Source: a virus
Direction: 5' to 3' (one strand)
Virus record (IMG/VR): IMGVR_UViG_3300032893_000126
Span: 1 to 41,624 of that record
DNA: 41,624 nucleotides
The translations under genes were made by a program, and so were the position numbers. Below the pieces are notes generated by a model, which worked only from the letters and a program-made list of their open reading frames with translations, made no database searches and was not told the origin of the DNA. Positions 1 to 41,624 of the stretch are shown piece by piece; positions within the stretch are counted from its first letter, which is position 1; the number at the start of each line of letters is the position of its first letter.

Positions 1-130
1 CGTCTTCTGGGAGGGGTCGGGTGTGACATTCTGGATCAGGTTCATAGTCCGAAGCTCGAAGAGAGTTGAGTGTTGAGGCCGAGGCTGGGAACCGGGGTCT
101 GGATCCCGTTGTTCACCTGGCCGAACGCCT
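1..130. repeat. Terminal direct repeat, left copy
   Basis: These 130 bases recur at 41495-41624 in the same orientation with one mismatch (G at 127, A at 41621). The copy contains the last codons of the 42-845 gene and the first codons of the gene that starts at 41539. This shows the contig closes into a circle of about 41,494 bp. It may be an assembly overlap of a circularly permuted genome rather than a true fixed terminal repeat. Confidence 0.95.
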
Positions 131-845
131 GGGAGAATAGCCGCCCCTGGAAGGACTGTCCGATCCCAGGAGTGTTCGCGGTGACTGCGGTTCGGATCAT
201 CTTGAACGTGACTTCAAAGTCCGTGATCACGTTCGTCTCGGCGTCCTGGATCGCCCGAAGCGTCTTGATCGCCATGCTGGAGAACCGCCCCCAGGGCGTC
301 TGAACGGTGAACAGCGTCCTCGCCTGCCAGTACCCGTAAAAGAGCTGGAAGCACTGCTGCTGCTTCGTCTGGGTGCCGTTCCCGAAGATCGACGACCACG
401 AGGAGACGGCGGAGTTCACCGCGTTGTTCCCGACCTGATAGAGCTGGAAGGCCTCGTTGTAAGCCAGGAGCGCCGTCGCCGAGAGGACCGGCGTGTAGGC
501 ACTGATCACCGTCAACTTATCGGCGATCGCTTGGAGCGGAGCGAGTCCTGCTGGAGCGATGTCGTTCAGCTCACCGATGAATCCGTGGGTCGTGACGACC
601 TCTGGGCGGAGGGTGACCTGGTCCTGGATCGCGGTATTGTCCTCGATGTAATGATCGGTGATGTCACTCTCAAGAGTGAGGGTCTGCTCGCCCTCGTAAT
701 GGAACAGGATTGTCGGCGGGAGCTGCCCAGTCTTATTCGCGTTCATCGGCTGGTAGCCGGTGTTCTCGTTAGGCGTGACGAGGATCAGGTTCGAGAGAGC
801 GGTCGCGGCGGTTGTTAGAGGTGCGAGGGAGGATAGGTTTGGCAT
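42..845 (-). CDS. Tail/baseplate hub-associated protein after the tape measure
   Basis: This 267-aa protein lies directly downstream of the tape measure gene; its GGGGAG ribosome site is inside the end of that gene. In contractile-tail phages this slot usually holds a hub or tail-initiation component (Mu gp43/gp44 region, DUF6046-like), and that is the basis of the call. The N-terminus is Ala/Thr-rich and the middle (roughly 70-210) has a mixed alpha/beta look with no catalytic motif. The stop overlaps the next gene start (ATGA) across the circle join. Residue 240 is Ala here and Val in the partial right-hand copy, so this position differs between the two ends. The family assignment is by position and moderate. 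Confidence 0.6.
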   Translation of the reverse strand: MPNLSSLAPLTTAATALSNLILVTPNENTGYQPMNANKTGQLPPTILFHYEGEQTLTLESDITDHYIEDNTAIQDQVTLRPEVVTTHGFIGELNDIAPAGLAPLQAIADKLTVISAYTPVLSATALLAYNEAFQLYQVGNNAVNSAVSSWSSIFGNGTQTKQQQCFQLFYGYWQARTLFTVQTPWGRFSSMAIKTLRAIQDAETNVITDFEVTFKMIRTAVTANTPGIGQSFQGRLFSQAFGQVNNGIQTPVPSLGLNTQLSSSFGL

Positions 846-1973
846 TTAGCTCCCCTGCACTTTCGCGGGATTCTGCTTGACGAACTCCCCGGCCGCCTTC
901 TTGAGGGAGTCGGCGGTCTTCTTCGGGGCGTGGTCCGGGTTCTGGAAGATGACGGTCTGATTGACCGTGTTCGAGGTCGTCGACCCTGCGGGTGGCACGG
1001 CAGGCGCGGAAGGCTCGACACCACGATAGCTGGTGTCCCAGATCGGCTTGACGGCCCCGAGCTTCTGGTCGGGCGTTTCCTTGTGCTCCGGGGTCAGGAT
1101 GCCCTTGAACCACTCCCAAGCCTTCTTCTCGTAGTGAGTTTCTCCTGCCCAGGTCCCAGGCTTCGCCTCGATCGCCTCTGCCCCGAGGTTCAAGGCGGAC
1201 GAAAGCTTGTCGAAGATCTTCCACTTCTCGGCGATCCGCTCGATCGCTTCAGCGAGCCGGATCACGGCGGTCGTGATTTTCGTGATGTCGTTGACGAGCT
1301 GGACGCCGTGCTTCGCGTTGAAATGCCCGAAGGCCATCTCGATCGTCGCTCCGAGGTTTTTCCACGCGACGTTCGCCTTGTCGAGCTGTCCGATCTCCCC
1401 TGAGCTATACGTCGGAGCTTTCGCGAATACTTCCGGGCGGAAAGCATTCCGCTGCATCGCTGCGATCGCTCCCTCCGAGAGTCCGAAGGACTTGAGCATC
1501 GTCTGTGCGACGTCCTTCGGGAGCTTCTGGGCAGCCTCCTGTAGCTTACCCATGACGTAGAACGTGTCGCGCATCTGCTTCGGATCGAAGTCCTTGACGA
1601 CCTTCGAGAGGATCGCGAGACCCTCTGGCGCCCCCTTGTTGAGGAGGATGTTCGTGACGGTGTTCTGGACTCCCTTGAGTGAGGACAGGAGGTCGTCGCC
1701 GGATTCCCCGGCCTGGCGCGCTGCGTACTGCCATTGCTGGAGCGTCTGGGCTGATAGACCCGTGAGAGCTGTGAAGTTCGTCAGACCCGTTCCTGCGGCC
1801 CCTGACTGGGCGCCGAGCCTCTCGAGCCCGTAGAGAGCGCCTAGAATCGCTGCCTTCGCCTCGATCGACATGCTCTTGACCTCGCCGAGGCCCTTCTGGA
1901 CGCTCGCGAGGGATCCGACGGTCCGCTCCGATCCCTTGATCCCGAGGTTGAGGTAGAGGTCGCCGACGTTCAT
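846..1973 (-). CDS. Tail tape measure protein (short)
   Basis: The 375-aa protein begins with the MNVGDLYLNLGIKGSE type of N-terminus common in tape measure proteins and then shows Ala/Gly/Leu-rich helical segments. A hydrophobic region lies around residues 215-250 and a Pro/Ser/Thr linker around 315-340. It follows the tube gene and the frameshifted chaperone pair, the standard position. It is short for the class. At about 1.5 angstrom per residue it would specify a tail near 55-60 nm, which is inference. Its ATG overlaps the stop of the frameshifted chaperone (ATGA), so translation is coupled. Confidence 0.85.
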   Translation of the reverse strand: MNVGDLYLNLGIKGSERTVGSLASVQKGLGEVKSMSIEAKAAILGALYGLERLGAQSGAAGTGLTNFTALTGLSAQTLQQWQYAARQAGESGDDLLSSLKGVQNTVTNILLNKGAPEGLAILSKVVKDFDPKQMRDTFYVMGKLQEAAQKLPKDVAQTMLKSFGLSEGAIAAMQRNAFRPEVFAKAPTYSSGEIGQLDKANVAWKNLGATIEMAFGHFNAKHGVQLVNDITKITTAVIRLAEAIERIAEKWKIFDKLSSALNLGAEAIEAKPGTWAGETHYEKKAWEWFKGILTPEHKETPDQKLGAVKPIWDTSYRGVEPSAPAVPPAGSTTSNTVNQTVIFQNPDHAPKKTADSLKKAAGEFVKQNPAKVQGS

Positions 1974-2541
1974 CGGTTCAGCTCCAGGTAGGCGGCTTCA
2001 TAGTCCGAGCAGAACTCCTCGTAGGCGATCGCCTGGAGGACAGTCCTGGCGTCGAGCTCCCGGGCCTCCGCTATGCTGCGGGCGTACCCGAGCTTGCAGA
2101 TTCTGAAGTGAATGAGGAGGTCGTCGTCGGCTGCCTCGATGCGCGGACGCTTTCGAGCGTCTCCAGTGCTTGAGACCACACGGCATAGAGGCTTTTCACG
2201 AAAGGGCCGATGTTCTCCTCTGCCACCTCCATGCAGACGGTGACGTAGTCCTGACGGTTCTTGACGGGCTCGAATGAGTCCTTGTCGATCTTGAGATCCC
2301 CGTTCCCGGAGTTGTAGATGCACCTCTGAAAGCAGACCCATAGGCACCTCTCGATCTTCTCAGACGCGAAGCCGGAAACAAGGGCATCCTTCAGGAGCCT
2401 GGGGATCTCGACCCCGGACCCCAGGTCGACGCGCTTGGATTCCTCGAGGACGGCCTGGTAGAGCGCCTTCGCGTCCGAGAACGGAGCGGGAGCGACCTTG
2501 AGGACCGCTCCGCTCGGCAGTTTGACTTCCCGAAACTCCAT
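1970..2541 (-). CDS. Tail assembly chaperone, -1 frameshift product (gpG-T type)
   Basis: The second frame (about 2200 down to 1970) has no good independent start but encodes a plausible helical C-terminal domain that includes ADDDLLIHFRICKLG and ends in YEAAYLELNR. It is in the -1 frame relative to the 2071-2541 gene. A slip at CCCTTTC (2200-2206) would join 114 residues of the first frame to 76 of the second, giving about 190 aa. In lambda and most long-tailed phages the shorter G protein and the G-T fusion are both made by such slippage and load the tape measure during tail assembly. The frame relation is visible; use of this exact slip site is inferred. Confidence 0.75.
2071..2541 (-). 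CDS. Tail assembly chaperone (gpG type)
   Basis: The 156-aa protein starts at an ATG preceded by AAGGAG and sits between tail tube and tape measure, the canonical chaperone slot. The first 115 residues look folded (MEFREVKLPSGAVLKVAP beta start, then helices). The end is a Ser/Thr/Ala-rich tail, as expected for a C-terminus that is replaced in the frameshift product. It probably binds the tape measure and recruits tube subunits. Confidence 0.8.
   Translation of the reverse strand: MEFREVKLPSGAVLKVAPAPFSDAKALYQAVLEESKRVDLGSGVEIPRLLKDALVSGFASEKIERCLWVCFQRCIYNSGNGDLKIDKDSFEPVKNRQDYVTVCMEVAEENIGPFVKSLYAVWSQALETLESVRASRQPTTTSSFTSESASSGTPAA
2200..2206 (-). promoter_or_regulatory. Putative -1 ribosomal slip site CCCTTTC
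   Basis: Read on the minus strand in the chaperone frame this is C CCT TTC, an exact X XXY YYZ heptamer. Slipping back one base re-pairs CCC and TTT and opens the frame that ends at 1970. I see no second canonical heptamer further down the overlap, although a non-canonical slip closer to 2140 cannot be excluded. Confidence 0.6.
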
Positions 2542-2551
2542 TGCTTACTCC

Positions 2552-3007
2552 TTAGGTCAAGACCCTTGGTGCATTTGAGAACTTGATCGTGTACATCGCG
2601 ATCGACTGTTCCGTCTCGCCCTCGGCGCTGGACTTGCCTTCGGGGATCTTCGTAAAGACCCCTCCAGACATGATGTAGGTGTCCGAGGTGATGTTCCCCT
2701 TGCCGTCGCCGATCTTCTTGATGAACTGGCCGATCAGGAGGACCGTTCCGGCGAAGTTGAGCTGCTGCTGGGTGAGGAGGTTGTTCAGGAACTGGTCGTC
2801 CTGAGATCCCCTGAGAACCCGGATCTTCACCTCGCACTGGCGGCCCGTGGTGTTGAACCCGTAGATCGAGTTTCCGTTTTTGCCGGTCTTGACGTTCGCG
2901 ATGTCGTTCGGGAAGGTCAGCTCGACGTAGTTCTGATCGGCGAGCCCGGTGAAAACATAGTTGTTGATCGAGATCGTGTCCTGACCGGACAGAGCAATCT
3001 GTGACAT
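2552..3007 (-). CDS. Tail tube protein
   Basis: This 151-aa protein follows the sheath gene by 12 bp with an AAGGAG site before its ATG. Its pattern (an N-terminal strand with NYVFTGLADQNYVELTFPND, then GKNGNSIYGFN and EVKIRVLRGSQDD) matches the DUF3277-type tube proteins of sheath-bearing phages. Polymerised rings would form the inner tube through which DNA passes. Size and gene order fit well. Confidence 0.8.
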   Translation of the reverse strand: MSQIALSGQDTISINNYVFTGLADQNYVELTFPNDIANVKTGKNGNSIYGFNTTGRQCEVKIRVLRGSQDDQFLNNLLTQQQLNFAGTVLLIGQFIKKIGDGKGNITSDTYIMSGGVFTKIPEGKSSAEGETEQSIAMYTIKFSNAPRVLT

Positions 3008-3019
3008 TCGTCAGTCTCC

Positions 3020-4765
3020 TTATGCGTTGATGTTCACAATGACCGTTGAACTCTGCACTGCGCCAGCCTGCTTGAGCGCGATCTGCACGAGCGGGGCCTG
3101 TCTCGCGGCGCGGGACGCCTGAGACTGGGACGCCACGGGTACGGAGTAAATGTAGTATCCGCGCTGGGCGACGTTCGCGACGAGCTGGCTCTGGTTTCCG
3201 AAGGTCGTCGAGCTGTTCCACGACCCCGGAGCGCAGTAGGCGTTCGTGACGGCCTGCTCGCAGACCGCGCGGTATGCCCCCTTGAGCCCGTCCATTCCCT
3301 GCTCGGTCTGGGGGATCTTCGTCCCCGTCTGAGCGAGGTAGTTGAACCCTGCGACCTGGAGCGCCCCCTGGAACCAGAGGACGTTGTAGACCTGGTCGAA
3401 GAAGTTGTTCGCTCCGGATGTGAAGACCGCGCTCACGCCCTGGAGACTGACGTAGCAGTCCGCCCCGCAGACGGTGGCCTCGTTCAGGATCGTCTGGGTC
3501 ATGTTCGGATCCGGGGATACCCCGGTAAGGACCTTCAGGTGCATCGTGGTGGTCGTGTTCGATCCGTTGAAGTTCACCGAGAGTCCGAGGCCCGCGTAGG
3601 AGGCGGACATCACGAGGGCGTTCAGAACTCCGCTCGATGAAGTGTCGCCGTAGTAGAGCATCCGGGTCTGGGTGTAGCTCGCCGCCGTGAGGACCGCGAT
3701 CATACCAGTCGTGGCAGTGAGATCGGTCGAGGAGTTCGTCACGAGGAAGAGGATCTTGATCAGTGCCTGGACGACGGCCGCCGCAGCGGTCACGTCCGCG
3801 CTGGGGATGATCTGACCCGTTCCGCAGCTCTCGTTGACGAGGATGCCGAAGTACTGGACCAGGCCCGCCGTCCGGGTGATCGCCGGGCCGAGGGTCTCGC
3901 CAGCGACCGGAGTCGACGGAGTGACCGTGATCGAGGCCGAGCTCGCGTTCTCGAGCGTGTTCGCCGTGACGCCGAAGGTATGTCCTGCCCCGTAAACGCC
4001 GTAGCAGATGATCGTGAGCGCTTCTCCGATGATCGTTCCGACTACCTGGACCTGGGCAAGCCCCGTCATCGCCTGGAGCTTCGTCTGGATCGACGGAGTC
4101 GAGTCGTTCCAGTTGATCGAGGCCGAAGTGTTCGCGTTGTAGGTGATCTCGACCGCTCCGCTCGCAGCGATGTCCGAGAAGGTCAGGGTCTGCTGGGAGA
4201 CCTGAAGGAGGACAATGACGAGCTGTCCGCCCCCAGTGAGGATGTTCGGCTGCTGGGAGAAGACCGCGTTTGCCATCGCGTAGGTCTTGCTCGAGGAGCC
4301 GAAGTCCGTTCCGACAGTGGTGGGAGTGAGGTACTGGGCATATCCCAGGGTTCCGCCGGACCAGCCGGTTGATACGACGGTCGCCGTCGGGGTCACGCCG
4401 AGGGAGTTCGTCCCGAAGGTGATCGCTGGGATCGCGCCGTAGATACCGGGCTGCGTGAGGGTCAGGCCGCCGGCCCCTGTGATCGTCCCGCTGACGACGA
4501 TCTTCGAGCATCCCGATACCGCGTTGATCGCGTTCTGGATCGTCTGGACCGTGGCGTTGTAGGCGATCGACGAAGTTCCGAGGCCTCCGAAGTTGATGAC
4601 GATTCCACCTGTCACGGCCGTTGCCGAGAACGTGATCGTCGCCGAGGCTGCCAGCGGCGCGTCGTCGGTGAAGAGGGCCAGGTTGCTCGTGTTGTAGCTC
4701 CCGACCCCTGGGCTCGCCTGCGAGACCGAGATCGTCACGATATTTGAGAGTGGTAGTTGCGACAT
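3020..4765 (-). CDS. Tail sheath protein (DUF3383-like)
   Basis: This 581-aa protein should form the contractile sheath around the tube. The opening MSQLPLSNIVTISVSQASPG and the C-terminal part from about residue 300 (AITRTAGLVQYFGILVNES, later FNYLAQTGTKIPQT) follow the DUF3383 sheath pattern. Two extra beta-rich inserts appear at about 36-130 and 191-285. Both are Thr/Ser/Ala-rich with an Asn-Ala or NWND core followed by IQT/IQN and GxxxVxVxG. The second is clearly homologous to inserts in the genes at 36537 and 37470, with a 23-nt exact DNA match (4101-4123 versus 37249-37271). The sheath assignment is strong; the role of the inserts is unknown. Confidence 0.85.
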   Translation of the reverse strand: MSQLPLSNIVTISVSQASPGVGSYNTSNLALFTDDAPLAASATITFSATAVTGGIVINFGGLGTSSIAYNATVQTIQNAINAVSGCSKIVVSGTITGAGGLTLTQPGIYGAIPAITFGTNSLGVTPTATVVSTGWSGGTLGYAQYLTPTTVGTDFGSSSKTYAMANAVFSQQPNILTGGGQLVIVLLQVSQQTLTFSDIAASGAVEITYNANTSASINWNDSTPSIQTKLQAMTGLAQVQVVGTIIGEALTIICYGVYGAGHTFGVTANTLENASSASITVTPSTPVAGETLGPAITRTAGLVQYFGILVNESCGTGQIIPSADVTAAAAVVQALIKILFLVTNSSTDLTATTGMIAVLTAASYTQTRMLYYGDTSSSGVLNALVMSASYAGLGLSVNFNGSNTTTTMHLKVLTGVSPDPNMTQTILNEATVCGADCYVSLQGVSAVFTSGANNFFDQVYNVLWFQGALQVAGFNYLAQTGTKIPQTEQGMDGLKGAYRAVCEQAVTNAYCAPGSWNSSTTFGNQSQLVANVAQRGYYIYSVPVASQSQASRAARQAPLVQIALKQAGAVQSSTVIVNINA

Positions 4766-4773
4766 GAGTCCCC

Positions 4774-5526
4774 CTATTGGTTCGTATCGACAGTGACGGT
4801 TGAAAACGTATTAAAGTACGGCGTCGCCTGCGTGTTATTGACCGCGTACTGCATGTTGACTGAAATCTTGTACCGATAGGGTATAGCAGCCCCGTCGATT
4901 TGGGAAAGGTTCACGAACCGCGACGACGGCGGGATCCGCCCGATCAGGAACCCGTTGGCCTCCTGCTGGGCCTGGGCGTAGTCGCTCATCAGCGCGAGGA
5001 CGACGAACTCCTTGCGGTCCCTGGCCTCGGCGTCGCGGCTGATCACGTCGATGTCGATCGTCGCCATGACGTTGACGCTCTGAACGGAGTTCCCGCTCGA
5101 GTCGTGGACGGTGTTGTTCGCGAAGGGCTTGCAGGTCGGGACGGAGACGGCGACGTACATCCCCGAGTCCGTGGGCTGCATGATCTTCTGGTCCCAGAGG
5201 TAGACCCTGCCTGCCGGGAGGTCGATATTCTCTTCGAGGTAGGTCTGAATGATGTCGCAGAAGAGGAGGAGCGGGCCTCCGACGAGGATCGTCGAGGTCG
5301 CCTTCAGGCCCGCGTGGTCGGTGACCAGGACCGTGTCGATCAGGGCTTGTGGAGAGGACCCCACCGACGATGGAGCGGTGTACAGGCCGGTCGAGGAGCT
5401 GATCGTTCCACCGGCACCGTTGGGGAGGACGGAATAAGTATAAGGCGACGATCCCCCCGTGGCAGCGAAAGAGGAGGTCAATCCGGGTCCGACCGCAGTG
5501 AGGGTCTGGCTGAGGAGGAGGCTCAT
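4774..5526 (-). CDS. Tail terminator/neck protein with N-terminal Ig-like domain
   Basis: The frame is open further upstream, but the chosen ATG at 5526 overlaps the preceding stop (ATGA) and gives 250 aa. Residues 1-85 resemble a bacterial Ig-like fold (GGSSPYTYSVLPNGAGG, then STGLYTAP). Residues 88-250 carry the typical terminator pattern: LFCDIIQTYLEENIDLPAG, a VDVISRDAEA-like segment and YRYKISVNMQYAV. This protein would cap the tube and sheath and join tail to head. The Ig-like addition recurs in the head decoration and baseplate proteins of this genome. Confidence 0.7.
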   Translation of the reverse strand: MSLLLSQTLTAVGPGLTSSFAATGGSSPYTYSVLPNGAGGTISSSTGLYTAPSSVGSSPQALIDTVLVTDHAGLKATSTILVGGPLLLFCDIIQTYLEENIDLPAGRVYLWDQKIMQPTDSGMYVAVSVPTCKPFANNTVHDSSGNSVQSVNVMATIDIDVISRDAEARDRKEFVVLALMSDYAQAQQEANGFLIGRIPPSSRFVNLSQIDGAAIPYRYKISVNMQYAVNNTQATPYFNTFSTVTVDTNQ

Positions 5527-5918
5527 GGGCCGCTCCCGAGCCAGTCTTGGACACAGTGGTACTCGACGAACCCGTAAAGGGCGTAGTCCTTCCGGGACAT
5601 GACGCGGGTCTGGACCCCGTTCCACTGGACGACATCATCGACCTGGAGCGTGAGCACCGGCTCAGCGTAAAGAGTGAACCACGTCCAGGCGCGCTGGCCC
5701 TCGGACTTCAAGAAGAGCTGGCGCTCCGTATAAGGTTGTATAAGGCCACGGAAGTTGATCTTCGCCCCGGTCTCGACGACCTGGAAGCCCTCCAGGGTCT
5801 TCGTCAGCTTCTCGAAGACCATGGGCTGGAAGTAGTCCTGCATGGCCCCGGAGACGTCCGGGAGGGAGCCGGACTGGAGATTCAGCGGGACGGCAGAGGC
5901 GTTCCGGATCGTGCTCAT
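5523..5918 (-). CDS. Head-tail connector/neck protein
   Basis: The 131-aa protein is between the gp10-like and terminator genes and is coupled to both by ATGA overlaps. The pattern QDYFQPMVFEKLTKT..VVETG followed by RQLFLKSEGQRAWTWF and DDVVQWNGVQTRVM matches a family repeatedly found at this position in Mu-like and Bcep781-like myoviruses. It is predicted to be a small mixed-fold connector or tail-completion subunit. No enzymatic motif is visible. Confidence 0.6.
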   Translation of the reverse strand: MSTIRNASAVPLNLQSGSLPDVSGAMQDYFQPMVFEKLTKTLEGFQVVETGAKINFRGLIQPYTERQLFLKSEGQRAWTWFTLYAEPVLTLQVDDVVQWNGVQTRVMSRKDYALYGFVEYHCVQDWLGSGP

Positions 5919-6409
5919 CCGTTGAACCTCTTTCGGATGTCGCCCTCGACGTCAGAGAGGATGGAGTTCCGTAGCTGGGTCGTGTCGACGAGTAACTGGC
6001 CCGCGTTGTTCGTGTAATCGGGATTCTTCCATGCGGGCCACTTACCGTTCCCGCCGGTGTTGAAGGCGTCAGCGATGCAGGCCTCGGCGGAAATTGCGAC
6101 TCGGTTCATCCAAGGGATCACCGAGCCCTGCTTGAGTACCTCGGCGAGGGCGTCCTTGTCAAAGAGCTGCGCGCTCTCCATCTCCTTCTCGAGGTTCTCG
6201 GAGACGGGGACGCGGAGGAAGGACCGTTGCGGGAGCTTGCTCGTCCCGAACTCGTGGGCCGCTCCGACCTCGGCGTTCGTCGGTCCGTCCCTTCGGGCGT
6301 TGTTGTCCCCGATGATCCCGACTCTGGCGACGGGGGGCTTCGCCTTAAGCGCCTTGAGGAGCTGCTCCAATCCCTTGACGTTGTAGGTCTCGATCGCGTC
6401 GTCGCTCAC
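5915..6409 (-). CDS. HK97 gp10-like neck/tail completion protein
   Basis: This 164-aa protein begins at a GTG that overlaps the stop of a 25-codon ORF. It contains VGIIGDNNARRDGPTNAEVG followed by AHEFGTSKLPQRSFLR, the signature of gp10-like neck proteins (AxxHEFG and PxRSFLR). These subunits sit at the head-tail interface. The C-terminal half is helical and ends DIRKRFNG. Confidence 0.75.
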   Translation of the reverse strand: MSDDAIETYNVKGLEQLLKALKAKPPVARVGIIGDNNARRDGPTNAEVGAAHEFGTSKLPQRSFLRVPVSENLEKEMESAQLFDKDALAEVLKQGSVIPWMNRVAISAEACIADAFNTGGNGKWPAWKNPDYTNNAGQLLVDTTQLRNSILSDVEGDIRKRFNG

Positions 6410-6483
6410 GGGTAGACGCCTCCCGGATAGATGCAGATCCCGAAGAGGATCAGGATCGCGAAGAGGACGAAGAAGAGCCTCAT
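6406..6483 (-). CDS. 25-aa hydrophobic microprotein
   Basis: The frame is ATG AGG CTC ... CCG TGA. It starts with an ATGA overlap on the stop of the 6480-6914 gene and ends with a GTGA overlap on the start of the 5915-6409 gene. The peptide MRLFFVLFAILILFGICIY followed by PGGVYP is a single membrane span with one basic residue at the N-terminus. Perfect coupling at both ends, with no other frame using the gap, argues that it is translated. Function is unknown. The Cys at residue 17 does not fit a consensus lipobox. Confidence 0.55.
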   Translation of the reverse strand: MRLFFVLFAILILFGICIYPGGVYP

Positions 6484-6914
6484 GAATGGGTCCCTCCGCA
6501 GACGGAGAAGACCTGGCCGGTCAGCGCCGGGAGGATCATCTGGAGGTACATCGCCCCGTAGTTCGTCTTGGTCAGGAGCATCAGCTCCGGGTTGTCGATG
6601 ATCCGCTGGGGGATCTGGAACCCTTCGGAGACGGCACCGACTGACTTATTATTCTGAGCCCAGTTGAACTGGCCAGACATCCCCTGGGAGCTGGCGCGGA
6701 TCGAGAGCACCATGAGATGGGCGGTCAGGTAGAGGTACCCGAGGGTGAACGAGGTCTGGTCTGGGAAGAGGCCCTGGTTGATCTGGTACCCTGCGAGGTT
6801 GATGGCGTTCAGGATGTCCTGGTCGATGATCGCGACGTTCGGATCCGTCCCGTAAGGGAAGTCCCTCACGAACTGGGCCTTGAAGTCGGAGATCGCTGGG
6901 ACGTTGTAAGCCAT
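6480..6914 (-). CDS. DUF4054-like head completion protein
   Basis: The 144-aa protein has the DUF4054 layout: a FKAQFVRDFPYGT start, a helical DQDILNAINLAG segment, LYLTAHLMVLSIRASSQG, then an SVGAVSEGFQIP segment. Members lie just after the major capsid gene and act as adaptor or head-completion proteins. It is the first gene after a capsid terminator hairpin, and its RBS AGAGG overlaps the end of the hairpin tail. Confidence 0.75.
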   Translation of the reverse strand: MAYNVPAISDFKAQFVRDFPYGTDPNVAIIDQDILNAINLAGYQINQGLFPDQTSFTLGYLYLTAHLMVLSIRASSQGMSGQFNWAQNNKSVGAVSEGFQIPQRIIDNPELMLLTKTNYGAMYLQMILPALTGQVFSVCGGTHS

Positions 6915-6933
6915 TGGGTCCTCTTTATAAGAA

Positions 6934-6960
6934 CGCCCGAGGAATCGTGTCCCTCGGGCG
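6934..6960 (-). terminator. Stem-loop terminator after the major capsid gene
   Basis: The arms CGCCCGAGG and CCTCGGGCG (9 bp, perfect) flank a 9-nt loop. On the minus strand the stem is followed by TTCTTATAA. It lies between the capsid stop and the DUF4054 gene. The T-run is short, so partial termination that lowers downstream transcription relative to capsid is the likely effect. Confidence 0.65.
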
Positions 6961-6982
6961 CTCTAGGAGATCCGAGGGACGC

Positions 6983-8062
6983 TCAGTAACCCATGTAGTA
7001 CATTTCGAGCGGCCGATAGGCGAGGACGCCCGTGAACTGACCGTAACCGGCGTTCTGGAACTGGAAGTTATCCAGCGAGTTCGCCAGGGTGTTGGTGTAG
7101 TCCAGCGGGATGTCCATGCGGACGGACGACTCGTCGTACTTCAGTAGGGTGTAGAGCCCGGTCGCAGCGAAGCTCGGGAGAGCGCCGCCAGCGTTCGAGG
7201 CCGACGCGTAAGCGAGCGGCAGGATCTTGAAGTTCTTGTTCCGGCACATGACCTGGAACCCCTCCTCGAGGAGCTGGAGATTCGACTTCACCGGGAACTG
7301 AGGAGACGTCTGAGCGGCCAAGCCGTTGTAGTCGTCTTCCGGGATGATGAAGTGGGTCGGCCATGCGGTGTAGTTACAGTTCTGGCGATACTTCTTGATC
7401 ACCGTCTGCTGGAACGTCGCCATGTTCGTGTAAGACAGGCCCGAGAGGAGCGCCGTGATCGTGGTCGTGTCCTGGGTGACGCCGGCCTGGTTCAGGAGGC
7501 CCAGGCAGGAACCGCCCGTGCCGTTCTGACCGCGAGCGCCGAGGAACGCGACGCGCTGGATGCCGAGGTCCCAGTTCGTCTTGCGTGCCTTTTCCTTCTC
7601 AGCGACGAGGTCCCAGTTGCCGGACTTCGCGGCGAGCTCGAGGTCGAAGATGTTCCAACCGATGCCCTTGGCCCAGTTGTTGACCTTGATGTTCAGCGCG
7701 TCGACCGCAGCGTCGGCCTGTGAGAGCCGGTCGCCGTTGGAGCCGGTGTTCACGATGCCGGACTCGAAGATATCCGCTGCCTGGAACGAGCGGTAGGTCG
7801 TCAAGTTCGATGACCAAGTGCCCTCGCCGACCTTGATCGGGAGGTAGTCGGCCGGAGCGATCTCGAAGAACTTCTGCTCGGAGATCTTCTTGACGATCGT
7901 GGTGAGGGTCGTGATGTTCACCTCGTATCCGAGGGAGTTGCCGAAACGCGCGTTCATCACGCGCTGCCAATAGTCGGCGATCGCCTTTTCCTTCTTGTTG
8001 AGGACGATCGGCTCGCCCTTGCTGTTCGTGATGACAGGCTGCCTGAGTCTTTTGAGAGACAT
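6983..8062 (-). CDS. Major capsid protein (DUF2184-like)
   Basis: This 359-aa protein has the right size, position and pattern for a HK97-fold capsid protein of the DUF2184 kind. The N-terminal arm includes EKAIADYWQRVMNARFGNSL, followed by an EIAPADYLPIKVGEG segment and an E-loop-like TWSSNLTTYRSFQAADIFES. The end is GQFTGVLAYRPLEMYYMGY. The ATG has AAAGGA upstream, and a strong stem-loop follows the stop. It should be the most abundant virion protein. Confidence 0.85.
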   Translation of the reverse strand: MSLKRLRQPVITNSKGEPIVLNKKEKAIADYWQRVMNARFGNSLGYEVNITTLTTIVKKISEQKFFEIAPADYLPIKVGEGTWSSNLTTYRSFQAADIFESGIVNTGSNGDRLSQADAAVDALNIKVNNWAKGIGWNIFDLELAAKSGNWDLVAEKEKARKTNWDLGIQRVAFLGARGQNGTGGSCLGLLNQAGVTQDTTTITALLSGLSYTNMATFQQTVIKKYRQNCNYTAWPTHFIIPEDDYNGLAAQTSPQFPVKSNLQLLEEGFQVMCRNKNFKILPLAYASASNAGGALPSFAATGLYTLLKYDESSVRMDIPLDYTNTLANSLDNFQFQNAGYGQFTGVLAYRPLEMYYMGY

Positions 8063-8092
8063 GATCTGTGTTCCTTTCCTGTTCTTGAGAAC

Positions 8093-8854
8093 TTATGCGG
8101 TTGAGAATGTCGCGTTCGGGAGGATCATCACTCGGATGAGTCCGGCTGCGCTGCACCCGTCGAGCGCCCAACCCATGACGGTCGCCGTGCTCCCTGTCGC
8201 CTGGACGCCACCGACGTAGGTGTAGTCGAGGCAGGCTCGGGCCATCTGCGTGATCGCGCCAGTCGCCCAGCACCAGACCACCGACCCGAACATCGCGACT
8301 TCGAGGTTCTGGCCAGCGGTGTACTGGACGTCCTTCACGTTGAAGACCGCGAAGCCGATCGCGGAGTCCGCGTTCGCCGTGCAGGGGGCGACCTTCGGGA
8401 TTCCTCCGGTCGTTGCCGCTACGATCTTGACCGCCTGGCCTGGGTAGATCTGGGTCGTGACGCTTGAGTCCACCTGGCAGGAGATGATGTTCGTCGACCC
8501 CACTCTCATGTCGACGACGCCGACCATGGAGTTCTGCGCGAGCTGGTTTTGGGTCTGGCCCGTCTCGGTCGCGACCGTCAGCTGCGAGCTGTTCGTGGTG
8601 ACGTTCGAGTTGCCGGTGTCGGTGACCACCACGACGTAGTAGTAGGTCGTACCAGGGGTGAGGCCTGAGTCCAGGAGGGTGAGGGCCGTCGCTCCGGAGA
8701 CGAGGTTTCCGGCTCCAGGGCTGAAGCCGTTCGTCGTCGAGCGGTACCACTGGTAGGTGTAGGGGCTTGATCCGCCGGTAGCCGCCGCGCTCGAGAGAGA
8801 AGCGGTCGTTTGTCCGACGAGGACCTTGCTAAGTGCGCCTGCTGCAAAGCTCAT
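8093..8854 (-). CDS. Head decoration protein with N-terminal Ig/FnIII-like domain
   Basis: The C-terminal half (about 110-253) has the DUF2190-like decoration pattern, with GFAVFNVKDVQYTAGQNLEV and MFGSVVWCWATGAI. The N-terminal 95 residues look like an Ig or fibronectin III domain: GGSSPYTYQWYRSTTNGF, then SGLTPGTTYYYVVVVTD. It lies between protease/scaffold and capsid. Ig-like domains on capsids are known in other phages as optional decorations that may bind surfaces. The fusion is seen; the binding role is inference. Confidence 0.7.
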   Translation of the reverse strand: MSFAAGALSKVLVGQTTASLSSAAATGGSSPYTYQWYRSTTNGFSPGAGNLVSGATALTLLDSGLTPGTTYYYVVVVTDTGNSNVTTNSSQLTVATETGQTQNQLAQNSMVGVVDMRVGSTNIISCQVDSSVTTQIYPGQAVKIVAATTGGIPKVAPCTANADSAIGFAVFNVKDVQYTAGQNLEVAMFGSVVWCWATGAITQMARACLDYTYVGGVQATGSTATVMGWALDGCSAAGLIRVMILPNATFSTA

Positions 8855-8891
8855 ATTCTATTGTCCTTTCCTTTTGTCCGTTGAAATTCGT

Positions 8892-9443
8892 TCAGGCCGA
8901 GCCGTACTTGGCCTTGCCTCGGGCGACCTGGTCCATCGATGTCTCGATGCGGATCGGTTCCTCTGCGTCGGCGCGGAGGTGGGCGTTCTTCAGGGCTGCT
9001 GCCTTAGCCTTCGCCACTTCCTTGTCCTGCTCGTTCTTCTTCTTCTTCTCGGGCATCGGAGCCTCGACGTCGTCCTCTTCGTTGTCTAGAGACTCGTCGC
9101 CACCGCGGTCACCGACGGCCTTCACGCCTTCTTCGATCGCCTCTTCGGCGTTCTCCTTGACGTCCTCGACGTCGACGGAGGGCTCGCCTTCGCCAGCGTT
9201 CTCCTTCATCTTGTTCTGCATCTCGATGTGCTTCTTGACGAGGTCATTGACGCTCATCTCGTCGTCGCCGACCTTGACCATGTGGTCGCCGTTGGCGTAG
9301 CCGTTCATGTTCTGTATCGCGTCGAACTGGGCGACGACGTCCGAGAGGAGCATCTCCTTCTTGGACTTCGGTAGCTCGATCATCATGCTCTCGAAGTCAG
9401 CCGAGTTCTCGACCTTCTGCCGCTTGAATAACTTGAATGCCAT
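8892..9443 (-). CDS. Nested scaffold protein from an internal start
   Basis: Met185 of the protease gene is preceded by AAGGAGACTAAA, which is a better ribosome site than most annotated starts here. Translation from this ATG gives a 183-aa charged, coiled protein equal to the scaffold half (MAFKLFKRQKVEN start). Lambda gpC/Nu3 and several other phages make separate scaffold from an in-frame internal start. The sequence supports the same here, but expression is inferred. Confidence 0.6.
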   Translation of the reverse strand: MAFKLFKRQKVENSADFESMMIELPKSKKEMLLSDVVAQFDAIQNMNGYANGDHMVKVGDDEMSVNDLVKKHIEMQNKMKENAGEGEPSVDVEDVKENAEEAIEEGVKAVGDRGGDESLDNEEDDVEAPMPEKKKKNEQDKEVAKAKAAALKNAHLRADAEEPIRIETSMDQVARGKAKYGSA

Positions 9444-9995
9444 TTTAGTCTCCTTTTCCTTTGAGTTGGTCAGCCGACTGAGTTCGACTTCCTTCTCACC
9501 GTTGTACTTCTTGAACTCCTCGGGAGTCAGGATCATCGACTCCTCGTAACGGGGGTTTCGGACGATCGCGAGGTGCTCGTACTCCCCGCCCGTAACTTCT
9601 TTTAGGTACTCGACGCCGTGCCAGAGCCCTCCGCCGGAGAACGACTTCGGGACGTAGGCGTTCGAGAGCTTCCACCCCATGCGGATGGCTTCCTTCGCTC
9701 GGTCGCTGATCGCGACGAACTTCACCCAGTTCTTGCCGTCGGCCTTGTTGAAGAACGACTCAACGACGACGCCGTCCATCTGCTCCTGGAGGTTCTCGAG
9801 GTCAACCTCGTCGACGTGATCGACGTAGACGGGCTTGCCGGCGAACGTCGGGTTCATGTTCTTGATCGTGTCCTCGCCGATGAGGATCCGGTACGGAGTC
9901 TGGTTCGGCTCGGCGTACTCGGCGACGCCCTCGACCATGTGCAGCCCGTAGTAAACCTGCGGAAGTGAATTGGCGTTCGCGAACTTTCGGGTCAC
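8892..9995 (-). CDS. Prohead protease-scaffold fusion (DUF2213-like)
   Basis: This is a 367-aa protein. Residues 1-165 follow the DUF2213 protease pattern, with GKPVYVDHVDEV (His60) and WKLSNAYVPKSF (Ser111) as the likely catalytic pair, and YEHLAIVRNPRYEES. Residues 185-367 are highly charged and helical (Lys/Glu-rich, with a KKKK stretch), typical of a scaffold that is cut away. It is coupled by ATGA to the 9992 gene. An internal start at Met185 has its own strong ribosome site (see 8892-9443). Confidence 0.75.
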   Translation of the reverse strand: MTRKFANANSLPQVYYGLHMVEGVAEYAEPNQTPYRILIGEDTIKNMNPTFAGKPVYVDHVDEVDLENLQEQMDGVVVESFFNKADGKNWVKFVAISDRAKEAIRMGWKLSNAYVPKSFSGGGLWHGVEYLKEVTGGEYEHLAIVRNPRYEESMILTPEEFKKYNGEKEVELSRLTNSKEKETKMAFKLFKRQKVENSADFESMMIELPKSKKEMLLSDVVAQFDAIQNMNGYANGDHMVKVGDDEMSVNDLVKKHIEMQNKMKENAGEGEPSVDVEDVKENAEEAIEEGVKAVGDRGGDESLDNEEDDVEAPMPEKKKKNEQDKEVAKAKAAALKNAHLRADAEEPIRIETSMDQVARGKAKYGSA

Positions 9996-10303
9996 GGCAG
10001 GAGGCTCACCGTCAGGTATCCGCTCGAGGCATCCGCTCCCTCGGCGATCGCTGCGATCCGGACTCCGGACGGCGCGATGTTGATGCTTCCGAGGTCGACG
10101 ACGATCGACGTTCCCTTGGCCGCGCAGACGAGGTCGACTTCAGACCCCGCCCCGCCGATAGCGATGGCGACGTTCTGGTCGCAGGAATTGGCGATCACGA
10201 TCTTCGTCGTTCCGAACGGGGTAGCCGAGAAAACTTGTGAGTAGGAGCTGTGAGAGATTCCTGAGCCTGCTACCGTAGCGATTGCGGTGTGATTCGCTGC
10301 CAT
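9992..10303 (-). CDS. Small beta-rich structural protein
   Basis: The 103-aa protein is almost entirely alternating hydrophobic and Thr/Ser residues (KIVIANSCDQNVAIAIGGAG, then VDLGSINIAPSGVRIAAI), which suggests a small beta sandwich such as a virion decoration or head-tail accessory. Its ATG follows CGAGGG in a 99-bp gap after the head morphogenesis gene. It is coupled to the protease gene by ATGA. No family is recognised. Confidence 0.6.
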   Translation of the reverse strand: MAANHTAIATVAGSGISHSSYSQVFSATPFGTTKIVIANSCDQNVAIAIGGAGSEVDLVCAAKGTSIVVDLGSINIAPSGVRIAAIAEGADASSGYLTVSLLP

Positions 10304-10402
10304 GTACCCTCGCGAGGACTATATCGGATGAATCTGATTCGACTATGAGGCACGAATTCACTTTTCGCTAGACAGTAAATATTGCCGGAAGATTCTGCCG
10401 GA

Positions 10403-11395
10403 TCAGACGCGGTCGTCCTTGCGTCCCGGCTGGTATCCGACGAGGGGTCGAGCGAAGCAACGGCAGTTGTAGTCCTGCCCTGGGTTGTTCCTTCGGACGG
10501 GCGTTCCCGGCTGCGTGGTGATCGGAGGGTCGTCCCAGCGGAAGACCTTCCCTTCGAGGGCGCGGTGCCACGGGCGGACGGGATGGTTCTTCGATCCGGT
10601 CACGCAGCCCCACTTGTAGTATTCGACGCCGGCGGACTGGTAGCGCGTCTGCTTGAACTTCGTCATCAGGAGCGAGGTCTCCTGTCGCGCGAGGAACTTC
10701 GCCTTGTTCGCAGTGACCCCGTAGCTGTCCTGGATCGTCTGGATCATCGACTCCCTCCGGTTCCCTGAGAAGGCCGTTCTCATGACGTTCTGACGGAGCT
10801 CCTTGATCTCCTTCTCGGCGAACTCCTGGACCCAGAGCTGCATGTTCTCGCCCCACTCCAAGGCGATCCTCTGCCTCTGATGGGCGGAGAGCTTCGGGGC
10901 GATCGTGATCCCCTTGACCGAGGAATGGAAGTCCCGGTCCACCTTCCAGAGGGCGCGATCAAAGTGCTTTTCGACGGAGAGCTTTTCGGAGAGCTCCTTC
11001 GGCGAGAGCTGGGAAAGACGGGCATCGATCTTCTCGAGCTTCTCCTGGAACCGATGCTCGCTCGCCTTGACCGCGGATCGGACCGCGTAGGGGAGTTCGC
11101 GCTCGGTGATTTTGAACGACCCTGATGAGCGGTCGAACGTCGCGCCAAGACCCTTGAGCTCCTTCGAGAGCGTGGCGTTGAACGACCCCGAGAACCGGCC
11201 CTTCGCGTAGGTGATCCGACCATCCTGAAGCGCCTTGACGAGACTCTCTAAGGAATTCTTCATAACTTTCGAAGGCTCGGAGATCTCCCGGAGGATCGGG
11301 ACGTACAGGAGCTTTCGGAACAGATCGCGGATCGCCTTCTCGACGGCGTCCCAGTCGTCAGGCGTTTCCTTGATGGGCCGTAGAAACGTAGCCAT
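10403..11395 (-). CDS. Head morphogenesis protein (Mu F/SPP1 gp7-like)
   Basis: This 330-aa protein carries the gp7/Mu F signature in its second half: LWVQEFAEKEIKELRQNVMR, TIQDSYGVTANKAKFLARQE, then YKWGCVTGSKNHPVRPWHRA, and a C-terminal GQDYNCRCFARPLVGY. Members bind the portal side of the procapsid and are minor head proteins. In related phages it normally sits right after the portal, but here a 5.5-kb block separates the two. It overlaps the preceding gene by 38 bp. Confidence 0.8.
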   Translation of the reverse strand: MATFLRPIKETPDDWDAVEKAIRDLFRKLLYVPILREISEPSKVMKNSLESLVKALQDGRITYAKGRFSGSFNATLSKELKGLGATFDRSSGSFKITERELPYAVRSAVKASEHRFQEKLEKIDARLSQLSPKELSEKLSVEKHFDRALWKVDRDFHSSVKGITIAPKLSAHQRQRIALEWGENMQLWVQEFAEKEIKELRQNVMRTAFSGNRRESMIQTIQDSYGVTANKAKFLARQETSLLMTKFKQTRYQSAGVEYYKWGCVTGSKNHPVRPWHRALEGKVFRWDDPPITTQPGTPVRRNNPGQDYNCRCFARPLVGYQPGRKDDRV

Positions 11396-11840
11396 CGAAT
11401 CCCCTCCTAATCTCTAAGTCAGCTGCGACCTGCTCGCTCAAGATCCGAGTGATGTCCTTCCCCTCGCGGACTTCTCCCTCGTCAATCCCCGGACAGATCT
11501 CCTTGAGCTTGCTCCAGCGATCGGCGGCCATGTTCTCAGGCCAGAACGGGAAGCTCCGGCACTGGAGCGGCCTGGCCTGGTAAACGCCGCACTTCCCGTC
11601 CTTGAGGAAGACGCAGCCCTTCTCGTTCGTCTTGAGGAACCACTGCGAGGTCTCCCCACGAGTGAACCTCGTCGAAGTGAAACGGCCAAAGCTCGCGAAT
11701 TCGGTCGGGCTCTTCGCCCCGAGGAAGAACCCGAGGCGGATCATGTCCGACTTCGTCAGAAAGATGTAGGATCGGTCCCCCCCCCAGGAAAGCTTGCAGC
11801 ACCGTCCTGCGCACGACTCTTGGCACTCGAATCTCATCAT
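11358..11840 (-). CDS. YkgJ-type cysteine cluster protein
   Basis: Cysteines 6, 10, 14, 15, 76, 84, 94 and 116 (160 aa in total) give the CxxxCxxxCC ... CxxxxxxxC ... RPxxCRxFPF ... C arrangement of the UPF0153/YkgJ family. GKCGVYQARPLQCRSFPFWP is the diagnostic part. The family is thought to bind Zn or Fe-S, and some members accompany modification enzymes. The biochemical role is not established. It directly follows, and is coupled (ATGA) to, a GT9 glycosyltransferase, so a shared target is possible. Confidence 0.8.
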   Translation of the reverse strand: MMRFECQESCAGRCCKLSWGGDRSYIFLTKSDMIRLGFFLGAKSPTEFASFGRFTSTRFTRGETSQWFLKTNEKGCVFLKDGKCGVYQARPLQCRSFPFWPENMAADRWSKLKEICPGIDEGEVREGKDITRILSEQVAADLEIRRGFDGYVSTAHQGNA

Positions 11841-12607
11841 AACCTCTTATAGCTCCAGGTGAAGCCGGCGTCATCTTCTCCTGGATTGTGGATCAGCGCC
11901 ATTCGGTCGTCCCAGTGGGAATGGAGCCGGCAGCACTCGAGGGGAACCCAGTTCCGGAGGTCCTCGGGATTGGGACGGAGCCTGAGCGTCTTGACGACGA
12001 CGTCCGGATAGCACTTGGCGATCCAGCTCGGTCCGGAGTCGACTCCGATGAACATCCGTGCCTTCGAGATCGCCTCGGCGAGCTCCCAGAGCCCTCCGAT
12101 CCCGATCCGGGGGGGGCGTGGGAGCGGGTACTTCCAGTCGTCATCAAGGCCGATCCACCGGACCGCGTCCCCGTACTTATCGAGGACGTGACGGACGACG
12201 TACTCGGGCATCGTCCCATGGCTCTTGCCCTGGGTATGCAGGATGATCTCTAACCTCTGATGGAACGGGAACTCCTCGAACCGATAGAGCCTGGGGCGGT
12301 TCAACTTGACCGTATAGGAGAAGTGACGGGCGTGGGCCTCGGCGTTGCAGAGATAGACGGTCCTCTCGCGGTATTGGGCGGGATTGTCGGTGCAGTGGAG
12401 CTGCCAGAGGTCGATCTTCCGCTCGATCTGGAGCTTCTCTTCGAGATCGGCTGCTCCTCGGATGACGTAGGGATTGAAGTCAAAGACCCAGTGATCGTTG
12501 AGGTCGACGAGCTTCTGTCCCGTGTGCTTGAAGTAGTTCTCCGGGACGCTCGTGAACTGGACGGCGTCTCCGATCCCGATCGTCTTCCTGACGGAGATCC
12601 CGATCAC
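11837..12607 (-). CDS. GT9-like (heptosyltransferase-type) glycosyltransferase
   Basis: The 256-aa protein starts at a GTG coupled to the previous stop (GTGA). IGIGDAVQFTSVPE at 10-23 matches the N-terminal donor-lobe loop of GT9 enzymes. FIGVDSGPSWIAKC at 187-200 matches the acceptor/nucleotide motif of ADP-heptose:LPS heptosyltransferases. It is short for the family (usually about 320-350 aa) and may lack part of the first Rossmann domain. Substrate could be host LPS, virion protein or DNA; the sequence does not decide. A second GT9 homologue lies at 33827. Confidence 0.7.
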   Translation of the reverse strand: MIGISVRKTIGIGDAVQFTSVPENYFKHTGQKLVDLNDHWVFDFNPYVIRGAADLEEKLQIERKIDLWQLHCTDNPAQYRERTVYLCNAEAHARHFSYTVKLNRPRLYRFEEFPFHQRLEIILHTQGKSHGTMPEYVVRHVLDKYGDAVRWIGLDDDWKYPLPRPPRIGIGGLWELAEAISKARMFIGVDSGPSWIAKCYPDVVVKTLRLRPNPEDLRNWVPLECCRLHSHWDDRMALIHNPGEDDAGFTWSYKRL

Positions 12608-12933
12608 GTCAGGGGCACCGGTGGGAGGACCTGGACGATCCCGTTCGCCCGGAAGTAAATCGTGCTCCCGGACTGGACGATCTTCGTCAGGATGTCCTTG
12701 TTCGGCCCGACATTGCAGGCCGCTGTGTCAGTCGTCCCCAGGGCAAGCGTGAACTGGCCCAAGTTCGCCGTGACGATCGTGTGCTGGGAGTTCGGGAACG
12801 AGACGACGACTCCTCCCGGCCCGAGGATGTAGCTCGTGAATGTCGCCCCCGTGATGTCGAACGGCGCTCCGGTTGTCCCGTCCTGGGCCGTGAGGTTGAG
12901 GGTCGCCGTGTCGCCTTGGGTGAATGTGATCAT
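12604..12933 (-). CDS. Small Ig-like structural protein (BppU-type N-terminus)
   Basis: ATG at 12933 overlaps the prior stop (ATGA) and gives 109 aa. The opening MITFTQGDTATLNLTAQDG followed by PFDITGATFTSYI resembles the small beta-sandwich domain seen at the N-terminus of BppU-like and other receptor-binding structures. No other domain is present. It may be a virion accessory or adaptor for the two preceding beta-rich proteins. Confidence 0.6.
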   Translation of the reverse strand: MITFTQGDTATLNLTAQDGTTGAPFDITGATFTSYILGPGGVVVSFPNSQHTIVTANLGQFTLALGTTDTAACNVGPNKDILTKIVQSGSTIYFRANGIVQVLPPVPLT

Positions 12934-13571
12934 GTTTGCACCAGAGTGGCCTTGAGGGACTGGCCGGTTATCACTGCCGATGAATAGACGTTCGTGATCG
13001 ACGTCCCCGTTCCGGTCTGGAACGCCTGGAAGACCTCGCCCGCAGGAGCACGCGTCGTGTCGAGCGTCATGTAGGTGTTGCTCGTGTACGAGGCGATCGC
13101 CACGACGTACTGCTTGTCGAGCGTCCCCGAGTAGGACCCATAGTATACGCCCCCGAGGACATGGATCATATCGACCTGGGTGACGAGGCTCGGAGATCCC
13201 GAGGAAACATCGTAGACGCTCCCGGCGATGTAGAGGTTGCTCGCCAGGTCGTAAGCCCCGTAGTTGAACGCGAGAGTGGTAACGCTGGATTGGGAGTTGT
13301 AGCACTGGCCGACCGGTCCACGGGTCGTATCGACCGTCGAGTAGGTATTGTCCGTGTAGACAAGAATGACCGCGAGGTAGACCTTGTTCGACGCCCCGGT
13401 GTAGATCCCCGAGTAGACTCCGAAGGCGTCGTTCGCGAGGTTCACCGTCCCGAGGAGCGATGCCGATCCGGTCGTCACGTCATAGATCGTGGCTAGGACG
13501 TAGAGTCCTGTGTTCTGGTCCCAGGTCGGATAGCTCAGGCTGAAGGCATGTGCTCCATCGATGATCTGCAT
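12930..13571 (-). CDS. Duplicated beta-module protein
   Basis: The 213-aa protein contains two copies of one module, at about 18-92 and 107-184. Each has the order LYxxAxxYDVxxGSxSL, VYxGxYxG, KxYxxxIxxYTxNTYxTxDTTR, and PxG. No known family is recognised. The neighbours are an exported fibre and a small Ig-like protein, so a surface or virion adhesin role is plausible. It is coupled to the next gene (ATGA) and is 1 bp from the previous stop. Confidence 0.6.
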   Translation of the reverse strand: MQIIDGAHAFSLSYPTWDQNTGLYVLATIYDVTTGSASLLGTVNLANDAFGVYSGIYTGASNKVYLAVILVYTDNTYSTVDTTRGPVGQCYNSQSSVTTLAFNYGAYDLASNLYIAGSVYDVSSGSPSLVTQVDMIHVLGGVYYGSYSGTLDKQYVVAIASYTSNTYMTLDTTRAPAGEVFQAFQTGTGTSITNVYSSAVITGQSLKATLVQT

Positions 13572-13572
13572 T

Positions 13573-16173
13573 TTACCTCGCGCTGTTCAGGACGATCTTG
13601 TGCCACCACCGATCGACGTCGAGCTGCTGGCCCGATCCACCGGCGGTCGCGGTCTTCACGATCCCTAAGTACGGGAAGATCGTTTGAGACGTCGTCGGCA
13701 GGTTGGTCGTGATCGCGTTGGTCTGGGTGACTCCAGCGACCTGGGCTGAGACGCTCGTATCGGCTGCGTTCATGGTCATCCCGAAACGAAGCCATCCTCC
13801 TGCCGTGATCGCCGTGCTCGTGACCTGGATCGAATGGCTACTGCTCGTCGACGCCTCGTACATGAGGTAGTTGCCAACCGTGAAGGTCAGTGTGTCCGAG
13901 GCCCCGCATCCGGATCCGTTGGTCACCTGATTGAGCGTCAGTGTCGAACCGGCACCGACAGGAGCGACCGATACCGTCGTGTTCGCCTGGAAGCATCCCT
14001 TCGAGTCGGTGACTGCCATTCCCGTCTGAATGCTCGATGTATCAAGAACCGTCGTGCAGCTCCCCAGGTTCGTTATCGAAGCCGAGCTGTTCGTGCTCGT
14101 GCTGGAGCAGGTGAACGTCTGAGGCCGGTAGTACCGGAAATAGAAGCCCGCGTCCGTGTCGGTCGCCGCCGAACCGAGCGATGACCTCAGAAGTCCGATG
14201 ATCGCATTGTACTCCTCGGTTGAAGTCGAAAGATTGGGGAACCGGACGATCGCCTCCCATTGGAACGATGCCGCTCCAGGAAGAAAGGTCGACGGGCTCT
14301 TCCTGATCGCGATTTGAGCGTTCGTCGCCGTTGTTCCAGTGTCCATTCTGACAATGCCCGGATGATTCTGATCGCTTACACTCGTGCTGAATGCCGTTCC
14401 TGTACCGGCCCCCTTGTTAGTGACGAAGTTCGTATCTCCGACCGAGAATGTCGAAACCGTGTCACCGGTAAACTCATCGACGAGCGTAATGATTTGATTG
14501 TCCCCGTAAGGATCTTCCCATACTGGATTCTGCGAGCTATTTTCGGTGAGGAGCTGCCCTTCCAGTCCTTTCGCAAGCCGCGTCGGCGTTCCGCTTGCAC
14601 CACCGTAGATCAGGTCACCGGCTGATGTCGCGACCGTCTCAAACAAGGTAATGAACGTATTCGCCACGGATGCGACGGACCACGTTCCCGATGATACGCT
14701 CGGGTATCCGGTAGACGCATGGGTGTCGATGCCGGTACCGCCATAGGTCGGAGCGACGGCGGTGCCGTTCCAAGTGCCAGAAGTGACGGTTCCTACGGTC
14801 GCGAGGTTCGATAGAGAAGTCAGGCTCGTATTGCTCGATGCCGTGATGTTCGTCGCGTTCCCAGAAAGTGCTCCCGAGAACGTCGTAGTTGAAAGAGTGT
14901 TGGTCGACGGGTTGAACGTCAGTCCGGTAGCGGTATCAATACCCTGATTGCTGCTCGAGGACGATCCAACGAACGTCGGATAGAAAGTCGAGTTCGTCGA
15001 GTTCGTCGCTGTCGTCGCGACATTGGTAGCGTTCGATGCCGTCCCCGTGAGGGCTGCCGTGATCGTTCCTGCGGTGAAGTTTCCGGAGCTGTCCCTTTCG
15101 ACGAGAGTCGAGGTGGTATTCGCGCTCGCGTATCCCAGGCTCGCTAGATTGCTCGATGAGTCCGTGACGACGGCCTGTGATGCGCTCAGACCTGAGAAGT
15201 TGACGGTGCTCGTTGCGGATAGGGTTCCGGTGACGGAGAGGCCCGCGTTCCCGTACACAGCGCTCGACGGCATGTACCAGTGGACGTCCCACCCCCCGTT
15301 GGTCGTCGAGTTATCGGTGCAGGTGACCTCGAGGAACGATCCTGACTGCATCGTCGTGATTGCGCCCGCTCCGTTGTTCTGAATGGTCACGACGCCGGTG
15401 CTATTGTTGTTGAACTGGAATCGGCTTCCGTTGATGAGGGTCGTCGCGTCCGGGAGCTTGAACGTGACCGTCGAACTTCCCGTGACCTTCTGGATCTGTC
15501 CGCTTCCAGCGTTCATCGAAACTGTTTGGCCCGACGATACGATGGTCGTCGACGTCCCATCGACGCGGTTGAAGGTGCTGTTCCCGTTGCTGTCCCTCGA
15601 GGCGATGCTCGATCCGTTGTTGCTCGACGTGTAGAGCATCGATGCCGCGTTCTTGCTCGAGTCGGTCACCATAGCCTGGGATGCGCTCAGAGAGCTGAAG
15701 TTCGGAGCGGTCGAGAACGTCTTCGCTCCTGAGATCGTCTGGCTTCCGTTCGTGAGAAGTCCCGGATGGGTAGCGTCCTCGGGCTGCAACGTGATGACGC
15801 CAGAGGAAATGCTCGCGCCGTTCGCTGATGGGGATGACCCAACCGCTGCGAACGATATCGTCGACTGCTTCCCGTTGAAGGTCGTCCAGTCAGAAGATGA
15901 CAGGCATCCCGCGACTGATCCGGTGGCTACGCTGCAGGAGACCATTCCTCCGGTATTAACCAGAGGTGACGAGAACGAGAGCGATGACTGTTTCCCGTTG
16001 AACGTGCTCCAGTCCGTCGATGAGAGGCATCCCGCCTGGGATCCGCTCGCAGACTGGCATCCGATGTTGATCCCGCTCTTGGTTAGCGGAGAGTTGAAGT
16101 TATAGATCGGAGGCGGGGTGTCCGCGTAAGCGAGGCATGAGAGGAGGGCGAGGAGCGCTGCGAGTCTTTTCAT
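13573..16173 (-). CDS. Large Sec-signal fibre/adhesin-like protein
   Basis: The 866-aa protein opens with MKRLAALLALLSCLAYA, a clear signal peptide with a cleavage site before Asp18, which is unusual for a virion protein. Residues 29-110 hold two GCLSSxDWxTFNGKQ repeats, a motif common in phage and bacterial fibres. Two longer Ser/Thr/Asn modules (SASQAMVTDSSKNAAS and SASQAVVTDSSSNLAS types) follow. The C-terminal 300 residues resemble a concanavalin/LamG-like head (SDQNHPGIVRMDTGTTAT, AASFQWEAIVRFPNLS, QLDVDRWWHKI). It is either a tail fibre with a signal-like start or a phage-encoded surface protein of the infected cell. Confidence 0.7.
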   Translation of the reverse strand: MKRLAALLALLSCLAYADTPPPIYNFNSPLTKSGINIGCQSASGSQAGCLSSTDWSTFNGKQSSLSFSSPLVNTGGMVSCSVATGSVAGCLSSSDWTTFNGKQSTISFAAVGSSPSANGASISSGVITLQPEDATHPGLLTNGSQTISGAKTFSTAPNFSSLSASQAMVTDSSKNAASMLYTSSNNGSSIASRDSNGNSTFNRVDGTSTTIVSSGQTVSMNAGSGQIQKVTGSSTVTFKLPDATTLINGSRFQFNNNSTGVVTIQNNGAGAITTMQSGSFLEVTCTDNSTTNGGWDVHWYMPSSAVYGNAGLSVTGTLSATSTVNFSGLSASQAVVTDSSSNLASLGYASANTTSTLVERDSSGNFTAGTITAALTGTASNATNVATTATNSTNSTFYPTFVGSSSSSNQGIDTATGLTFNPSTNTLSTTTFSGALSGNATNITASSNTSLTSLSNLATVGTVTSGTWNGTAVAPTYGGTGIDTHASTGYPSVSSGTWSVASVANTFITLFETVATSAGDLIYGGASGTPTRLAKGLEGQLLTENSSQNPVWEDPYGDNQIITLVDEFTGDTVSTFSVGDTNFVTNKGAGTGTAFSTSVSDQNHPGIVRMDTGTTATNAQIAIRKSPSTFLPGAASFQWEAIVRFPNLSTSTEEYNAIIGLLRSSLGSAATDTDAGFYFRYYRPQTFTCSSTSTNSSASITNLGSCTTVLDTSSIQTGMAVTDSKGCFQANTTVSVAPVGAGSTLTLNQVTNGSGCGASDTLTFTVGNYLMYEASTSSSHSIQVTSTAITAGGWLRFGMTMNAADTSVSAQVAGVTQTNAITTNLPTTSQTIFPYLGIVKTATAGGSGQQLDVDRWWHKIVLNSAR

Positions 16174-16298
16174 TTCCGTTTCTCCAGGAGTCCTTTCCTC
16201 TCAAGATACGCGACGATGAACAGGAGCACGAGCCCATTGCCGAGGAGGTTCGCGGTCAGGAATGCCATCGTCCAGTCGACCCATCCCATGTCGCTCAT
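16170..16298 (-). CDS. 42-aa membrane microprotein
   Basis: The frame starts ATG AGC GAC ATG at 16298 in an ATGA overlap with the SEC-C gene stop, and ends in an ATGA overlap with the start of the exported fibre. The peptide has one hydrophobic span (MAFLTANLLGNGLVLLFIVA) followed by the basic tail YLERKGLLEKRK. The topology would place the tail in the cytoplasm. Coupling at both ends makes it likely that it is translated with the fibre. Function is unknown. Confidence 0.6.
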   Translation of the reverse strand: MSDMGWVDWTMAFLTANLLGNGLVLLFIVAYLERKGLLEKRK

Positions 16299-16708
16299 TC
16301 GGCGACCTTCCCGAGCTTCTCGTCAAGCTCTCGTTCCTTGTAATCATAGATCGCGGGGTCCGCCATTGCCTTGACGATCTCGCGGTTCTCGTCGTTCAGG
16401 AAGACGAGGTTCGGCATGTCCATCTGGGCCCGATACTGCTTAGCCAGATCGGACGGCACGGCCCTTTGGAGCTTGTCTCGGCAGCACTTTTTGAACTTCT
16501 TTCCGCTCAGGCACGGACACGGCCGGTTCGGCGGTAGCCGAAGCAGGGGATTCCACTCGCAGCCTGGCCTCGGGGCTATGAAGCACCGACCTTCGCTGGG
16601 CGTCTCGCTCCTCGGGAGAGTCATTGATGGCGCGGGTGACTCCGCGCTGTCGGTCAAGGAATTGTTGTTCCCGAGCTCGGTACTCTTCTTCTCTTCGCTT
16701 TCGTTCAT
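16295..16708 (-). CDS. SEC-C motif protein (overlapping frame)
   Basis: RPCPCLSGKKFKKCC is a SEC-C zinc knuckle (CxC ... CC). It is preceded by CEWNPLLRLPPN, as in other phage SEC-C proteins. The frame is open upstream with a TTG at 16732, but ATG at 16708 has GAGG upstream and gives 137 aa. The first 90 codons overlap the HTH gene at 16440-16880 in another frame. The C-terminus (MPNLVFLNDENREIVKAMAD, then RELDEKLGKVAE) is helical. SEC-C motifs bind zinc and often proteins or ribosomes; the role here is unknown. Confidence 0.65.
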   Translation of the reverse strand: MNESEEKKSTELGNNNSLTDSAESPAPSMTLPRSETPSEGRCFIAPRPGCEWNPLLRLPPNRPCPCLSGKKFKKCCRDKLQRAVPSDLAKQYRAQMDMPNLVFLNDENREIVKAMADPAIYDYKERELDEKLGKVAE

Positions 16709-16880
16709 TCGCTTCGGCCTCGTACTTTTCAAGTTTGCTGTCCAGGGTCCTGATCGCGATCCCGAGGGCCTGGGACGTCGCCGTCTTGTTCCCCTGGTAG
16801 AACGCGAACGCCTTGATGATCACTTGCTGCTCGATCGCCTCGAGCGTTACTCCTGGGGACCATAAGATCTGCTCCGTCAT
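16440..16880 (-). CDS. Fis-type helix-turn-helix protein
   Basis: ATG at 16880 overlaps the portal stop (ATGA) and gives 146 aa. Residues 12-50 (VTLEAIEQQVIIKAFAFYQG, NKTATSQALGIAIRTLDSKL) are a Fis/HTH_8 DNA-binding unit. A charged coiled-coil follows (KLEKYEAEANERKRREEEYR). The last half is Arg/Pro-rich and is also read in another frame by the SEC-C gene. It could regulate late genes or take part in packaging given its place next to the portal. The N-terminal part is confident; the true C-terminus is less sure. Confidence 0.65.
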   Translation of the reverse strand: MTEQILWSPGVTLEAIEQQVIIKAFAFYQGNKTATSQALGIAIRTLDSKLEKYEAEANERKRREEEYRAREQQFLDRQRGVTRAINDSPEERDAQRRSVLHSPEARLRVESPASATAEPAVSVPERKEVQKVLPRQAPKGRAVRSG

Positions 16881-18649
16881 CCGAACTTCCCTCCCTGTTT
16901 CTTGTACCACCATGTCACGAACTGCCATCGGACCTCGCCGAGAGCGGCTTGGCTCGCGTCCTTCGCCTTCTTCCAAAGTGCCTCGTCGACGAGCCCTGGG
17001 TTCTCGAAGAGATGCTGTCTCCTGGGATCGATCCAATCATCCCCACCGTCGGCCTCGTAGGAGGCGCGGTCGAACTGGGAGGAGTTGAGCATGCGGATGA
17101 ACTTCTCCATCGGCCCGTAGGCGTTGAACTTTTGACCCGTCTTGGCCTCGATGTCCGTGGGAACCCGAGGCGTTCGGGTATCGACACGGTTCGCCCCTGG
17201 ATCGACGGAGTCGGTCGTATCCGTGGGGTCGTGGGTCCCTTCCTCGACGGCCTCCTCTATCGATGGGTCGGAGACGTCAATCGAGTCCTGAGCCGTGTCG
17301 AGCTTGATGTCAAACAAGTTTCCCTTGTTGCAGGCGTCCCGATACTCTTGCATACTTATGCGTCCGGCTGCGGCTGCGGCCTCGAGGCGGGCGAACTTCT
17401 TCTCCTTGACCGTCTCCTCGTCGATCGCCGATAAGACGCGCAAGGGCTTGAACTCGATCTCGAGGTCGTCCGGGATGAACCCGAAAAGTTTTTGACACTT
17501 GATCTCGATCACCCGGAGGATGTCGAACTTGAGCTTGTTCCTGACCTGGCTCTCGACCATGGAGTTGTAGTTCTCCATGTCGTTCTGGTCGGCGTTCCCG
17601 AGCCCGGTGGCCTCGGAGGATCCGAAGAGCTTGGTCGCGGGCATCCGGAGATCGGCGCAGACCTGCTTCCTAATCCCGGCCTGGGCCTCGGCGAGACCGG
17701 CGAACGAGAGCTGCTTGTGGTCCCAGTCGTCCTCGGTGTCCATGACGACCGCGTTCTGATAGTTCTTCTGCCAGTTGGCGAGCTGGATCCGTTGCTTGAC
17801 CTGGTTGCTCCCGGCCGGCATGAGGAGCGTCGAGACGAGGTTCTTGATCTTGTAGACGTCGATCTTGAACTCGTCGAGGACCTCGAACGTGAGGTCGGTG
17901 GCCTTCAAGTACTGGTTGATCGACCGGACGAGGACTTCGACCACGGAGAATCCCCAGCCCCGGAGGCGGGGACGGATGAAGCTCGGTGCTTGGATCCCCT
18001 TCAGCCGCATCACGCGGGACTTGTGGACCTTCTCGGCGTAGTAGTCGTAGAACTCAAATTCCTCGGTCTGGATCTCGGGGTCGTAGCCTTCGGTGTTCTG
18101 CTTGTCCCAGAACAGCTCCCACATATCGACGGCCCGGAGCTGGAGCTCCGTGTCCCGTGTGATCGAGGTCAAGTCGAGCGGAGTCTCCGGGTCCTGGTCA
18201 CCCACGATGATCAGGACGCCAGCGCCGCCGTAGAGGCGGTTCCACTTCGCGGCCTGGGCAAGCGTGCCGAGGTCGTCATCCCGGTCCATGGAGTCCTTCA
18301 GTTCCTTGATCTGGTTCTCGTCGATGAGCTTCGACTTGATCTCGACGCCGCCTCTCATGCCGTCATCGATCGGGACGTCGACGATAGTCTGGATCAGGCC
18401 GATCTCGACGTAGAGCTCCGAGAGGAGCTGGCGGAGGTTCGAGACGAGGAACCAGCGGAGGTTCTTGAAGAGCGTGCCGGTCTCTGAGACGGTCTCTCCT
18501 CCGCCGGCGACGTTGAAACCCGGGAGGCCGAAGGCGTTCTGTCCGAAGCCGATCGCGTCCGAGAGACCGTTGTCGATCTTCTCGTTCTCGAACTTCATGA
18601 CCTCCGGGCGTTCGGTTCCGGTAGCCTTCGGTGTTTTCGCTCGTGCCAT
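16877..18649 (-). CDS. Portal protein (DUF1073-like)
   Basis: The 590-aa protein has the DUF1073 portal pattern. A helical SELYVEIGLIQTIVDVPIDD is followed by MRGGVEIKSK, RLYGGAGVLIIVG, then a long core and SEATGLGNADQNDMENYNSM near 345. It would form the dodecameric DNA gate at the capsid vertex. It lies 9 bp after the terminase stop, and its own stop overlaps the Fis-type gene (ATGA). Confidence 0.85.
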   Translation of the reverse strand: MARAKTPKATGTERPEVMKFENEKIDNGLSDAIGFGQNAFGLPGFNVAGGGETVSETGTLFKNLRWFLVSNLRQLLSELYVEIGLIQTIVDVPIDDGMRGGVEIKSKLIDENQIKELKDSMDRDDDLGTLAQAAKWNRLYGGAGVLIIVGDQDPETPLDLTSITRDTELQLRAVDMWELFWDKQNTEGYDPEIQTEEFEFYDYYAEKVHKSRVMRLKGIQAPSFIRPRLRGWGFSVVEVLVRSINQYLKATDLTFEVLDEFKIDVYKIKNLVSTLLMPAGSNQVKQRIQLANWQKNYQNAVVMDTEDDWDHKQLSFAGLAEAQAGIRKQVCADLRMPATKLFGSSEATGLGNADQNDMENYNSMVESQVRNKLKFDILRVIEIKCQKLFGFIPDDLEIEFKPLRVLSAIDEETVKEKKFARLEAAAAAGRISMQEYRDACNKGNLFDIKLDTAQDSIDVSDPSIEEAVEEGTHDPTDTTDSVDPGANRVDTRTPRVPTDIEAKTGQKFNAYGPMEKFIRMLNSSQFDRASYEADGGDDWIDPRRQHLFENPGLVDEALWKKAKDASQAALGEVRWQFVTWWYKKQGGKFG

Positions 18650-18658
18650 GGGTTCCCC

Positions 18659-20032
18659 TTACAGTACCGCCGCGATCGAGAGAGCGCAGCTCAGGTCGTT
18701 GAATGCTCCGGAAAGTACGTCGACGATATCATCGTGCTTGCCCTCGGGAAAGTTCTCCGTCTCCCCGAAGAACTCATCGTTCCAGTCCGCGCGCAAGACC
18801 CGAATATTCCTCGCCTCGCACTGCGCCGATACTGGCTTCGCTCGGGTGACCTTGTCCTTCGGCATCGTCTCGACGTGGACGTTGTACCCGGCGAGCATCC
18901 GGATGAAGTGCTCCGCCTCGGCCACGCCCGCGCTCCCTGGGTCTTGCTGGCTCTTGATCTTGCAGACCTGCCCGTCGTGAGAGGCCACGGCCTTGATCAG
19001 CTTCTCGACCTGGCCCGGCGTGTCGCGGATGGACTTGAGGTCGGCGACAAGGAAGGTGTTATCCGGATACCGGAGGAGCTTGAGCCCTCGGGTCCAGTCG
19101 GGGTCCTTGTTCCCCTCGTGGGGCTTCGTGGCGGCGCGGTCCCAGAACCGGATCGCCGAGATCCACCCGGAGGGGATCGCGTCGACCACGGTGAACCATT
19201 CTCGTTGGAACATCATTCCCGCGGTGGCGCGGACGTTCCAGTTCCCCCCGAGGAGGCGGAGCCTCTCGACCCGGGAGAGGGCCTTAAGATTCGCGAGGTA
19301 GGCCGGGTCCTTCTCCATGAGGATCTTGTTGTCGTAGACGGTCGAGGGGATAAACGTAAACGACTTCGGGAGCTCGTCGTCACCGTACCGGTCGATCAGC
19401 TCCTGGCGTGAGCTGCCCCAGATGATCGTGTCCTCCCGGCGGATGAACCAGCGGATGACCCCTGACCTCTCGGGGATCGGATACCCTTCCTTGTCGATCC
19501 ACCAGTCGATCAGGTTCCGGACGAACGAGTCGACGTCGGGGTTGCAGGTCGCGCGGATGTACCCCGGGACGCCCGAGGTCGAGCGGTTGCGGGACATCAT
19601 GTAAAAGAATTGATACTCCGTGAAGTGGGTCAGCTCGTCGAACCCGATCATCGGGATCTGAGCTCCATGCCAGTCCAGGACGGACTTCTCGTGCTCGAGG
19701 TGGGCGAACTTCACCCGGCATAGGGAGGGGAACGTCCACTCGAGAGCAGCCTCCCTGGGGTGCCCCCCGAGGTGGGAATAGATCCCCATGGACTCGTCCC
19801 AGAGGCCGCCCTGGTTCCTGACCTGGGTCGAGTTCCTCCGGAAGATGACGGCACCGAACTTCGAGTTCTCGTAGTGGCGGAGGGGATCGAGGAGGAGGCC
19901 GAAGCTCTTTCCGCCACCGGCAGCGCCCCCATAGATCGCGATGTCCGCGGGAGTCGAGAGGAAGGCGGTCTGCGGACCGGCCTGGGGCTCGATCCGGATG
20001 ACTTCGGGCTCAATCTCCAGGGCCGCTCCCAT
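18659..20032 (-). CDS. terL: Terminase large subunit
   Basis: The ATPase-nuclease packages DNA. In the 458-residue frame from the GTG at 20035, Walker A is GGAAGGGKS (36-44), Walker B is PMIGFDE (Asp133-Glu134) and the coupling motif is RATCNP. The RNase H-like nuclease half shows IRFWDRAAT (Asp299), QQDPGSAG (Asp365) and GKHDDIVD (Asp435/436). All key residues are present. I prefer ATG at 20032, which overlaps the small-subunit stop as TGATG and gives 457 aa. Confidence 0.93.
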   Translation of the reverse strand: MGAALEIEPEVIRIEPQAGPQTAFLSTPADIAIYGGAAGGGKSFGLLLDPLRHYENSKFGAVIFRRNSTQVRNQGGLWDESMGIYSHLGGHPREAALEWTFPSLCRVKFAHLEHEKSVLDWHGAQIPMIGFDELTHFTEYQFFYMMSRNRSTSGVPGYIRATCNPDVDSFVRNLIDWWIDKEGYPIPERSGVIRWFIRREDTIIWGSSRQELIDRYGDDELPKSFTFIPSTVYDNKILMEKDPAYLANLKALSRVERLRLLGGNWNVRATAGMMFQREWFTVVDAIPSGWISAIRFWDRAATKPHEGNKDPDWTRGLKLLRYPDNTFLVADLKSIRDTPGQVEKLIKAVASHDGQVCKIKSQQDPGSAGVAEAEHFIRMLAGYNVHVETMPKDKVTRAKPVSAQCEARNIRVLRADWNDEFFGETENFPEGKHDDIVDVLSGAFNDLSCALSIAAVL

Positions 20033-20415
20033 CACTCTTCAGGAGCCTCGCGGCCGTTCGCCGGGAGAGTCACGATGACCTGGGCGGGGACGCTCCCGGA
20101 GTGGTGGACCTCGTCCTTCACCTTTCCGACGAGCCGGTTCAGGAGGACGTCGAGCGCGTGCATGTCGCCTTTCGAGATGATCTTGATCGCCACCGAGGCG
20201 AGCATGACCTGGATCACGGAGGAGTTCGGGGCCTTGGCCAGGGACTTGAGCTCCTCGACGTTGTTCTTGATGATCAGGTTGGCGACCTCGGAGAGCTCCT
20301 GCTTCGTCAGGTGCTTGATGCGCTTCAGGTCCTGGTCGTGGATCTTCCCACCGAGGGGATTCCCGCTCTGTCCCTTCTTGAACTGGTACTCCTTGGGCGG
20401 TTGGTTCCTGGGCAC
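20032..20415 (-). CDS. Terminase small subunit-like protein (DUF5681)
   Basis: The open frame extends to 20718, but its upstream part is Arg/Pro/Ser-rich and unlike protein. The GTG at 20415 has AGGG upstream and gives 127 aa starting VPRNQPPKEYQFKKGQSGNP, the DUF5681 signature. The helical part KRIKHLTKQELSEVANLIIK and a C-terminal VHHSGSVPAQVIV follow. DUF5681 proteins sit immediately before terL and probably recognise DNA for packaging. The overlap with terL couples translation. Confidence 0.75.
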   Translation of the reverse strand: MPRNQPPKEYQFKKGQSGNPLGGKIHDQDLKRIKHLTKQELSEVANLIIKNNVEELKSLAKAPNSSVIQVMLASVAIKIISKGDMHALDVLLNRLVGKVKDEVHHSGSVPAQVIVTLPANGREAPEE

Positions 20416-20626
20416 TATGACGCCCTGCGGTTTCGCTGAGAGGCAGGCATAGATCGAAGCTAAGCGCTCGGCCGGTCGGAGCGCAAGGGAATTCCTGCCG
20501 GTCGTTTCTGCCGGGTGGGAGTCGAAGCCCCTCCGATCCCGTCCTTGGGTCGGAGGCGGCCTATCAGGATCATTTCCGAGACATGGAGTGAGGCGCGGGA
20601 GAGAGTCCGGCCTCGAGGGTAGTGTG
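20416..20626. promoter_or_regulatory. Repeat-rich noncoding gap before the terminase genes
   Basis: No convincing gene lies here. The gap holds an inverted repeat GCGCTC/GAGCGC (20464-20469 and 20479-20484). It also has three copies of GCCGGKYGK on the plus strand at 20471, 20497 and 20510, with spacings of 26 and 13 bp. A hairpin CCTCCGA-CCC/GGG-TCGGAGG (20530-20556) completes the set. Such clusters next to the small terminase gene are typical of cos or pac recognition sites, which is the inference made here. Confidence 0.5.
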
Positions 20627-20992
20627 TCACCTTTGCCTGGGGATGAAAAGATCTTTCTGAGGGAGGGGGACCTGGCGGATGACGTCCTCAACCGAGGTAG
20701 CGACGATCGTGTTCCCACCGCAGGACTTCCAGGCGGCGAAGAACTCCTGCTGGCTGGGGCGGAGCTTCTCTCCGGGACGCTTCACTTCGATGAACCAGAC
20801 GTCCCCTCGTCCGTCGGGCTGGCGGATGATCACGAGGAGGTCAGGGATCCCGGTAGAGGCGTTCTCCCGTCCGGGGATGACGTTGACGGAGATCTTCCGG
20901 ACGTAGATCCCAGGGATCGACCGGAGGTGGGCGATGATCGCCCGTTGGATATCTGCCTCGAGCAGCTCGCCCGGTTGACGAAGAGCCCTCAT
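20627..20992 (-). CDS. VRR-NUC domain nuclease
   Basis: This 121-aa protein is a compact VRR-NUC enzyme of the PD-(D/E)xK superfamily. Glu13 (LLEADIQRAII), GIPDLLVIIRQP (the catalytic Asp) and WFIEVKRPGEKLRPSQQEF (ExK plus the conserved PSQ-E segment) are all present. Phage members act as Holliday junction or branch resolvases before packaging or in recombination. It lies between a methyltransferase and the terminase, near the Rad52-like annealase and SSB. Confidence 0.85.
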   Translation of the reverse strand: MRALRQPGELLEADIQRAIIAHLRSIPGIYVRKISVNVIPGRENASTGIPDLLVIIRQPDGRGDVWFIEVKRPGEKLRPSQQEFFAAWKSCGGNTIVATSVEDVIRQVPLPQKDLFIPRQR

Positions 20993-21025
20993 GCCTGAGA
21001 CTATGACACGTTTCGGCGAAGTTGA

Positions 21026-21769
21026 CTATACTGCGTTGCGTTGGAGGAGGACGAACCAGCCGGAGGCCAGCGTATCGGTGATGATCCGCACGCGACGCTT
21101 CAGGACCCAGCACTTGAGGATCCGGGCGTACTCCTCGGGGCTACGGCCCCAGGTCCCGTTGTGGTGGGTCGGGTCGCTCTCCTCGCAGAGGAGGATCAAA
21201 GCGCTGGGCTTCGTGATCCGGAGGATCTCCTTGGCGGCGGAGTCCAGCTCAGCGTCGGTCAGGTGCTGGAGGACGGTGAAGCTCAGGAGCAGGTCGGCGA
21301 GCCCGTCGATCAGTCCCGTGTCCGCGAGGGAGGGGACGTTCCGGACCGTCGCCCTGGGCCAGCACTGCTCGGCGAGAGCGGCGAGCTTCGGATCCCGTTC
21401 GACTCCCGTCACATGGGCGGCGAACTCCATCAGGACCGGGAGGTTCCTCCCGTACCCGCAACCGAAATCGACCGCGTTCCCGCAGAACCCAGTGAGCATG
21501 CTCCGGATCTGCTGATGCTCGAGGTAGGTCCAGGCGATCATCCTCCGGGGGCGGTCCTCCCAGAGGCCGTCCAGGTCCCCTCCCGGTTCGCTCTTGTCGC
21601 TGTCGATATGACCCTGCTCCGTCCAGTGAACGGGGATCCACTCCGAGCCGTTGAAGATCGCCCCGTGGAGCGGCCACGCCCCGCCGCCGTCGAGCGCATA
21701 GATCCGGGCCATCCGCCCGTCCCGTGTCGCGTAGGTCTTCGCCTGGAAAAATAATTTCTTGTCCTTCAT
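21026..21769 (-). CDS. Class I SAM-dependent methyltransferase with small N-terminal domain
   Basis: The Rossmann core starts near residue 97 of 247. AVDFGCGYGRNLPVL is the SAM-binding loop, GVERDPKLAALAEQ the acidic strand-2 end, and ADLLLSFTVLQHL motif IV. It lacks PCQ or DPPY-type motifs, so it is not a standard DNA C5 or N6/N4 enzyme. Residues 12-60 (TRDGRMARIYALDGGG, GSEWIPVHWTEQGHID) resemble a small beta domain common in other short phage proteins. Substrate is unknown. ATGA coupling with the 21766 gene is clear. Confidence 0.8.
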   Translation of the reverse strand: MKDKKLFFQAKTYATRDGRMARIYALDGGGAWPLHGAIFNGSEWIPVHWTEQGHIDSDKSEPGGDLDGLWEDRPRRMIAWTYLEHQQIRSMLTGFCGNAVDFGCGYGRNLPVLMEFAAHVTGVERDPKLAALAEQCWPRATVRNVPSLADTGLIDGLADLLLSFTVLQHLTDAELDSAAKEILRITKPSALILLCEESDPTHHNGTWGRSPEEYARILKCWVLKRRVRIITDTLASGWFVLLQRNAV

Positions 21770-21954
21770 GTCGTGATGATCTCCTGCTTCCAGTCATCGG
21801 TTCCGCACTTACTCCAGACCGTCCCATCGTCGCAGAGGGCGAAGATGATCCCGTCGGTCTTCGACGTGTACGGCTTTCCGGACTCGATGGGTCCGGCCTC
21901 CGTGACGGAGCTGTTTCCGGGAATGAGCTGAATCACTTTTCTTGTCGGTGGCAT
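21766..21954 (-). CDS. Hypothetical 62-aa protein
   Basis: An ATG preceded by GAGGAG sets the start within a longer open frame. The peptide begins MPPTRKVIQLIPGNSSV and ends in a beta-like CDDGTVWSKCGTDDWKQE segment with two Cys. It is coupled to the methyltransferase start by ATGA. The C-terminal WSKC.T.DW pattern recalls small surface-exposed beta units. No function is assigned. Confidence 0.55.
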   Translation of the reverse strand: MPPTRKVIQLIPGNSSVTEAGPIESGKPYTSKTDGIIFALCDDGTVWSKCGTDDWKQEIITT

Positions 21955-21970
21955 GTCGTGGTCTCCTCGT

Positions 21971-22225
21971 TTAGTGCGTAACCCGGCTATCGCGATTCGT
22001 CCACGCGGTCTTTCGCCCCTCGTAGAGATCCTCGCGCCTTGCCTTCGACCGGAGCGCCCGGAGGTGCTCGGAGCACCGCGTCCGCCCCTGGTCAACCAAG
22101 CGGATGATCACGAACTCCCGCCCGCAGACGACGCACTTCCGCGTCCGGCAGGGCGTGCAGAACCCAGAGTTATGCCCCGTGACCTCGGCGCACCCCTCCC
22201 TCATGCATGGGTATTTCTCAGCCAT
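21971..22225 (-). CDS. Small double zinc-ribbon protein
   Basis: In this 84-aa protein YPCMREGCAEV and GFCTPCRTRKCVVCGREF supply several CxxC or CxxxxC pairs, followed by a basic helix (HLRALRSKARREDLYEGRK). It is probably a zinc-stabilised nucleic-acid-binding protein. The ATG has GAGGGGGTAAGAG before it. It is one of several Cys-rich small proteins in this early block. Confidence 0.6.
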   Translation of the reverse strand: MAEKYPCMREGCAEVTGHNSGFCTPCRTRKCVVCGREFVIIRLVDQGRTRCSEHLRALRSKARREDLYEGRKTAWTNRDSRVTH

Positions 22226-22245
22226 CTCTTACCCCCTCTCGAATC

Positions 22246-22389
22246 TCAGTCCGGCATGTAGGACCGCTCAGCGCAGCACTCGCTCAGCCCGCACTCGGAA
22301 CAAAACCCGGCGTGCTCCCGGCAGCTCAGACAAATATCGATGTCGACGTCCTTGTCGAAGACGCACTCGTGCTCGTCGTTCTCAGACAC
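22246..22389 (-). CDS. 47-aa cysteine-rich protein
   Basis: GTG at 22389 overlaps the SSB stop, and the longer upstream frame has no sensible protein character. The peptide has CLSCREHAGFCSECGLSECC at its centre, a probable double zinc knuckle, and an acidic N-terminus (SENDEHECVFDKDVDIDI). Function is unknown. The start choice rests on the overlap rather than on a strong ribosome site. Confidence 0.5.
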   Translation of the reverse strand: MSENDEHECVFDKDVDIDICLSCREHAGFCSECGLSECCAERSYMPD

Positions 22390-22702
22390 CGGATGCCTCG
22401 CTCTCTCGTTTCCAGTTCGATCCACCGTCGAGGAATCGGACGTTGCTCGCGATGATCTCGAACCCAGACGCCGCCTGATGGAGCCGCCCATCGACGTAGA
22501 CCACCGACCCGCACTTCAGGTACTTCTGGCAGCTCTCGGCCGCCTTCCCGTTGATGACGATCATGTGATAGGTCGCCTCCGTTGCGACCCCGTCCTGTCT
22601 CGTCGTGACGACGACCATCCGTGCCGTTGACTTCCCGTTCAGGTCCTTCTCGATCACCGGATCACTGCTGACCCGCCCCACTAGAATCACTTGGTTGACC
22701 AC
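22382..22702 (-). CDS. ssb: Single-stranded DNA-binding protein
   Basis: The frame is open to 22795, but the GTG at 22702 has GGGGGCGG upstream and gives VVNQVILVGRVSSDPVIEKD, the typical SSB OB-fold start. TYHMIVINGKAAESCQKYLK and GSVVYVDGRLH continue the fold, for 106 aa in total. There is no acidic C-terminal tail (no DDxIPF-like end), so it may not contact host partners in the E. coli way. It would act with the neighbouring Rad52-like protein. Confidence 0.8.
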   Translation of the reverse strand: MVNQVILVGRVSSDPVIEKDLNGKSTARMVVVTTRQDGVATEATYHMIVINGKAAESCQKYLKCGSVVYVDGRLHQAASGFEIIASNVRFLDGGSNWKRESEASGV

Positions 22703-22932
22703 TCGCCGCCCCCAATGAGTTCGTCGATGAACTCGTCCATTGCCTTCATGAAACGGGCGTGCGCGGGTTTCGCCTCGTCTATCGTTTTCGTGCATGTGTT
22801 CAGGACCATCGCGCGGTGAAGCTCTCGAGCCTTCTCCCTGATCCTTTTGGCGTGACCGAGGTCACCCCGCTTGATGGCCGCCAAGAGGTCGGCCCGCATC
22901 ATCTCCAGGATTTGTCGCCTGAACTCCCTCAC
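22687..22932 (-). CDS. Hypothetical 81-aa helical protein
   Basis: GTG at 22932 overlaps the annealase stop (GTGA). The sequence is almost all helix with alternating charge (MREFRRQILEMMRADLLAAI, KRIREKARELHRAMVLN). It lies between the Rad52-like gene and SSB and overlaps SSB by 16 bp. An accessory role in recombination is possible by position only. Confidence 0.55.
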   Translation of the reverse strand: MREFRRQILEMMRADLLAAIKRGDLGHAKRIREKARELHRAMVLNTCTKTIDEAKPAHARFMKAMDEFIDELIGGGEWSTK

Positions 22933-23729
22933 GGCGAGCCCTTGCTTGATCCCCCTGGAGGATGACTTTGCTGCTTCATCTTGAGTTCGTGAAAGACGAC
23001 TTCGGGTCGTCGCTTGGATACGGTCGCGAGGAACTCCTCGAGATCGGTGGCCTTGAGCTGGCCTAATCGGTCGATGCCGAATCGGAGCTTCGCGTATTCG
23101 ATCACCTGGGGGCTGCCCCAGTTGTTCCCGTTCGCCGCGATATGGATCTTTTCCGCTTCGATCTTTGAGATCGTAGCTGCTTGAGGTTCCACTCGAGTAC
23201 CCCCGGAATCCCAGGGCTGAGGAGCCGGATCAGTTGCTCCATCAGCTTTTCGCGGGAGAGCCCACGCCGGGAGGGGGGGCGGGACCCAGTAGAACGTTTC
23301 GTTTTCTTTTGTCTTGCCGTAGCGTGCTCCTTTGGTTCCTTGCGGGACGATCTTCGCCCAGCCTTCTTCGACGTTATAGAGATAGCGACCGGGTCCCCAG
23401 AGGACGGCCGCGCGCTTCAGGGCTCCGGAGATACCCCCCTTGAACGGTTCGAAGTCGGTCTGCTCCGCGCCGTCGACCTTCTCGACCCATTCGTCGCCGA
23501 ACTTGACTCCGAGCGCGCAGAGGACTCCGGAGCTATGAATCTCGTACCGGACGCGCCAGTGGGCCGGGCCGAAGACCTCGTCGAAGCGGTCCATGATCGC
23601 TCGGGCCTCAACGTAGGCCAAGCACTTGGCCCAGACGCCCTGTTGGTTCTTCCCGCATTGTCCGATCCGCCATTCGATGGCGTCCTCGGGGAACGGCGCT
23701 TGCAGCGCCTTCTTCAGATCAGTGCTCAT
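22929..23729 (-). CDS. Rad52/22-type ssDNA annealing protein
   Basis: The 266-aa protein has the Rad52 N-terminal core. PFPEDAIEWRIGQCG, then CLAYVEARAIMDRFDEVFGP with HWRVRYE, and KGGISGALKRAAVLWGPGRY (about 97-116) with LYN match the conserved patch of the family. These proteins form rings and anneal complementary strands in phage recombination. The last third is less conserved and ends in a Lys/Gln/Ser-rich tail. No partner exonuclease is visible in the genome. Confidence 0.85.
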   Translation of the reverse strand: MSTDLKKALQAPFPEDAIEWRIGQCGKNQQGVWAKCLAYVEARAIMDRFDEVFGPAHWRVRYEIHSSGVLCALGVKFGDEWVEKVDGAEQTDFEPFKGGISGALKRAAVLWGPGRYLYNVEEGWAKIVPQGTKGARYGKTKENETFYWVPPPLPAWALPRKADGATDPAPQPWDSGGTRVEPQAATISKIEAEKIHIAANGNNWGSPQVIEYAKLRFGIDRLGQLKATDLEEFLATVSKRRPEVVFHELKMKQQSHPPGGSSKGSP

Positions 23730-23917
23730 TTGCGTACTTCCTTCCTCCCGGCGACGTGTGCCAGGATCGCTTGAATGGCCTTCTCCTTGGCTTGCTCCGC
23801 GTCTCCTCCCGCGCGGACGGGATTACACTTCGGGCAGGGCTCGATCACGACCTCATCGATCATCTCGTCGTAGACGAGCATGTCGAGGCCGAAGCAATAG
23901 GTGCAGCCCTGCTTCAT
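23726..23917 (-). CDS. 63-aa zinc-ribbon protein
   Basis: ATG at 23917 overlaps the previous stop (ATGA), although the frame is open further up. CTYCFGLDMLVYDE and EPCPKCNPVRAGGD make a CxxC...CxxC ribbon, followed by a helix (AKEKAIQAILAHVAG). It is one of several tiny metal-binding proteins in the early region. Target and role are unknown. Confidence 0.6.
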   Translation of the reverse strand: MKQGCTYCFGLDMLVYDEMIDEVVIEPCPKCNPVRAGGDAEQAKEKAIQAILAHVAGRKEVRK

Positions 23918-24318
23918 CTCCGGACTCCGTTCATCAGGCAGGCCGTGATCACGTTCTGGGAGTCCTCGACGATCTCTCGGGTGGCCTCGGACTGAGGGAG
24001 CGCGATCGCCCGGATCAGCTCGCAAGCCACCCGGAGGAGCGCGTCCCGTTCGTTCCGGAGAAGTTCGGGATCGTGGATCCCGACCATGGAGTTCACGCAG
24101 AGGACGATCCGCTTGGCCGCTTCCCGGTCGCAGTCGAGCGTGATCTCGGAGGCAGGGACCTCGCAGACCAAGGCGTTGTTCCGGTCCCGGATCGCGATCG
24201 TCCCGTCATCGGGCCTCTCCTCGAGCGTCCAGGGCTCGGGAAGATAGAGCGGGATCGGATCCCTCGGGCGGAACGGGGCCAGAATCTGACGAACGAACGG
24301 ATGGACGTTGTCGGTCAT
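23914..24318 (-). CDS. Hypothetical 134-aa protein
   Basis: The start overlaps the previous stop (ATGA). The first half is beta-like and proline-rich (RPRDPIPLYLPEPWTLEE, then GTIAIRDRNNALVCEVPAS). The second half is helical (NERDALLRVACELIRAIA). It is not assigned to a family. The layout resembles small phage proteins that carry a common beta repeat plus a helical tail. Confidence 0.5.
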   Translation of the reverse strand: MTDNVHPFVRQILAPFRPRDPIPLYLPEPWTLEERPDDGTIAIRDRNNALVCEVPASEITLDCDREAAKRIVLCVNSMVGIHDPELLRNERDALLRVACELIRAIALPQSEATREIVEDSQNVITACLMNGVRR

Positions 24319-24644
24319 GACTCGAACCTTTCGCCCAGTCGCTTCGTCAAGGCGATCCGGACGGCCCGCTCGTAACTGAACCCCTGACCGCCAAAGGTCT
24401 GCGGGAGGTACTGGAGCGCGTCTTTCATCAGCTTCGATCCGCCGGGCGCGCGAATATAGCCGATAACTCGATCTTTCCCACCGAGGACCTTGAGCTTATC
24501 TCCGCGCCGATTGATGAAAAGCAGGAGATCCCCGTCCGTGAGTTTTTCGACATCGATCCCGAGTTCCTTCGCCGAGAGGGCGGCCAAGCCCTGATGCCCC
24601 AGCCCCATGTGAACCCCTTCAATCAGTTTCGCGATGCGGCTCAT
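24315..24644 (-). CDS. Hypothetical 109-aa protein, IS66 Orf2-like core
   Basis: DGDLLLFINRRGDKLKVLGG recalls the IS66 Orf2 fold that occurs in phages and plasmids without a transposon. The rest (MSRIAKLIEGVHMGLGHQGL, then LMKDALQYLPQTFGGQGF) is conserved-looking but uncharacterised. There is no transposase beside it. It is coupled to its neighbours by ATGA on both sides. Confidence 0.5.
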   Translation of the reverse strand: MSRIAKLIEGVHMGLGHQGLAALSAKELGIDVEKLTDGDLLLFINRRGDKLKVLGGKDRVIGYIRAPGGSKLMKDALQYLPQTFGGQGFSYERAVRIALTKRLGERFES

Positions 24645-24901
24645 GAGAGACTCCGAGCGATCTCAGCGAGCACAACCGGCGTTCCGTAGAAGACCACCAT
24701 GCGGGCCGTTTCAGGAGCGGCAACCGGGAGGGCCGTCACCCAGAGGGCGGTTCGTTTTTTCGCCTGCTTTCCGAAATGTTTTTTCAGCGTGACGTGTGAG
24801 GTCCCCTCCGCACTACAAGCTTTGCCGGCTGGCTCACCGTTCTCGATTCTCTTCTGGGCCCGTTTCAGGCGAGCCAGGACTTCAGCTTTTGAATTAGGCA
24901 T
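24641..24901 (-). CDS. Small HTH protein, first gene of the early leftward operon
   Basis: The 86-aa protein has a likely helix-turn-helix, with GKACSAEGTSHVTLKKHFG at about 24-42. It is followed by a hydrophobic tail (TARMVVFYGTPVVLAEIARS). The ATG follows GAGAGGAGAACGATC. It is the first gene after the divergent promoter region and a terminator-like leader hairpin, so it is a candidate early regulator. Confidence 0.6.
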   Translation of the reverse strand: MPNSKAEVLARLKRAQKRIENGEPAGKACSAEGTSHVTLKKHFGKQAKKRTALWVTALPVAAPETARMVVFYGTPVVLAEIARSLS

Positions 24902-24930
24902 GATCGTTCTCCTCTCTCGAAAACGAAAAG

Positions 24931-24985
24931 GCCCCGAACCGGCTTTTCAGAATCTGCCAGGACGCTAAGAAGCGCGGTTCGGGGC
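24931..24985 (-). terminator. Leader hairpin before the early leftward operon
   Basis: GCCCCGAACCG (24931-24941) and CGGTTCGGGGC (24975-24985) form a perfect 11-bp stem with a 33-nt loop. On the minus strand it is followed by CTTTTCGTTTTC and then the ribosome site of the 24901 gene. It could be an attenuator or an antitermination checkpoint between the promoter and the first gene. Confidence 0.6.
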
Positions 24986-25043
24986 TCCATTCCCTTACGG
25001 GTCCGGAAAATTTGTCGTAAGCGCATCCTGGCTGATGACGGGC

Positions 25044-25072
25044 GTTTTATTCTCGTTTCGGCGAAAAGTAAA
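25044..25072 (-). promoter_or_regulatory. Putative leftward promoter
   Basis: On the minus strand the -35 is TTTACT (25067-25072) and the -10 is TAAAAC (25044-25049), separated by exactly 17 bp. It faces the 24901 gene through the leader hairpin. The -10 is a weak match, but the -35 is identical to that of the opposing promoter. Confidence 0.5.
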
Positions 25073-25103
25073 CCGAAAAACGACCTCCTAACCGCGCGTA
25101 ATG

Positions 25104-25149
25104 TGACGTCATTTTCAGGCGTCATTTTGTGATTTACTTTAATGACGCC
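25104..25149. promoter_or_regulatory. Operator-like TGACGYC repeats
   Basis: TGACGTCA (25104-25111) is a perfect palindrome. GGCGTCATT (25118-25126) and AATGACGCC (25141-25149) form a 9-bp inverted repeat with a 14-bp spacer that straddles the rightward -35. CGTCATTTT also occurs twice directly. The arrangement fits a dimeric repressor, and the Arc-type protein at 25513 is a natural candidate. Confidence 0.6.
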
Positions 25150-25161
25150 ACGCATTATACT
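25133..25161 (+). promoter_or_regulatory. Putative rightward early promoter
   Basis: The -35 is TTTACT (25133-25138) and the -10 is TATACT (25156-25161), with a 17-bp spacer. It starts the 25186 operon, whose ATG is 25 bp after the -10. The inverted repeat arms flank the -35, so binding there should block it. Confidence 0.65.
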
Positions 25162-25185
25162 GGTATCAAGAAGTGAGGCAATACG

Positions 25186-25374
25186 ATGAAGAAGTTCATG
25201 ATTTTCGAAGTGCATACTGAAACCGGCAAGCTCAAGCCGACGCACACGCTCGTCGGGGAATACCTGGCACTCGCCGTCGCGACTGAACAGTTCCTCCGGA
25301 TGGCGACGCTCAACCCGACCCACGAGTTCGTGATCACCGTCGCCCTCGCCGACACGAGGAGGACCCATGGCTAA
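25186..25374 (+). CDS. Hypothetical 62-aa protein
   Basis: This is the first gene after the rightward promoter, with GAAGTGAGG before the ATG. The peptide (MKKFMIFEVHTETGKLKP start, AVATEQFLRMATLNPTHEFV in the middle) has a beta-alpha-beta look of about 60 residues and no recognised motif. The leader is short (about 20 nt). The stop overlaps the next start by 8 bp. Confidence 0.6.
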   Translation: MKKFMIFEVHTETGKLKPTHTLVGEYLALAVATEQFLRMATLNPTHEFVITVALADTRRTHG

Positions 25375-25516
25375 GATCATCGACTTCCGCACCCGGAAGG
25401 TCATCGCCGAGGACACGGAGCCCCAGACCGAGGCCGAGAAGAAGGCCCGCGACGAAGAGAAGATCGAGCACATCGAGCGCCTGCTCGCCGAGCTGTTCGG
25501 GCAGGAGGCCTCATGA
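25367..25516 (+). CDS. 49-aa charged helical protein
   Basis: GAGGAGGACCC precedes the ATG at 25367. The product starts MAKIIDFRTRKVIAEDTEPQ and continues as a Glu/Lys/Arg helix ending ERLLAELFGQEAS. Its stop overlaps the Arc-like gene start (ATGA). It may be an oligomerising or nucleic-acid-binding partner. No family is recognised. Confidence 0.55.
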   Translation: MAKIIDFRTRKVIAEDTEPQTEAEKKARDEEKIEHIERLLAELFGQEAS

Positions 25517-25722
25517 AGCCAAAGAAGCCGGAGAAGCCGAAGAAGCCGGACCTCGCGTCCCTCGATCCGCTGAACAAGCCCGATGTTGTTCGATTCACGC
25601 TCCGGATCCCTGCCCCCGTCCTGGATTGGATCGAGGCCGAGGCCGGGCGACAAGAAACTTCCGCGAACCACTTGATCGTCCATCTCCTCGTCCGGGCGAT
25701 CGAGGACTGGGAGGACGTATGA
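25513..25722 (+). CDS. Arc-type ribbon-helix-helix regulator
   Basis: This 69-aa protein has a Pro/Lys-rich N-terminal arm and then the RHH unit. VVRFTLRIPAPVLDWIEAEA provides the strand and helix A, and ETSANHLIVHLLVRAIEDW provides helix B. Such proteins bind operators as paired dimers through the beta strand. It sits in the operon just downstream of the operator-like repeats, so autoregulation is inferred. The KPKKPEKPKKP arm may bind DNA non-specifically. Confidence 0.7.
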   Translation: MKPKKPEKPKKPDLASLDPLNKPDVVRFTLRIPAPVLDWIEAEAGRQETSANHLIVHLLVRAIEDWEDV

Positions 25723-25913
25723 CAAAGCTCGTCTATTGGGCCCACTGCCGTTGCGGCCGCTATCACTTGGAGATCCCGGAGAACGCCCGCATCCTGACCG
25801 GCGAGGACGAGACGACGTTCGTGTACTGGCAGTGCGCCTGCGGAAACACGCTATTCGTCCCCGTCGATGAGGTTTCGTTCAGCGATCAACCGCCGGGCAA
25901 CGCCCCCCACTGA
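25719..25913 (+). CDS. 64-aa zinc-ribbon-like protein
   Basis: ATG at 25719 overlaps the Arc-like stop (ATGA). CRCGRYHLEIPENARIL and YWQCACGNTLFVPVDE give a CxC...CxC metal site. Its last 63 bp overlap the end of the convergent loader gene. It is another member of the small metal-binding set of this phage. Confidence 0.6.
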   Translation: MTKLVYWAHCRCGRYHLEIPENARILTGEDETTFVYWQCACGNTLFVPVDEVSFSDQPPGNAPH

Positions 25914-26471
25914 TTCGACCCCGCCTTTGCACGCGCCGGGCGGAGGTAAGTAAACGTGCGGCGCGATCTGTCGGGCTTCGGCGTGCGTCATCCGGCCCTT
26001 CTCAACAGCCGCAGCGAATGCCGCTTGATGCATCGCCTTGTCGTGACCGAGACTCGGCGTCCAGCGCGGCCGCCGACCCTGATGACTGCGCGATTCAGCA
26101 AGAAGTCGTTTGTAAACTTCGCGGAAGGTCATGCGCGCGCCGACCTCGTCGGACTCAAGTAACTCCCGTGCCGCGCCGAAAGCTTGCGCCATTTCGTCCG
26201 TCCAGATCACGGACCCTAATTCGTCTTTCGGGATCATCGCCCAAGCTTCCTCGACGCCAGGATGCCCGTCTTCCAGGCGGTCGATAATTTCCGAAAGACT
26301 GGGAAACGTTCGTAATTCGCTTCGGCACTTCGCCAACGCTTTCACGACGGCGGCCTCCGGATATTTCCGCAAGTCCTGCAAAAGCATTTCCGCCCCGATC
26401 GCTGTGAGCTGCCGTCCGTAGATTTCCGCAGTCCCCTGAATCGCTTCGAGCAAAGTGAGGTTATTTTTCAT
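25851..26471 (-). CDS. Replication loader-like protein (lambda P-type role)
   Basis: The 206-aa protein follows the initiator gene with an 11-bp overlap. NLTLLEAIQGTAEIYGRQLT starts a helical N-domain, and ALAKCRSELRTFPSLSEIID matches the layout of phage helicase-loader N-terminal proteins. The middle has ATMTF-like helices (EVGARMTFREVYKRLLAES). Its position after an O-like initiator supports a helicase-loading role. Sequence identity to a named loader cannot be checked here. Confidence 0.6.
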   Translation of the reverse strand: MKNNLTLLEAIQGTAEIYGRQLTAIGAEMLLQDLRKYPEAAVVKALAKCRSELRTFPSLSEIIDRLEDGHPGVEEAWAMIPKDELGSVIWTDEMAQAFGAARELLESDEVGARMTFREVYKRLLAESRSHQGRRPRWTPSLGHDKAMHQAAFAAAVEKGRMTHAEARQIAPHVYLPPPGACKGGVESVGGVARRLIAERNLIDGDE

Positions 26472-27315
26472 TCATCGCCTCCCGTTGGTTGATGCGTTCC
26501 ATCGCTTCTGCGAACACGTCCGAATTGTGTTGCATTCGTTCAACATCGCGCGCCGTCGTGCCGAGCATCCGGCGCCCCGTTGCCCATTCGGTCCTGAGTT
26601 TCTCCGCATCCCGAAGCAACGGGCCGATTGCGTGCATCGTCCGGAGATAAAAACTGTCGTTGTGCGTTAGGTAAAACGCCGCGACAAGGGGGGCTTCCTC
26701 CGCTCCGAGTCGCCGAACGAATTGCGCTAGCTGACCCGAAACGGTCGCGTTCCTGACCGGGGGTTCTCCGTATCGGGCTAAGTACGCTTCTCGGTAGGCC
26801 TCCCAAGTGGGAACCGTGACTCCCTCGGGGCGGACCGGAGCGGAAGCTCCGTCCGTAGATTTTGTTTTTTTCTTTGTTTTTTGAAAATTAGAAATTGGTA
26901 ATTGAGAAGAAGAAAGAGAAGAGGGGAAAGTAGAAGGTAGAAAGAAGGTTGAACCTTGGTCAACCTGGGTTGAGCCCTGGTTGAAACTTTTCTTCAATCT
27001 TTTCGCGGCTGACGCTTTTCCAGCTTTTTCTGACCTCCGGAGCCATTCAAACTGGTCATTTGACCCGCAAACGTATATTCCATACTCAGTTTGACGCGCC
27101 AAGCCTACCTCAAGAATTAGATCCTTGGCTTCAACCTTGGACCACTCCGCCAACGGGATGGCCCGATGGGGTGAAACGAGATGCCAATCTTGAGCCAACG
27201 TCCACGCCGTGACGAGAGCTCCTATGGCCTGATATTTGCCGCCCATTTTAACCACCAATTTCAAAAAGCGATCGTCTGAATAGATCGATCGATCGATGAC
27301 GAGAGCATTCGCCAT
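26461..27315 (-). CDS. Replication initiator-like protein (lambda O-type)
   Basis: The upstream frame is open to 27507, but ATG at 27315 has AAGAGGAG directly before it and gives 284 aa. Residues 1-110 resemble a winged-helix initiator domain (MANALVIDRSIYSDDRFLKL, GALVTAWTLAQDWHLVS). A low-complexity linker (Ser/Gln/Lys-rich) follows at about 112-165. The C-terminal domain has TWEAYREAYLARYGEPP and FVRRLGAEEAPLVAAFYLTH. The linker codes over an iteron array and AT-rich tract, as lambda O does over its origin. Confidence 0.65.
   Translation of the reverse strand: MANALVIDRSIYSDDRFLKLVVKMGGKYQAIGALVTAWTLAQDWHLVSPHRAIPLAEWSKVEAKDLILEVGLARQTEYGIYVCGSNDQFEWLRRSEKAGKASAAKRLKKSFNQGSTQVDQGSTFFLPSTFPSSLSSSQLPISNFQKTKKKTKSTDGASAPVRPEGVTVPTWEAYREAYLARYGEPPVRNATVSGQLAQFVRRLGAEEAPLVAAFYLTHNDSFYLRTMHAIGPLLRDAEKLRTEWATGRRMLGTTARDVERMQHNSDVFAEAMERINQREAMNEK
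26857..26987. other. Putative origin: iterons plus AT-rich tract inside the initiator gene
   Basis: Four copies of GGTTGANCC-like 9-mers lie at 26947 (GGTTGAACC), 26957 (inverted, GGTTGACCA), 26968 (GGTTGAGCC) and 26979 (GGTTGAAAC). They are 10-11 bp apart, so all face the same side of the helix. An AT-rich, strand-asymmetric tract (26857-26946) lies beside them. This mirrors lambda ori inside gene O. Confidence 0.65.
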
Positions 27316-27653
27316 TTTGACTCCTCTTCCCTCGAGCGCCGTCATGACACGCGAGCAATCCCCCCCGAACTGGCAGGAAAAGGTGCCCCCTGGGAGAGCA
27401 ACTCCCAGGAGGACTTGAGCCGTTCGCGGCGCCAAGATAGAGCGCGAGCGGGCCTTTAAAAGTTCTTTGAACTCTTGGCTTCTCGAGACCGATTGCGAGG
27501 CGGTCAATTTCTTGATTTGGTCGCTCTTTTACCGCAGTGTCCCAAAGTTGAAAAGAAAAAAAAGAGACCCAATTCATTTTCCGATAGAGCCCGAAAAAAA
27601 CAGGCTCTTGCCCACCAATGAGGCAGCGTGTTTAATGGGCCCGGAGGACCTCA
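27316..27653. other. Divergent intergenic region
   Basis: No gene is convincing in these 338 bp between the initiator (minus) and the ParB-like gene (plus). Contents seen are a perfect 8-bp hairpin CCTGGGAG/CTCCCAGG with a 5-nt loop (27389-27409) in the initiator leader, and AT-rich runs near 27550-27600. A possible plus promoter is TTGCCC (27608-27613), 17 bp, TTTAAT (27631-27636), but its start would be almost on the AGGAGG of the ParB-like gene, so it is uncertain. Confidence 0.5.
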
Positions 27654-28313
27654 ATGGCAAAGAAGCTTGAAATCGTCTGGCGTGACCCGGGAACCCTCAC
27701 CCCTTACATCAAAAACGCGAAGGTTCATTCCAACGAACAGATCGATAAGATCGCCGGCCAGATCGCTGCCTTCGGATTCGATCAGCCCATCGTCGTCGAC
27801 AAAAAGGGCGTCATCATCAAGGGCCATGGACGGAGGGAAGCCGCAATCCGGCTGAAGCTCAAGAAAGTCCCGGTCGTCGTTTCGACGTTAGACCAGTATC
27901 AGGCGATGGCGGCACGTATTGGTGACAACAAAGTTGCTGAAGCGCCGTGGGACCCTGAGCTATTGAAATTCGATCTCGAATCCTTGAAGCTCGAAGAGTT
28001 TGACCTCGCGCTGACCGCGATGGACATGGATCAAATCTTCAGCATCACCAATCCGCAAAGCAGCGAAGATATTTTCAGCGAAAATGATCACAAGAGCGTT
28101 TCGGAGCGCAAAGAACAGTACGACTCTAGCGATCTTCGGCAGATGATTCTCGTGATGGATCCCGTGACTTTCGATGCGATGATGAACCGATTTGCCAGTT
28201 TACAGGATGCGTTCGGAGTAGAAACAAATTTGGAGGTCGTTGAAAAACTCATGGACCACTACGCCGAATCTAACCCTTCTGTTTTTGAATCCGCGGTTCA
28301 TGCTTCGAATTGA
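27654..28313 (+). CDS. ParB-N-like protein without methylase domain
   Basis: Residues 1-125 of 219 follow the ParB/Srx fold: a TPYIKNAKVHSNEQIDKIAG start, DQPIVVDKKGVIIKGHGRRE (44-62), RIGDNKVAEAPWDPELLKFD, and DFDLALT-like ending. In many phages this domain is fused to an N4/N6 adenine or cytosine methylase. Here the fusion partner is missing, and a helical C-terminus (VTFDAMMNRFASLQDAFGVE) takes its place. It is the first gene of the modification operon and may be a DNA-guiding or CTP-dependent factor for the dioxygenase. Confidence 0.75.
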   Translation: MAKKLEIVWRDPGTLTPYIKNAKVHSNEQIDKIAGQIAAFGFDQPIVVDKKGVIIKGHGRREAAIRLKLKKVPVVVSTLDQYQAMAARIGDNKVAEAPWDPELLKFDLESLKLEEFDLALTAMDMDQIFSITNPQSSEDIFSENDHKSVSERKEQYDSSDLRQMILVMDPVTFDAMMNRFASLQDAFGVETNLEVVEKLMDHYAESNPSVFESAVHASN

Positions 28314-29115
28314 AACCTCGCTCGGGGCGAAGGCGGATCGGGTTGATCTTTACCGGACATCGCCAAAGGAAGAGCACGCAAAAAATCTCATTGCTGAAAG
28401 CTGTGAGCTTTGGGTGGACGGCGTAAAAACGCTCACCTATCTGCAAAACTTTCCGATGGAGGACCTCCGAGGAGCGGTTCGCGCGATTGAAAAAATTGGT
28501 TCAAATAGGCGTCAAAGTGGGGTTCCGAGCCAGAGTCGGACCTTCGGATTCATGCCTCGAATGCCAGTTCAACAAAGGGATTATTGCTTCGGTTGTACAT
28601 TGAATCGCGATTACCCGGCGACAAAGAATGTTCTCTTTCGTTACGCGGAAAAATTCACTGAACTCCTCGGAAAACATCATCCGGAAAAGCTCACTTTAAG
28701 CCGGCAAGCGATTTCAACAGTTCAACCGGACTGGGTGATTCCTCACAGCGTTTTTACCAGCGGAATCGTCAACCAGGACAATCCGCTTCAATACCATTAC
28801 GACGCCGGAAATTTTGAAGGGACTTGGTCCGTAATGGCCATGTTGAAACACCAAGTCGCCGGAGGTCACTTAGTCCTTCCGGAGTTCGGAATTAAACTCG
28901 CTTGCGCCGATAGCTCGGTGCTGATCTTTGACGGTCAAAGCGAGCTGCATGGAGTGACGCCGATCCGTAAGATGCACGCCGATTCCTATCGGTTTTCGAT
29001 CGTGTTTTACTCACTAGAAAGAATGTGCAAATGCGGAACGCCACGCGAGGAGCTTCGCCGGGCGCAAAAATCCAGGACCGCCACCGAAATGAAGCGCGCC
29101 GGAGTCACGAAATGA
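28300..29115 (+). CDS. TET/JBP-type 2-oxoglutarate/Fe(II) dioxygenase
   Basis: The frame is open to a TTG at 28240, but ATG at 28300 gives 271 aa starting MLRIETSLGAK. The double-stranded beta-helix has its iron site in NPLQYHYDAGNFEGTW (His166, Asp168) and SELHGVTPI (His217). The oxoglutarate-binding Arg is in SYRFSIVFYS (Arg231). The Asn-Asp-Asn-Pro-Leu before the HxD and the Gly-Gly-His-Leu-Val-Leu-Pro-Glu segment match phage TET/JBP members. These hydroxylate 5-methylcytosine or thymine in DNA. A C-terminal Cys-rich basic tail may bind DNA. Confidence 0.75.
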   Translation: MLRIETSLGAKADRVDLYRTSPKEEHAKNLIAESCELWVDGVKTLTYLQNFPMEDLRGAVRAIEKIGSNRRQSGVPSQSRTFGFMPRMPVQQRDYCFGCTLNRDYPATKNVLFRYAEKFTELLGKHHPEKLTLSRQAISTVQPDWVIPHSVFTSGIVNQDNPLQYHYDAGNFEGTWSVMAMLKHQVAGGHLVLPEFGIKLACADSSVLIFDGQSELHGVTPIRKMHADSYRFSIVFYSLERMCKCGTPREELRRAQKSRTATEMKRAGVTK

Positions 29116-29837
29116 AGTTCAAAATCTATGTTATTTCACACCTCCGGCCCGCCGCCGTTGCAAAGATGACTCCCTTTGTCGGGGTAGCGACGTGGTGTGT
29201 GGGAGCGGGGGAAAAGCAAGCTTACACTTATGCCGGTGCCGAACGCGCAGTGGAGACCGGCGGTCTTTGTGAAAGCAGAAATTGGGCGCTCGAAGACGCT
29301 TTCAAGAGTGGTGCGGCTTGCGTTCAAATTTCGGATGACCTGAGTAAGTTGGCGCGGATCGTGGAGATCGGAAAGAACACGACCACCAAGATGACCGTTC
29401 GAGAGGCCGTCGAGCTTATGATCGCGCAAGCCGATGCGGTCGGCGCGAAGTACGCCGGGTGCGCTCCGACGGCGAACCCCTTCTTCACTCAACGGAAGGT
29501 CAGCACTGCACACTTTATCGTTGGTGATTTTATAACTGTTCTTCCGAGCGAGCCCCGATTCGACACCCGATTGAAACTCAAAGAGGACTATGACTTCACA
29601 GCGCAGCACTTCAACGAGTACGGAGCCGTCGCTCGATGTGACGAGATCATGGCAACGTTCGCTCATCGGACGAACGCCGGGGGTGCTGTCGCTTACCGAA
29701 CGAGCGAGCGCGAGCAGGAAGCGATCCGCCTTCTCAAAGCGAAGTGGCCTAAATGGATCATCGATAATGGTCGTCGGAACGACGAAGTTCTGATGCGATT
29801 ACCGAAAATGAAGCCGTCTAATCTATCGGTTTCATAA
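29112..29837 (+). CDS. GREB1/TAGT-type DNA glycosyltransferase candidate
   Basis: The 241-aa protein is ATGA-coupled to the dioxygenase. KIYVISHLRPAAVAKM starts a GT-A-like core. GLCESRNWALEDAF and VQISDDLSKL (Asp75-Asp76) give the donor and metal site. LKEDYDFTAQH is the second acidic patch. HRTNAGGAVAYRTSEREQEA with IRLLKAKWP matches the conserved end of TET/JBP-associated glycosyltransferases, the group that includes the base-J glucosyltransferase. It should add a sugar to the hydroxymethyl base made by its neighbour. Confidence 0.7.
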   Translation: MKFKIYVISHLRPAAVAKMTPFVGVATWCVGAGEKQAYTYAGAERAVETGGLCESRNWALEDAFKSGAACVQISDDLSKLARIVEIGKNTTTKMTVREAVELMIAQADAVGAKYAGCAPTANPFFTQRKVSTAHFIVGDFITVLPSEPRFDTRLKLKEDYDFTAQHFNEYGAVARCDEIMATFAHRTNAGGAVAYRTSEREQEAIRLLKAKWPKWIIDNGRRNDEVLMRLPKMKPSNLSVS

Positions 29838-29901
29838 GGCTATTTTAGTCCTTTCGAGGTTCGCCCCCTTCAGGCAAATTGAAGTTAGGAGTCACCTTTA
29901 T

Positions 29902-30165
29902 ATGCGCCGCGTCGAAGCCCTTAAAGAATACGCCAAGAGTTATCACGGTCAACGTCTTTGCGACCGCTTGACCGAAAGCGAATTCGACGAAGTGGTCGCA
30001 TTCATCGATGACAACGAGGACTTGGACCACCTCCAATTTGAGTACGCGGTCAACCGCTTTTACCTCGACCAACCCAAGCCGAAGAACTTCCCCGTAATGC
30101 AGGAAATTCTCTCTTCGGTGAATACGCGCGCCAAAGGCACCGGCCCCCGCCACCGAACCGCTTGA
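29902..30165 (+). CDS. Hypothetical 87-aa acidic helical protein
   Basis: AGGAG lies 9 nt before the ATG. MRRVEALKEYAKSYHGQRLC and ESEFDEVVAFIDDNEDLDHL are mostly helical and acidic, followed by an extended basic tail. It lies between the modification genes and the HNH gene and overlaps the latter as TTGA. No function is recognised. Confidence 0.55.
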   Translation: MRRVEALKEYAKSYHGQRLCDRLTESEFDEVVAFIDDNEDLDHLQFEYAVNRFYLDQPKPKNFPVMQEILSSVNTRAKGTGPRHRTA

Positions 30166-30560
30166 CAGCCAGCCCCCAACAGCGGAAACCCGCTGGAATG
30201 GGCCATTCCAAACGTAAACGAATCATCGACGAAACCCTCCTCGAGTCCGTCCGTAAGCTCCCATGCCTCGCGTGCATCGGGGGATACGTCGACGCCCGCT
30301 CGTACTCGGGACGGGTCCATCCCCACCACCTGATCAGCGTGAAGGCCGGAGGACCGGACATCGCGACGAACGTCGCCCCCCTCTGTCCCGATCACCACCG
30401 CAAGATCCACGAGATCGGGATCACCGAGGCGTCGAAGAAGTGGCCCGTCTTCCGGAACTGGCTCGACGCCGCCGGGTGGGAGTATGATACCTTCAGGCGG
30501 AAGTTCACGCCGCCGTTCCAGTGGGGGACCGAGTGCTCGGATACGACCTTGACCGAATGA
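30162..30560 (+). CDS. HNH-type endonuclease or zinc-binding nuclease-like protein
   Basis: CLACIGGYVDARSYSG with RVHPHHLISVKAGGPD and APLCPDHHRKIHEIG gives a zinc-bound HNH/DUF968-like layout (Cys35, Cys38, His55/56, Cys75, His78/79). Start is either TTG at 30162, which overlaps the prior stop by TTGA and gives 132 aa, or ATG at 30198. The GC content rises again from here. It could be a packaging-linked or recombination nuclease. Confidence 0.7.
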   Translation: MTASPQQRKPAGMGHSKRKRIIDETLLESVRKLPCLACIGGYVDARSYSGRVHPHHLISVKAGGPDIATNVAPLCPDHHRKIHEIGITEASKKWPVFRNWLDAAGWEYDTFRRKFTPPFQWGTECSDTTLTE

Positions 30561-30814
30561 ATTTCAAGCAAGCCCTCCTGATCGTCGTTTGCGCGCTGAT
30601 CATCAGCGACATCGCGGTCCGGCTCGCCGATGATCCGCCGACAAAGGTCGTCCAGTTCAAGGACGTCCACGCGCTCATGGTCCAGACCGTGAGGGACGAT
30701 CCCTCGCGGAATTTCGCGCACTACCATATCGAGATTGACTACGGTGCCCGCCTGAAGGATGACGGGAACGTCGAGTTCGCCGGCGAGCAGCGGATGAGAT
30801 CCAATCACAGGTGA
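30557..30814 (+). CDS. Small membrane-anchored protein
   Basis: ATG at 30557 overlaps the HNH stop (ATGA) and gives 85 aa. MNFKQALLIVVCALIISDIA is a membrane anchor or uncleaved signal. The rest (ADDPPTKVVQFKDVHALMVQ onward) is periplasmic-like. It is the last gene of the operon and ends 3 bp before tRNA-Asn. Function is unknown. Confidence 0.6.
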   Translation: MNFKQALLIVVCALIISDIAVRLADDPPTKVVQFKDVHALMVQTVRDDPSRNFAHYHIEIDYGARLKDDGNVEFAGEQRMRSNHR

Positions 30815-30817
30815 CGG

Positions 30818-30893
30818 TGGGAAGTAGCTCAGTCGGTAGAGCAATCGGCTGTTAACCGATCGGTCGAACGTTCGAATCGTTCCTTCCCAGCCA
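30818..30893 (+). tRNA. tRNA-Asn (GTT)
   Basis: The cloverleaf is complete. The acceptor is TGGGAAG/CTTCCCA, the D-arm is GCTC..GAGC, and the anticodon stem ATCGG/CCGAT holds CTGTTAA (GTT at 30851-30853). The T-arm is GAACG TTCGAAT CGTTC, then G and an encoded CCA (891-893). It lies 3 bp after the stop of the preceding ORF and is probably processed from the same transcript. Confidence 0.95.
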
Positions 30894-31006
30894 TCTCTTC
30901 GAAGGGCCCGGCCCACCTTCACCCCAGAACAGCGAGCCGAGCCCAACGGAGAATGGATCATACTGAGTTACTGCCCTATCCTGATCGTCCTCCGTGGCTG
31001 GGATCT

Positions 31007-31435
31007 TTAGGGTTTCTTCGGTATGGCGTCGAGCTTCACCGTGAACCGGGTAACGTCCGAGTCGCAGTTCACGCGCTTGCAGGAATCGAGGACGTACTCC
31101 GCCAGCGGTGCGTACGATTCGACCGCCGGGAGGAGGACGGAGCTCGCCTTGATCTGGGACCACGGCTTCCCGTTCAGGAGGTGATCTTTTCCCTCGCCGA
31201 CGAAGAACTCCCTCCCTGAGACGACCAGGACGCAGTGCCCGCAGGAGATCTCCCCGACCTCCCGGGCGCACGTCGGGCTCGCCGTCTGGACGATGTGACC
31301 CGTCTCCTTGTCCTGGCTGAGCCGGGGGACCAGGTCCTCGCAGACGGGGACGTCAGGAGGCTTCGTCGCGCAGTTACTCAGCGAGGCGCACGAGGCGATC
31401 AAAGGCAGCCATCTCGTCTTGTTCCGCTTTCTCAT
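31007..31435 (-). CDS. Lipoprotein of the lysis block (spanin candidate)
   Basis: ATG at 31435 has AGGAGGA before it and gives 142 aa. A short basic start and hydrophobic stretch end in LSNC (Cys22), a lipobox, followed by ATKPPDVPVC. The mature part has several Cys (CGHCVLVVSG) and an EFFVGEGKDHLLNGKPWSQI segment that looks conserved. Its position at the end of the lysis genes suggests an outer-membrane spanin or an envelope lipoprotein; it is long for Rz1. It overlaps the 31374 gene. Confidence 0.6.
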   Translation of the reverse strand: MRKRNKTRWLPLIASCASLSNCATKPPDVPVCEDLVPRLSQDKETGHIVQTASPTCAREVGEISCGHCVLVVSGREFFVGEGKDHLLNGKPWSQIKASSVLLPAVESYAPLAEYVLDSCKRVNCDSDVTRFTVKLDAIPKKP

Positions 31436-31739
31436 ATTCCTCCTGACTCGCCGCATTGGGGATCATGATCTTGTTGAGGACGGTGTTCCAGTAGTCCTGG
31501 GCCTCGCCCGACTTCCGGATCGCCGTGTTCAGGAAGAACGCCTGCATCTGGGTCGACTCCGATAACCGGCGCAGCGCGTTATCAAGGACCCACCGAACCA
31601 CCGTCGAAACGACCGGCAGGGCGAGCCAGGACAGCCCAGGCGTGGCGATCGCCTGCGTGTACAGGTAATCCCCTCCCCAGCGGACGAAAGTGTCTCCTAG
31701 GGCGTTTACGACGCTCGTGAGATCGAGTTCGTCGGGCAT
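31374..31739 (-). CDS. Membrane-associated lysis-block protein
   Basis: The 121-aa protein has one hydrophobic span (IATPGLSWLALPVVSTVVRW, about 31-50), followed by amphipathic helices. It lies between the multi-span protein and the lipoprotein. It could be an inner-membrane spanin or an accessory holin. The charged C-terminus (EEYEKAEQDEMAAFDRLVR) fits a cytoplasmic or coiled partner. Confidence 0.5.
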   Translation of the reverse strand: MPDELDLTSVVNALGDTFVRWGGDYLYTQAIATPGLSWLALPVVSTVVRWVLDNALRRLSESTQMQAFFLNTAIRKSGEAQDYWNTVLNKIMIPNAASQEEYEKAEQDEMAAFDRLVRLAE

Positions 31740-31740
31740 T

Positions 31741-32271
31741 CTACTGGGACGGTTGAGAGGGCTGGGATCCGCCGAGAGCCCCCTCGACGACCGAGATGAG
31801 CTGGACGTAGATCGGGCCGAGTCCCGGGATCGCCTTGACGAGGTCGAGGATCTCGTGGACGAAGACCGCCCCGCCCCCCGCCGTGATGTAAGCGAAGACC
31901 AGCGGGAGGGAGAGCTTCACCGACCCCGCCCCGAGTCCCAGGATGCCAGCCAGGAGGCCCAGGACCGGGCCCGCCCAGATCTGAACGGGTCCGAGCTTCG
32001 ACCAGACGAGCTTGTTCAGGACGCTGACCTTCAGACTCGCGATGACGAGCATGATCACCGCGGAGATCTTGAGCATCGTCGAGAGCCCACCGAGCTTCCC
32101 GATCGTCCCCAGGACCTGGACCGAGAAGGCGTCGAGCGTCGTCGGGTCCGATGGAACCACCGAGACCGGGATCGGGCTGGGACTAGGGCTCACCGCATGG
32201 GCGACGGCCGAGATCAGGGCGGCCAGGGCGAAGAAGAAGAAGAGCTCCAGGGCGTAGCGGATGTTTCTCAT
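31741..32271 (-). CDS. Putative holin (multi-span membrane protein)
   Basis: The start at 32271 gives 176 aa. Spans appear at about 7-27 (ALELFFFFALAALISAVAHA), 63-85 and 98-140. A short SPSPSPIPVS linker follows the first span. It directly follows the endolysin gene, so a holin role is likely. The N-terminal segment could instead be a cleaved signal (AHA before Val). Confidence 0.55.
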   Translation of the reverse strand: MRNIRYALELFFFFALAALISAVAHAVSPSPSPIPVSVVPSDPTTLDAFSVQVLGTIGKLGGLSTMLKISAVIMLVIASLKVSVLNKLVWSKLGPVQIWAGPVLGLLAGILGLGAGSVKLSLPLVFAYITAGGGAVFVHEILDLVKAIPGLGPIYVQLISVVEGALGGSQPSQPSQ

Positions 32272-32285
32272 GGGATCAGTTTCGG

Positions 32286-32834
32286 TTAGGAGGAGGCCAA
32301 GAGCAAGAGCTTGTTTACGCGCGCGGTCCACCCGGCGCGGAACCGCTCGTCGATCGGACTGGCCTGGATGATCCCGTCGATCCGCCCGAGCAGAAGCGTC
32401 GATAGCGTCGAGAGGAAGACGGAGGGCGTCACGACGTTCAGGGCGTTCAGGCTCTCGGGGCCGATGTCCCCGTCGACCTCGATGTCCATCGCACAATCGC
32501 GGACGGCCTTCTGCGCATAGATCGCGGCCGTCCCCAGTCCGAAGAGGACCGCAACGTCGAAGATCGCCATCGCCACGGGGAGCTGCTTCATCCGGTGGCA
32601 CCTCAGCGGAGCCCAGTATCGGCCGTAGTAGATTTCCTTCGCCTCGTCGACCGACAGGTTCCTGACGTCGATCGCCTCGACGGGGTGCCCGCGCCAGGCC
32701 GCCAACGAGTTGATCGTGATCCCCCAGCGCGTCGCCCCGCCGGCGTCGTCCGGGTCATTGACGAACCCGCCCTCGTTCACGAGCGTGTAGTGGAACGCCT
32801 GATCAAAGTTTGGGTCATCGGGGAGGTCGATCAT
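32286..32834 (-). CDS. Endolysin, GH108 muramidase
   Basis: In this 182-aa protein TLVNEGGFVNDPDDAGG (Glu21 as catalytic acid) and ATRWGITINSLAAWRG are the GH108 signature. Later RYWAPLRC..LPVAMAIFDVAV and DGDIGPESLNALN match the peptidoglycan-binding half. It would cleave the glycan backbone at the end of infection. It has no signal peptide, so a holin is needed. ATGA coupling to the 32831 gene is present. Confidence 0.85.
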   Translation of the reverse strand: MIDLPDDPNFDQAFHYTLVNEGGFVNDPDDAGGATRWGITINSLAAWRGHPVEAIDVRNLSVDEAKEIYYGRYWAPLRCHRMKQLPVAMAIFDVAVLFGLGTAAIYAQKAVRDCAMDIEVDGDIGPESLNALNVVTPSVFLSTLSTLLLGRIDGIIQASPIDERFRAGWTARVNKLLLLASS

Positions 32835-33172
32835 TGGGTGGTTTCGTCCTCCATGATCTCCTTGCGGATCTCGGCCCAGTCAGAGCCGGCGATGCGCTTG
32901 ACCGCGGTGAAGAGCCGCCGCATGTCGAGCTTGAACTTCGAGAACTCTCCGAGCGTCGACTCCAGGGACTTGATCTTCGACTCCAGGTGCTGGATCGCGA
33001 TCGTACTCTCCTGGATCGTCGAGGAGAGCCTTTCGATCCCCGTCTCGGTGAGGCGGTCCTTCTTCTCCTTGAGCTGCCAGAGGAACTCCCCGACCCTGAC
33101 GACGAGCTGGAGCGCGACGATCACGCAGATCGCCCCGAGCGTCCCGCCGGTCCCCTTAAAGAGCTCGTCCAT
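32831..33172 (-). CDS. Single-span coiled-coil membrane protein (lysis)
   Basis: ATG at 33172 (113 aa) follows the FkbM gene with a 17-bp overlap. Residues 11-32 are one membrane span (TLGAICVIVALQLVVRVGEF). The rest is a coiled coil with heptads (TIAIQHLESKIKSLESTLGE). This resembles XhlA-like or pinholin/i-spanin components next to endolysins. The precise role is not decided by sequence. Confidence 0.55.
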   Translation of the reverse strand: MDELFKGTGGTLGAICVIVALQLVVRVGEFLWQLKEKKDRLTETGIERLSSTIQESTIAIQHLESKIKSLESTLGEFSKFKLDMRRLFTAVKRIAGSDWAEIRKEIMEDETTQ

Positions 33173-33830
33173 CGCTCCTCCGCTTCGCGTAGAACGGATA
33201 GCACCGGACCCCCATCGGCTTGAAGATCGCCAGGTCGAACCGGTCCGAGAGCTGCTTGAACATCGTGAAGTCGTCGTAGCCGTGAGCTTCCCCAAGAATG
33301 TACTGTACGTCGTGGAGCTTGCGGTCGAGGCTGAAGAGGATCCCCTCCTCCGCTCCCTCACAGTCGATCTTGATCAAATCAACTGGGCCAATCCTCTCAA
33401 ACTCGAAGGCGGCGTTCAGGACCTCGACCTCAAGTCGGTCCTCCGCGTTGGTTCCGAGATCGAAGAAGGACGATCCTCCGAAGTTCGTCGGATTGTCCGA
33501 TCGGTAGAGGAACTCGGACCCTGAGAACTCTCCGAGTGCTGCCTGGACGATCTTCACGTTCGGGAGCGGAGCGGTGTTCATCGCCAGGATCTCGAAGTTC
33601 TGCGGGTCGGGCTCGTAGCAGTGGATCTCCGCGTGAGGCCATTCATGGGCCATCAGGAGAGCAGTGATCCCAATATTCGCACCGATATCGACGATCCGCC
33701 TCGGGGATATGTTCTTCGGCAGGTGATATTCCTGCCGTTTCTCGAGGATGATCTCGATCATGTCGGCGTCCGACGTCCCAGGTCGGTAATAGATCCTTCG
33801 ATGGTTCCAGGTTTTGACTTCGAGGGTCAT
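33156..33830 (-). CDS. FkbM-type methyltransferase
   Basis: The start at 33830 overlaps the GT9 stop (ATGA) and gives 224 aa. VDIGANIGITALLM (47-60) is the SAM loop, IHCYEPDPQNFEIL the strand-2 motif, and LIKIDCEGAEEGILF the FkbM-specific segment. FkbM enzymes O-methylate sugars and related small groups, which fits a partner that caps a sugar added by the adjacent GT9 protein. It is not a DNA methylase by motif. Confidence 0.8.
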   Translation of the reverse strand: MTLEVKTWNHRRIYYRPGTSDADMIEIILEKRQEYHLPKNISPRRIVDIGANIGITALLMAHEWPHAEIHCYEPDPQNFEILAMNTAPLPNVKIVQAALGEFSGSEFLYRSDNPTNFGGSSFFDLGTNAEDRLEVEVLNAAFEFERIGPVDLIKIDCEGAEEGILFSLDRKLHDVQYILGEAHGYDDFTMFKQLSDRFDLAIFKPMGVRCYPFYAKRRSDGRAL

Positions 33831-34834
33831 AGGGCCGCCTTGTCGCAGGCCCATCCCGCGAACTCTTCTGGATCGGGAAGCCACGATAGGAGAGCGATCT
33901 CAGGGACTCGTTCAGCGGTGACTTCGCTCGCCTTGTTCGGGCAGTTGTCAATGATATTCCAGATGCCCCCGCGTCCGAAGTTCTTCATTCGCCATCCCCA
34001 CTCCCCTTTTCGCCAGTGAGTGATCATGTCCGGGTGCTTGCAGGTGGCGACGTATCCGATCCAGGCATTTCCAGGAGCAGCGAGGTGGAGCGGGCTCGAG
34101 TCGTTCGTCAAAAGAACACGAGATTTTGAAAGAAGAGTGATCGTCTGGGTCACGCTGAGCTGATTTCTGAGGTCGACGCAGCCCTCTGTCGAAACGTCGA
34201 CCGTCCCCCGGTTGTCGTCCGTGTCCGCTCCGATCAGTACGGGTCGGCATCCGTGAGCGAGGATCGTCATCAGGACCCGGTTCCACCACTCGACTGGAAA
34301 CGTCTTCGACTGCCAGTGACGACCGGCGTGGACGACGACGTAGTTAGGCTCTATCGCGAGGGCATCGAGAACGCTCTCAGGAAGAGGAACCCCAGATAGA
34401 GTGACCTCGCGATCCTTCACCGGGAGCTGGCACCGGAGCGCGCAGAGCGACGGGAAGTCAACGCAGTTGACGAGCATGTGAGAGAAGAACTGCCAGACGA
34501 GGTTCGAGTCATCCGGAGGAGTGATCGTCTCGAAGCAGAGGAAGTTCTCATAGACGGGCCGTTGCCATCGGAGGTCATAGACTCGGTCGAAGGTGAGGTG
34601 GGCGAACATTTCAGGCTGCTCTGATGCGAGAGAGATCGTGCACCCCTTGAAGGACTTCAGCGCGTACCTGAGCGTAGGCTCTGCGCACGCCTGGTCCCCG
34701 AGCCCTCCCCACGTCCGGAAGAGGAGATTCCTCTCGACGCCATTCTGGACGGCGATCGTTGTACGAGCATTAGGAATAAGACCGACTGGGATCTGGAAGT
34801 AGTCTCGATGGGGATCGACTTTTCTATTGGACAT
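33827..34834 (-). CDS. GT9-like glycosyltransferase next to the tail fibre
   Basis: This 335-aa protein is near the usual length of heptosyltransferases. LLFRTWGGLGDQACAEPTL is the N-terminal lobe motif. VVVHAGRHWQSKTFPVEWW and LLTNDSSPLHLAAPGNAW are the C-terminal lobe motifs of GT9. It lies between the RCC1 tail protein and an FkbM methyltransferase. It may decorate the tail protein or remodel host LPS. It is distinct from the shorter homologue at 11837. Confidence 0.8.
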   Translation of the reverse strand: MSNRKVDPHRDYFQIPVGLIPNARTTIAVQNGVERNLLFRTWGGLGDQACAEPTLRYALKSFKGCTISLASEQPEMFAHLTFDRVYDLRWQRPVYENFLCFETITPPDDSNLVWQFFSHMLVNCVDFPSLCALRCQLPVKDREVTLSGVPLPESVLDALAIEPNYVVVHAGRHWQSKTFPVEWWNRVLMTILAHGCRPVLIGADTDDNRGTVDVSTEGCVDLRNQLSVTQTITLLSKSRVLLTNDSSPLHLAAPGNAWIGYVATCKHPDMITHWRKGEWGWRMKNFGRGGIWNIIDNCPNKASEVTAERVPEIALLSWLPDPEEFAGWACDKAAL

Positions 34835-36524
34835 ACGTCAGCAATAGCGAAGAGACGGGTCCCCACGCAACTGGAGTCGTTCCAAAAGTGCTCGTCGCAT
34901 TCGAGAGCGTGATCGTATAAGAATTTCCAGGTATTACTGTGATCCTGGTCGATGAAGGCGTCGTCGCCGGAGCTAGCCCCTGCGGAAATGTGCTGAAGAC
35001 CTGGGGACCCAGGACGAGGACTGGGGAGCTTCGCGGAGTCACGTCCCCGACGCCGAGTTGTCCATAGGTGTTTTGGCCCCATGCGTAGACGGCCCCGGCG
35101 CTTGTCAGTCCATAACACGAGTCGACGCACGCAGCGATCTGGATGAACGTCAATCCTCCAAGAACCGCTACAGGAGAGCTTCTCGGGGTGACGTCGCCAA
35201 GACCGAGTTGTCCGTTCGCGTTATTTCCCCAGGCGTAGACGGCTCCTGCGGCCGTGAGCCCGTAGCAGGAGTTCGCACCTGAAACGAGTTGCGTAAACGT
35301 CAAGCCACCGAGAACCGCTACAGGAGAACTCCTCGGCGTGACGTCGCCGACTCCGAGTTGCCCGTTACTATTGTATCCCCATGCATAGGCCGCGCCAGCA
35401 GCGGTCAGTCCATAGGCGACCTCAGATCCGGCGGCGAGCTGGGTGAAAACTAGTCCACCGAGAACCGCGATCGGAGAACTTTTCGACGTGACGTTGCCGA
35501 TCCCGAGCTCACCGTCCGCATTATTCCCCCACGCATAGGCGGCCCCTGCGGCGGTCAGGCCGTACCCAGAGGAACTGCCGGCGAAGATCTGAGAGAATGT
35601 CAAACCCCCGAGGACGAGTTGTGGCGTCGTTTGGGTCGAGACGTTCCCGTTCCCGAGCTGCCCGTAGGTATTCGATCCCCATGCATAGGCCGCTCCGTTC
35701 GGAGCCAGGCCGTAGATATTTAGGTTTCCGGCGGAGATCTGGATAAACTGAGGACCCGACGTAATCAGGACCGGGCTGCTTTGCGTCCCGATTCCGGTTC
35801 CGGTCGAGATGCCCCACGCATAAAGCGCGCCCGAGGACGATAGGCCGTATCCGTTGGAGTTTCCTGAAGCGACTTGAACGAAGGTTTGCCCTCCGATCAC
35901 CATGACTGGGGAGCTTCTCGGCGTGACATCGCCGGTGCCGAGCTGTCCGCTCGCGTTATACCCCCAGGAGAAGACAAGACCACCGGGGGTTCGTGCCATG
36001 GGAGTGTAGCCAGAAGATCCAGGAGCGAACAGCCCAGCGACCTGATACGTCGGCGTGACAACGATACTTGTGACTCCGCTCGGAACCGTGAACGACTGTG
36101 TAGAGGAGATCGTGGTGGAGATCGGCCCCTTCTGGAGCCAGTAAGTCGCGTTCGATGTCGCGTGGTTCACGTTCGAGTCGGACAATGACATGTAGATGAC
36201 GCCCGCCGACTGGACGAAGCTCCCTGTATAATAGGTCGTCGCCGAGTCCCACTCCGGGATTCCCTCCTGGAACAGGTAAGCGAGCTGGTAGGCAAATAGG
36301 TAACAGAGGGCGTTCATGTCCTCGATGCAGGGGCTGTTCGACCCGACGATTGCGGACGTCCATCCACTGAGGTACTGAGAGAGGGTCTGAATGATCGTCG
36401 GAGTGATCGTCGAGCCGGTGTACCTTGCCGGAGTACCGTTCGCGAAGCTTCCGAATTCGGCCATCTGATTCGTCCCAGCTGTCGAACCAAAGATCAGTTG
36501 CGTGTATCTGCTCAGCTTGCTCAT
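34824..36524 (-). CDS. Tail fibre-type protein with a seven-blade RCC1 propeller
   Basis: The 566-aa protein starts with a tail-attachment region (MSKLSRYTQLIFGSTAGTNQ, then CYLFAYQLAYLFQEGIP). It then holds about seven tandem RCC1 blades at roughly 183-500, each close to YAWGxNxxGQLGxGDVTPRS with SPVAVLGGLTFxQ. The second blade is shorter (YAWGISTGTGIGTQSSPV). RCC1 propellers bind proteins or sugars in other systems. As a phage receptor-binding domain this is unusual but fits the location. DNA repeats mirror the blades. Confidence 0.75.
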   Translation of the reverse strand: MSKLSRYTQLIFGSTAGTNQMAEFGSFANGTPARYTGSTITPTIIQTLSQYLSGWTSAIVGSNSPCIEDMNALCYLFAYQLAYLFQEGIPEWDSATTYYTGSFVQSAGVIYMSLSDSNVNHATSNATYWLQKGPISTTISSTQSFTVPSGVTSIVVTPTYQVAGLFAPGSSGYTPMARTPGGLVFSWGYNASGQLGTGDVTPRSSPVMVIGGQTFVQVASGNSNGYGLSSSGALYAWGISTGTGIGTQSSPVLITSGPQFIQISAGNLNIYGLAPNGAAYAWGSNTYGQLGNGNVSTQTTPQLVLGGLTFSQIFAGSSSGYGLTAAGAAYAWGNNADGELGIGNVTSKSSPIAVLGGLVFTQLAAGSEVAYGLTAAGAAYAWGYNSNGQLGVGDVTPRSSPVAVLGGLTFTQLVSGANSCYGLTAAGAVYAWGNNANGQLGLGDVTPRSSPVAVLGGLTFIQIAACVDSCYGLTSAGAVYAWGQNTYGQLGVGDVTPRSSPVLVLGPQVFSTFPQGLAPATTPSSTRITVIPGNSYTITLSNATSTFGTTPVAWGPVSSLLLTYVQ

Positions 36525-36536
36525 CGATCCCCCGAA

Positions 36537-37469
36537 TCACTCAATGCCGTTTGAATAAGAGAGCCACGGAGTCCCCGTGTTGTAAACGTCGTAGGTGTTG
36601 AACGGACTGTTATTCGCCGTGTTAACATCATAGGTTCTGAACCCAAAGAACGTCGTGATGGTCGGCCCGTAAATCGTATCGGCAAGCGTCACCCCCATTG
36701 GCTTCGGGAGGATCTTCTCCGTTACGAAAAGCTGGACGAGGTTATTGCTCCCGACCGACGACGAAATGAGATAGCTCATCGTCATGTTCGCGTAGTCAAA
36801 GACCAGAATCTTCCCCGGAAAGAAGGTGTGCAAAAGAGACTGGATCGTCGACAAGGACGACCCCGAGCTGTTCTTGATCGCCGCCATCGTGATCAGGCTC
36901 AGGAAGTCCGAGTCTCCGAGGGTGATCGGAACCCCGGAAAAGCTATACCCGCTCCTCGTGACCCCGACGTACTTTCCAAGAATGTCGAGCTGCGCGCCGA
37001 CGGCCGTGCTCGAGCCGGTGAGGTTGAAGCCGTTCTCGACGGCGAGCGGAGCGGGATCACCGGACGCCGCGACGTCGATTGTGATTGCCTGACCCGAGGA
37101 GAGGAGTGCGTTCGACGCGACGACGAGCATCAGTGGCTGGGTCACGCCGGTCATCGTGATCGTGATGGCCTGCGAGGCGAGTGATCCGGTGACCGTGACG
37201 CTAGAGAGTCCGGTGACCGCCTGAAGCGTCGTCTGGATCGCCGCATAGGAGTCGTTCCAGTTGATCGAGGCAGAGGCGTTTCCGTTGTAGGACAAAGTGA
37301 AGGTCCCGGAGGTCGGAGCTGCCGAGAGCGAGACGAGCTGGGTCGACGAGGTCCCCATGATCACCGGCGTGACGAGGGCCTCGATCGTAGCATAGGCCTT
37401 TGGCTTTCCCAGGTACTGGAGGATCAGGAGCCCGGCGTAGTAGCTGATGAGGTCCTGGGTCGTCGCCAC
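36537..37469 (-). CDS. Baseplate/tail protein (DUF2612-like) with inserted repeat domain
   Basis: The 310-aa protein has GTG as its start right at the end of the gpJ gene. The flanks (MATTQDLISYYAGLLILQYL and the C-terminal LDILGKYVGVTRSGYSFSG with YANMTMSYLISSSVGSNNL) match the DUF2612 layout. Residues 44-136 are an inserted copy of the shared domain (SGTFTLSYNGNASASINWND core). The protein probably links the baseplate wedge to the fibre. The insert is the same type as in sheath and gpJ. Confidence 0.65.
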   Translation of the reverse strand: MATTQDLISYYAGLLILQYLGKPKAYATIEALVTPVIMGTSSTQLVSLSAAPTSGTFTLSYNGNASASINWNDSYAAIQTTLQAVTGLSSVTVTGSLASQAITITMTGVTQPLMLVVASNALLSSGQAITIDVAASGDPAPLAVENGFNLTGSSTAVGAQLDILGKYVGVTRSGYSFSGVPITLGDSDFLSLITMAAIKNSSGSSLSTIQSLLHTFFPGKILVFDYANMTMSYLISSSVGSNNLVQLFVTEKILPKPMGVTLADTIYGPTITTFFGFRTYDVNTANNSPFNTYDVYNTGTPWLSYSNGIE

Positions 37470-39152
37470 TTAGGTCACCGTGATCGTCGCTGTCGCGGTG
37501 TTGCCCATGGAGTCAGTCACGGTAACGACGTCCGTGACGCTCGGGGTAGAGCCAGCCGTATAAACTCCGGTGGAGGAATTGATGGACCCGCCAGAGTTGT
37601 TCGTTGTCAGCGCGTAGGACACGGTTCCGTATCCCCCCAGGCCAGTGAACGTCTGGCTACCGGTATGAGCGACGGTGACGGTCGTCGGGGAGCAGATCAT
37701 CGGAAGGATGATGATATTTGTCGCCAGGACGTTGAACTGGTTTTTCTTCGAGATCGGAGTCAGCGTGTTCGTGTAGGACTCATTATAGCTCGGTGTGATC
37801 GCAGCGGAACCACCGGTTTGCAGTGTATTCGACCCTAGCGTAATCAACCCCTGAACGCTGATTCCGGTGAGGCTGATCGTCAGCGTTTGGGTTGCGATCG
37901 ATCCTGTCACGGTCGCGGTCGATAGTCCCGTCACGGCCTGGAGCTTCGTCTGGATCGTCCCGACCGCGTCGTTCCAGTTGACAGACGCCGAGGATGCACC
38001 GTTGTACTTGAAGACGAACGCACCGGATGCTGCGACTCCTGATAGAGTAATGACCTGGGAGGTCCCAGCGCTAAACCCAGCGCCAGTGACCAGGGTGTTT
38101 GAGTCGATTGCCTGAACGAGGCTCGCCAGTTCGTTGACGTTGACCGTTCCGTAGACCGCTGGCGCAAGTGAAGTCGCCAGTCCGGATCGGATCGCGGCGA
38201 GGTTCGGCTGGTTCACTCCGTCGATCGAAGTGGCGGTAAATGTGATGAAGAGCTCCTGCTGAACGACGGCGTCCCAATACACGAGGAACGTGCTTCCGTC
38301 GACCTGGGTGATCGAGTAGCTCGTCGATCCGTACATTCCGCAACCGGCGTTGCGCTTCGTGTAGATCGCGTTCGCGATGTCAGCCGATGCCCCGGTTCCG
38401 GCGACGATCGCCCAGATCGAATGCCCAGGAACCCCGTCCCCGTTCGTTGATCCGGTCGTATTCTCGTAGACGAAGGCGGAGGTCACTCCCGAGACGCTCT
38501 CGAGCGCGGCGACTAGGCCAGCGAGGTATCCCTGGGAGGGAAGTGATACGGATTGCTGCCGCCTTACCCTAAGTGCGGCATCGGACTCCTCGTTCGTCCC
38601 GAGGGTCGTGTAGGTCGTTGGGTTGTTGATCGCCGTTACTCCGAGGACGATCGTCACCGGGACCGTGATCGTGTTCGGAATCGTGAGAACCGCCCCGACG
38701 TTCGCAGCGCGGAATGCGAGGACGTGAGATCCCGCTCCGAGGCCGGTCTGGGTGACTTCGAGCTGCCACTCGTTCCCAGCGTTATCGGCGACGGTGTAGA
38801 CTGGCTGAGGCGACTGATCGAGCCCATAGAGGTTCACTGACTGGCTGATCGTCAGTGTAACATTCGTGACCGTATAGGTTCCTGCCTGCCTCTGGATCCC
38901 GTTGATCGCAACGCGCTGATCAAGAACGGTTCCGACCGCCTGGTCCGGGTCGAACATGCTGTAGATCGTCTGGAGGAGGTCCTGGAGGTCGAGGACGGAC
39001 TGAATGAATATATTCATCATCTGTCCGTCAGGAGTGCTCGACGAAAGGTTGATGTCCGATCCGTAAATTTGTTGAAAGACCGCAGTGTATGCAGCGACGA
39101 GCTCCGCCTGGGTCGCTAGCGTCAGTCCTGTCGAATCCAACGAGTTCGGCAT
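37470..39152 (-). CDS. Baseplate J-like protein
   Basis: The 560-aa protein has the gpJ wedge core in residues 1-350 (ALRVRRQQSVSLPSQGYLAG, FVYENTTGSTNGDGVPGHSI, then TNVTLTISQSV earlier). Residues about 363-462 are a copy of the shared domain (ASSASVNWNDAVGTIQTKLQ). The last 65 residues form an Ig-like domain (TGLGGYGTVSYALTTNNSGG, STGVYTAGST). The extra domains are unusual additions to gpJ and may decorate the baseplate rim. Confidence 0.8.
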   Translation of the reverse strand: MPNSLDSTGLTLATQAELVAAYTAVFQQIYGSDINLSSSTPDGQMMNIFIQSVLDLQDLLQTIYSMFDPDQAVGTVLDQRVAINGIQRQAGTYTVTNVTLTISQSVNLYGLDQSPQPVYTVADNAGNEWQLEVTQTGLGAGSHVLAFRAANVGAVLTIPNTITVPVTIVLGVTAINNPTTYTTLGTNEESDAALRVRRQQSVSLPSQGYLAGLVAALESVSGVTSAFVYENTTGSTNGDGVPGHSIWAIVAGTGASADIANAIYTKRNAGCGMYGSTSYSITQVDGSTFLVYWDAVVQQELFITFTATSIDGVNQPNLAAIRSGLATSLAPAVYGTVNVNELASLVQAIDSNTLVTGAGFSAGTSQVITLSGVAASGAFVFKYNGASSASVNWNDAVGTIQTKLQAVTGLSTATVTGSIATQTLTISLTGISVQGLITLGSNTLQTGGSAAITPSYNESYTNTLTPISKKNQFNVLATNIIILPMICSPTTVTVAHTGSQTFTGLGGYGTVSYALTTNNSGGSINSSTGVYTAGSTPSVTDVVTVTDSMGNTATATITVT

Positions 39153-39161
39153 CTCTTCCCC

Positions 39162-39548
39162 TTAGCTCGACCCGCCGAGGTCGTAACTGAATGCTCCCGT
39201 GACCGACGAGAAAGCTGTAATTACCTGATATTGAACAGATAAGTTTCGCGTTTGTCGATTCAAAACTACGGAGAGCTGTTTAAGGCCTGTAACCACGGGG
39301 TTTCCGGCTTGATCAGGCGTGTTGAGGATCGTGGTCGATATCGCGAGGTTGAGCGCGGTCTCGCTCCCGATTGCCCCGAGATAGGAGAACCACGCGATCC
39401 CAGCGCCCGTGTCGAAGAAGCAATCCCCGAGGAACGAGAGCACACGGGTCTGGATCATCTGCCCGACTGCTGAGCTACCCGAAAGATAGTCGTTCTCGCC
39501 CTTCCCGTAAGTCCAGTCACCCTGTGAGTCTAAGGCCCTGACGATCAT
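39162..39548 (-). CDS. Baseplate wedge protein (Mu gp46-like)
   Basis: This 128-aa protein has the gp46 type start (MIVRALDSQGDWTYGKGEND, QMIQTRVLSFLGDCFFDTGA) and the core GIAWFSYLGAI, typical of small wedge subunits that join spike and gpJ. Its gene lies between the gp138-type spike and gpJ genes, the canonical place, and is ATGA-coupled to the spike gene. Confidence 0.7.
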   Translation of the reverse strand: MIVRALDSQGDWTYGKGENDYLSGSSAVGQMIQTRVLSFLGDCFFDTGAGIAWFSYLGAIGSETALNLAISTTILNTPDQAGNPVVTGLKQLSVVLNRQTRNLSVQYQVITAFSSVTGAFSYDLGGSS

Positions 39549-40324
39549 CCGAGGAGATCTCCTATCTGGGTTGCGAGGCTCGAAAGCGATGACGAGACGG
39601 CCGTGATCGCAGCCGCGTTCACGGGGACGCCACTGACTCCAGGTCCAGTCGTCACTCCAGTGACGGTGATCGCAGCGACCTGAGTGATCAGCGTATTGAT
39701 ATCCGTGATGAGGGACTGGAGGAGCGTGTTGAGCGTCGTCGAGTTATTCTCGATTGTCACGACCGATCCGCACTGGACGGTCGTAGTCCCGTTCGTCATC
39801 GCGGCGTTCGACCCGAGCTTGACGCTCGAAGAGCCGTTTTTCAGGACGACGTTCGACGTATCGAACCCCGAGAGGACGTTCCCGAGTGAACGGACGCCAA
39901 CGAGGATGATCCCATCGGAGACGGAATGGCACCGAGGAGTCGGGACCGGAGCACCGGGGCCGCCCTGGTACCAGTTCCCGATGTCCCGGTCGTTGAAGAG
40001 CACGAGGCACTCGTCTCCTACGGAGACTGGGAAGGTGAGGCATCCCGCTCCACCACCGAGGAAGATCACCGGACAGTCGGCGAGGAGTGGGTATTCGACC
40101 TGGACAGGGCTATAGAGCCCTGACTCCTCGTCGAGCTGGAAGTAGGTCTTCGGGTAGTTGATCGACACCTTCGCAGTCTGTTTCGTCGCATCGAAGCTCT
40201 CGATCGTCCCGATGTGATGGCAGTTGAGATTTAGGAAGACGTCCCGCTTGAGGAGGTTTAGGGCATCCGTTAGGCTCGGTTCCTCGGGAATGAAGTTGAA
40301 CGGAATGGAGGGATTCGTCGTCAT
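39545..40324 (-). CDS. Baseplate spike/assembly protein (gp138 N-domain type)
   Basis: The 259-aa protein has the OB-fold start NLNCHHIGTIESFDATKQTA with KVSINYPKTYFQ and LLADCPVIFLGGGAGCLTFP, followed by VGDECLVLFNDRDIGNWYQG. This is the gp138_N signature of central spikes. The C-terminal part is a repeat-rich beta-helix (SSSVKLGSNAAMTNGTTTVQ). It is ATGA-coupled to hub and wedge genes. Confidence 0.75.
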   Translation of the reverse strand: MTTNPSIPFNFIPEEPSLTDALNLLKRDVFLNLNCHHIGTIESFDATKQTAKVSINYPKTYFQLDEESGLYSPVQVEYPLLADCPVIFLGGGAGCLTFPVSVGDECLVLFNDRDIGNWYQGGPGAPVPTPRCHSVSDGIILVGVRSLGNVLSGFDTSNVVLKNGSSSVKLGSNAAMTNGTTTVQCGSVVTIENNSTTLNTLLQSLITDINTLITQVAAITVTGVTTGPGVSGVPVNAAAITAVSSSLSSLATQIGDLLG

Positions 40325-41193
40325 GAGAAGCTCCCGGCGATGCTCAGCTCGGACGGTCCATAAAACATCCCCAAGGAAGTGACCGCCTCTCCGCAGACCG
40401 CCCTGGAAATCATACCACGGTGCTTGATCGAGATGACCTTGTACAAGCCATTGAAGTTTTGGATGATCTCGTTCGTCTGGAGAAGAATCTGCTGGGCCAT
40501 GATCACGCCGGGCTCGAAGATCATGTCAAAGTTAAGGATCGTCTGTTCGAGGACAGGTGTCCCGAGGAGCCCGCTCTGGGCGTTGATCACCGGGATTCCG
40601 CCGGGTACGCACTCGGCATTTCCGAGGCAGTTCGCCTTCTGGTTGTCGATGAAGAACCCTCCTCCGGTCAGCTCCCGGAGGATGTCGGTCGTCGATCCGG
40701 AGTAGGAGTTCGCCCGCGCAATCGATCCGGGATAGCTCCCGAGGTGACCCGGAGTGACGTTGAAAGGTGCGAGGTCCTTGACGACGTTCGCGATAACCGT
40801 AGACTGCGGAGTCCCACTCGGGACGACAAGAGAAGTCGTCGCGTTGGCAAATGCCGCTCCTCCATCGAAGCACTCAATCGTCGTGACGAAATTATTGCCC
40901 TCACGGACTGACCATGCCTGGGTGATGTTTCCATTGAAGATTGTCGGGAGGTTCTTCTCCCCATATCCTGCGTTCAGGAGGATCGGACGGAACTCCCCGG
41001 AGTTGTAAAAGTTGAACCGGATTTTGTTACGGTTCGTCTCCGAGAGGTTGTAGATCCGGATCTGGCAGACGTTCGCCGATGTGAGGATGTTCTTCGTGAT
41101 GTCGAATTCGATCGTGAAAGGGAGGGCGATCGTCAGCGTCCCGCCGTCGTCCGTCCCTACCGCGAGCGAGTAGTTTCGATCAAACTTATCCAC
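40321..41193 (-). CDS. Baseplate hub protein
   Basis: This 290-aa protein starts at GTG. MDKFDRNYSLAVGTDDGG with TANVCQIRIYNLSETNRNKI-like segments and LLNAGYGEKNLPTIFNGNIT follow the phage hub layout (gp44/gpD-like, beta barrel). FIDNQKANCLGNAECVPGG is a Cys pair insertion. It precedes the spike gene with ATGA coupling. Confidence 0.65.
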   Translation of the reverse strand: MDKFDRNYSLAVGTDDGGTLTIALPFTIEFDITKNILTSANVCQIRIYNLSETNRNKIRFNFYNSGEFRPILLNAGYGEKNLPTIFNGNITQAWSVREGNNFVTTIECFDGGAAFANATTSLVVPSGTPQSTVIANVVKDLAPFNVTPGHLGSYPGSIARANSYSGSTTDILRELTGGGFFIDNQKANCLGNAECVPGGIPVINAQSGLLGTPVLEQTILNFDMIFEPGVIMAQQILLQTNEIIQNFNGLYKVISIKHRGMISRAVCGEAVTSLGMFYGPSELSIAGSFS

Positions 41194-41194
41194 T

Positions 41195-41539
41195 CTACGC
41201 CCCTCGGAGTGCTTGCTGGTACGCCAGCACCTCCGCCGCCGTCAGGACATAGAGCTTCGCGTTCCCGGAGGAGAAGTCCTGGATGAGCGAGGGATCGCGG
41301 TTATCGACCGTAAAGCACGCAAGCCCGAACGGGAGCTGTGTCGAGAACTGAAAGAGCAGATTCGGCGAGCAGACGACGCGAATCCCGCATACCGTGAATG
41401 TCTGATAAGAGAGCTTAGTGATGACCCAGGCGTACTGCATCGGCATGAAGACGAGTTCAAGGTCGAAGGAGCTTCCATCCGGGAGTATCAGGGTCGTCTT
41501 CTGGGAGGGGTCGGGTGTGACATTCTGGATCAGGTTCAT
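41195..41539 (-). CDS. Small baseplate/hub-associated protein (DUF6983-like)
   Basis: The 114-aa protein starts in the repeated end (41539 equals base 45) and is coupled to the 42-845 gene by ATGA across the join. The pattern ILPDGSSFDLELVFMPMQYA with CFTVDNRDPSLIQDFSSGNA matches small proteins between hub components in many myoviruses. It is beta-rich with no catalytic site. Confidence 0.6.
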   Translation of the reverse strand: MNLIQNVTPDPSQKTTLILPDGSSFDLELVFMPMQYAWVITKLSYQTFTVCGIRVVCSPNLLFQFSTQLPFGLACFTVDNRDPSLIQDFSSGNAKLYVLTAAEVLAYQQALRGA

Positions 41540-41624
41540 AGTCCGAAGCTCGAAGAGAGTTGAGTGTTGAGGCCGAGGCTGGGAACCGGGGTCTGGATCC
41601 CGTTGTTCACCTGGCCGAACACCT
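41495..41624. repeat. Terminal direct repeat, right copy
   Basis: This is the same 130 bases as 1-130 with one difference at 41621 (A instead of G at 127). On the minus strand the change turns Ala240 of the tail protein into Val. It marks the circular closure of the sequence. Confidence 0.95.
41536..41624 (-). CDS. Partial copy of the hub-associated gene at 42-845
   Basis: Because of the terminal repeat, only the last 29 codons or so of the 42-845 gene appear again here, cut by the window end. It is not a second gene. It carries the Val variant of codon 240. Confidence 0.85.
   Translation of the reverse strand, partial: VFGQVNNGIQTPVPSLGLNTQLSSSFGL

Follow-up and report, generated by a model that had tools for sequence, protein, structure and literature searches.

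Our analysis suggests that this uncultivated phage quite likely carries its replication origin within its own initiator gene, where the DNA codes for the linker, with an anatomy like that of the bacterial BUS. Among the grounds for the in-gene reading are that a repeat cluster in the window goes beyond chance and that a pyrimidine tract follows in all 20 genes of the family described below. The window is the whole IMG/VR virus record, 41,624 bases long, and its relevant features are the following.

26461..27315, minus strand: initiator gene, 284 aa, an open reading frame with its ATG start at 27315
26998..27315, minus strand: DNA coding for the N-terminal domain, residues 1-106 (AlphaFold2 and homologues in 19 other phages)
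26979..26987, plus strand: repeat 4, GGTTGAAAC, from the sequence
26968..26976, plus strand: repeat 3, GGTTGAGCC, from the sequence
26957..26965, minus strand: repeat 2, inverted, TGGTCAACC on the plus strand, with the GGTTGACC core at 26958-26965
26947..26955, plus strand: repeat 1, GGTTGAACC, nearest the tract, from the sequence
26904..26946, minus strand: pyrimidine tract with T at about every third base (YTN units), from YTN and codon-end counts
26857..26903, no strand: A+T-rich stretch past the tract, candidate unwinding region (GC content and family GC profile)
26476..26829, minus strand: DNA coding for the O-like C-terminal domain, residues 163-280 (PHROG and Pseudomonas phage matches)
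25851..26471, minus strand: overlapping downstream gene, 206 aa, in the lambda P position (phrog_6028, of unknown function)

The C-terminal half of the initiator matches phrog_391, "replication initiation O-like", in the PHROG comparison, and is 50-51% identical to O-like initiators of Pseudomonas phages. The N-terminal domain is predicted by AlphaFold2 (mean pLDDT 89.0) to be a winged helix with a long helix at its end, and is presumed to be the repeat-binding domain; no Pfam model matches these 106 residues and the PDB gave no significant fold match. Residues 115-157, between the two domains, are predicted to be disordered, and the repeats and the tract fall in the DNA coding for the start of this linker. 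We detected no AAA+ module, no DnaD-type domain and no match to Pfam PF09681 (Phage_rep_org_N) in the window initiator.

Four GGTTGA-like repeats lie at start-to-start distances of 10, 11 and 11 bp, and we re-found exactly the 9-mers that a sequence-only reading of this DNA had placed at 26947, 26957, 26968 and 26979. Repeat 2 (TGGTCAACC) reads as GGTTGACC on the opposite strand and lacks one base of the full 9-mer. The repeat unit GGTTSAACC is nearly palindromic, so the orientation of the repeats is ambiguous; the array also allows an all-direct reading on the gene strand, TTCAACCAGGG CTCAACCCAGG TTGACCAAGG TTCAACC, and possibly one as two bipartite 21-bp units. We tested the cluster against chance by counting near-identical 7-mer pairs, both direct and inverted, in codons 106-126. 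This count replaced a hexamer count, which was not discriminating with uniform synonymous codons (1,102 of 20,000 reached it). There are 19 direct and 16 inverted pairs, and their summed score was reached in 8 of 3,000 synonymous resamplings with the same peptide and the record's own codon usage, and in none of 3,000 codon shuffles. Among the 4,618 stretches of 63 bp in the record only one reaches both pair counts, and it is the repeat cluster itself. We also considered whether the repeats are DnaA boxes and rejected this: the record has one TTWTNCACA, 9.8 kb from the repeats (0.43 expected), and no DnaA box stands next to the tract.

On the gene strand the tract runs 5' to 3' away from the repeats. 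Eight of its ten triplets are YTN, and in a row of 13 codons 10 have T as the last base compared with 1.97 expected from the codon usage of the phage, a number reached in 0 of 200,000 simulations. The window tract is less regular than those of the relatives, its longest perfect run being 6, and it was not reported as a tandem repeat. Together with the A+T-rich stretch it spans 26857-26946 and has 28% GC, and the 50 bp closest to the repeats are 90% purine on the plus strand. The GC skew has no turning point at 26.9 kb, which counts against the origin reading, though gene direction confounds the skew and we regard it as uninformative on the origin.

We searched for relatives by protein only, first with a pattern taken from where the N-terminal domain ends, next with an alignment and finally with a pattern from its start. 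The repeats and the tract played no part in this search, which brought the family to 20 by adding 19 uncultivated phages; their N-terminal domains have 25-44% identity to that of the window. No close relatives of the window domain were found in viral contigs or in cultured phages, and plasmids gave only two weak matches. Among cultured phages we found none that has this domain at all. A pattern scan of the GTDB representatives did not find the family either, its ten matches all proving to be chance on translation.

The repeat sequence after the N-terminal domain varies nearly phage by phage, e.g. GAACGGGCGTT in L026, GACCGAAAGC in L024 and CTAGCAAACG in L020, and the spacing is helical throughout the family. 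Pooling the 20 genes, we counted 173 near-identical 6-mers at 10 bp compared with 16 expected from codon shuffles (z 24.7); the long array of L021 supplies much of this pooled count, and the per-gene numbers agree, with the 10-bp spacing present in 15 genes (6.9 expected). The 21-bp spacing has z 21.9 and is present in 17 genes, again with 6.9 expected. Other peaks are at 11 bp (z 7.9), 20 bp (z 9.5) and 32 bp (z 8.0), with hardly any elsewhere. All five are helical distances and only 21 is a codon multiple, so the one repeat per helical turn proposed in the sequence-only reading is seen across the family. The repeats are faint in some relatives (L030, L031), and in L029 they were seen by eye, the automatic region having ended early.

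The pyrimidine tract follows the repeats in 20 of 20 genes, and most of the tracts start exactly with CTCTT or CTCCT. The units vary among genes (CTCTTA, CTCTTC, CTCTTT, CTCCTA) and up to 18 T-spaced units occur in the relatives. Thirteen genes read the tract in one register, seven in another and none in the third, with the T at codon position 1 or 3, and the encoded peptides are Leu-Thr, Pro-Thr, Ser-Tyr or Ser-Ser. Since it is read in two codon registers, the tract is conserved as DNA and not as peptide. T recurs every three bases over 7 or more positions in 17 of the 20 genes, and does so in 11 of the 221 other long frames that we took from these loci as controls (p 4e-16), and at least 7 of 10 triplets are YTN in 19 of the 20 genes compared with 8 of the 221 control frames (Fisher p 6e-21), the 20 genes being related and the counts across them not fully independent. 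L025 and L032 break the T register; in L032 (3986-4768) the tract has 7-bp CTCTTTA units instead of 6-bp ones, which shifts the register, and the C-terminal domain is Phg_2220_C. Along the family the GC content is 52-56% in the repeats, drops to 39-44% where the tract begins (its first 30 bp) and is 33-36% beyond, with a gene mean of 45%.

The N-terminal domain, the repeats and the tract behave as a cassette, since the C-terminal domains differ among the relatives: their PHROG matches include O-like proteins, a DnaD-like helicase loader and other initiation proteins, and one is the Phg_2220_C just mentioned. We collected 61 distinct initiators by the window C-terminal domain alone and found the tract in 2 of them and not in the other 59. 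L242 has the tract and a window-type N-terminal domain (HMM E 7e-39); L209, the gene of L001, has the tract but a different N-terminal domain. The T-periodic tract is absent from lambda O, and also from ten cultured-phage O-like genes in which the same C-terminal domain is joined to other N-terminal domains. A second N-terminal class, first met via the tract and later re-sampled by protein alone, has a T-spaced linker run of 7 or more in 10 of the 14 genes sampled, L184 with its GATCCT units among them. The tract and the N-terminal domain thus tend to travel together. A profile comparison was too weak to establish homology of the two N-terminal classes (probability 3%, E 0.013), and PF09681 matches one member of the second class only, weakly.

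The linkers of other initiators carry related or different repeats. The GATCCT units of L184 encode Asp-Pro repeats and keep T at every third base although pyrimidines do not make up the whole tract, and this speaks against triplex formation as its role; L179 has a similar repeat peptide, Glu/Asp-Pro. Exact 6-bp repeats of varied sequence occur in 12 of 61 linkers of other initiator classes. L203, L216, L235, L247, L256 and L270, whose initiators combine the window-type C-terminal domain with other N-terminal domains, have CCCTT-rich repeats followed by a tract with A at every third base (CAGGAA units), so that the T spacing lies on the other strand. AACCGG or GGGACA hexamer repeats with no three-base rule are found in L225, L226, L229, L240 and L264, and are possibly origin tracts of another type. 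The idea that T spacing is universal among phage initiators failed on these AACCGG, GGGACA and CAGGAA linkers, and a T-based single-strand rule is thus not universal. Nor did the tract alone serve as an origin marker: an unbiased tract scan also gave many low-complexity stretches in unrelated genes, encoding poly-Leu, Phe-Leu and poly-Pro.

The proposed origin is lambda-like in its location and not in its repeat length, spacing or tract. As in lambda ori and Stx phages, an O-type initiator gene has repeats and an asymmetric A+T-rich stretch in its middle, where it codes for the linker, and another gene follows it directly. The sequence-only reading was right in calling the gene O-like, which the C-terminal domain matches bear out, and in placing the repeats and the tract over the linker, with which the disorder prediction agrees. 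Its "lambda ori design" was too specific: lambda iterons are 18 bp long and 20-24 bp apart, whereas the window repeats are 9 bp at 10-11 bp, the tract beside them consists of YTN units, and the N-terminal domain falls outside the Pfam models. It had also described about 90 bp of strand-asymmetric AT-rich DNA, of which the low GC and the purine bias stand, while what the family conserves is the three-base spacing of T. The P-like gene that it saw is indeed a small overlapping gene in the P position; it has no Pfam match and no match to a P family, and a 41% identical homologue follows the initiator in L001.

An ordinary lambda-type origin is nevertheless the strongest alternative, with a chance that we put not far short of even. 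In such an origin the repeats would be initiator sites and the tract an easily melted asymmetric duplex with no sequence-specific role as a single strand. Lambda and Stx origins operate so, their minimal unwinding unit being two iterons and the A+T-rich region (PMC7466680), and A+T-rich DNA does lie past the tract. However, the tract itself is only moderately A+T-rich in its first 30 bp relative to the gene mean, lambda O does without such a tract, and units of the CTCCTA type recur (L045), which leaves the T spacing as the conserved property.

It is unlikely that the tract is a microsatellite expanding in a permissive disordered linker, with repeats that mean nothing as DNA. The linkers are indeed disordered and of low complexity, and the 6-bp repeats of the twelve other-class linkers, some A-spaced and some with no three-base rule, speak for it. 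Yet a random hexamer has T at both i and i+3 with a chance of 0.18, far from the 17 of 20 genes with runs of at least 7, and the T-spaced runs, though made of different units, all follow the repeats at one position and occupy one strand. The window tract, for its part, keeps its T-ending codons while not being a reported tandem repeat.

We consider it highly improbable that the repeats are a regulatory site of the early operon instead of an origin. Self-repression is common among initiators, and the repeats are located within a transcribed gene, but the site lies far inside the coding sequence and every relative has the fixed tract alongside, as in known in-gene phage origins. That a peptide repeat of the linker produced the DNA repeats is hardly credible: QGST is present twice, 7 codons apart, but the core hexamers do not share a codon register (two are in frame as TCA ACC, the other two out of frame as TTC AAC C and G GTT GA), the synonymous null rarely reaches the observed score, the family spacings of 10, 11, 20 and 32 bp are not multiples of 3, and the DNA repeats are kept across the family while the peptide changes. 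The sequence-only reading had argued against a simple peptide cause from the inverted copy; the conclusion stands through the codon registers, although "inverted" is overstated for a nearly palindromic unit.

The proposed in-gene origin resembles the bacterial BUS more closely in its layout. In the BUS, DnaA boxes are followed by DnaA-trios (PMC8287927), and in B. subtilis and others, as in the phages, double-strand sites precede a trinucleotide tract of equal polarity and then A+T-rich DNA (PMC8287927). The phage tract has A as the middle base on one strand, in at least 3 units and with the right polarity. Phage-specific repeats, however, take the place of the DnaA boxes, and the phage site is inside a coding sequence. 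The phage element is not a BUS by membership, as it has no DnaA boxes. On the strand opposite the trios B. subtilis carries the DnaD Recognition Element (DRE), 5'-CTACTATTACTTCTACTA-3', whose TnnT pairs are both required and enough for DnaD to bind specifically (PMC10201434). The T-spaced phage strand corresponds to the DRE-like strand, has at least 2 TnnT motifs, and matches the B. subtilis 5'-CTACTATTACTTCTACTA-3' in spacing and polarity (PMC10201434). DnaD-like C-terminal domains occur in some family members, the window initiator having none detected. Phage_rep_org_N or Lin1244/Lin1753-like initiators have a similar domain order, and comparison with viral structures matched Lin1244/Lin1753-like and DUF1376 proteins, among others. 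The second N-terminal class is similar-looking and has the tract in most members. We found no link between the BUS or the DRE and phage origins in the open-licence PubMed Central literature.

We speculate, with some hesitation, that a set of uncultivated phages carries a counterpart of the DnaA-trios and the DnaD element, i.e. a directional trinucleotide-spaced single-strand loading tract beside phased initiator sites, placed in the coding sequence of the initiator and exchanged together with its DNA-binding domain. The winged-helix N-terminal domain would bind the phased repeats, either as single copies at each turn or as dimers on each 21-bp pair, and the bound domains would assemble along one side of the helix. 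The assembled complex may then open the neighbouring tract and the A+T-rich DNA. The strand with T at every third base, or the complementary one with A at every third base, would probably be a directional single-strand landing site; taken alone, we offer this step tentatively and by analogy, at somewhat below an even chance. This site would determine the strand and the polarity of loading when the C-terminal domain, together with the protein of the downstream gene, brings in the host helicase. The BUS and the DRE have been described so far for bacterial chromosomes. If phage origins share the trinucleotide logic with unrelated initiators, the single-strand sequence could be a general code for the place and the strand of helicase loading. 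The overlap of code and origin allows silent codon changes that remove the T spacing and leave the protein unaltered, and the in-gene layout supplies a rule for locating origins in uncultivated phages.

Other genes of DNA metabolism are found near the initiator. Divergent from it, at 27654-29837 on the plus strand, are a ParB-like nuclease gene and a Tet/JBP-type 2-oxoglutarate oxygenase gene (Pfam PF12851, E 1e-14), the latter overlapped by an unassigned 270-aa open reading frame; the oxygenase may be involved in DNA base hypermodification. A recombination module lies downstream of the origin gene at 22382-23729 on the minus strand, with a Rad52/Erf-type annealing protein (PF04098) followed by an open reading frame that resembles a single-strand binding protein.

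Follow-up and report, generated by a model that had tools for sequence, protein, structure and literature searches.

T-even phages attach a sugar to a hydroxymethyl pyrimidine, a base that they produce at the nucleotide level with a thymidylate-synthase-family enzyme. Kinetoplastids produce base J by a eukaryotic pathway in which JBP1 has a J-binding domain of its own and in which, to our knowledge, no ParB partner takes part. The two steps of that pathway, hydroxylation of thymine in DNA by JBP1/2 and glycosylation by a glucosyltransferase (PMC6449724), are the same two that we propose below for a phage, and base J was unreported in phage genomes according to a 2019 paper. Closer still is the set of Rhodococcus phage Tonitrus, for which a role in thymidine hypermodification has been proposed (PMC11955845); here ParB-like and TET-like genes lie in one operon with a tailoring enzyme downstream, and the phage has an amino acid:DNA transferase (ADDT) and a P-loop kinase. 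Arthrobacter phage Lilmac1015 has a TET-TAGT set, in which the oxygenase is followed by a TAGT-type transferase, ParB lies two genes upstream of the oxygenase and a PIG-L deacetylase is added. Marine phages of the Melnitz type also carry a TET-family oxygenase in a DNA-modification operon, next to a C5-methyltransferase. The cassette described here joins the widespread, already proposed ParB-TET kind, which is predicted yet, as far as we found, chemically uncharacterised: our literature search returned no chemical test of the Tonitrus set or of sets of the present type, and no report of a measured product from related phage ParB-TET cassettes.

The window, that is, the whole 41.6-kb stretch of DNA analysed (41,624 nucleotides), is the entire IMG/VR record IMGVR_UViG_3300032893_000126. 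Because its first and last 130 bases (1-130 and 41495-41624) form a direct repeat that agrees at 129 of 130 positions, with one mismatch, the phage genome is probably complete. Portal, terminase and major head protein are encoded together with a tail sheath and a baseplate hub and wedge, and the tail and baseplate genes bear out an earlier assignment to the myoviruses. The phage terminase shares no more than 54% identity with its counterparts in Rhizobium phages. The cassette (positions 27654-29837) consists of three plus-strand open reading frames that overlap head to tail, as a preliminary description of three coupled genes had stated. The first (27654..28313) encodes a ParB-N (ParB/Srx) protein of 219 amino acids, a proposed DNA-targeting partner. 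It overlaps by 14 bp the gene for a TET/JBP 2OG-Fe(II) dioxygenase of 271 amino acids (28300..29115, ATG at 28300), a proposed DNA thymine hydroxylase, which in turn overlaps by 4 bp (ATGA) the gene for a TAGT-type GT-A glycosyltransferase of 241 amino acids (29112..29837, ATG at 29112), proposed to transfer a glycosyl group to the hydroxymethyl base. Minus-strand replication genes adjoin the cassette, and a tRNA-Asn (gtt) lies about 1 kb downstream (30818-30893). The G+C content of the cassette is low against the genome mean (52.2% versus 59.7%, within the lowest 4% of windows along the genome), which suggests that the cassette was acquired from elsewhere. Dinucleotide values for the genome (CG 1.22, TA 0.50, GA 1.61) gave no interpretable signature of modification.

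The second gene had been described as a TET/JBP dioxygenase with an intact HxD...H...R motif, and profile and fold both agree. Its product scores 54.8 bits against PF12851 (Tet_JBP), above the cut-off of 34.9, and the residue numbering is exact with the ATG at 28300: H166, D168 and H217 of the Fe(II) triad and the 2OG-binding R231 are invariant across 54 aligned sequences. The structure model (pLDDT 94.8) is closest to TET2 (Z 20.6 over 248 residues, rmsd 3.9), with NgTet1 (Z 19.3), CMD1 (19.0) and CcTet (17.1) also matched; FTO (Z 16.0) and AlkB-type enzymes rank behind the TETs. The sixteen top structural matches are TET enzymes that act on DNA. Structure prediction could instead have placed the protein with protein or small-molecule hydroxylases, none of which occurs among the best 50 matches listed.

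RefSeq and PHROGs (phrog_6059) give related oxygenases of TET type in Mycobacterium phages (L002:776-1744 and related records) the name ‘queuine tRNA-ribosyltransferase’. We considered a 7-deazaguanine system because of this name and rejected it; since those genes align with the TET oxygenase across the catalytic domain, the name appears to be an error carried over from elsewhere.

For the third protein, previously described as a glycosyltransferase with an SDD motif, the score against PF20691 (TAGT) is just below the cut-off (23.9 versus 27.5 bits), and the probable TAGT-type assignment draws on its relatives, 34 of 39 of which, as aligned, match the profile (E 0.01 or better). The TAGT family of T-even phages is a distant relative (phrog_842, E 7e-4), and the transferase of the Arthrobacter set is only 31% identical. 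Both SDD aspartates (D75 and D76) are invariant among the relatives and the KEDYD pair E158-D159 is conserved in at least 90%. Searched against the sequences of solved structures, the transferase profile gave no credible match, so the structural case is that of the fold comparison: the model (pLDDT 94.5), which could have fallen outside the glycosyltransferases, has GT-A enzymes as its matches (Z 12-14), and many of these are GT2-like. GT-A transferases are versatile and most of these structural neighbours act on polysaccharides or proteins, which would suit a cassette devoted to something other than DNA, with a protein or small molecule as the substrate of the oxygenase and a surface polymer as that of the transferase. 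We consider this highly improbable given the DNA-acting TETs that head the fold matches of the oxygenase, the co-occurrence of Tet_JBP in 28 of the 31 records with a transferase relative, and the constant linkage to ParB. Because the profiles and confident structure models came down on the side of DNA modification at each point where, as set out beforehand, they could have spoken against it, we are very confident that the cassette is a DNA hypermodification system.

We propose that this system would act after replication, on finished DNA. ParB would direct the TET/JBP oxygenase to DNA, either at chosen sites or on the phage genome, and the oxygenase, using 2-oxoglutarate, Fe(II) and O2, would hydroxylate the methyl group of a base that we take to be thymine, yielding 5-hydroxymethyl-dU. 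The TAGT-type transferase could then add a sugar, presumably from a host nucleotide-sugar, to give a base J-like glycosyl-5hmdU, and this product may serve to shield the phage DNA against restriction enzymes and other nucleases of the host, a protection that is expected by analogy. We judge the pathway as a whole to be reasonably probable. Against it, neither ADDT (PF18724) nor the kinase (PF18751) was found in the window record, which differs in this respect from the Tonitrus set and has a glycosyltransferase instead.

The substrate had been left as 5-methylcytosine (5mC) or thymine, to be hydroxylated and then glycosylated. Hydroxylation and glycosylation remain the best reading of the profiles and folds, and the choice of base can now be refined toward thymine. 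There is no C5-cytosine methyltransferase (PF00145) in the record, which probably holds the complete genome, and no PF01555 methyltransferase either; we therefore rejected 5mC supplied by the phage. PF00145 is likewise missing from three complete isolate phages with ParB-TET and from 45 of 50 related records (the ParB-type and TAGT-linked set), the remaining 5 having a match. It is, by contrast, present in all 10 records tested from the Melnitz-type TET clade, that of Methylophilales phage Melnitz, in which the oxygenase lies directly behind an HhaI-like C5-methyltransferase and ParB hardly occurs. The two kinds of neighbour, ParB and C5-methyltransferase, almost never stand beside the same oxygenase (Fisher p 5.7e-7), although, because each clade shares descent, these counts are non-independent and amount to one or a few evolutionary contrasts. 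A tree made by a quick method separates the ParB-linked from the methyltransferase-linked TETs (SH-aLRT 99) and places the window protein among 80 that are ParB-linked.

The two clades also differ at the third residue after the HxD motif (HxD+3). This residue is Asn171 in the window oxygenase and Asn in 80/80 TETs of its clade, whereas it is Asp in 11/11 methyltransferase-linked TETs. Its equivalents contact cytosine N4 in solved complexes (Asn1387 in TET2, Asp234 in NgTet1 and Asp350 in CMD1), and in docking Asp bonds poorly with thymine O4 (PMC7854593). Human TET2 nevertheless acts on 5mC with Asn at this position, and the D350N mutant of CMD1 gained no activity on T (PMC7854593). Asn at HxD+3 is thus permissive for thymine and not decisive.

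Sister cassettes offer a further indication: 11 of the 50 related records encode ADDT (PF18724), an amino acid:DNA transferase that acts in the 5hmdU pathway, and mostly do so directly after TET. A thymidylate-synthase-family hydroxymethylase (PF00303) was found in none of the 50 records searched, window included, so that 5hmdU in the ADDT cassettes, on the 5hmdU route of thymine hypermodification (PMC6449724), would need to be synthesized in DNA by TET. For the same reason we rejected a hydroxymethyl nucleotide made before replication: neither the window phage, unlike T-even phages, nor the 49 related records have a thymidylate-synthase-family gene. We did not keep the kinase as an indicator for thymine, since weaker kinase matches also occur beside methyltransferase-linked TETs. 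Taken together, the missing C5-methyltransferase, the fixed Asn and the ADDT genes of sister cassettes favour thymine over 5mC, and on these sequence comparisons thymine is, in our estimate, the probable substrate.

A host could supply 5mC, however, and an oxygenase acting on this host-made base, with ParB recruiting the enzymes and the transferase glycosylating 5hmC, would arrive by oxidation at a T-even-like product. The solved structures closest to the oxygenase (TET2, NgTet1 and CMD1) all act on 5mC, TET2 shares the Asn (PMC7854593), glucosyl-hmC is the substrate of the T-even TAGT (PMC13216743) and a few related cassettes do have a C5-methyltransferase. We nonetheless think this route unlikely, as most related genomes resemble the window in having no such phage enzyme, the TETs that consistently pair with one form a separate clade with Asp at HxD+3, and the ADDT of sister cassettes points to 5hmdU; reliance on a host mark would also be expected to protect phage DNA patchily.

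Whichever base is modified, ParB may be the component that sets where modification occurs. The first protein, previously called ParB-N, scores 27.0 bits against PF02195 (ParB_N; curated cut-off 26.3) and matches phrog_930 at 1e-41. Its residues 3-156 align with the N-terminal, ParB part of phrog_498, a phage DNA-methyltransferase family (8e-35). Our proposal is that ParB selects the site or the template. The same chemistry, on either base, is compatible with a ParB that does not target but serves as a regulator, a nucleotide-dependent clamp or a nickase, leaving TET and the glycosyltransferase to choose the sites; such a protein would control the timing of modification or confine it to phage DNA. 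Proteins of the ParB superfamily can nick DNA or regulate modification, with a negative regulatory role proposed for DndB and an ATPase function in the dPreQ0 pathway for DpdB (PMC12839542). ParB genes are also found with further phage base-modifying systems, among them CmoX cytosine-modification clusters, in which the precise function of ParB is stated to be unknown (PMC12783734). A non-targeting ParB is a real possibility, albeit one that we hold at clearly under even chances: the Melnitz-type clade has a specificity-setting C5-methyltransferase where ParB would be, as if ParB otherwise took over that task, and the same ParB type forms part of a DNA-methyltransferase family. In its most specific form our proposal is that glycosyl-5hmdU, as a prokaryotic equivalent of base J, is placed at ParB-chosen sites, that ParB replaces the sequence reading of the C5-methyltransferase, and that ParB-TET is a mobile core serving sugar, methyl and amino-acid transferases; this version we advance only tentatively.

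Among viral contigs we identified 292 oxygenase relatives and 432 transferase relatives and retained the best 80 of each. After dereplication (clustering at 80% identity, with at least 1.5 kb of upstream sequence required and ParB scored within 1.5 kb), ParB neighbours TET in 62 of 66 oxygenases of the window’s type and a C5-methyltransferase in one, a figure that covers this clade and is no unbiased sample of TETs, because ParB also neighboured the sequences used as seeds of the search. The third gene varies among 63 ParB-TET sets (TAGT in 45, FkbM methyltransferase in 7 and ADDT in 5), TAGT never occurs beside FkbM or ADDT in these sets, and gene order is permuted between ParB-TET-GT and ParB-GT-TET. 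On these adjacency and third-gene counts, what stays constant is the core of ParB and TET, and the two-enzyme layout is ordinary in a widespread phage family. The idea of an ‘unusually minimal pathway’, put forward in the preliminary description, consequently falls away, one oxygenase and one transferase being the usual make-up of the family.

A natural swap of the third gene is seen in the nearest relative of the oxygenase (67% identity), which sits in a 47.8-kb record with a G+C content of 44-47% in the parts measured and has FkbM where the window has TAGT. The two phages share ParB (57%), TET, two weakly similar flanking genes and an FkbM homologue, and no further protein matches were found between them. 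A search for relatives in bacterial genomes gave six matches, none of them close.

Other genes of modification type in the window also weaken the claim of minimality. All on the minus strand, these encode an FkbM methyltransferase (33156-33884), a GT9 transferase (33827-34834), a GT9-like transferase (11837-12607; match below its cut-off) and a class-I methyltransferase (Methyltransf_11; 21026-21769). The FkbM and GT9 genes immediately follow an RCC1-like tail-fibre gene (34824-36524). The four products may act on the tail fibre, the host surface or a DNA sugar. If on the last, one or both GT9-like enzymes and the FkbM or class-I methyltransferase would elaborate the sugar in further steps, which is compatible with each of the readings above and has parallels in the relatives that carry FkbM as a cassette gene and in the PIG-L deacetylase of the Arthrobacter TET-TAGT set. 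We doubt that such steps occur: the FkbM of the window is only 30% identical to that in the cassette of the nearest relative, and because the candidate genes lie on the opposite strand, beside tail-fibre, head and replication genes, modification of the tail fibre or host surface is equally likely for them.

If thymine is the substrate, phages own many small enzymes that hydroxylate it in finished DNA and add sugar, methyl or amino-acid groups. Counterparts of such chemistry have been described in kinetoplastid base J and, by another route, in a few phages. Because ParB is a constant partner, the choice of modification site can be tested directly with three small proteins, and directed thymine hydroxylases and DNA glycosyltransferases would be useful tools to label and map DNA.

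Several related loci depart from this layout. In Streptococcus phage Javan291 (L005:3411-4762) a TAGT-like transferase comes after ParB, and the stretch examined showed no TET. Two clusters (L046:8982-13220 and L047:5285-9523) each contain two TET and three ParB genes, with ADDT and kinase nearby, which may give a single phage two site specificities in parallel. Tandem ParB genes directly before TET (L065:8585-9828, L067:8666-9923, L070:75-1318 and L081:873-2116) are perhaps a two-part targeting unit. In Mycobacterium phage Nigel, gp3 (L002:1786-2382) comes after ParB-TET and is annotated as ‘terminase small subunit’; its match to PF18751, a P-loop nucleotide kinase, reaches 242.6 bits, and it is probably a hydroxymethyl-base DNA kinase.
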